NCBI GenBank assembly: GCA_027451885.1
Contig: DAIDHX010000135.1
Span: forward strand, 1 to 34,219
DNA from: Planctomycetales bacterium
GTDB lineage: Bacteria; Planctomycetota; Planctomycetia; Isosphaerales; Isosphaeraceae
DNA: 34,219 bases
Reading direction: 5' to 3'
Shown here: positions 1 to 34,219 of the stretch, piece after piece
Position numbering within the stretch: the first letter of the stretch is position 1
Layout of the letters: each line of letters starts with the position of its first letter
Notes under the pieces: generated by a model
Told to the model about the DNA's origin: nothing
The model's input: only the letters and a program-made list of their open reading frames with translations
The model's database searches: none
Translations under genes and position numbers: made by a program

Positions 1-270
1 GTGGCCCCCGATCGCGGCGGCGACGATCTTGCCCGCGCGATGCGAGGCCGTGATCGCCCCAGCCAGCCGGTTGAGAGCCGACGCGCCCAGCAGCGGCGGC
101 AGGCTTTCGAGCAGCGCGGCGATGGTTGCCCCAGCCGGCAGGGGGCGCCCAAGATCGCGCAGGCTGACCTTGCTTGGGCGATCCGCCAGCGGCTCATAGG
201 CCAACCGCGTCAGATCGACCCGCGCTTGCGCATGGAGCGCGGGATGCGTGCCATTCCGCTGGCTGCTCAC
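1..270 (-). CDS. Unrecognised protein, N-terminal 90 residues only (runs off left edge)
   Basis: An open minus-strand frame starts at a GTG at 270 and is still open at base 1, so only the first 90 residues are visible. An AAAAGGA Shine-Dalgarno-like sequence lies about 7 nt upstream of the GTG, inside the end of lpxK, and supports this start. The gene begins 12 nt after the lpxK stop, so it is probably co-transcribed with it. The visible part has no signal peptide or membrane segment. It ends in a Gly/Ala-rich run, GKIVAAAIGGH, which could be the start of a Rossmann-type nucleotide-binding region. I cannot assign a family with confidence; a deoxyhypusine-synthase-like fold is a weak thought only. 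Confidence 0.6.
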   Translation of the reverse strand, partial: MSSQRNGTHPALHAQARVDLTRLAYEPLADRPSKVSLRDLGRPLPAGATIAALLESLPPLLGASALNRLAGAITASHRAGKIVAAAIGGH

Positions 271-282
271 CTGAAATCCTTT

Positions 283-1347
283 TCACGATGAGGATGGGTG
301 CTCGCCGAGCACCCGGGCGACGGCCGCCTCAAGCAGATCGGCTCCGGACAGGCACTCCAGGCCAATCCGAAGCGCGAACAAAGGCGCATGGCCGAGCCGT
401 TCACACCGGATCTTGACCAGATCCTTCTGGGTGGTCAAGACGAGATCCGCGCGGGTCTCGATCGCGAATTCCTCAAGTTTGCGCAAGTCGCTTGCGGAGT
501 AGGGGTGATGGTCAGGAAACGCGAGCATGGGCGGATCGCGGCCGATGAGCCCGGCGAGCGTGCGCCTGAAGCCCTCCGGATTGCCGATGCCGCAGAATGC
601 CGCGATCGATTGATCCCTGAGCCCCGCGAGCGGCATGGTCGACTCGAGCGCATTCACCAGGGCGACAGGAGCGTGCCGGGCAAGCACCCAGGGCCGCTCC
701 CCCGCCTGCGCTGTCACGATCCTTCGAATCTCGTTCCGCGCAGACTCGTCCACCAGATCCGCGCGACTGAGTACAACCACCGACGCACGTCTGAGCGACC
801 GCAAAGGCTCGCGCAAGAGCCCGCGCGGAAACATCCTGCCCGCGCCAAAGGGGTCAAGCGCGTCGAGCAGCACGAGGTCGAGATCGCGCTCGAGCCGGCG
901 ATGCTGGAAGCCGTCGTCGAGCACAAGAACCTGCGATTCGAGCTCCTCCACCGCCGTTCGCGCCAGCAGCGACCGATCCGCACCCTGCAAGTGCGGGACG
1001 TCGGGCAGGTTCTCCTCAAGCACCGTGCCCTCGTCGTTGAGGCCGGTGTCGCCGCCGTAGCCGCGGCTCAGGATTGCGACTCTTAGCCCGCGCGCACGGA
1101 GCCTGCGCGCAACCCACTCAACCATGGGAGTTTTGCCCGTGCCGCCGAGCGTGAGATTGCCCACCGAGATCACCGGCACGCTGGCCCGGTAGGTGCGCAG
1201 ACGCCGGCGGTCGTACGCCCGGTTGCGTGCGGCGACCGCCAGGCCGTATCCCAGCGAGACGACCCCGAGCCCAAGCCGGGCGCACGCAGCGCCCGGGCCC
1301 GGCTCGACTCCTCGAACCACCCGGCCATACCAGGCCCGGTCGATCAT
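283..1347 (-). CDS. lpxK: Tetraacyldisaccharide 4'-kinase (lipid A 4'-kinase) LpxK
   Basis: LpxK phosphorylates the 4' position of the tetraacyl-disaccharide 1-phosphate to make lipid IVA, a late step of lipid A synthesis at the inner face of the cytoplasmic membrane. The 354-residue protein has the family features in order: a hydrophobic N-terminal segment (about 20-40), the P-loop region [13 protein letters not shown] (62-74), SRGYGG (94-99), the family motif DDGFQHRRL (144-152), [12 protein letters not shown] (171-182), and a C-terminal TTQKD. Length is normal for the family. The ATG at 1347 lies 5 nt after the isocitrate dehydrogenase stop, suggesting one transcript. Its presence indicates that the organism makes, or at least encodes, lipid A. 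Confidence 0.93.
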
Positions 1348-1352
1348 CGGCG

Positions 1353-2447
1353 TCAGTCGCCCGCGTTCATCGCGTGGATGATCGCCTTGGCCATCTCGAG
1401 CGTGCCAACCGCGGTCGGGTCGTTGCGGTCAGGCTTCATGTCGTAGGTGACGTTCTTGCCTTCCTTGATTACCCGTGCCACGGCCTTTTCAAGCCGCGCG
1501 GCAGCCGCGGACTCTCCCATATGCTCGAGCATCAACACGGCCGAGAGAATCAGGGCCGTCGGGTTCATCTTGTACTGCCCCTTGTACTTGGGCGCTGAGC
1601 CGTGGGTCGCCTCAAATACCGCTCCCGCCTCGCCGACATTCGCCCCAGGCGCCACGCCAAGGCCACCCACCAGCCCCGCGCACAGATCCGATACAATGTC
1701 GCCGTAAAGATTCGGCAGCACCATCACGTCGTAAAGCTCGGGCTTCTGCACAAGCTGCATGCACATGTTGTCAACAATGCGATCCTCAAACTCGATGTCG
1801 GGATAGCCCTTGGCAACCTCACGCCCGACCTCGAGAAACAGCCCGTCGGTGAACTTGAGGATGTTCGCCTTGTGGACCGAGGTGACCTTTTTTCGCTTGT
1901 GCTTGCGCGCGTAATCAAGTGCATACTTGACAATACGCCTGGTGCCTGTGATCGAAATCGCCTTGATCGTAAGCCCGGAATCCGGCCGGATCGTCTTGCC
2001 GTTCAGACGCTTGATCGTGTCGATCATCTCGGCGGTTTCCGGCTTGCCCTGCTCGAACTCGCAGCCGAAATAGAGGCTCTCCGTATTCTCACGGATGATC
2101 ACCAGATCGACCTTGGTCCCTGAGAAGAAGGTGCGCACGCCATCGTAGAGCTTGCAGGGGCGTACGCAGGCATAAAGATCGAGCGCGTGGCGCAGGTGGA
2201 CGTTGACGCTGCGGAATCCGGTACCGACGGGGGTGGTCACGGGGGACTTGAGCGCGACTTTGGTGCGGCGGCAGGATTCGATCACGCTGTCCGGCATGGG
2301 CGTTCCAAGCCGGGCCATCACGTCCACGCCCGCTTCCTGTTCGTCCCACTGGATCTGGACGCCGGTCGCCTCGACGCACATTTTGGCGGCCTCAGCCAGT
2401 TCCGGCCCAACGCCGTCGCCCAGAATCAAGGTGACTTCATGTTTCAT
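1353..2447 (-). CDS. NAD-type isocitrate/isopropylmalate dehydrogenase family (probable isocitrate dehydrogenase)
   Basis: Predicted beta-decarboxylating dehydrogenase of 364 residues, most like NAD-dependent isocitrate dehydrogenase (isocitrate to 2-oxoglutarate, TCA cycle, cytoplasm). Visible motifs are [10 protein letters not shown] at the N-terminus, [25 protein letters not shown] (metal- and substrate-binding region), the classic [19 protein letters not shown], and [13 protein letters not shown]. The MKHEVTLIL start was chosen because alignment-typical sequence begins there; the frame stays open upstream to about 2549, but that part looks non-coding. It is the first gene of a tight minus-strand group with lpxK, an unusual metabolic partner. 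Isopropylmalate or homoisocitrate dehydrogenase is possible, but IRENTES and the length fit isocitrate dehydrogenase better. Confidence 0.85.
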
Positions 2448-2624
2448 CGATCCGAACTCTCCGCACGAGCATTCACGGGTCGTCGTTTGCATGTGCCCCG
2501 TGAACGGATATGATTCTAGGAGCCAAGGCCCCAACCCGACCCAAGGCACGACGATAACTCGCGGCGGTTAAACACGTCAATCGCCGCTCGGCGGCCGGGT
2601 CGTTGGAGCGCAAGCGCGTTTCGA

Positions 2625-2957
2625 ATGAGTTTTGCCGTGATTGAGCCCCCAGGCGCAGATCATCCGCTTGTTTCTCACTGGCTGGAACGGCATCGCCATC
2701 CCGCGAGCTTCGCGCTCCACATGGTGGGTATACCGCCCACGATTCTGGGCGTTCTGCTCATGCCTGTGTATTTGCTTTTGCTGTCGCCGCCGATTTTCTT
2801 CTTCGCCCTGGGGCTTTTTCTGGGCGGGTATCTGCTGCAATTCGCCGGGCACTGGGTCGAGGGCACCGACCCGGGCGAGGTGATCGTCTTCAAGCGTTGG
2901 CTGGGCTTGCCTTACGTCGAATTTCCGCAGCCGCGGCCAGCCCGTGCGCGGGGCTAG
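2625..2957 (+). CDS. Mpo1-like / DUF962 small membrane protein
   Basis: A 110-residue protein of the DUF962/Mpo1-like family. The yeast member Mpo1 is an Fe-dependent dioxygenase that alpha-oxidises 2-hydroxy fatty acids; bacterial roles are mostly untested. The sequence shows the family layout: an N-terminal WLERHRHPASFALHMVGIPP with conserved histidines, two closely spaced hydrophobic helices (about 38-72), then LQFAGHWVEGTDPG with the second His pair region. No strong ribosome binding site is visible before the ATG, so the start is less certain than the family call. It stands alone between the divergent isocitrate dehydrogenase and the 533-base spacer before the TolC-like gene. Confidence 0.75.
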   Translation: MSFAVIEPPGADHPLVSHWLERHRHPASFALHMVGIPPTILGVLLMPVYLLLLSPPIFFFALGLFLGGYLLQFAGHWVEGTDPGEVIVFKRWLGLPYVEFPQPRPARARG

Positions 2958-3490
2958 ATTCCGCGTCTCGCTCACGATTCGGAACCCTCGCGGCGGGAAA
3001 ACGAGGCCCGGAGCTGTCCCAAGTGTTTCACAGGCCGTGGGGCAAGGATGGACTGGCCGGTCGTGTGCGTTCCTGACACGATCGCCCCATCGTTCCGCGC
3101 GGCGCAGGGAAAACCCGGGGTATTTGATCTAGGACCGGAGCGAAAAATCGCTACAATCCGACCAATCGTTCAAGTCTCGCATGACGTCGATCCGATCACT
3201 TCCGATACGACGACGCTATGGACTGTGGTTCGAGAAATCCTGTCTCATTTCGTTCGTTGCAGGTCTTGAGAGTCGGTGTGGTTTTGTTGAGAGGGCCGGG
3301 CTCCTGTCATTTCCCGGGCCCGCAAGCTGTGGTGAGGGCTAAGCCTTGCGGGGCGGTCGATCGAGCGGCCGGTCGCAAGGATGAGGTCGAGCGGAGAGAG
3401 CGATCGTAAGCCGAGCCAGGAAGGCAAGGCGGGACCGCTTGGCCATCGTGCATCGTCACATGGCGAGAATTTAGTCAAGGATGGCTGGCC
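2958..3490. other. Intergenic spacer upstream of the TolC-like gene
   Basis: No convincing gene here; the short frames have no recognisable motifs. A TACAAT hexamer at 3152-3157 could be a -10 element but has no good -35 at 16-18 bp. An imperfect GC hairpin pairs GGGCCGGG (3293-3300) with CCCGGGCCC (3313-3321). The long spacer may hold a 5' untranslated leader for the downstream outer-membrane gene, but nothing matches a riboswitch that I recognise. Confidence 0.4.
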
Positions 3491-5902
3491 ATGCGCTTGA
3501 CCCAAGGCGGGAATCGATTGATTCGGGCGGTAACCCTGGCGGCCTGGCTGCTGAGCTCAGGCTGTCACAAACTGCCCTATATCGACGAATCCAAGCCGGT
3601 CCCCCATGAACCGACGGGGGACGCAGTGCTCGAGGATAAAGAGGTCAAACAGGCCGACTTTCTCCAGAGCGCGATGCCCACACCGATGCCGAAGATCGCC
3701 AAGCCGCGCACCACGAACGATCCCGAGGCGCAAGAAGTTTGGCCGATGACGCTCCAGGAAGCGATCCGGATCGGTCTAAGCAACTCCGAGATCGTCCGTG
3801 TGATCTCCTTCGGCGCCCAGGGTATTCCGATCGGCGGCTTCGAGCCCACGCCTCTCAACACAGGTGCGAGTGCGGGCGTGGCCAGCTCGCTCGGTTCGGG
3901 CACGCTGCAATCGATCTATGATCCCGCGATTCTCGAGACCCAGATCGCATCCGCGCTTTCGAACTTCGATACGGCCCTCACCACCAGCTTGCTCTGGGGC
4001 AACAACGTCACCCCATACAATAACGGCGTGCAGGGTGGTTCGCTCAGCCTGACCGGCACGCGGTACCCGGTCATCTCGGTGAACGACTCGGTGACCTTCC
4101 AGGCCGGCCTCTCGAAGCGGGCCGCCACGGGTGCGTTGCTCGGCGTGGTGCACAACGTCAACTGGTCGTATCAGAACAGCTCATTCCTGGTTTGGCCGTC
4201 GGCTTATACCACCAATACCCAGCTCACCTTGACCCAGCCGTTGCTCGGTAGTGCACCTTTGCCTGGGCAGGCGGCGGGCCCGCTGGTGGGTCTTGAGGCC
4301 AACCGGGCCACGATCGTGATCAGCCGGCTCAACGCCGACGCCGCCGTCTGGCGGTTCAAGGCGGAAATCATGGCTCACGTGCGGTCGGTGGAGCAGCAAT
4401 ACTGGAACCTCGCCCAGGCGCATGTGCAGCTCTGGAGCTCCGACCGGGCCGTGACGCTGGCCCAGGAAATCTACAATCGCGAGCAGGCGGAGCTCGTCGT
4501 TGGCCGCGGCACCGTGGCCGACGTCGCCGAGGCCGCCCAGCAGCTCGAACAGTTCAATCTCGACCTCGTGACCAAGACCTCGGACGTCATCACCACCGAG
4601 CGGCAGTTGCGGAACATCCTCGGCCTGCCGCCGGCGGATAATCGCCGCATCATCCCGGTCACGCCGCCGACCGAGGCCCGGCTCGAACCCGACTGGGAAG
4701 CCAGCCTCGCCCAGATGATCAATTTCCAGCCCGACATCGTGCAGCAGCAGATCCTGGTGCGCGTGGCCGAGCTCCAGCTTCTGCTCGCCCGCAACCAGCT
4801 CTTGCCGCAGTTGAGCTTGAACGCCCTCTACCAGTTGAACGGCCTGGGCCAGCAGCTCGACCAGGCGGAGGCGGTGATGACGGGTGCGACGCTCAAGGCG
4901 CTCGATCCGGTCATCGCCACACGGGAGCGGCTCTCGGGCCTCAACTCCAATCCTGGTAATTACAATAACTTTATTACCTGGCAGCTCGGGTTGACCTTCC
5001 AGATGCCGCTCGGCATGCGGTCGCCGCTGGCCAACGCCAGGCAGGCCCAGTACGTGCTGCTCCGGTCCAGGGCGTATCTGCAACAGGTCGTGCACCAGAC
5101 GACCCACTCTCTGGCCCGATTCTTCCTGGAAATCGACGCCAATTACAAGCAATTCAAGACGGCGTCGCGGCTCCGTGCCGCGGCGGCAACCCGGCTCGAA
5201 TCGCAGCGTGCCTTTTACGAGGAAGGCAAACTGGCGATCGACCGGTATCTCGACGCCGTGCGAATCTATGCCGGTGCGGTGGCCACCGAGGCGCAGTACA
5301 AGACCACGTATAACATCTCAATTGTCGCGCTCGAGGAAGCGAAGGGCACGTTGCTCGCATACGACAACATCGCCGTGGCGGAAGGCCCGCACCCGCGCAA
5401 GGCTTACATGCAGGCACGGGACATTCAAGCGGCGCATCGGCGGGCCTCGATCGCGCCTGACGGCCCCATGAATCCGCCGCGGACCGCCGGGCCCATGAAT
5501 CCCGACGCCGTGACGCCCAGCGCACCTCCTGGCGTCCCCACGCCGAACGTGTTCCCGCTGCCTGGCCCGGCCGGCCCGCTGGGACCGCGGCCCGAGGTCA
5601 TTCCGCCGACCTCGCCCGCTCGCCACTTGCCGGTCCAGACGCAGAACACGCCCGCGGCCGTCCCGGGCATGGATATCGCCGGCGCCCCCACTCGCGACGC
5701 CTCGGTGACGCCGAGCTCAGGCCCGGCGGCACCCGCGTCATCCCCCGCTGGCGGCGAGCCGCTCCCGGCCCTGCCCCCCAGCTCACCAAACCCAAACCCA
5801 ACCCCGGGTCCCAATCCTGGCTCCGGCCAGGCCGCAAACCGGGGTGACGATCTGCCTCCCTTGCCCGTCTCGATCGATCTTCCTCCCCTGCCCCCAGGCT
5901 AG
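3491..5902 (+). CDS. TolC-like outer-membrane efflux protein with proline-rich C-terminal tail
   Basis: An 803-residue TolC/OEP-family protein, expected to form the outer-membrane and periplasmic tunnel of a tripartite efflux or type I secretion system. Export is suggested by a basic and hydrophobic N-terminus ending LLSSGC (Cys25), a marginal lipobox. After a linker, WPMTLQEAIRIGLSNSE (84-100) is the typical OEP opening. Two long alpha-helical repeats follow, with SVEQQYWNLAQAHVQL and LARFFLEIDANYKQF as matching signature helices, separated by beta-rich segments. Residues from about 660 to 803 are an extra Pro/Gly/Asn-rich low-complexity tail, which makes the protein much longer than usual TolC (about 450-500). 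The start has AAGGA about 9 nt upstream. No inner-membrane pump or adaptor gene is adjacent, so the partner must be elsewhere. Confidence 0.85.
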   Translation: MRLTQGGNRLIRAVTLAAWLLSSGCHKLPYIDESKPVPHEPTGDAVLEDKEVKQADFLQSAMPTPMPKIAKPRTTNDPEAQEVWPMTLQEAIRIGLSNSEIVRVISFGAQGIPIGGFEPTPLNTGASAGVASSLGSGTLQSIYDPAILETQIASALSNFDTALTTSLLWGNNVTPYNNGVQGGSLSLTGTRYPVISVNDSVTFQAGLSKRAATGALLGVVHNVNWSYQNSSFLVWPSAYTTNTQLTLTQPLLGSAPLPGQAAGPLVGLEANRATIVISRLNADAAVWRFKAEIMAHVRSVEQQYWNLAQAHVQLWSSDRAVTLAQEIYNREQAELVVGRGTVADVAEAAQQLEQFNLDLVTKTSDVITTERQLRNILGLPPADNRRIIPVTPPTEARLEPDWEASLAQMINFQPDIVQQQILVRVAELQLLLARNQLLPQLSLNALYQLNGLGQQLDQAEAVMTGATLKALDPVIATRERLSGLNSNPGNYNNFITWQLGLTFQMPLGMRSPLANARQAQYVLLRSRAYLQQVVHQTTHSLARFFLEIDANYKQFKTASRLRAAAATRLESQRAFYEEGKLAIDRYLDAVRIYAGAVATEAQYKTTYNISIVALEEAKGTLLAYDNIAVAEGPHPRKAYMQARDIQAAHRRASIAPDGPMNPPRTAGPMNPDAVTPSAPPGVPTPNVFPLPGPAGPLGPRPEVIPPTSPARHLPVQTQNTPAAVPGMDIAGAPTRDASVTPSSGPAAPASSPAGGEPLPALPPSSPNPNPTPGPNPGSGQAANRGDDLPPLPVSIDLPPLPPG

Positions 5903-5941
5903 CCCCCTTCGGGGCGCAGCGCCATGATCGAGACGATCCCT

Positions 5942-5986
5942 GGGCGCGAGGAGCCGACAGCCGGCCCTCGCGCCCTCCTCATTTTT
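5942..5986 (+). terminator. Intrinsic terminator after the TolC-like gene
   Basis: A perfect 10-bp stem, GGGCGCGAGG (5942-5951) with CCTCGCGCCC (5966-5975), has a 14-nt loop and is followed by TCCTCA and a run of five T (5982-5986). It lies 40 nt after the stop codon. A smaller GCCCC/GGGGC hairpin (5902-5915) begins at the stop itself. Confidence 0.75.
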
Positions 5987-6068
5987 CCCCAGCCAGATCC
6001 CACGTTGACACAAGCCATCTCCATACGCTCATGAATCAAACTGCTCCCTGGTCAACCACCCCACTTAC

Positions 6069-6086
6069 TTGTTAAAACGTTGTTAA
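6069..6086. promoter_or_regulatory. AT-rich direct repeat TTGTTAA x2 upstream of the aldo/keto reductase
   Basis: Two copies of TTGTTAA (6069-6075 and 6080-6086) are spaced 11 bp start to start, about one helical turn, around a central AACGTT. They lie in an AT-rich island of a GC-rich genome, 110 bp before the reductase start. This fits a tandem regulator site or promoter region, but no regulator is known. A TTGACA at 6005-6010 has no good -10 partner. Confidence 0.3.
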
Positions 6087-6196
6087 TCAACTGGAATCTC
6101 GGGACACCGGGTGCGAAAATCGCGCCTGTCTCGAAAGGGCTGGGCGCGCGCCCGGCTCGTGTGCGGCTCGGCCTCTAGACGAAAGGACAGTCGGCG

Positions 6197-7420
6197 ATGA
6201 GCGGCTCGAATGAAACTGGCGCGCGCGATCTGGGTCGCCGCGAATTCCTGCTGGCGTCCGCCGGCGCGGCGGCGATTTCAGCCTCGGCGCTGGAACCGAC
6301 CCTGGGGCAGACCACGTCTACCAGTTCACTGCCGACCGTGACTCTGGGCAAGACAGGCGAGAAGGCCACCGTGCTTGGCATGGGCACAAGCTGGTCGCTC
6401 CAGCCCAGCTTTGTCCAGGCCGCGCTCAAGGCCGGCGTGCGCTATATCGACACCTCCGAAAACTACGAAAACACCCTGGCGGAGAAGGTTCTGGGCGACG
6501 TGCTTGAGCGCACCGGCATGCGCAAGGACGTCTATCTGGTCACCAAGAACGGCCGCGGCAAGGTCGGCGGCGCGGGTGCCCATGCCGCTTATGAAAAGCG
6601 GCTCACGGGCAGTCTCGACCGGCTCAAGACCGACTACATCGACTGCTACTACCTGCATGGGATCGAAGGCCGGGAGATCGGCCTGCTCAAGGATCCCGAC
6701 GTGAAGGCCGCCTTTGAGAAGCTCAAGAAGTCGGGCAAGATCAAGTTCTGCGGCTTCTCCTGCCACGACCGCCGCTTGCCGGAGATCGTCACCGCCGCGG
6801 CCGAGTGCGGCTGGATCGACCAGATCATGATCCAGTACAACTACCGCACGATGCTGGGCGACGATATCCGCCGCGCGCTCGACGCCGCCAGGAAGGCCAA
6901 TCTCGGCCTCGTCGCCATGAAGACCCAGGGGGGCGCTGGCGGATTCCGCGAGGTCAAGCCCTCGGGCAAGTTCCAGGAGTTCGTCGACAAGGGCTTCAAG
7001 AAGGAGCAGGCGGCGATCAAGACTGTCCTCGCCGAGGGGTTGATGCAGGTGGTCGTGAGCGAGATGACCAACCGCGACATGCTTCGTGAGAACATGGCCG
7101 CGTGCATGGCCCCCAAGCTGTCACTCAGGGAACAGGAGCAGCTCGAGCAGCACCGGCAAGCGACTGCCCATCTTTACTGCCACGGGTGCGGCCAGCACTG
7201 CGAGCCGGCGGCCGGCGGCGTGCAGGTCGCGGAGATTCTGCGCTATCTGCGTTATGACGAGGTCTACGGCAAGACCTCGCGGGCGCGTGAGCTTTATCGC
7301 GCGCTTCCCGAATCCGCCCGCGTGACCGACGCTTTGAATCTCAGCGCCGCGGAGGCCGCTTGCCCGCACGGCTTGCCCGTGGCGGCGTTGATCGATCGGG
7401 CGAGCCTGCGGCTCGGCTGA
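6197..7420 (+). CDS. Tat-exported aldo/keto reductase with C-terminal Fe-S-type cysteine motif
   Basis: A 407-residue aldo/keto reductase. The N-terminus carries a twin-arginine signal, LGRREFLLASAGAAAISASA, so the enzyme is probably exported folded with its cofactor. The AKR barrel follows, with the catalytic tetrad visible: Asp85 and Tyr90 (YIDTSENY), Lys117 (VTKNG) and His154 (YYLHG). The C-terminus has Cys328-X2-Cys331-X3-Cys335 and a later Cys389-Pro, like the ferredoxin-type [4Fe-4S] extension of some oxidoreductase AKRs. A purine-rich GAAAGGAC ribosome binding site precedes the ATG. Substrate is unknown; planctomycetes encode many Tat-exported dehydrogenases of sugars and related compounds, so a carbohydrate-derived substrate is a guess. 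It converges on yacG with only 14 bp between them. Confidence 0.85.
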   Translation: MSGSNETGARDLGRREFLLASAGAAAISASALEPTLGQTTSTSSLPTVTLGKTGEKATVLGMGTSWSLQPSFVQAALKAGVRYIDTSENYENTLAEKVLGDVLERTGMRKDVYLVTKNGRGKVGGAGAHAAYEKRLTGSLDRLKTDYIDCYYLHGIEGREIGLLKDPDVKAAFEKLKKSGKIKFCGFSCHDRRLPEIVTAAAECGWIDQIMIQYNYRTMLGDDIRRALDAARKANLGLVAMKTQGGAGGFREVKPSGKFQEFVDKGFKKEQAAIKTVLAEGLMQVVVSEMTNRDMLRENMAACMAPKLSLREQEQLEQHRQATAHLYCHGCGQHCEPAAGGVQVAEILRYLRYDEVYGKTSRARELYRALPESARVTDALNLSAAEAACPHGLPVAALIDRASLRLG

Positions 7421-7434
7421 TTCGAACCTGGGTC

Positions 7435-7641
7435 CTATTCCTCGTCGACCTCGATCGAGCCGTTGGCTTGCGGGGTCGGCGAGGGAGGAACTTCGGGGCC
7501 AGGGACCACATACTGGCCATCGATCCAGCGCCCCAGGTCAACCAGGCGGCAGCGCTCGGAGCAGAACGGGAAGGTGGGCCAGTCGGCGAGCGTGGGGGTC
7601 GAGAACGACTTCGAACAGATCGGGCAGCGTGCCTGGATCAT
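7435..7641 (-). CDS. yacG: YacG-family zinc protein (DNA gyrase inhibitor family)
   Basis: A 68-residue YacG-type protein with the full four-cysteine zinc site: CPICSKSF near the N-terminus and [21 protein letters not shown] after it. In E. coli YacG binds GyrB and inhibits DNA gyrase. The C-terminal tail is acidic, as in the family. The ATG overlaps the stop of the upstream zinc-ribbon gene in an ATGA arrangement, so translation is probably coupled. It is the last gene of the chaperone cluster. Confidence 0.88.
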
Positions 7642-7937
7642 GTCGTGCTCGAGCCGGCCGCGGGCTTGGGTGTTTCTGTCCTGGCGGATTCGCCGCCGGA
7701 TGGTTTGGACTCGGGTGCCGGCGCGTCGGCCTTGGCGGCCTTCTTGTAAGAATCGCTGCGGTAGTCGGTCTGATAGAAGCCCGAGCCCTTGAAGAGAATC
7801 GCCGCGCCCGGACCGATCTTGCGCCTGAGCTTCTGCTCATGGCACTGGGGGCATTCGGTGCGGGGATTCGCCGTGATCGATTCGAAGGCTTCGAACTCGT
7901 GGCCGCAAGCGTCGCAAATATAGTCATATGTGGGCAT
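7638..7937 (-). CDS. FmdB-family zinc-ribbon protein
   Basis: A 99-residue FmdB-type protein. [18 protein letters not shown] with [13 protein letters not shown] (Cys pairs spaced for one zinc ribbon), then the typical [17 protein letters not shown], match the family closely. The last 30 or so residues are a Ser/Pro/Glu-rich disordered tail. The family is named for a putative regulator of formamidase genes, but its true role is unclear; it often lies beside grpE/dnaJ or DNA-repair genes. It starts 54 nt after grpE and overlaps yacG by 4 nt, so all three are likely one operon. Confidence 0.85.
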
Positions 7938-7991
7938 GAATGGCTCTCGCTTCGAGCGTGACGCGGGGGCGAGCGGGCCTCCGCGCCCGGT

Positions 7992-8519
7992 TCACCTCTT
8001 CGGGATCGCGACCGAGACCTTGCTCGGCCGCAACACCCGATCCCTGATCCGATATCCCTTGCTGAATTCGGCAACGACCACGCCTTCGGGGTGGTCGCTG
8101 GTCGGTTCCTGGGCGATGGCCTCATGCAGGTTCGGGTCGAAGACCTGGCCCTGGGCTGTGATCGATTCGACGCCGTGCTTGGCGAGCACGTCGAGGATGT
8201 GCCGCTTGACCATGTCGAGCCCGGCGACGATTCCCTCCGCGCCCGCTGCGCGGCCGGCCTCGATGGCGCGCTCGAGATTGTCGAGCGGGTCGAGAATATC
8301 GCGGGCGAGCGAGCCCACGGCGTAGACCTGGTTTTCGTCGGCCTGCTGCCTGGCGCGCTTCTGGTAGTTGGCGAACTCCGCCCGCACGCGAAGCACCTGT
8401 TCCCTGGCCTCGGCGAGCTCCTTGCGCAGGGCGGCGGGATCTTCCCCACTGCCGTTTTCCGCCCCCCCCGCGCCTGCTTTCGCCGTCGATTGTTCGGGGT
8501 CCAGTGGCGACTGACTCAT
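7992..8519 (-). CDS. grpE: Nucleotide exchange factor GrpE
   Basis: A 175-residue GrpE, the cytoplasmic nucleotide exchange factor that releases ADP from DnaK. An acidic, low-complexity N-terminus is followed by a long helix or coiled coil (about 30-65, RKELAEAREQVLRVRAEFANYQKRARQQ), the region LARDILDPLDNLERAIEA, and the C-terminal beta domain with the hallmark GVESITAQGQVFDPNLHEAI and RPSKVSVA. Length is normal. It lies 66 nt downstream of dnaJ in the same orientation. The partner dnaK is not in this window. Confidence 0.95.
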   Translation of the reverse strand: MSQSPLDPEQSTAKAGAGGAENGSGEDPAALRKELAEAREQVLRVRAEFANYQKRARQQADENQVYAVGSLARDILDPLDNLERAIEAGRAAGAEGIVAGLDMVKRHILDVLAKHGVESITAQGQVFDPNLHEAIAQEPTSDHPEGVVVAEFSKGYRIRDRVLRPSKVSVAIPKR

Positions 8520-8585
8520 GTCTCTATACCTCGCTGCGTTCGGCCGGCCTCGATCTCCAGGGGCTGGCGTTCATCTCAAGGCGAG

Positions 8586-9737
8586 CTACGACTCATCTCG
8601 CGAATCGTCATGCTCGACTTCCTCGGTGAAATAGTCGCGTAGTTTCTCGAAGAAGCTCCTGCGTCTGGGGCTCACCTGCTCGTGTTCGATCTCGGCGAAT
8701 TCGCGGAGCAGTTCTTCCTGGCGGGCGGTGAGATGCCGGGGTGTTTCCACGATGACCCGCACGAGCTCATCGCCCCGGCCGCGGCCGCCGATATCGGGCA
8801 TGCCCCGGCCCTTGATCCGGAGCACGTCGCCGCTTTGGGTCCCGCGCGGGATCTCGAGATCCTCCGGCCCATCGAGCGTCGGCACCTCGACCACCCCGCC
8901 AAGCGCTGCCTGTGCGAACGAGATCGGCACCTCGCAGATCAGGTCGTTTCGCCTGCGTTCGAAGAACGGATGGTCGCGCACCAGGATCTGGATCCGCAGG
9001 TTGCCCCGGGGGCCGCCCACGTCGCCGATCTCTCCCTGACCGCGAAGCTGGAGCCACATGCCGCTCTCAACCCCGGGGGGGATGTCGACCTGGAGCTTGG
9101 CGGTTGTGGACACGCGGCCGGAGCCGCGGCAGCCCGGGCACGGATCGGCGATCCGCACCCCCTCGCCGCCGCATGCGGGGCAGGTTGTGGCAACCTGGAA
9201 GAAGCCCCGCGCCTGCACGACCTGGCCGCGCCCGCCGCAATAATTGCAGGTGGTGGCCACGGTCCCCTTACGCGCGCCTGAGCCTTTGCATTCGCCACAG
9301 AATTCCTGGCGTGCGACCTCGATCGACCGTGTCGCGCCCCGCGCGGCCTCGAGAAGCTCGATCTCGAGCTTCATGAGCAGGTCGCCCCCCGGGCGCGGAC
9401 CTCGATTCCGCTGGCCAAACAGGTCGCCGAAGAGCCCCTGGCCAAAAATGTCGCCGAATGCCGAAAACACGTCTTCCGCCGAACGGAAGTCGTGGAACGA
9501 CGCCCCGTTCAGGCCGGCGTGGCCGTAGCGGTCGTAACGCTGGCGCTTCTCGGTGTCGGAGAGCACCTCGTAGGCCTCGGCCGCTTCCTTGAATCGCTTG
9601 GGCGCTTCTTCGTCGCCCGGATTGCGGTCCGGGTGAAACTTGAGCGCCATCTGCCGGTAGGCTTTTTTGAGATCCTCGGGCGAAGCATCGCGGCTGATCC
9701 CGAGAACCTCGTAATAATCTCGCTTGGTCGCTGCCAT
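8586..9737 (-). CDS. dnaJ: Chaperone DnaJ (type I, full length)
   Basis: A 383-residue type I J-protein that stimulates DnaK ATP hydrolysis and delivers substrates. Order of parts: J domain (1-70) with DYYEVLGI, the HPD motif in [10 protein letters not shown], and [10 protein letters not shown]; a short Gly/Phe linker; the zinc domain with all four CXXCXGXG repeats ([32 protein letters not shown]); then the substrate-binding C-terminal domains ending [11 protein letters not shown] at 9737 was chosen over an in-frame GTG six bases upstream (9743); neither has a perfect ribosome binding site. A TATGAT-like -10 lies on this strand at 9828-9823 with no clear -35. Hairpins separate it from groEL1, so it may have its own promoter. 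Confidence 0.95.
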
Positions 9738-9871
9738 CGGCACGGCGTCTCAATCTCTTCCTGGGACCGAGCTCCCAATCCTGCCTCGCGACCCATCGAG
9801 CCGCGAGAGCACACTTACCTTCATCATACGATCGGATTGCAAATCGTAGAACCGAAGCCGGAATTCGCAAA

Positions 9872-9902
9872 GGCCCCGGACGATCGCGGTTCGCCCGGGG
9901 CC
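9872..9902 (-). terminator. GC hairpin between groEL1 and dnaJ
   Basis: A perfect 8-bp stem, GGCCCCGG (9872-9879) with CCGGGGCC (9895-9902), has a 15-nt loop. On the minus strand it is followed by TTT only, so it is a terminator or attenuator candidate rather than a textbook intrinsic terminator. Confidence 0.5.
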
Positions 9903-9923
9903 GCGGGTTGTGGGGAGCGAGCG

Positions 9924-9944
9924 GGCCCAGCGTGGAGCTGGGCC
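9924..9944 (-). terminator. Strong hairpin just after groEL1
   Basis: A perfect 8-bp stem, GGCCCAGC (9924-9931) with GCTGGGCC (9937-9944), and a 5-nt loop start 13 nt after the groEL1 stop on the minus strand. With the hairpin at 9872-9902 it forms a tandem pair that could end the groESL transcript, reduce read-through to dnaJ, or protect the mRNA 3' end. It has no T tract. Confidence 0.55.
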
Positions 9945-9957
9945 GGCCGCCCTGGGA

Positions 9958-11580
9958 TCAGCGCACAGCGCCTTCGACGCGTGTGCTCGGTTTCTCGTCA
10001 TCCTTGATGTTTGTGATCATCGCCTCGGTCGTGAGCATGAGCGCCGAGATCGAGGCCGCGTTCTGGAGCGCGGAGCGCGTGACCTTGGTCGGGTCCACGA
10101 TGCCGGCCTTGAACATGTCCGTGAACTCGCCGGTGTTGGCGTCAAAGCCGATGGCGCCGGTCTTTTCCTTGAGGTCGTCGGCGATCACGCCGCCGTCGTG
10201 GCCGGAGTTGCTGGCGATGTGGCGGATCGGCTCCTCGAGCGCCCGCAGGATGATCGCCGCGCCGATGCGTTCATCGCCGGCGAGACCATCATGGACGGCC
10301 TGCACCGCCGGAATCACGCGGACCAGGGCAGCCCCGCCGCCAGGCACGATGCCTTCCTCGGCCGCCGCCCGGGTCGCGTGCAGCGCGTCCTCGATGCGGG
10401 CCTTGGTCTGCTTCATGTCGGCCTCGGTGGGCGCGCCCACCCGAATCAGCGCCACGCCGCCCGAGAGCTTGGCCAGCCGCTCCTGGAACTTCTCCTTGTC
10501 GTACTCGCTTTCGGTCTCCTCGATCTGGCGCCGGAGCTGGTCGATCCGCCGCTGAATCTCGGCCTTCTTGCCCGCACCCTGAATGATCGTGGTGCTGTCC
10601 TTGTTCACCTTGATCTGCTTGGCCTTGCCAAGCTGGGCAAGCTGGAGATTCTCAAGCTTCAGCCCCAGGTCCTCGCTGATCACCGTGCCGCCGGTGAGCA
10701 CCGCCATGTCGCCCAGCATCGCCTTGCGCCGATCGCCAAAGCCAGGCGCCTTCACCGCGCAAATGTTGAGCACGCCCCGAAGCTTGTTCACCACAAGCGT
10801 GGCAAGCGCCTCCCCCTCCACATCCTCGGCAATGATCAGAAGCGGCTTGCCCGACTGGGCAACCTTCTCGAGCAGCGGGATCATCTCCCGCAGATTGCCG
10901 ATCTTCTTCTCATGGAGCAGGATGAGCGCGTCCTCAAAGACGGTCTCCATGCTCGTGGGGTTGGTCACGAAGTAGGGGCTCAAATAGCCCTTGTCGAACT
11001 GCATGCCCTCGACAAACTCGAGCGTGGTCGAGGCCGTCTTGCCCTCCTCGACGGTGATCACGCCGTCGCGGCCCACGCGCTCGACCGCATCGGCGAGCAT
11101 CGAGCCGATCGCCGGGTCGTTGTTGGCCGAGATCGAGCCGACCTGAGCGATCTCTTCCTTCTTGGAGACAGGCTTCGAGATGCTGGAAACCAGCTCGTTC
11201 ACCGCCGCCTCGACCGCCTTCACGATGCCGCGGCGGATCGCCGTCGGATTCGCGCCCGCGGTGATGTTCTTGAGCCCCTCGCGATAAATCGCGCGGGCCA
11301 GGATGGTCGCGGTGGTGGTGCCGTCGCCAGCGACGTCGGACGTCTTCGACGCCACCACGTTCACCAGCTTCGCACCCATGTTCTCGAACGGGTCCGAAAG
11401 CTCGATCTCCTTCGACACCGTCACGCCGTCCTTGGTCACCGTCGGACCGCCGAACGACTTGCTCAAAATCACATTGCGGCCGGTGGGCCCGAGGGTCGTG
11501 CCGACAGCCTTGGCAAGGATGTCGACCCCCTCGAGCATCTTCCGACGGGCCGCGTCGGAAAACATGATCTGTTTCGCCAC
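9958..11580 (-). CDS. groEL: Chaperonin GroEL, copy 1 (no Gly-Gly-Met tail)
   Basis: A 540-residue 60-kDa chaperonin. It has the standard equatorial, intermediate and apical domains with conserved TLGPTGRNV, the ATPase motif [23 protein letters not shown], and PGGGAAL near the C-terminal ATP-binding part. It starts with [20 protein letters not shown] behind a GAGGAG ribosome binding site. The C-terminus ends [14 protein letters not shown] and entirely lacks the Gly-Gly-Met repeat that fills the cavity floor in typical GroEL. It lies directly downstream of groES, the canonical groESL order. Compared with copy 2 it differs along its whole length, so the two are not a recent duplication. It is probably a specialised or stress-specific paralogue (inference). 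Confidence 0.96.
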
Positions 11581-11617
11581 GGACGTAGGCTCCTCGAAAA
11601 AAGAATCAGGATGAAAC

Positions 11618-11649
11618 GCCGTCCCGCCGCTTGATCCGGGCAGGACGGC
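11618..11649 (-). promoter_or_regulatory. Intercistronic hairpin between groES and groEL1
   Basis: On the minus strand GCCGTCCTGCC pairs with GGCGGGACGGC: 11 bp with one G-U wobble and a 10-nt loop, wholly within the 84-nt gap between groES and groEL1. It has no T tract and lies upstream of the groEL1 ribosome binding site. It could tune the groES:groEL1 ratio by processing, attenuation or mRNA protection. Confidence 0.5.
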
Positions 11650-11664
11650 CTTTTCGAGCGGGTC

Positions 11665-11964
11665 TTACTTCACGACCTTCGCCAGGATGTCCGACTCGCG
11701 GAGGATCTTGATCTCCTCGCCGTCGACCTTGATCTCGGTGCCCGAGTACTTGCCAAAGAGCACCTCATCTCCCTCGGCAACGCCGATGGGAGCACGCTCG
11801 CCCGAATCCAGGAGCTTGCCCGGACCAACCGAAAGCACACGCCCACGCTGCGGCTTCTCCTTCGCCGTGTCGGGAAGCACAATGCCCCCCGCCGTCTTCT
11901 CCTCGGCCTCGATCTGCTGAATCACCACCCGGTCTTCCAACGGACGAATCTTGAGCTTCGCCAT
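11665..11964 (-). CDS. groES: Co-chaperonin GroES
   Basis: A 99-residue co-chaperonin that caps the GroEL ring. It shows [37 protein letters not shown] in part as the family opening and mobile loop (hydrophobic IVL tip), then GRVLSVGPG, the [20 protein letters not shown] roof strand region and the ESDILAKV end. The start at 11964 was chosen over an in-frame upstream ATG at 11991 because GAAGGGAACG lies just before it and homology begins there. It is the only groES in the window, placed between two groEL genes, so it may serve both. Confidence 0.95.
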
Positions 11965-12043
11965 CGCGATCGTTCCCTTCTTCTCAATCAAGTCTCGGTG
12001 AATCTGTGTCTCGCACGACTGCCGATCCCATAAGGACCGGCGA

Positions 12044-13738
<1,695 letters not shown>

Positions 13739-13953
13739 GATGGATCTCCTTGTCGATTGCCAGTAACCCACCCCGAATCCCACGGCATGCATCCACCGAT
13801 CACGCCAAATTGCAGTCCGTGGAATTGCTTGCCCCATCCCAGATGCAACTGTGATACCGATCTTAAAAAATGTAGTAAGTGCCTTTTAGAAAAAGCTTTG
13901 TGCATTTCCGCCCGAAACCATGACGGCACCACGGCTGTCGTTTTGGCAGTTTC

Positions 13954-13965
13954 CTGACATGTCAG
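13954..13965. promoter_or_regulatory. 12-bp perfect palindrome CTGACATGTCAG
   Basis: A perfect dyad between the divergent groEL2 and ATPase genes, 52 bp upstream of the predicted ATPase -35. The size and symmetry suit a dimeric repressor or activator site. The regulator is unknown. Confidence 0.35.
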
Positions 13966-14005
13966 CCCCCACGCCGCACGCTGGGACGGCGGTGAACGGC
14001 GCCGC

Positions 14006-14034
14006 TGGACCCGATCCCGGCCGACGGTTACGAT
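14006..14034 (+). promoter_or_regulatory. Predicted sigma70-type promoter of the ATPase/RloB cassette
   Basis: TGGACC (14006-14011) and TACGAT (14029-14034) are separated by exactly 17 bp, with four of six consensus bases in each hexamer. Transcription would start near 14041, right at the palindrome 14042-14058 and about 60 nt before the ATPase start. Confidence 0.4.
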
Positions 14035-14041
14035 ACCAGTT

Positions 14042-14058
14042 GCGCAGGAATCCTGCGC
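14042..14058. promoter_or_regulatory. 17-bp palindrome GCGCAGGA-A-TCCTGCGC
   Basis: Two perfect 8-bp arms around one central base lie at the predicted transcription start of the ATPase/RloB cassette. It could be an operator for a dimeric repressor that silences the cassette. A 1-nt loop cannot fold as an RNA hairpin without opening the inner pairs, which favours a protein-binding site. Confidence 0.45.
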
Positions 14059-14100
14059 GCATCCCCCCTGCACCCGAATTCGTGCATGCGGAGACACACC

Positions 14101-15474
14101 ATGCTTGCAAGGCTCTACGGCAGCAACTTCCGCTCGCTGAAGGCCGACTTCGAACTCTCGATGGTCGCCGCCGACTTGAAGCGGGAGGACGACGCCCATC
14201 GGGGCGTGATCGAGTTCCCGATCGCGGGGTTGCCCCGCCCGCTTCGACTGCTGCGCGTGCTCGCCCTTTTCGGCGCCAATGCCTCGGGAAAGTCAAACGT
14301 GTTGCACGCGGCAGAGGCCCTGAACTGGCTGGTGACGGAGTCGAGCGCAACCGCTCGCCCCGATCGCGAGATCCCCGTATATCGGCCGTTCGCCCTGGAC
14401 CCGAATACTCGACAACGGCCAGTCAAGCTGGGATGCGATGTCACCTTCAAGGACTCGCTGCTGCGATACGAGGTCGAATTCAGCGCAACCGCCGTCGAGC
14501 GCGAATCGCTTGGCCGGCTCAGCGGCGATCACGAGGAACGGCTGATCGACCGCCATCCTGACGGCCGCATTCGTGGCCATCTCATCGAAAAGAGCAAATC
14601 CAACCGGCTTTACGTCAAGGAGATGCAACCGAACGTCTCCGTGCTTTCCAAGCTCGCCCAGCACGGGCCGCAACGTGGCAAGGACTCCGCGCGACCCTAC
14701 CACCAGGCAATTCAGGCAGCCACCCGGTTCGCTGACTTCTCCAGTCGGTCGTTCCAGGATGCGGGCAAAAGCCGGTTCGCCAACGATGCGGTATACCGGG
14801 ACTGGATCATGAAGCATCTCGTGATCGCGGCGGATTTTGGGATTCAAGATGTTGATATCAAGATGACTTCCGCTAAAACATTTCACGATCTCTTGTACAA
14901 GCAGTTCCGTGGCGACCCCTTGAACAGGAAGTTCGACCGATGCATCGCGCCTGGCCTTTCAGAGAGTGAGACGGCGGCGATCCTGTTCGAGGCTGGTGAC
15001 AGCGAGGTCGGCGGCGGAATCGATGTCGCATTCGTGCACGAGGGCCTTGAGGACCAACCCTTCGACTTCTCCGCGGAGTCCGCCGGCACACAGAAGATCC
15101 TCTCGCTCGCGGAGCACTGGTGGACCCTCGCTCACGAGCCCGTTTCTCTCTTCGCGGACGAGCTCGGCGCCAGCCTGCACCCCCGCCTGCTGGAACGGCT
15201 GGTTCACGCCGTGAATCGAGCTCCCCTTGCCGATGAGCAATCGCAGCTCATCTTCGCAACGCACGACACGGGGCTGCTCGAAGGCCACGACGGCGCACCC
15301 CCCGCGCTCAGGCGAGACCAGGTCTACTTCACAAGGAAGGATCGAAATGGCGCTTCGGAGCTCTACTCCCTCGCCGAGTTCAAGGAAGAGGCTAGACCGG
15401 TCCACAATATTCGCAAACGCTACCTCTCCGGACTCTACGGCGCGATTCCGCTCGTGGGGGAGTTCGATCGATGA
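14101..15474 (+). CDS. AAA/ABC-type ATPase of an AbiL/RloA-like defence cassette
   Basis: A 457-residue ATPase of the OLD/AAA_15 group. It opens with MLARLYGSNFRSLK, typical of this group. Walker A is GANASGKS (58-65). An ABC-like signature ESAGTQK lies at 326-332, Walker B is VSLFADELGASLHP with Asp353-Glu354, and the switch His is in FATHDTGL (His388). A large central helical insertion (about 130-310) probably forms the coiled-coil or dimer part. The start at 14101 has GGAG 7 nt upstream; an ATG 15 nt earlier is less well placed. It overlaps the RloB gene by 4 nt. In AbiL, RloAB and the related PARIS and OLD systems such an ATPase senses phage infection and controls a TOPRIM nuclease; here that role is inferred from the pair. 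Some stretches (around 14840-14900) are less GC-rich than the neighbours, hinting at transfer. Confidence 0.88.
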   Translation: MLARLYGSNFRSLKADFELSMVAADLKREDDAHRGVIEFPIAGLPRPLRLLRVLALFGANASGKSNVLHAAEALNWLVTESSATARPDREIPVYRPFALDPNTRQRPVKLGCDVTFKDSLLRYEVEFSATAVERESLGRLSGDHEERLIDRHPDGRIRGHLIEKSKSNRLYVKEMQPNVSVLSKLAQHGPQRGKDSARPYHQAIQAATRFADFSSRSFQDAGKSRFANDAVYRDWIMKHLVIAADFGIQDVDIKMTSAKTFHDLLYKQFRGDPLNRKFDRCIAPGLSESETAAILFEAGDSEVGGGIDVAFVHEGLEDQPFDFSAESAGTQKILSLAEHWWTLAHEPVSLFADELGASLHPRLLERLVHAVNRAPLADEQSQLIFATHDTGLLEGHDGAPPALRRDQVYFTRKDRNGASELYSLAEFKEEARPVHNIRKRYLSGLYGAIPLVGEFDR

Positions 15475-16172
15475 CCCAGGGTAGGAAGCCGAGAAGTCCG
15501 AAAAAGCCCCTCTCGAAAAAGGTCCAGAACCTGATTGCGGAACTTACCCGCAAGAGCGGGACACGCGATTTACCGAAGCGATTCCTGATCGTCTGCGAGG
15601 ACGGCAAGTCATCGGTGAATTACTTCAATGCGCTCAGGAAACATCTCGGGCTTTCCGCGGCCTCGGTCATGGTCGCACCCAGCGACAACGGCAGAACACA
15701 GCCGATCCAGGTCGTGGACCGTGCGATCCAGATACAAAAGCAGGCCAGCAGGGAGCCTGACCCATCCCGTCACTTTGCTCATGCCTGGTGCGTGATCGAC
15801 GGCGACTTCGGTCACGACAAAATCCAGCGAGCGCGAGGACGAGCGAACGCGAATGCAATCGAGCTAGCCATCTCGACCCCCTGCTTCGAGTACTGGGTCG
15901 TGCTCCATTTCGAGGAGTTCTCGAGAACGAACTTGAATTGCGATGGCATGGAGCAGAGGGTCAAGAAACGCCTGCCCAGCTACGAGAAAGGAAAAACCGA
16001 CTTCCGGAAGGTCGTCCCGATGTATGGAGACGCGTGCCGCAGGGCCAAACAGCAGCGGCAGCATCAAGCGAATGTTCTGCCCGAGCGGCAGGACCCATGC
16101 AGCGAGAGCAATCGCCTGATCGATGCACTCGGGGTGCCGGGCGGCAGTGCCGGTGAGCGGCGACCCCTTTGA
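15471..16172 (+). CDS. rloB: RloB-domain protein (TOPRIM-like putative nuclease, AbiLii-like)
   Basis: A 233-residue RloB-family protein. The N-terminal basic stretch (KPRSPKKPLSKK) is followed by FLIVCEDGKSSVNYFNAL, with Glu43 as the likely TOPRIM glutamate, then WCVIDGDFGH with Asp110 and Asp112 as the acidic metal-binding pair. The family hallmark STPCFEYWVVLHFEEF lies at about 135-150, and SNRLIDALG closes the domain. These residues fit a metal-dependent TOPRIM nuclease, as proposed for AbiLii. The start ATG overlaps the ATPase stop (ATGA), so the two proteins are probably made in fixed ratio and form a complex. The end, PGGSAGERRPL, is a short extension of unknown meaning. Target (DNA, tRNA or other) cannot be told from sequence. 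Confidence 0.88.
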   Translation: MTQGRKPRSPKKPLSKKVQNLIAELTRKSGTRDLPKRFLIVCEDGKSSVNYFNALRKHLGLSAASVMVAPSDNGRTQPIQVVDRAIQIQKQASREPDPSRHFAHAWCVIDGDFGHDKIQRARGRANANAIELAISTPCFEYWVVLHFEEFSRTNLNCDGMEQRVKKRLPSYEKGKTDFRKVVPMYGDACRRAKQQRQHQANVLPERQDPCSESNRLIDALGVPGGSAGERRPL

Positions 16173-16247
16173 CCCCGGTATGGGTGCGCGCCAGACTGGT
16201 GGCCAGAGCGTCGATTTGGCAACACTCACTCTCCGGGGAAGGCGCAG

Positions 16248-17231
16248 ATGTCTGGAAAGCGCAAGAGGAATCGGTTCATGCCGCGATTGGCCCTGGCCGT
16301 GGCGGCGATCGCGATTGGCGGGGCTCTCTCATCATGGGTGGGCCGCGTACAAGCAGAGGACTCGCACCCTGTGGTCGTGCTCTGGCCTGAGGGGGCGCCG
16401 GGGGCAAAGGGGACGGATCCGGACAAGGATGTTCCGTCCATGCAGGTTTACAAGGCCCCCGCGGACAGGGCCACAGGATCGTCGGTGGTTGTCTGTCCGG
16501 GAGGTGGATACGGTGGACTGGCGTCGGATCACGAAGGCAAGCAGGTTGCTGAATGGCTGAACTCGATCGGCGTTTCGGCCTTCGTGCTCAAGTATCGCCT
16601 GGGTCCACGCTACCACCATCCCGCGATGCTCAATGACGTCTCCCGCGCAGTGCGGACTGTGCGAGCCAGGGCTGGCGAATGGGGCCTCGACCCCAGGCGC
16701 GTGGCGGTGATGGGCTTTTCGGCCGGCGGGCATCTGGCCTCGACGATCGGCACTCACTTCGACGCCGGCAAGCCAGACGCCAGCGACCCCATTGAACGCC
16801 AAAGCTCACGCCCCGATCGCTTGATCCTGGTCTATCCCGTGGTCGCGCTCGCGACCCCATACGCCCACGGCGGCTCGGCCCGTAACCTGCTCGGCGAGCA
16901 CCCAACTCGCGCGCAGCTTGAATCCCTCTCGAACGAGATGCAGGTGACCAGGGACACGCCGCCGACGTTCCTCGCGCACACCAACGCGGACAAGGGGGTG
17001 CTGGCCGAGAACAGCATGCTCTTCGCACTCGCCCTGCGCAAGGCGGGCGTGCCTGTCGAGTTGCATCTCTTCGAGCGCGGGCAGCATGGGCTTGGGCTCG
17101 GCACGGGGAGCAAGCAGCACCGAATTGGACCCGAGCCCGCGTTCCAGGCCTGGCCCCGGCTTTGTGAAACGTGGCTCAAGGGCCAGGGATTCCTGGACCG
17201 AGCACAGGCGAGCAACGCGGCATCGAAGTAG
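16248..17231 (+). CDS. Secreted alpha/beta hydrolase (acetyl esterase-like)
   Basis: A 327-residue exported esterase. A basic start (MSGKRKRNRFMPR) and hydrophobic stretch end at a signal-peptidase-like VQA-ED (about 35-37). The alpha/beta hydrolase fold shows an oxyanion loop CPGGGYGGL (83-91), nucleophile elbow GFSAGG (Ser158), acid Asp248 in NADKGV and catalytic His280 in GQHGLGLG. This set matches acetylxylan/feruloyl esterase-like enzymes (BD-FAE/Axe type), so removal of acetyl groups from polysaccharides is the likeliest role; substrate is not proven. GGGGAAGG lies 6 nt before the ATG. It starts 75 bp after the RloB gene but is unlikely to belong to that cassette. Confidence 0.82.
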   Translation: MSGKRKRNRFMPRLALAVAAIAIGGALSSWVGRVQAEDSHPVVVLWPEGAPGAKGTDPDKDVPSMQVYKAPADRATGSSVVVCPGGGYGGLASDHEGKQVAEWLNSIGVSAFVLKYRLGPRYHHPAMLNDVSRAVRTVRARAGEWGLDPRRVAVMGFSAGGHLASTIGTHFDAGKPDASDPIERQSSRPDRLILVYPVVALATPYAHGGSARNLLGEHPTRAQLESLSNEMQVTRDTPPTFLAHTNADKGVLAENSMLFALALRKAGVPVELHLFERGQHGLGLGTGSKQHRIGPEPAFQAWPRLCETWLKGQGFLDRAQASNAASK

Positions 17232-17368
17232 CGGTGATCTTGCTCGCGCTTCGCCTGAGCCCGAGGCGCGGGCAAACCTGAGCTGGTGCGATTTGCGTTC
17301 CAGGTGACCGCCCGAGAGCGATCCGGGTTGCGGTGTGGAATGGCCGCACCTGGGGGCTGGCGTCGCCA

Positions 17369-17394
17369 GGGGCCGATCGCGGGATATCGGCCCC
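17369..17394. terminator. Hairpin between convergent esterase and thioredoxin/NHL genes
   Basis: A perfect 9-bp stem, GGGGCCGAT (17369-17377) with ATCGGCCCC (17386-17394), has an 8-nt loop. It lies in the 179-bp gap between two genes that end toward each other, so it may act for both. There is no clean T tract, though TTATTTCTTT follows 15 bp later on the plus strand. Confidence 0.5.
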
Positions 17395-17410
17395 GAGCGC
17401 AAGCGTGGGG

Positions 17411-19483
17411 TTATTTCTTTGTCTGCCGTTCGAGGGTGATCGCCGCGGCCCCGCCAGATTCGACCACGGTCACCGGCACGTTCCAGATGACGCTCTTGAT
17501 CATGCAAAGGTTGGACTTCTCCGCGCACACGAAGAGCGAGGTTGAAACCTTGAGCTTGAAGCTCTCGCCCGGCCTGGGCGTGGCGGCGAGCGGGACCTCG
17601 ATCGCGAAGGTATCGCTCGGCGGCTTGAGCTTGCGGCCCTCGATCGGCCAGTCGCTCGCGAGGATTCCGGACGCGCCCGGGGTCTCCACCGCGACCGGCA
17701 TGGCCACGGCCTCGTTCACGTGAAAACCGCTCGGCAGCGGGACGGAGACCTTGATCGCCAGCGATTTCGACGGCTGGATCTTCACCGCCTCGGCGGTGAT
17801 TTCCTGGGCGTTGGGGAACACAGGCGCCCGGGGGGCGACCCTGGGTGGGCCAAGTCCGTCGAGCTTGATCGTGGTGACCGTCTCGGTCTTCAGATCGATC
17901 TTGCGGATCGCGTGATTGTTGGTATCGGCGACATAGACGGCGTCCGCCGTGGCGCTTACGCCGCCGGGCTGGTAGAAGTGCGCGGGGGAATCGCTGAGCC
18001 CGGGCTTGCCCGTGCCGGCAAGCGTTTTCACCGCCTGCTCCGAGGTATTACAGACCTTGATCTTGTTGTTGTACGTATCAGCCACGTAGAGCCGTTTGCC
18101 GGAGAATGACACCCCCAGGCAATGCTGGAGCCGGACCGCGCCGCCGCGGCCGTCATGATCGCCAAAGACGAAGAGGCCGTGGCCGATGATGGTTTGCACC
18201 ATCGGCCCTGCTCCGCGGCGAGTCCACACGACCCGCAGGCCGGAATCCTCGGAATCGGCGATGAACAGATTCGAGCCGTCGGTCGTGATGCCGCTCGGCT
18301 GGGCGAACTTGGCGTTCGCCGCCGGACCGTCCTCGATGTTCTCGTATCCTGAGCCGGCGTAGACGCCGATCTCGTTCGTATCCAGGTCGAGCTTCCAGAT
18401 CTGGTGCGGGCCGGCCATGGCGATGTAAAGCGCTTTCTGGCTGGGGATCGCGACCACGTCCCAGGGCGAGGAGAGCTGGGTTGCCGCCGCCGGGCCAGAG
18501 TAAGGCTCGATCGTCGACCGTGGCGACTGCTTGCCGTCGCCCGCGATCGTGCTCACCGTCCTGTCCTTGAGATTCACGGCCCTGAGCGCGTGGTTCTCGG
18601 TATCGGCCACATAGAGCAGATCGCCGTTGAGGCACATGCCCTGCGGGCGATTGAAGCGGGCCCGGGTGAAGCCGCCGTCCACGAGCCCTTCCTCGCCGTC
18701 GCCGATCGCCACGGGGTTCTTGCCGTCGAGCCCTGCCATGATGATCCGGTTGTGCCCGGTATCGCTCACGAAGAGCCGGTTGCCCGGGACGTCGGCCACA
18801 ATCTTGCCCGGATAAAGCAAGGGACCACTGGGCGCACGCTCGACTTCCGGATCGAACTTCACCGGCGTGAGGTTGAGCTCTCCCCTGGACTTGTGGTTCT
18901 CGATCAGGCGCGCGATTTCCTTGTCGAGCGTCTCGAAATGCCCCTCGCCGGCAATCGCGCCGTCAACAACGCCGTTGGCGTCGATCAGGACGAGCGTGGG
19001 CCAGCTCCGCACGTGGAATTTACGCCACAGAATCGATCGCGCGTCGTTGATGACAGGATGCCGGATGCGATATTCCTGCACCTTTTTGCGAATGTTTTCG
19101 GTGTCGTGCTCGGCGGGGAACTTGGGCGTATGCACGCCGATCACCACCAGCTCGTTCTCGTACTTCTTCTCGAGCTTGGCCAGATCAGGCAAGATGTGGT
19201 GGCAGTTGATGCAGCAATAGGTCCAGAAGTCGAGCAGCACGATCTTGCCGCGAAGCTGGCGGAGCGAGATCGGGCCGGAGTTGATCCAGTCGACGCCGCC
19301 GTCGAGCGTGATTCGCTCGGCCTGCGGATAGGAGACGAGGATCGGCACGGGAGCCGGCTCCGCGATCAGCCGCGGGGCGTCGGCCGCGGGGTGGTTCCAC
19401 CAGATTGCGGCCAGAGCCGAAATGCTCAGGGCCGCCGCGATTGTCGTCATCGACCTGAGGTTTCCTGTACCCGACCGTCCCAT
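17411..19483 (-). CDS. Exported thioredoxin-domain plus NHL-repeat protein (NHLRC2-like)
   Basis: A 690-residue protein. An N-terminal hydrophobic segment (ALSISALAAIWW) suggests export or anchoring. Next comes a thioredoxin/AhpC-TSA-like domain with the active site WTYCCINCHH and the cis-Pro region SWPTLVLI. Six or so NHL repeats follow, built on NRLFVSDTGHNRI, LLYVADTENHALR, LYIAMAGPHQI, LFIADSEDSGLR, LYVADTYNNKIK and VYVADTNNHAIR, forming a beta-propeller. The last 150 residues are a beta-rich domain. The layout matches the NHLRC2 family; a redox role outside the cytoplasm is inferred. ATG at 19483 was chosen because TGAGG lies 6 nt upstream and keeps a basic n-region; GTG 19495 and ATG 19450 are alternatives. 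Confidence 0.88.
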   Translation of the reverse strand: MGRSGTGNLRSMTTIAAALSISALAAIWWNHPAADAPRLIAEPAPVPILVSYPQAERITLDGGVDWINSGPISLRQLRGKIVLLDFWTYCCINCHHILPDLAKLEKKYENELVVIGVHTPKFPAEHDTENIRKKVQEYRIRHPVINDARSILWRKFHVRSWPTLVLIDANGVVDGAIAGEGHFETLDKEIARLIENHKSRGELNLTPVKFDPEVERAPSGPLLYPGKIVADVPGNRLFVSDTGHNRIIMAGLDGKNPVAIGDGEEGLVDGGFTRARFNRPQGMCLNGDLLYVADTENHALRAVNLKDRTVSTIAGDGKQSPRSTIEPYSGPAAATQLSSPWDVVAIPSQKALYIAMAGPHQIWKLDLDTNEIGVYAGSGYENIEDGPAANAKFAQPSGITTDGSNLFIADSEDSGLRVVWTRRGAGPMVQTIIGHGLFVFGDHDGRGGAVRLQHCLGVSFSGKRLYVADTYNNKIKVCNTSEQAVKTLAGTGKPGLSDSPAHFYQPGGVSATADAVYVADTNNHAIRKIDLKTETVTTIKLDGLGPPRVAPRAPVFPNAQEITAEAVKIQPSKSLAIKVSVPLPSGFHVNEAVAMPVAVETPGASGILASDWPIEGRKLKPPSDTFAIEVPLAATPRPGESFKLKVSTSLFVCAEKSNLCMIKSVIWNVPVTVVESGGAAAITLERQTKK

Positions 19484-19607
19484 GCGCGACCTCACTGTGG
19501 ATGGATTCGCTCAGCACACCTTGAACGCCAGCTCTTACAAGTTTAAACACTCGGCGAGCCCGCGGGTATCCATCTCCCCGCGATGGAAAACCCGTGCCGG
19601 CGCGCGC

Positions 19608-19636
19608 TGGTCAAGCCGGGGGGTGATCGTTAACAT
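19608..19636 (+). promoter_or_regulatory. Possible promoter upstream of prs
   Basis: TGGTCA (19608-19613) and TAACAT (19631-19636) are 17 bp apart, four of six consensus bases each. It is 135 bp before the prs start, inside the 287-bp divergent gap. Confidence 0.25.
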
Positions 19637-19770
19637 ATGGTGAGTTGGATGAAGGCCAGCGCGGGCGAAGTTCAGGGGTTGCAGGAAGGGGCGTTTTTGC
19701 GGCTCCTGCGCGCAGGTTCGTTCCGCCAGGGTCGGCGTGAAACTGATGGATCCGACCGCCGCGGAGCGCG

Positions 19771-20772
19771 ATGATGGCCTCGGACAATTCTCTCATCCTG
19801 CGGGATGATCGTGCCAAAAAGAACGATCCCTACGGCGAGCTCAAGGTCTTCGCCGGCCGGTCCGGAACTCAGCTTGGCGAGGCGATTTGCAAATATCTCG
19901 AGCTCTCGCTGGCGAAGAGCGAGGCGGTCGTCTTCAGCGAGGGCAATGTCTTCGTGCGCGTGCTTGAGAACGTGCGCGGGCGTGACGTTTTCATCGTGCA
20001 GGGGACCGATCACCCGGTCAACGACAACTTCATCGAGCTGCTCTTCTGGATCGACGCCTTCAAGCGCGCCAGCGCCACCCAGGTGACGGCGGTCATTCCC
20101 TATTTTTCGTACGCCAAGGGAGACAAGAAAGACGAGCCCCGGGTCTCGATCCGGGCACGCGTTTGCGCCGACTGCATCGAGGCCGCGGGCGCGGACCGCG
20201 TGCTCACCATGGATCTGCACAGCCCACAGATTCAGGGGTTTTTCAAGGTCCCCGTCGACCACCTGTATGCGATGCCGGTTCTCACGGACTACTTCCGCTC
20301 CAAGCGTATTCCCGACCTTGTCGTCGCCGCCCCCGACGTCGGTTTTGGCAAGCAGGCGTACAAGTTTGGCGAGGTCATGGACACCCCTGTCGTCTTTGGC
20401 AACAAGACCCGCCGCGGCCATGACGAACGCGCGGAAATGCTTGATATCGTCGGCAATGTGCGGGGCAAGAACGTCCTGATCGTCGACGACTTCACAATCA
20501 GCGGCGGCACCTTGATCGAAATGGCCGTGGGCTGCAAACAGCGGGGGGCGAAGGACATCTACGCCTGCGTAACCCACGGCGTGCTCGCCAAGGGCACGGC
20601 CGCCAGGCTCCGCTCCAGCCCAATCAAGGAGCTCGTGCTCACCGACACCATCACGCACCGTTATGAGCCCCTGCCGGAGAACTGCACCGTGGTCTCGGTC
20701 GCGCGGTTGTTTTCCGAGGCGATCCTCTCCATTCACCGCCGCGAGAGCGTGAGCCGGCTCTTCGATTACTGA
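19771..20772 (+). CDS. prs: Ribose-phosphate pyrophosphokinase (PRPP synthetase)
   Basis: A 333-residue PRPP synthetase, making 5-phosphoribosyl 1-pyrophosphate from ribose 5-phosphate and ATP for nucleotide, His and Trp synthesis. Visible parts are FAGRSGTQLGEAI, ENVRGRDVFIVQ, the ATP loop region VIPYFSYAKGDKKDEPR, TMDLHSPQIQGFF, and the PRPP loop VLIVDDFTISGGTLIE. The flexible loop (YFSYAKGDKKDEP) and PRPP loop (DDFTISGGT rather than DDMIDTAGT) depart from the common bacterial class I form, so regulation by phosphate or ADP may differ. GGAG is 4 nt before the first ATG and 7 nt before the next ATG (19774), so the start may be one codon later. Confidence 0.92.
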   Translation: MMASDNSLILRDDRAKKNDPYGELKVFAGRSGTQLGEAICKYLELSLAKSEAVVFSEGNVFVRVLENVRGRDVFIVQGTDHPVNDNFIELLFWIDAFKRASATQVTAVIPYFSYAKGDKKDEPRVSIRARVCADCIEAAGADRVLTMDLHSPQIQGFFKVPVDHLYAMPVLTDYFRSKRIPDLVVAAPDVGFGKQAYKFGEVMDTPVVFGNKTRRGHDERAEMLDIVGNVRGKNVLIVDDFTISGGTLIEMAVGCKQRGAKDIYACVTHGVLAKGTAARLRSSPIKELVLTDTITHRYEPLPENCTVVSVARLFSEAILSIHRRESVSRLFDY

Positions 20773-20813
20773 GCTCGCACCCATCTCGCATTCACAACCA
20801 CACATGCGTCACG

Positions 20814-20842
20814 TTGACGAGCGGCCTCCCCGCGCCTAGCAT
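20814..20842 (+). promoter_or_regulatory. Predicted sigma70-type promoter of the MoxR-like/VWA pair
   Basis: TTGACG (20814-20819, five of six consensus) and TAGCAT (20837-20842, four of six) are 17 bp apart, 41 bp after the prs stop and 56 bp before the ATPase start. It suggests that the pair can be expressed apart from prs. Confidence 0.45.
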
Positions 20843-20898
20843 GATGACATCTCGTACCATTCCCGCCAGGGGAACAGGGCCAGGGGATTTGCCATCAT

Positions 20899-22329
20899 AT
20901 GGATCACACGCGCGCCCGCACCGTCGGTGAGCTCAAGGCCAGCGGCTACAAATGGGAATCGGTCAAGGATGAGCTCAGGCGAAACCTGATCGCCCGGCTC
21001 GAGGCCGGCGCCCCGCTCTTCACCGACATTCTGGGTTATGAAGAAACGGTGATTCCCCAGGTTCAAAACGCGATCCTGTCCCGGCACGACATTCTGTTTC
21101 TGGGATTGCGCGGCCAGGCCAAGACGCGCATGCTGCGCAAGTTAACCGACTTGCTGGACGAGACCATTCCGATCATCGCTGGCTCTGAAATCCACGATCA
21201 CCCGTATCACCCCATCTCGCGCCAGGCGCGGGACCTGGTAGACCAGAAAGGGGACGACGCGCCCATCGAGTGGGTGGGGCGTGCCGAGCGTTATCGGGAG
21301 AAGCTGGCCACGCCGGACGTCACCATCGCCGACCTGATCGGCGAGGTCGACATGATCAAGCATGCCGAGGGCCGCTATCTTTCGAGCGAGTTCACCATGC
21401 ATTTTGGGCTGATCCCGCGTACAAATCGCGGGATCTTCTGCATCAACGAGCTCCCCGACCTTGCGCCCAAGATCCAGGTCGGGCTGTTCAATGTGCTTGA
21501 GGAGCGGGACGTTCAGATTCGCGGCTATCCTGTGCGTCTGGAGCTTGATCTTTGCCTGGTGTTTTCGGCCAATCCCGAGGATTACACGAATCGCGGCCGC
21601 ATTGTGACCCCGCTCAAGGACCGGATCGGCTCGGTGATTCGCACGCACTATCCGCTCACGCGTGAGATCGGCATGGCGGTGAATGATCAGAACGCCTGGC
21701 TGGATCGCGGCGGCACGCGCAAGCAGGCGATCCCGGTCTACATCAAGGAGATCGTCGAGGAGGTTGCGCGGCTGGCCCGTTCGTCGCCGCATGTGAACCA
21801 GCAGTCTGGCGTATCGGCCCGGATGTCGATCGCCAACCTTGAGAACGTGGTCTCGAGCGCGGAGCGCAGGGCGATTCTCAATGCGGAGCCGGCGGTGGTG
21901 CCGCGCGTCTCGGACCTGGGTGCGCTGGCGTCGAGCTCGCGTGGCAAGGTCGAGCTCTTGATGTCGGAAGAGGAAGGCCATGAAGACAAGCTGATCGGCC
22001 GTCTGGTTGGCGAGGCGGTGAAGAATCTCGTCACGTCCCATGTGGACTTGCGCGAGCTTCGGCCGCTCGTTGATTATTTCGAGTCCGGGCAGACGCTCGA
22101 GCTGGGGGACGGCATGGCGGCGAGGACGGTGCTCGAGCGGATTGCCAGGCTGCCGTTGCTCAGGAAGCGGGCGGAGGAGCTTGCGGGGAAGAGTTTCGCG
22201 CAGGGGGTCGATCCCGATGCCCGAGACGCCGCGGTGGCAAGCGCAGCCGAGTTTCTTCTCGAAGGACTGCACGTGCACAACAAGCTCAACAAGAACGTCA
22301 AGCAGGGCGGCGTCTCGTACCGGCGTTGA
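20899..22329 (+). CDS. MoxR/Mg-chelatase-like AAA+ ATPase
   Basis: A 476-residue AAA+ protein of the MoxR/ChlI clade, which acts as a chaperone or remodeller together with VWA partners. Walker A is GLRGQAKT (69-76), the usual last Gly replaced by Ala. Walker B is GIFCINEL, with Asn183-Glu184 instead of Asp-Glu. FSANPEDYTNRGRI is the sensor-1 region with the ChlI-type loop, and LKDRIGSVIRTHYP an arginine-rich helix. The C-terminal helical domain ends NKLNKNVKQGGVSYRR. AGGGGA lies 11 nt upstream of the ATG. The next gene, a VWA protein, starts 24 nt later, the typical MoxR-VWA pairing. No chlorophyll or cobalamin genes are near, so metal chelation is unlikely. The target is unknown. Confidence 0.85.
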   Translation: MDHTRARTVGELKASGYKWESVKDELRRNLIARLEAGAPLFTDILGYEETVIPQVQNAILSRHDILFLGLRGQAKTRMLRKLTDLLDETIPIIAGSEIHDHPYHPISRQARDLVDQKGDDAPIEWVGRAERYREKLATPDVTIADLIGEVDMIKHAEGRYLSSEFTMHFGLIPRTNRGIFCINELPDLAPKIQVGLFNVLEERDVQIRGYPVRLELDLCLVFSANPEDYTNRGRIVTPLKDRIGSVIRTHYPLTREIGMAVNDQNAWLDRGGTRKQAIPVYIKEIVEEVARLARSSPHVNQQSGVSARMSIANLENVVSSAERRAILNAEPAVVPRVSDLGALASSSRGKVELLMSEEEGHEDKLIGRLVGEAVKNLVTSHVDLRELRPLVDYFESGQTLELGDGMAARTVLERIARLPLLRKRAEELAGKSFAQGVDPDARDAAVASAAEFLLEGLHVHNKLNKNVKQGGVSYRR

Positions 22330-22353
22330 TTCAAACTCCCTCGGAGCGGCTCC

Positions 22354-23490
22354 ATGGCGCTTTTTGAATACGCGAAGTGGGACGGCTCGCAGCAGTTCCT
22401 GCCTCAGTCCGCCGACAAGGTTTTCGAGCAGATCTCGGAATACCTGATGCAGTTCGGCGACCGGGTGCTCGACAGCCTGGACGAGGTTGAGGACGAATCG
22501 CCCGAGATCGTCAAGCTGATCCAGCAAGAGGGGTTGATCGAGAAGGACTCCGACGGGCGCTGGGTTGTCACGCCCAGGGGCGCGAGGCGGATTCAGGATC
22601 GCGCGCTTGAGGATCTCTTTCAATCGTTCCGCCGCGATGCGCTCGGCAAGCACGACACGGCCGACAAGGGCGCGGGCACGATCGCGCTTGAGGACGTGCG
22701 GCCCTACGTCTATGGCGACTCGCTCGCGCATCTCAACCTGCACGAGACGATCAAGAACGCCTATCTCCGCCAGGGGGGCGGCGTGCCGATCAGGCTGTCC
22801 TCCGAGGATTACATGGTTCACGAGACCGAATATCAGTCGCGCTGCGCCACCGTGGTGCTGATCGATATGAGCGGCTCCATGAATCGCTACGGCAAGTATT
22901 ACACCACCAAGAAGGTCGCCCTTGCGCTCCAGGGGATGGTCCGCAGCCGCTATCCCCAGGATTCGCTTCAAATGGTGGGCTTTTACAGCCTGGCCAGTGT
23001 GATGACCGAGCGTGAGCTCCTGAACAGCGCCCCCAAGCCGGTCAGCATGTTCGACAGCCGCATCCACCTGCGGCTCGATCTCGACAACCTGCCGCGAAAC
23101 ACGCCCCAGCACTTCACGAACATTCACGCCGGGCTTCGCCTGGCTCGGAGCTTGCTCGGCCGCCAGCCCACGGCGAACAAGCAAATCATCGTGATCACCG
23201 ACGGCGAGCCGACCGCGCATCTCGAGGGCCGCGAGCTCTTGCTCGTGTATCCCCCGGCCGAGAAGACCGCCAATCACACCCTGGCCGAGGCACGCAAGTG
23301 CGCGGCGGCGGGGATTCGCATCTCGAGCTTCGCACTCATCGAGGATTACTTTTATCTGGGTCTGGTGAACTTCGTCGAGGAAATGGCGCGGGTCTCGCGC
23401 GGTGTGGCGGCGTATTGCTCCACGGACGAGATCGGGAACCTGGTGTTCCAGAGCTTCGTCGGCGGCCGGCACACCCGGCGGCAGGCCTAA
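22354..23490 (+). CDS. VWA-domain protein, partner of the MoxR-like ATPase
   Basis: A 378-residue cytoplasmic protein with no signal peptide. The N-terminal half is charged and helical (FEQISEYLMQFGDRVLDSLDEVEDES). The C-terminal von Willebrand A domain has a full MIDAS metal site: DMSGS (Asp171, Ser173, Ser175), Thr255 in HFTNIHAG and Asp283 in ITDGEPT. A CGGAG ribosome binding site is just before the start. Such proteins work with MoxR-type ATPases (compare ChlI/ChlD, RavA/ViaA, CoxD/CoxE) to insert metals or remodel complexes. This pair is not clearly any of these, so the substrate remains open. Confidence 0.85.
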   Translation: MALFEYAKWDGSQQFLPQSADKVFEQISEYLMQFGDRVLDSLDEVEDESPEIVKLIQQEGLIEKDSDGRWVVTPRGARRIQDRALEDLFQSFRRDALGKHDTADKGAGTIALEDVRPYVYGDSLAHLNLHETIKNAYLRQGGGVPIRLSSEDYMVHETEYQSRCATVVLIDMSGSMNRYGKYYTTKKVALALQGMVRSRYPQDSLQMVGFYSLASVMTERELLNSAPKPVSMFDSRIHLRLDLDNLPRNTPQHFTNIHAGLRLARSLLGRQPTANKQIIVITDGEPTAHLEGRELLLVYPPAEKTANHTLAEARKCAAAGIRISSFALIEDYFYLGLVNFVEEMARVSRGVAAYCSTDEIGNLVFQSFVGGRHTRRQA

Positions 23491-23676
23491 GGCAACCCTG
23501 GCTCGATTCCACCCTGCTCGCGATCCCAGGGCCACGGCGCGCGAACCGCGTCGTGACCCCAGCCCTGCGCTCCGTGGTTTCGCGGCACCACATCCTTGGT
23601 CCACGCGACAGGGTATTCTATCCTGGATAGGAACAGGCTGGGTTGACGAGCCCTGGCCTCGAGCGGGAGAGCCACC

Positions 23677-25452
23677 ATGAGCCATCGCCTCGCCTGGCTG
23701 CGCGGCCGGGAGCGGAACGACCATTGCACACGACTCGGCCGCGCCAGGCGGCCAGGCGTCGATCCGCTCGAGGATCGCCGGCTGCTCTCGATTACATTCC
23801 AGTTCAACTACTCTTACGACGCAGCAGGCTATTTCGCCACGCACCCGCAATCGGAAGCGCTCTTGCAGGCCGCGGGCGAACAACTGGGCGCCCGGCTCGA
23901 AAACAGCCTCGCCGCGATCACGCCCGACCCGGCGGCGGGTAATACCTGGTCGGCAACCTTCAGCAATCCCAGCAATCCCAGCACGCAGGTCACGCTCAAC
24001 AACCTGAGCATCGCCGCCAATACCTTGCTCGTGTTTGTGGGAACCTCGGTGGGAAGCTACGGCGGCCTGGGCGGGCCTGGAGGATGGGGCTCGAGCGGCA
24101 GCACCGACTGGAATAACCTGGTCGCCTCGCGGGGGCAAACCCAGGCGCTCAGCAGCCCGCCGCACGGATTTGGACCCTGGGGCGGGATGGTGACCTTCAA
24201 CGTCTCGAACGGCCAGGCGCCCGATTTCGCGGTCATGCTCCACGAGCTGGTGCACGTGCTCGGCGTCGGCACCGCGGAGTCGTGGTTTGCCGACGTCAAC
24301 ACCGCCACGAACCAGTTCATCGGCCCGAATGCGGAGGCGGCGTACGGCGGCCCCGTCCCGCTCGATACCGCCACGGGAGACGCTCACTGGGCCACGGGAA
24401 CCCAGTCTGGCGGCATCGCCGCGCTCATGACCGAGTACGCCGACATCCAGCAAGTCACACCGCTCGACTGGGCGGGGCTCGAGGATGTCGGCTGGCAACT
24501 GGCGAGCCCCGAGCTTGCCGTGAGCGTGTCCGCCCTGACGCCGGCCGGCGCGCCCCTCGGCAGCTTCACCTTCGGCCAGTCTGGCGTGCTGGTTGCCACG
24601 GGGGCGGTTGGATTCTCCGGCACCATCACCTTCATCTCGGGCTCGACGCTCCTGGGATCCTCGCCAGTCAGCAGCGCTGGGCGTGCGTCGATCAGCCTGG
24701 CTGCCGTGCCCGCCGGCGTGCAAACCATCGCCGCTGTCGAGGTCGCCACGAACGCCTCGGGCGCGAGCGATTCCGGCTGGTCGCTGCTCAATCTCACGGT
24801 GAATCCCGCTCAGCCTGTCCTCCATCTTGCCGATCCCGGCGGCCCCTACAACGGGATTCCTTACACCGCCAGCGCCACGATTACCGGTGTCGACGGCCAG
24901 GCGGGCTCGAGTCTCGAAGGAGTCGCCGTGCAGGTGAGCTACTTCGATCCAGCCACGGGCGCCAACCTGGTAAGCGCTCCCGTCGGCCCGGGCCACTATG
25001 GCGCGATCGCGTACTTCCCCGGCAGCGCTGATTATCTCACCGCAACAAAGCTTATTTACTTCAAAATAACAACAGGTAGTACTCCGCCGCCCACAAGGCA
25101 GGCCGCCGCCGCAATCCCCGATGCGCCGATCCCCCGCTTCCACGGCAGGCGGCTCAAGGCGATCGTGCTGCCGGTCCAGTTCCTCTCCGCGGCTGCCGGC
25201 CTGCCCGCGCCCGGCGGCATCGCGGTTTACGAGATCGTCACTCATCCCAAACGCCCCAGGCAGAAACCCCGCGTCAAAGTCCTGGACCGGGCCCCCATCG
25301 CGGGGGGCGTCGCCGCGCCCAGCTTCCCGCTGTTTCAGGTCGTCGGCAAGCCAATCACCGTGATCTACAGCGGAGACGCCCGCTACCTGCCGCTCACGCT
25401 CAGCCTGCCCGTGCTCGCACGCGCGCAGCTCCACGCCCTGGCGCGGCGATGA
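23677..25452 (+). CDS. Exported zinc metalloprotease-like protein with planctomycete N-terminal motif and Ig-like repeats
   Basis: A 591-residue protein. The Arg-rich N-terminus carries DPLEDRRLLS (about 28-37), a motif common at the start of large exported planctomycete proteins. A metalloprotease-like domain follows: HELVHVLGVGT (His189, Glu190, His193), a possible third zinc ligand His237 in AHWATG, and Met251 in IAALMTEY as a Met-turn. This layout resembles leishmanolysin-like (M8) metzincins, with the third ligand far from HExxH. From about 280 come beta-rich repeats with FTFGQSGVLVATGAV and FSGTITF, like bacterial Ig-like (Big_3-type) domains. The C-terminus is basic and Pro-rich. GGAGAG precedes the ATG. 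Catalytic activity is inferred only. Confidence 0.75.
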   Translation: MSHRLAWLRGRERNDHCTRLGRARRPGVDPLEDRRLLSITFQFNYSYDAAGYFATHPQSEALLQAAGEQLGARLENSLAAITPDPAAGNTWSATFSNPSNPSTQVTLNNLSIAANTLLVFVGTSVGSYGGLGGPGGWGSSGSTDWNNLVASRGQTQALSSPPHGFGPWGGMVTFNVSNGQAPDFAVMLHELVHVLGVGTAESWFADVNTATNQFIGPNAEAAYGGPVPLDTATGDAHWATGTQSGGIAALMTEYADIQQVTPLDWAGLEDVGWQLASPELAVSVSALTPAGAPLGSFTFGQSGVLVATGAVGFSGTITFISGSTLLGSSPVSSAGRASISLAAVPAGVQTIAAVEVATNASGASDSGWSLLNLTVNPAQPVLHLADPGGPYNGIPYTASATITGVDGQAGSSLEGVAVQVSYFDPATGANLVSAPVGPGHYGAIAYFPGSADYLTATKLIYFKITTGSTPPPTRQAAAAIPDAPIPRFHGRRLKAIVLPVQFLSAAAGLPAPGGIAVYEIVTHPKRPRQKPRVKVLDRAPIAGGVAAPSFPLFQVVGKPITVIYSGDARYLPLTLSLPVLARAQLHALARR

Positions 25453-25495
25453 CGCGTGGCGCAGGCCAATCACTCACAGACATGCTCACGTTCAT

Positions 25496-26839
25496 CTATG
25501 CCAATTGCTTCTCGAATGTGTACGGCAGCACCTTGACGCGGCGATCCTTGAGAAACGCCAGCGCCTGCTTGAACGCCGCCTCGTCGCGGGCGCGATCAAC
25601 CGAATCGATCGGCTCGAGCCCCTCTGCCGCGCCCGGGTCGCGGATCTCACGCTCGTCGAGCAGAAACACATGATCCCCGGCCCCGAGCTCGAGCGAATCG
25701 AGCAGCGCCGCCGTCTGTTCGCGATGCGGTAGGGCGCGTGCGTCGCCCCCTGCTCCGGCGAGCACAAGCAGGCTGATCGCCACCCCCGCGGCCTTGATCT
25801 CGGATACGACCTGGGCGAGATCGCTGGCCAGCCACGACTTGCCGTAAAGCGCGCGGGTTGCCGGATCGCCGGATTCGACCCCCAGGCTCATGCGCTTGAG
25901 CCCCAGGGTTGCGAACCGGGCCCAGTCCGCGCGTGAGGGCCGGGGCTCGGCATAATCATCCAGGAAGCCGTGGATGCCTTCGAGCGCAGGCTCGAGCCCG
26001 GGTTCGAGGGGATCAGGCCTGGCTGCGTCGCGCGGCTGCGTGCCGCTGGCACGGATCGGAAAGACCCTGGCCGCGGCCGCGAGCCGATCCGCGATGATCT
26101 CCACGGATTGCTTGTAGAAGTCGCTACCGGCCACGTACAGCGTTTTTGCCTGCCGCAGGCGCAGACCCCAGAGCTGCTTCACGCCCAGGGCGATGTGCTC
26201 GAATTCCTCGGCGTCTGCGCTCCAGGCGGGCGCCTGGCGCGCGTGCGCGAACGCAAGGCCGGACGCCGCTCCCCGCGTCGCCGGCACGATCACCGCTCCC
26301 GAGCATTCCGGCGGCAAGAACTCGTCGTGCAGGCAGGCCGAGACGAAACGCTCGCGCTGGGCGAACCACGCGGCGGAATCCCAGCGCGTGATGCGATCGA
26401 GCAATTCCAGGAGCGCTTCGCCGGAAAGGGCGCGGCCGCGCGTTCCAGGCGGGGGCACGAACTCGTATTCCGCCCGCATGACTCCCCGCGCGAGCTCGGA
26501 TGCCGTCGCACGCGCAAGCGCGTCAAGCTCAACCGCCGCGGCGTACTCAAGACGCCTGCGCTTGAGCACCATGCTCCCCTGGTCTCGCACCCGGTCAAGC
26601 GCGTGCACCGAGCCGTCCAGACCTTTCAGGAAGTGACGCTCGCCGATGTACGCGCGCTGCCACCGCCCCTCGAGGTCGAAGTGATAAATCGGCGCATCGC
26701 CGAAGTAAAGCGAAAACCCGCCCGGTTTGACCGCGGCCAGGATCAAATCCCCCTCGGGTGCACGGAGCCCGACTCGTAATGGATACAGGGCCCCCTGCTC
26801 GAGCAAGCACGCGGCCTCGGTGCGATGCGTTTCGCTCAT
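25496..26839 (-). CDS. Radical-SAM-like protein lacking the CX3CX2C cluster motif
   Basis: A 447-residue protein. The C-terminal half reads like the second half of a B12-type/oxygen-independent radical SAM barrel: GLKRMSLGVESGDPATRALYGKSW, then a VVSEIKAAGVAISLLVLAGAGG segment. The N-terminal half has no CX3CX2C; its few cysteines are isolated (for example SACLHDEF, PPECSG), so no [4Fe-4S]-SAM site is possible as written. The ATG at 26839 has AAAGGTGG about 9 nt upstream; an upstream extension to 26944 is open but unlikely. It may be a degenerate, non-catalytic radical SAM homologue used for binding. No neighbour suggests a pathway. Confidence 0.65.
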   Translation of the reverse strand: MSETHRTEAACLLEQGALYPLRVGLRAPEGDLILAAVKPGGFSLYFGDAPIYHFDLEGRWQRAYIGERHFLKGLDGSVHALDRVRDQGSMVLKRRRLEYAAAVELDALARATASELARGVMRAEYEFVPPPGTRGRALSGEALLELLDRITRWDSAAWFAQRERFVSACLHDEFLPPECSGAVIVPATRGAASGLAFAHARQAPAWSADAEEFEHIALGVKQLWGLRLRQAKTLYVAGSDFYKQSVEIIADRLAAAARVFPIRASGTQPRDAARPDPLEPGLEPALEGIHGFLDDYAEPRPSRADWARFATLGLKRMSLGVESGDPATRALYGKSWLASDLAQVVSEIKAAGVAISLLVLAGAGGDARALPHREQTAALLDSLELGAGDHVFLLDEREIRDPGAAEGLEPIDSVDRARDEAAFKQALAFLKDRRVKVLPYTFEKQLA

Positions 26840-26935
26840 CGGTGCCGACCACCTTTTTCCCTTGCAAACCAGGGCGGGACGCACAGATTCACGCGGTCCC
26901 CGTTCGGATCCTGGAAAGCGCCCTCGCGTAAAATC

Positions 26936-26952
26936 AATATACATTCTATATT
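26936..26952. promoter_or_regulatory. AT-rich palindrome between divergent genes
   Basis: AATATA (26936-26941) and TATATT (26947-26952) are perfect inverted repeats around CATTC, in the 172-bp gap between the divergent radical-SAM-like and GT39 genes. Either arm could supply a -10 on one strand (TATATT), so it may be a shared divergent promoter core or operator. No -35 was seen at 17 bp on either strand. Confidence 0.3.
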
Positions 26953-27011
26953 ACCCAACCTTCCCCAGAATGACTTGATTCGGCGACCGCGTGCGCAAGG
27001 AGGCGGACGAG

Positions 27012-28724
27012 GTGGACGAGAAACGGGCCCAGGCTGCCGAACCAGTTTCGCGCGGGCGTTTCGCCGGCTGGATCGGGCTCTGCGTGCTATTGCTGGTGTC
27101 GCTCATTCTGAACCTGGCTGGGAACGATCGAACCGGCCTGTGGGATCGCGACGAGCCGCGTTACGTGGGCGCAGTGCACGAGATGCGAGCGCGCGGCGAC
27201 TGGATCACGCCCTATTTCAACGGCGAGCCGCGTTATCATAAGCCGATCCTGATCTACTGGCTGATGGGGGCCTCGACGGCGATTCTGGGGGAAACGCCCT
27301 TCGCCTCGCGTCTGATCTCCGCGCTCGCGGGCGTGGGGGTTGTCGGGCTGACGTGGCGGCTCGGCCGGCGGATGATTGGTCCTCACGCGGGGCTTCTGGC
27401 CGCACTCTTCACGGCGACCACCCCGCTCGTCGTCGCACAGGCGAAGCTGGCCACAACCGATGCCCTGCTCGTGCTCGAGGTCCTGGCGGCGACATCGTGC
27501 CTCTGGGAGCTCTCGAAGGCCCCCTCGCGCGGGCTCGCCCTGGCCTTCTGGGCGCTTGTTGCGCTCGCGATCCTGACCAAGGGGCCGGTCGGCCCCGCGC
27601 TCATCGCGGCCACGGCGGTCGCGGCCCGTTTGCTGGGATGGCGGGGCAACCTGGCCGCGCGGCTCGAATGGCGCAGGGGGCTGATTGTGCTCGCGGCGAT
27701 CGCCGCGCCCTGGCTGGTGCTGGTCTCGATCGTCTCGCTGGGCGCGTTCCCGCGCTTCGCGCTCGGGCACCAGCTCTGGGGGCACATGACCAGCGAGATG
27801 GAACGCCACGGCGGCTTCCCGGGTTATTACCTGCTGGGCGCGCTTGTGCTCTTTGGGCCCTGGTCCGCGCTTGTGCCGGCGGCGGTGGTCGCCGCGTGGC
27901 CCTTGCGCATGCTGCATGGCGGGCTCCCCTTCCTCATCGGCTGGGTGCTCGGCCCGCTGGTCTTGCTCGAACTCTTCGGTACCAAGCTGATCCACTATTA
28001 CCTCCCATCTTACCCGGCGTGGTCGATCCTGGCGGCGTGGCTGGTGCTCAGGCTCGAGCGCCCCGCCTGCTCGATCCGCTCCCTGCGCTTCGGCCGGCTC
28101 GCGCTTGGGATCTGGCTGGGCACGGGCGCGGGGGCTGGGATTGCTCTCGTTGCGGGGACATGGTTTGTGCCGGCCGCTGCGCGGTTGCCCATGCTTTGTT
28201 GCGCGATCCTGGTTGCGGCGGGACTCTGCGCGGGCGCGCGGCTCTTCGAGCGCGGGATTCCCAGGCGCGCTGTGGGCGTCGTCACCGCCGCGTGGGGACT
28301 CGTGCTCCTGATCGCAGGCGCCTGGTTGATCCCCGCGCTTGAGCCCCTGCGCACCTCGCGCGAAGTCGGCGAACGGCTGCGGCGGCTCGCCGCCGAAACC
28401 GGCTACAGCCCGGTGCTGCTCGACTACCAACCATCAGGTGTCGTTTATGCATATGGCGCACCCATCGCCGTCGCGCACGACAGGGCGGAGTTCTTCCAGC
28501 ACCTCGAGCACGCGCCCGCCGTGCTCACGGCGGTCGACCCAGAATCGATCCCACGCCTCGAAAAGAAGTATGACCTCGTCATGAAGCCGCTCGAACGCGT
28601 CGTGGGGCCGCCGGCGGGCTTGTTCGCGCGCGAGACGCTCGACCTGGTGGTCGTTGCGCGGGCGCATCCAGGCGGCGAGGCGTTCGAGCAGGCCGAATCA
28701 TCGCATGATCGCGTGATCAAATAA
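27012..28724 (+). CDS. GT39-family (ArnT/PMT-like) integral membrane glycosyltransferase
   Basis: A 570-residue integral membrane protein. After a short basic cytoplasmic tail comes a first transmembrane helix (CVLLLVSLILNLAG) and then the GT39/ArnT signature region LWDRDEPRYVGAVHEM and GDWITPYFNGEPRYHKPIL, with the catalytic Asp-Glu pair in the first periplasmic loop. About ten further hydrophobic helices follow and a soluble C-terminal part. Such enzymes transfer a sugar from an isoprenoid-phosphate donor to lipid A or protein. GTG 27012 is favoured because AAGGAGG (26997-27003) lies 8 nt upstream; the GTG at 26991 would put that site inside the gene. It ends 8 bp inside the convergent GT4 gene. 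Confidence 0.82.
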   Translation: MDEKRAQAAEPVSRGRFAGWIGLCVLLLVSLILNLAGNDRTGLWDRDEPRYVGAVHEMRARGDWITPYFNGEPRYHKPILIYWLMGASTAILGETPFASRLISALAGVGVVGLTWRLGRRMIGPHAGLLAALFTATTPLVVAQAKLATTDALLVLEVLAATSCLWELSKAPSRGLALAFWALVALAILTKGPVGPALIAATAVAARLLGWRGNLAARLEWRRGLIVLAAIAAPWLVLVSIVSLGAFPRFALGHQLWGHMTSEMERHGGFPGYYLLGALVLFGPWSALVPAAVVAAWPLRMLHGGLPFLIGWVLGPLVLLELFGTKLIHYYLPSYPAWSILAAWLVLRLERPACSIRSLRFGRLALGIWLGTGAGAGIALVAGTWFVPAAARLPMLCCAILVAAGLCAGARLFERGIPRRAVGVVTAAWGLVLLIAGAWLIPALEPLRTSREVGERLRRLAAETGYSPVLLDYQPSGVVYAYGAPIAVAHDRAEFFQHLEHAPAVLTAVDPESIPRLEKKYDLVMKPLERVVGPPAGLFARETLDLVVVARAHPGGEAFEQAESSHDRVIK

Positions 28725-29919
28725 TATTCTCCGCAGCCTGTATCTCCGCCGGTTGCGCCTGGGCGCGCGCGGCGAGCAGGCGCTCGTAGAGGGCCCGGAG
28801 CTCCCGCGTCATGGTCTCGTGGCGAAACTGAGCGGCGAACCGCCTGCGCCCTTCCGCCCCCATCGCCCGCCGCGCCTCGGGATCGCAGGCCAGGCGCAGG
28901 ATCGCGGCCTCGAGCCCCGAAAGATCGCGGGGGCGAAGCAAGATCCCCGTCTCGGGCGTGACGACCTCGCGGGCGCCATCGATGTCGTAGCTGATCACCG
29001 GGCGGCCGACCAGCAGCGACTGCGGCAGCACGCGCGCGAGCCCCTCGCGCAGGCTGGGATGGATCACGGCGTCGACCCCCGCGAGCAATTCCGGTATCCG
29101 CCCCGGCGGCACGAGCCCCGTGAAGATCACGGCGTGCGCTAACCCCGCGCGGGCGAGATCGGCCTTGAGCCGGTCGCGGAGAATGCCGTCGCCGATCCAG
29201 ACGAAGCGGACTTTGGGATTGGCCGCCAGCACCTTGGGCGCGATCGCGACCAGGTCGTCATGCCCCTTGAGCTCGAACAGCCGGGCGACCGTGGCGAAGG
29301 CGATCTCGTCATCGGCCAGGCCCAGCTCCGTGCGCACTTCGTCGCGCGACCGGGGCGGATTCAGGAACCGATCCGCGTCCATGCCGCTGTAGACCGTGGT
29401 GTATTGCGCCGGCCGGCCCACCCCCGCGGCGAGCGCCTGGGTGGTCATGGCGTCGCAAACGCTCACCAGGGCATGGCACCTGCGGGCCGCCCAGCGCTCG
29501 GCGGCGATGTAGATCCGATTCCGAAGCGCGGATTCAAATGGGCCGAACGGCAGGGCGTGGATCGTGTGCACGACCGCGGGCACACGCTCCTGCCAGGCGG
29601 CAGCGCGGCCCACAATGCCCGCCTTCGAACTATGCGTGTGCACCACCTCCGGGCGAACCCGGCGGATGATCGCGCGGAGCCGCGAATACGCCCGCAGGTC
29701 GGTCGCCGGCCGGACCGCACGCACCAGCTCCGGCACAACTTCCACCTTCAGCCCTCGCCTGGCCGCCTGGTCGAACAGATCCCCCTCGGGCCCCTCCGCG
29801 GGACCGGTGACGAGCACCACGTCGTCGCCATGATCATGGTGCAGACCATCGACCGTGAGCAGGGTGTTTTCCTGGGCGCCGCCCAGAATCAAACGCGTGA
29901 TGATGTGGACAATCTTCAT
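28717..29919 (-). CDS. GT4-family (WcaA/RfaB-like) glycosyltransferase
   Basis: A 400-residue GT-B glycosyltransferase. It opens with MKIVHIITRLILGGAQENTL, a common GT4 start with the GGAQ loop. HTHSSKAGIVGR marks the end of the acceptor domain, and FATVARLFELKGHDDL and IGDGILRDRLK the start of the nucleotide-sugar domain. The E-X7-E motif region is IHPSLREGLARVLPQSLLVGRPVI. A role in cell-envelope polysaccharide or lipid sugar transfer is likely; the sugar is unknown. The start at 29919 was set by homology; the frame is open upstream but overlaps truA. No strong ribosome binding site. It follows truA by 59 bp in one minus-strand operon and overlaps GT39 tail to tail. Confidence 0.85.
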   Translation of the reverse strand: MKIVHIITRLILGGAQENTLLTVDGLHHDHGDDVVLVTGPAEGPEGDLFDQAARRGLKVEVVPELVRAVRPATDLRAYSRLRAIIRRVRPEVVHTHSSKAGIVGRAAAWQERVPAVVHTIHALPFGPFESALRNRIYIAAERWAARRCHALVSVCDAMTTQALAAGVGRPAQYTTVYSGMDADRFLNPPRSRDEVRTELGLADDEIAFATVARLFELKGHDDLVAIAPKVLAANPKVRFVWIGDGILRDRLKADLARAGLAHAVIFTGLVPPGRIPELLAGVDAVIHPSLREGLARVLPQSLLVGRPVISYDIDGAREVVTPETGILLRPRDLSGLEAAILRLACDPEARRAMGAEGRRRFAAQFRHETMTRELRALYERLLAARAQAQPAEIQAAENII

Positions 29920-29978
29920 CGTGAAATGGATTAAGACGGGCTCTGCGTGATTGCGAATCGGCCAGGGCGGCCAGGTGG

Positions 29979-30713
29979 TCAATAATGCACTCGAAGCAGG
30001 AACAACCCCTGCGCGGGGGCGTTCGGCCCCGCCGCCGCGCGATCGCACGCCGAAAGCGCTTGCCCCACCCACTCCGGGTCTCGACGACCCAGCCCCACCA
30101 GGACCAGCGTGCCCGCGATCGACCGTACCATATTGTACAGAAAACCATCCGCCTCGACCTCGATGGTCACAAGCGGGCCGTCCCGCGCCACCGCCAGGTC
30201 GAGGATTGTGCGTACACTGCTTGAGCGATTCGGCCATTCGGTTTCGAAGCTATGAAAGTCGTGCCGGCCGAGGAGCATGCGCCCCCCGCTGCGCATGCGC
30301 TCGGCGTCGAGCGTGCGGCCGACGCGCCAGGCGTAGCGCACGCGGAACGGGTCGGCCACCTGGCCGTTATCCACCACGTAACGATAGCGCTTCGAGCGGG
30401 CGTCAAGCGTGGCGTGGAACGCCTGCGGCATCTCCTCCGCCGCGAGCACCCGCACATCGGGCGGCAAAAGGGCGTTGAGCGCCCGCGTAAAAACCTCCAG
30501 GGGATGCCGTGAGGGGGTCAAAAAATGAACGACCTGGCCGAGCGCATGCACGCCGGCGTCGGTGCGCCCGCTGGCGGTGACCGAGGCCGGCTGCGTGGTC
30601 AGGCTTGCGATCGCGGTCTCCAGCGTCTGCTGGATCGTCCGCAAACCAGGCTGGCTCTGCCAGCCGTGATAGTCGGTGCCGTCGTAGGCGATCGTGAGCT
30701 TGATATTCCGCAT
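29979..30713 (-). CDS. truA: tRNA pseudouridine(38-40) synthase TruA
   Basis: A 244-residue TruA, converting U38-40 of many tRNA anticodon arms to pseudouridine. The start MRNIKLTIAYDGTDYHGWQ is classic, and the catalytic Asp52 lies in SGRTDAGVHALGQV. KRYRYVV, HDFHSFE, the FLYNMVRSIAGTLV helix and a C-terminal ending in GLFLLRVHY complete the fold. ATG 30713 was chosen by homology over an upstream open extension. It lies 38 bp after asd and 59 bp before the GT4 gene. Confidence 0.95.
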   Translation of the reverse strand: MRNIKLTIAYDGTDYHGWQSQPGLRTIQQTLETAIASLTTQPASVTASGRTDAGVHALGQVVHFLTPSRHPLEVFTRALNALLPPDVRVLAAEEMPQAFHATLDARSKRYRYVVDNGQVADPFRVRYAWRVGRTLDAERMRSGGRMLLGRHDFHSFETEWPNRSSSVRTILDLAVARDGPLVTIEVEADGFLYNMVRSIAGTLVLVGLGRRDPEWVGQALSACDRAAAGPNAPAQGLFLLRVHY

Positions 30714-30751
30714 GGAAAGCGCGGGGCGAGAGGCTGGCCGGCGGGCGCGAA

Positions 30752-31762
30752 TTACGCGGTGAGCTTGAGCAAGGTCTCGGCGATTTGCACGGCGTTCGTG
30801 GCGGCCCCTTTGCGGAGGTTGTCGCTCACGCACCAGAAAAGCAAGGCGTTCGGCCGGTCGAGATCCTGGCGCACGCGGCCGACGAAGACCTCGTCGCGCC
30901 CCGCGGCCGCCGCCGCCAGCGGATACTCAAACCGTGCGGGATCATCCACGACCAGAACACCAGGCGCATCCGACCAGAGGCGCTTCGCCTCCTCGGGTGT
31001 GATCGGGCGCTCGGTCTCCACCAGGATCGACTCGCTGTGCGAATACGGCACAGGCACCCGGACGCACGTGGGGCAGACCGCGATCGATGGGTCCCCCATG
31101 ATCTTCCGCGTCTCGTTGACCATCTTCAGCTCTTCCTTGGTATAGCCCGAGGGAGTGAAGTCATCGATCTGCGGGATGCAGTTATGAAGAATGGGATGGG
31201 CGAACTTGCTCGGCCGCGGGGGCGCCTGGCCGCGGGCGCTCGCGTTCGTCTGGGTCTCAAGCTCGTGCAGCCCCTTCATCCCCGCGCCCGACACCGACTG
31301 GTAAGTCGACACCACCACGCGCCTGATCCGGGCGGCGTCGTGCAGCGGCTTGAGCGCGACCACCATCTGGATCGTCGAGCAGTTGGGATTGGCAATGATC
31401 CCCTTGTGCTTGAGCACGTCCTGGGGATTGACCTCGGGCACCACCAGCGGAACCTCGGGGTCCATGCGAAACGCGCTCGAATTATCCACAACCACCGCGC
31501 CCAGCGCAGCGGCCTTTGGACTCCATTCCCGGGAGATCGACGCCGGCGTCGACGACAGCACCACGTCCACCCCGAGCAGTGTTTTTTCGCTGAGCTCCTG
31601 GATGGGATGTTTCTCGCCGCCGAACTCGACCCACCGCCCCGCGCTGCGGGCCGAGGCCAGGAATCGGATCGACGCCAGCGGAAACCGGCGGGACTGGAGC
31701 AGCTCGATCATCCGCTCACCCACCGCGCCCGATGCGCCCACAACGGCGACATGCTTCCCCAC
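30752..31762 (-). CDS. asd: Aspartate-semialdehyde dehydrogenase (Asd)
   Basis: A 336-residue NADP-dependent enzyme reducing aspartyl phosphate to aspartate semialdehyde, the branch point to Lys/diaminopimelate, Thr and Met. The NADP loop GASGAVGE lies at 9-16, the substrate region STPASISREW at 71-80, the active-site Cys128 in NPNCSTIQ, and then VSGAGMKG and the catalytic His in VPVPYSHSES. GTG 31762 was preferred because GGAG lies 9 nt upstream; GTG 31768, only 3 nt from the same site, is the alternative. It appears first of an asd-truA-GT4 operon. The upstream frame stays open for over 1 kb on this strand but is not coding. Confidence 0.93.
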   Translation of the reverse strand: MGKHVAVVGASGAVGERMIELLQSRRFPLASIRFLASARSAGRWVEFGGEKHPIQELSEKTLLGVDVVLSSTPASISREWSPKAAALGAVVVDNSSAFRMDPEVPLVVPEVNPQDVLKHKGIIANPNCSTIQMVVALKPLHDAARIRRVVVSTYQSVSGAGMKGLHELETQTNASARGQAPPRPSKFAHPILHNCIPQIDDFTPSGYTKEELKMVNETRKIMGDPSIAVCPTCVRVPVPYSHSESILVETERPITPEEAKRLWSDAPGVLVVDDPARFEYPLAAAAAGRDEVFVGRVRQDLDRPNALLFWCVSDNLRKGAATNAVQIAETLLKLTA

Positions 31763-32155
31763 GTTCACGCTCTCCTCGATGGCCGCGATTTCGCGACCCC
31801 ACAGACACCTCTTGCACGACCCCGGTTCGCCCGGCTGCCAGAACCCAGAATAGAAGTTCCCCGGCGAGATTACCAGTGAACCCGCCCCTGCCCGTCCGCC
31901 ACGCCGCGATCCCCACGCCCTCCAGCCAATCCCCGTCAAAACGCACCTGTCCCGGGCAGTCCAGAAGCGGGGCCATGCCGCCAGCCGCCTGCCCGTCTCC
32001 CGGGCGCACGAATCCACACCTTTGACTACCGCGCGGAATGGGTCTACGCTACGCGGATCGGGAATGCGGGCGACCGACTCAAAACCGAGATCCGCTCGGA
32101 CCTCGCCACGCGATCGATCCAGAGACACAGTCGAACACACAGGGAGCGAATCATC
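31763..32155. other. Divergent control region between asd and the DUF3386 gene
   Basis: No gene is seen. It contains the predicted promoter of the right-hand gene (32022-32050). A matching asd promoter on the minus strand was not found by eye. The region is GC-rich with no clear palindromes. Confidence 0.4.
32022..32050 (+). promoter_or_regulatory. Predicted promoter of the DUF3386-type gene
   Basis: TTGACT (32022-32027, five of six consensus) and TACGCT (32045-32050, three of six) are 17 bp apart. Transcription would begin near 32057, about 100 nt before the start codon. Confidence 0.4.
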
Positions 32156-32866
32156 ATGCGCAAGACCTGGTTGATGCTGGCGATGCTGGCCCCGGCGGCC
32201 CTGTTTTCGTTCGCGTCCGCGCGGGCGGAAGACGACGCCCGGGCTCGCAAAATGATGGAAGACGCCTTCAATCGCCGGTACCGCTGGAGCGAGGGATTCA
32301 AGGGATTCACCGCCGATTTCGTGTTCACGCGCGAAGGCAAGTCGGTCAAGGGAACCCTCAAGGCCGACACCACCCGCCCCCGCGGCGGAATCACCGTCGA
32401 ATGCGAGGACGCCGACGTCAAGAAGCTGGTCTCCGAGACGGTCGGCAGCACGGTTGGCCATTCCCGCGCCTCCCAGTTCGACAGGGCGTTCGGCTCGTGC
32501 TCGTTCTCGATCGCGGGTGAAGGAACCCACGGCGGGACAAAGATCGCGATCGAGGGCCACGGCTTCTTCAAGGACTTCACCGTCAAGGATGGCAACATCA
32601 TCGAGAACCACGGCGGCGGCGAGGGCATGTCGACCGAGGTCTCCGTCCATGAAGTCGTGTGGATGGCCGAGAGCGGCAAGACGCTCCCGCATGCGTATGC
32701 CTTCAAGATCAAACACGGCGATCGCGAGCAAACGGGCAAGAACGTGGAGAACTGGCGCGAGATCGACGGCGTCTGGCTGCCCACCCGCTGGCACCTCACG
32801 CGCAAGGAAGAAAGCGCCGCGGCCGTTCACAGCACCCTCGTACTCGAGGACGTCAAGCTGAACTGA
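32156..32866 (+). CDS. Secreted DUF3386-family protein
   Basis: A 236-residue exported protein. A clear signal peptide (MRKTWLMLAMLAPAALFSFASARA-ED) is cut after about residue 24. The mature part begins with FNRRYRWSEGFKGFTADF, the typical DUF3386 opening, and continues as a beta-rich domain with GGITVECED, a His-rich centre and ENWREIDGVWLPTRWHLTR near the end. The family is found in cyanobacteria and planctomycetes; function is unknown. AGGGAG lies about 10 nt before the ATG. It stands alone and ends in a hairpin. Confidence 0.7.
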   Translation: MRKTWLMLAMLAPAALFSFASARAEDDARARKMMEDAFNRRYRWSEGFKGFTADFVFTREGKSVKGTLKADTTRPRGGITVECEDADVKKLVSETVGSTVGHSRASQFDRAFGSCSFSIAGEGTHGGTKIAIEGHGFFKDFTVKDGNIIENHGGGEGMSTEVSVHEVVWMAESGKTLPHAYAFKIKHGDREQTGKNVENWREIDGVWLPTRWHLTRKEESAAAVHSTLVLEDVKLN

Positions 32867-32891
32867 GCCGGAAACCATATCCACCGCTTCT

Positions 32892-32925
32892 TTCTTACCG
32901 CCCTCTTACCACACGGCGGTAAGAA
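32892..32925 (+). terminator. Hairpin after the DUF3386-type gene
   Basis: An 11-bp perfect stem, TTCTTACCGCC (32892-32902) with GGCGGTAAGAA (32915-32925), has a 12-nt loop, 26 nt after the stop. No T tract follows, so it may act as a Rho-independent-like stop or mRNA protector. Confidence 0.6.
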
Positions 32926-33202
32926 GGTAATTGAACGCCAGGGATCCGCCTCTGCCCGATCAGGACGAGCGGACCCCAAGGCGGCTCAGACCGACGCCCT
33001 GCTCCTCAGCCCGCGGGAGCCGATCCCGCGGGCCGTCGTCACCAAACGCCGAATTGTCAGGGAATGTCCTGAGGGATGAATCCCCCCGGCTGGTCCAACG
33101 TGACCGTTGCCGGCCTGGTCTCGTTCGTCTCATCTCGATCGGCGCCGCTCTTTCCAGGCGCGTTCGTATGCATCGATTCCGCCGCAAGTCACAGGGCCCT
33201 CC

Positions 33203-33348
33203 GCGCGCTGGGTTCGGTTCGCGCGGGCGCAATGGGTCGGTTCGACGGCCGCCGTTCCCTTCGCTTTTTCCGCGCGCTGGGTTGGGTTCGCACGGGCGCA
33301 ATGGGTTCGGTTCGCACGGGCACAATGGGTTCGGTTCGCAGTCGACGG
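33203..33348. repeat. 24-bp degenerate tandem repeat (GGGTTCGGTTCGC... family)
   Basis: Copies of a 24-bp unit (consensus GGGTTCGGTTCGCACGGGCR then CAAT) lie at 33210-33233, 33279-33302 and 33303-33326, with truncated copies at 33234-33248 and 33327-33348. A longer block CGCGCGCTGGGTT... (33203-33236) recurs at 33272-33305. An extra core, ATTGGGTTCGGTTCG, appears at about 33449-33463. Units are degenerate and partly tandem, partly dispersed, with no regular spacer, so this is not a CRISPR array. Reverse strand reads as repeated GAACCGAACCCA. Confidence 0.75.
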
Positions 33349-33955
33349 TTCTCCTTTACTGGATTCATATTACGGAGAGCCCTGGCTCAATTCTGCGCAG
33401 CGGTTGTGGCACCAATTTCTGACACGCTTCGGCTTCACTTTCTGACGCGATTGGGTTCGGTTCGTCGGCGTGGAAACGACACCCTCGACCGCGCCTCCGA
33501 CACGACCACGACGCGTCCGCCCGCGCGTGCATTCGTGCCAGGCCCGCCCCTCAACGCCGGCGCCCAGCCGGTGACAAAACGAACACGAACCGCCGGCCAG
33601 GTGCTCAGACCCGCCTCGCATCGGCTTTTCGGATTCATCGACTCGGGAATCGCCGAGGTGCTTTGCGTGAGTCGTGGAAGGTGAAAGACGAACGGCTCAG
33701 ACGCCGTTCCAGGTTCTTCTCACCCTGAATCTAACGCGCGTTCGATCAGCTCGAATCAAGAATTTCCCAATTCCTGCTCGATGTGGTTTGACTCTGAGAG
33801 GATTGCGGGTCCTCGCGAACATCCCAATCGTGACGCCCCGTGACGCATCCCCGATGCCCGGGCCTTGTCACCTCGGCCAGCGGCGTTCGATTCCATACAA
33901 CACTGCGCAATGGCATGTGTAGTAATGCGACTGCCAGGGCGGACAGGGTATCTGG

Positions 33956-34010
33956 GTTGGGACACACTCGCTTGCGCGTCGTGCTCGTATTCGCTCGTGC
34001 CCACGCGTGC
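33956..34010 (-). repeat. Possible dispersed planctomycete repeat encoding a YEHDAQAS string
   Basis: On the minus strand this segment translates to ARVGTSEYEHDAQASVS. From memory, a YEHDAQAS-like string recurs in many short planctomycete hypothetical ORFs, which would fit a dispersed DNA repeat rather than a protein. This recollection is unverified. Confidence 0.35.
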
Positions 34011-34081
34011 GATCAGGACGACGCCGGGGCCTGGCAACGTTTGCCCCGGGAAGCTCCGGGACGACACATGATTCCGAGACT

Positions 34082-34219
34082 TTTGTGGACAGCCCCTTTG
34101 ACAACCGAATTGGTACGGTGTCCAATGGTGTAACGACCTGGACGCTCTTTGACGGCTCGAGTCCGATCATGGATTTCAGCGGTTCGGGGGCGCTCGAGGT
34201 AAGGTATTTGCAGGGTCCG
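34082..34219 (+). pseudogene. Rhs/YD-repeat-like fragment, cut by right edge
   Basis: In one plus frame the last 138 bases read FVDSPFDNRIGTVSNGVTTW then TLFDGSSPIMDFSGSGALEV and RYLQGP. This matches the late YD-repeat part of Rhs-family proteins (pattern FDNRIG...NGVTTW...YDG...MDF.GSG...RYLxGP). Upstream in the same frame (open to 33926) the sequence no longer looks like Rhs, and no start codon with a ribosome binding site is seen. It is best read as a 5'-truncated Rhs gene remnant, or as the in-frame interior of a gene whose upstream part is shifted or lost. The rest is outside the window. Confidence 0.55.

Follow-up and report, generated by a model that had tools for sequence, protein, structure and literature searches.

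A conserved cysteine-less radical-SAM-like protein of Isosphaeraceae is a probable pseudoenzyme built around an N-terminal beta domain

Introduction

In the radical-SAM superfamily (PF04055), SAM is anchored through its methionyl part by the cluster iron. Pseudoenzymes have been amply documented among kinases and similar folds; within the accessible portions of the open-access literature, we found no described case of a radical-SAM pseudoenzyme family, in Isosphaeraceae or elsewhere. Here we analyze a gene from a 34,219-nucleotide stretch of Planctomycetales bacterium DNA (hereafter the window; contig DAIDHX010000135.1, Isosphaeraceae), whose product and Isosphaeraceae homologues (hereafter the family) resemble superfamily members in barrel fold, GVESG motif and glycine motif, but differ in lacking the cluster cysteines and the GGE-like and SPL sites.

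Three groups of proteins provide the closest comparisons. The best fold matches of the family barrel are MgmA, viperin and MiaB, which are active [4Fe-4S] enzymes; they share 13-14% identity with it, and we saw no homologous N-terminal domain in them. Direct homologues with the same layout are uncharacterized fused radical-SAM proteins from a record labeled Archangium and from Planctomycetota outside Isosphaeraceae (for example loci L029, L035 and L081), but these intact relatives carry a CX4CX2C motif, a poorly conserved N-terminal domain and other gene neighbors. Finally, standalone proteins of ~165 residues, encoded once per genome, contain a homologous N-terminal domain with the family residues S43, R62, R83 and R85, but have no barrel, begin with DREDL instead of TEAACLL, and also have other neighbors.

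We propose that the family is a lineage-wide radical-SAM pseudoenzyme in which the N-terminal domain is the working part and the barrel a scaffold or pocket, and which acts by binding or regulation. We assign this reading a probability of about 0.65.

Results

A radical-SAM barrel without cluster cysteines

The gene encodes 447 residues on the minus strand. An ATG is also present upstream at position 26944, but both the detectable homology and the starts of homologous proteins begin at 26839. The gene and its parts are as follows:

25496..26839, minus strand: gene for the cysteine-less radical-SAM-like protein (447-residue open reading frame; homologues share its start methionine)
26546..26794, minus strand: N-terminal beta domain, residues 16-98, eight strands (AF2 model, conservation, standalone homologues)
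26324..26545, minus strand: helical linker, residues 99-172 (AF2 model)
25499..26323, minus strand: radical-SAM-type barrel without a cluster, residues 173-447 (fold search, barrel tree)
26234..26272, minus strand: former cluster loop, residues 190-202, with the Cys columns at 191, 196 and 199 (alignment)

Its only cysteines, at positions 11, 169 and 179, form no CXnCXXC motif, in agreement with the original prediction of a radical-SAM-like protein without cluster cysteines at this position. That prediction had named CX3CX2C as the missing motif; the absence holds, but the motif of the nearest intact relatives is CX4CX2C (e.g. CSYGRCSFC). In profile searches, Pfam Radical_SAM (PF04055) covers only residues 301-354 and scores 13.5 bits, below its gathering cut-off of 29.5. 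Another family member (L058) reaches 26.1 bits, and the intact relatives exceed the cut-off. An NCBIfam scan of the 447-residue protein returned no match.

A ColabFold/AF2 model built from 23 aligned sequences has a mean pLDDT of 89.3 and a pTM of 0.86. Its best Foldseek matches in the PDB are nearly all radical-SAM proteins, with one pyruvate carboxylase among the 50 listed. A second fold comparison aligned residues ~180-447 with MgmA (9ccb; Z 16.4, rmsd 2.8, 217 residues), MiaB (7mjx; Z 15.8) and viperin (5vsl; Z 15.7), and as far as titles tell, the matches listed are radical-SAM proteins or their complexes. These matches and Z scores identify the modeled residues ~180-447 as a radical-SAM barrel, of the partial or full TIM type that defines the fold, and rule out a different fold for this region. 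In the same model, the N-terminal ~172 residues form a separate domain, mostly beta plus helices, whose beta portion carries the family motif SLYFGDAPIYHFDLEGRW.RA...G.H.LK.LDG....DR.R. Thus, the barrel proposed earlier for the C-terminal half and the different domain suggested for the N-terminal half are both borne out, the latter also by the occurrence of the domain on its own in other families of the class. A model of an intact Archangium protein was weak in its N-domain (pLDDT about 50-65) and was left out of the analysis.

Cysteine loss is shared across the family

An initial search recovered the protein from 25/40 genomes of relatives, in three cases through a weak N-terminal match only. 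With a family profile, the gene was detected in 42 of 45 Isosphaeraceae genomes and in all 26 high-quality ones (at least 90% complete, at most 5% contaminated). None of the 40 distinct Isosphaeraceae homologues examined has the cluster motif, or a cysteine at any cluster column. The reverse is true of the intact fused relatives, where all three cysteines are present in 14/14 proteins as CX4CX2C; in the alignment, family sequence of the 'VVLQATLGHAGGRAFG' type falls over 'VVVQ..TxGCSYGRCSFC'-type sequence of the relatives. Outside the family, a phylum sample yielded matches in 135/293 other genomes (136/294 counting the window's own). The 29 loci taken from those genomes (L029-L057) all keep CX4CX2C, and 13 of them have the N-domain-plus-barrel layout, as does the Archangium-labeled record, which lies outside the phylum and keeps the motif too.

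Three records titled as Candidatus Kuenenia stuttgartiensis MAG (L074, L078 and L079) carry an Isosphaeraceae-type gene; their titles look wrong.

Cysteine loss common to 40/40 members, together with conservation of other residues, identifies a conserved cysteine-less class rather than local decay, one of the two outcomes that the original prediction had left to an alignment of homologues; retention of the cysteines is confined to homologues beyond Isosphaeraceae. This class and the different N-terminal domain, which that prediction had offered as alternatives, hold together. Local decay or a frameshift is further ruled out in that all 40 sequences come from open frames. The family has thus lost, throughout, catalytic residues that are present in active-type homologues, whose activity we read from their motif.

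In a tree of the barrel from which the cluster loop was left out, one branch (SH-aLRT 99) sets all 36 cysteine-less rows apart; under midpoint rooting only, they lie next to the intact fused proteins L029, L034 and L032 and are nested within that group. These 36 rows, also used for the column counts below, leave out P_L022, whose barrel is eroded, and three fragments of at most 330 residues. We found no intact paralogue in the family genomes by scoring 12 first-look candidates per genome, a depth at which a miss is possible. In the class sample at this depth, every full-length hit for the intact profile was the cysteine-less gene, and the remainder were partial, generic radical-SAM matches; no full-length fused protein was found there outside Isosphaeraceae.

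One alternative is that a non-canonical cluster, with ligands from other residues or a partner protein, sustains radical chemistry. Accessible portions of the literature describe ThiC and Dph1-Dph2 as radical-SAM-type enzymes with unusual cysteine motifs, and column 191 of the family holds His in 16/40 and Asp in 9/40 sequences. We regard this alternative as highly improbable: 22 listed family members have between one and five cysteines in total and lack a three-cysteine motif, and the aromatic and other loop residues are gone as well. A metal ligand shifted to His or Asp at 191 is ruled out, as the position is not conserved.

The barrel has lost and gained conserved residues

Nineteen positions fixed in the intact relatives are lost in the family, and 18 of these lie in the barrel. 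They include the three cysteines, the aromatic residue preceding the third, the GGE-like site after strand beta2, which we take to be the SAM amino-group site, and two residues (S and P) of the SPL motif in beta6. At the GGE-like site, which the family lacks, G237 is present in 14/14 intact proteins and is Ala in 33/36 family rows, and the acid at 238 is lost in most rows, so that G237-[DSE]238-A239 becomes A-G-x. The SPL motif becomes LLD. Family members keep PP176-177, G320, the glycine motif at 362-365 (G362, G364), H372 and Y440. We counted 55 conserved positions gained in the family, 40 of them in residues 1-172 and 15 in the barrel; the latter include W336 (33/36), K436 and K444 in addition to two of the following residues:

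26120..26122, minus strand: D240, end of strand beta2, by the former GGE-like site (29/36 family rows; S, N or G in intact relatives)
25874..25876, minus strand: E322, the Glu of GVESG, kept in part (28/36 family rows, 14/14 intact)
25655..25657, minus strand: D395, end of strand beta6, replacing the P of SPL (D in 33 and E in 2 of 36 family rows; P in 12/14 intact)

Without the cysteines and the GGE-like and SPL sites, a standard [4Fe-4S]/SAM centre cannot be carried. The pattern of substitutions suggests that cluster and SAM anchor have both been lost and that the pocket has been reshaped; judged by the strand ends at which they lie, D240 and D395 would sit in the former pocket. The residue losses are directly visible in the alignment, and the family protein would accordingly lack radical chemistry.

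The residues that persist raise the possibility that the barrel, though cluster-free, still binds SAM, 5'-deoxyadenosine or some other nucleotide and serves as a metabolite sensor. G320, E322, the glycine motif and H372 are all compatible with this idea, and the closest solved folds bind SAM. However, the GGE-like and SPL sites have been replaced as described, and the methionyl part of SAM would have no anchor if the cluster iron is missing. We consider a sensor of this kind improbable.

Constraint is inverted between N-domain and barrel

We compared conservation of the two parts in the family and in the 14 intact proteins. Mean pairwise barrel identity is similar in the two groups (39.5% in the family, 38.4% in intact proteins), and mean pairwise N-domain identity is 59.4% versus 26.3%. 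N-domain identity exceeds barrel identity in 630/630 family pairs, which are non-independent here and in the RecA comparison below, versus 2/91 intact pairs. Within the beta domain (residues 16-98), 18 positions reach at least 95% conservation in the family versus three in the intact relatives, and the family's helical linker (99-172) adds seven.

To calibrate these values we used RecA, leaving out G075 (no usable RecA), G168 (no match) and G195 (weak match). At RecA identities of 0.75-0.85, family pairs show N-domain/barrel identities of 0.525/0.321 (n = 27) and 0.571/0.369 (n = 61), and intact relatives show about 0.40/0.56 (n = 4 only). The RecA-calibrated identities thus indicate a relaxed barrel and a tightened N-domain, with the intact side thinly sampled. 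By rough NG86 estimates, dN/dS stays below 1 in both parts: the N-domain spans 0.03-0.42 and is mostly lower than the barrel, which spans 0.17-0.53. High GC content makes dS unreliable in these genes, and the rows are non-independent as one gene appears under several locus identifiers. Retention in 42/45 genomes and these rough ratios point to purifying selection, as expected of a pseudoenzyme.

A faster barrel is also what would be expected of a dead remnant, a tolerated stabilizing tail heading for loss from a protein of which only the N-domain matters. At like RecA distance the family barrel does evolve faster than the intact one, by the few intact pairs available; in one genome (G021) the barrel is strongly eroded and the N-domain still recognizable; and standalone N-domains occur in other families of the class. 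Against this, frame and fold are kept across the family, barrel dN/dS stays within the range given above, and the barrel has 15 family-specific gains, D240, W336, D395, K436 and K444 among them. We therefore judge the remnant explanation unlikely, though deserving of more weight than the sensor, and favor a conserved pseudoenzyme whose barrel is still in use.

The N-domain also occurs without a barrel

An N-domain profile matched 77/148 genomes of the class, comprising 35/38 family genomes and 42/110 others. Among class genomes with an N-domain match, all 23 non-Isosphaeraceae loci that we read encode a standalone product of ~165 residues with the pattern DREDL...SxYFGxDPxYxFDxxGxLRRAFVDGxLYR...RxR. 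The shared residues S43, R62, R83 and R85 are each present in 23/23 of these proteins and mostly missing from the intact fused ones. Loci L216-L235 represent this unnamed family, which is found in many Planctomycetia. The N-domain corresponds to no Pfam family, its PDB sequence matches are at chance level (E 0.85 and 0.95), and a Pfam scan of the standalone member L221 returned no match.

In an N-domain tree, the standalone proteins form one clade (support 99) on long branches, and a topology holding family and standalone proteins together is not rejected (p-AU 0.72). Owing to its long branches, this tree is compatible with either the barrel or the cysteines having been lost first. A prs gene lies in the window at 19771-20772 and a prs-like gene in 4/23 standalone loci, a weak hint of orthology between the family gene and the standalone proteins.

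A divergent glycosyltransferase gene accompanies the family gene

Upstream of the family gene, the window contains:

26840..26990, no strand: intergenic region between two divergent genes (divergent start sites)
26991..28724, plus strand: PMT/ArnT-like membrane glycosyltransferase gene, the divergent neighbor (Pfam PMT_2, PMT)

This head-to-head arrangement is found in 37/38 family genomes with upstream sequence, a count that does not cover G020 (no upstream sequence), G340 (a fragment), G330 and G339, and in 22/22 named family loci with upstream sequence, a set that overlaps the 38 genomes. In most loci the divergent start sites are about 110-270 bp apart, with start codons uncertain. The head-to-head glycosyltransferase is kept even in loci L074 and L078-L080, whose fetched stretches gave no match to asd, truA or the GT4 gene, L078 and L079 being short contigs. 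The one exception among the 38 is G021, the genome with the eroded barrel, where the matching glycosyltransferase is about 0.4 Mb away. We saw no conserved neighbors of the intact relatives when inspecting 12 planctomycete loci and the Archangium locus by eye.

Genome G002, of the window's genus and 89% complete, keeps the asd-truA-GT4-glycosyltransferase block with no homologue of the family gene detected, which speaks against a strict link, as the glycosyltransferase can do without the gene. In this syntenic locus (L247; contig 455, 217-2001, minus strand), a WXXGXW-repeat protein occupies the gene's place. A functional tie between the family protein and the glycosyltransferase is plausible, given the gene order.

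Elsewhere in the window, an AAA_21 ATPase and RloB pair (14086-16172, plus strand) matches AbiLi and AbiLii in PADLOC and is likely an anti-phage defense pair; it lies near two chaperonin genes. These two different GroEL (Cpn60) genes (9958-11580 and 12044-13837, minus strand) flank a GroES-like reading frame, named by eye, at 11665-11991. A 1443-residue open frame at 21142-25473 (minus strand) runs antisense to real genes for an AAA ATPase and a vWA protein, and is probably a high-GC shadow frame and no gene.

Discussion

The loss shared by the family, its grouping in one clade, the inverted constraint and the standalone N-domains together support a conserved pseudoenzyme with the N-domain as its working part. 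In the history we envision, the ancestor would have fused an N-terminal beta domain to an active-type radical-SAM barrel. At the stem of Isosphaeraceae, or before it, the barrel would have lost its three cluster cysteines along with the GGE-like and SPL sites. The N-domain would then have taken over as working part, gaining about 30 fixed residues, and the barrel would have become a scaffold or ligand pocket with D240, W336 and D395 as new fixed residues. Many of the presumed N-domain gains are basic or His (R22, K38, H53, R62, H69, K72, R83, R85 and R94). Based on these conserved basic residues alone, the N-domain most likely binds an anionic ligand, which may be a nucleotide, nucleotide-sugar, lipid phosphate or RNA. 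The protein may act by binding or regulating, in step with the divergent PMT/ArnT-like glycosyltransferase.

A bolder version of this model is that the re-specialized pocket formed by D240, W336 and D395 serves an N-terminal module widespread in Planctomycetia, that both regulate envelope glycosylation through the PMT/ArnT-like enzyme, and that this is the first such lineage-wide radical-SAM pseudoenzyme to be described. We offer this version as speculation that is probably wrong in at least some part.

These proteins carry a warning for annotation, as 'radical SAM' labels derived from fold or partial profile matches may mislead on activity. Our analysis also brings to attention an unnamed N-domain present in many Planctomycetia genomes. 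Since this domain is found fused to an active-type barrel, fused to a cysteine-less one and on its own, its three contexts would amount to a natural experiment on the fate of a radical-SAM fold after its chemistry is lost.
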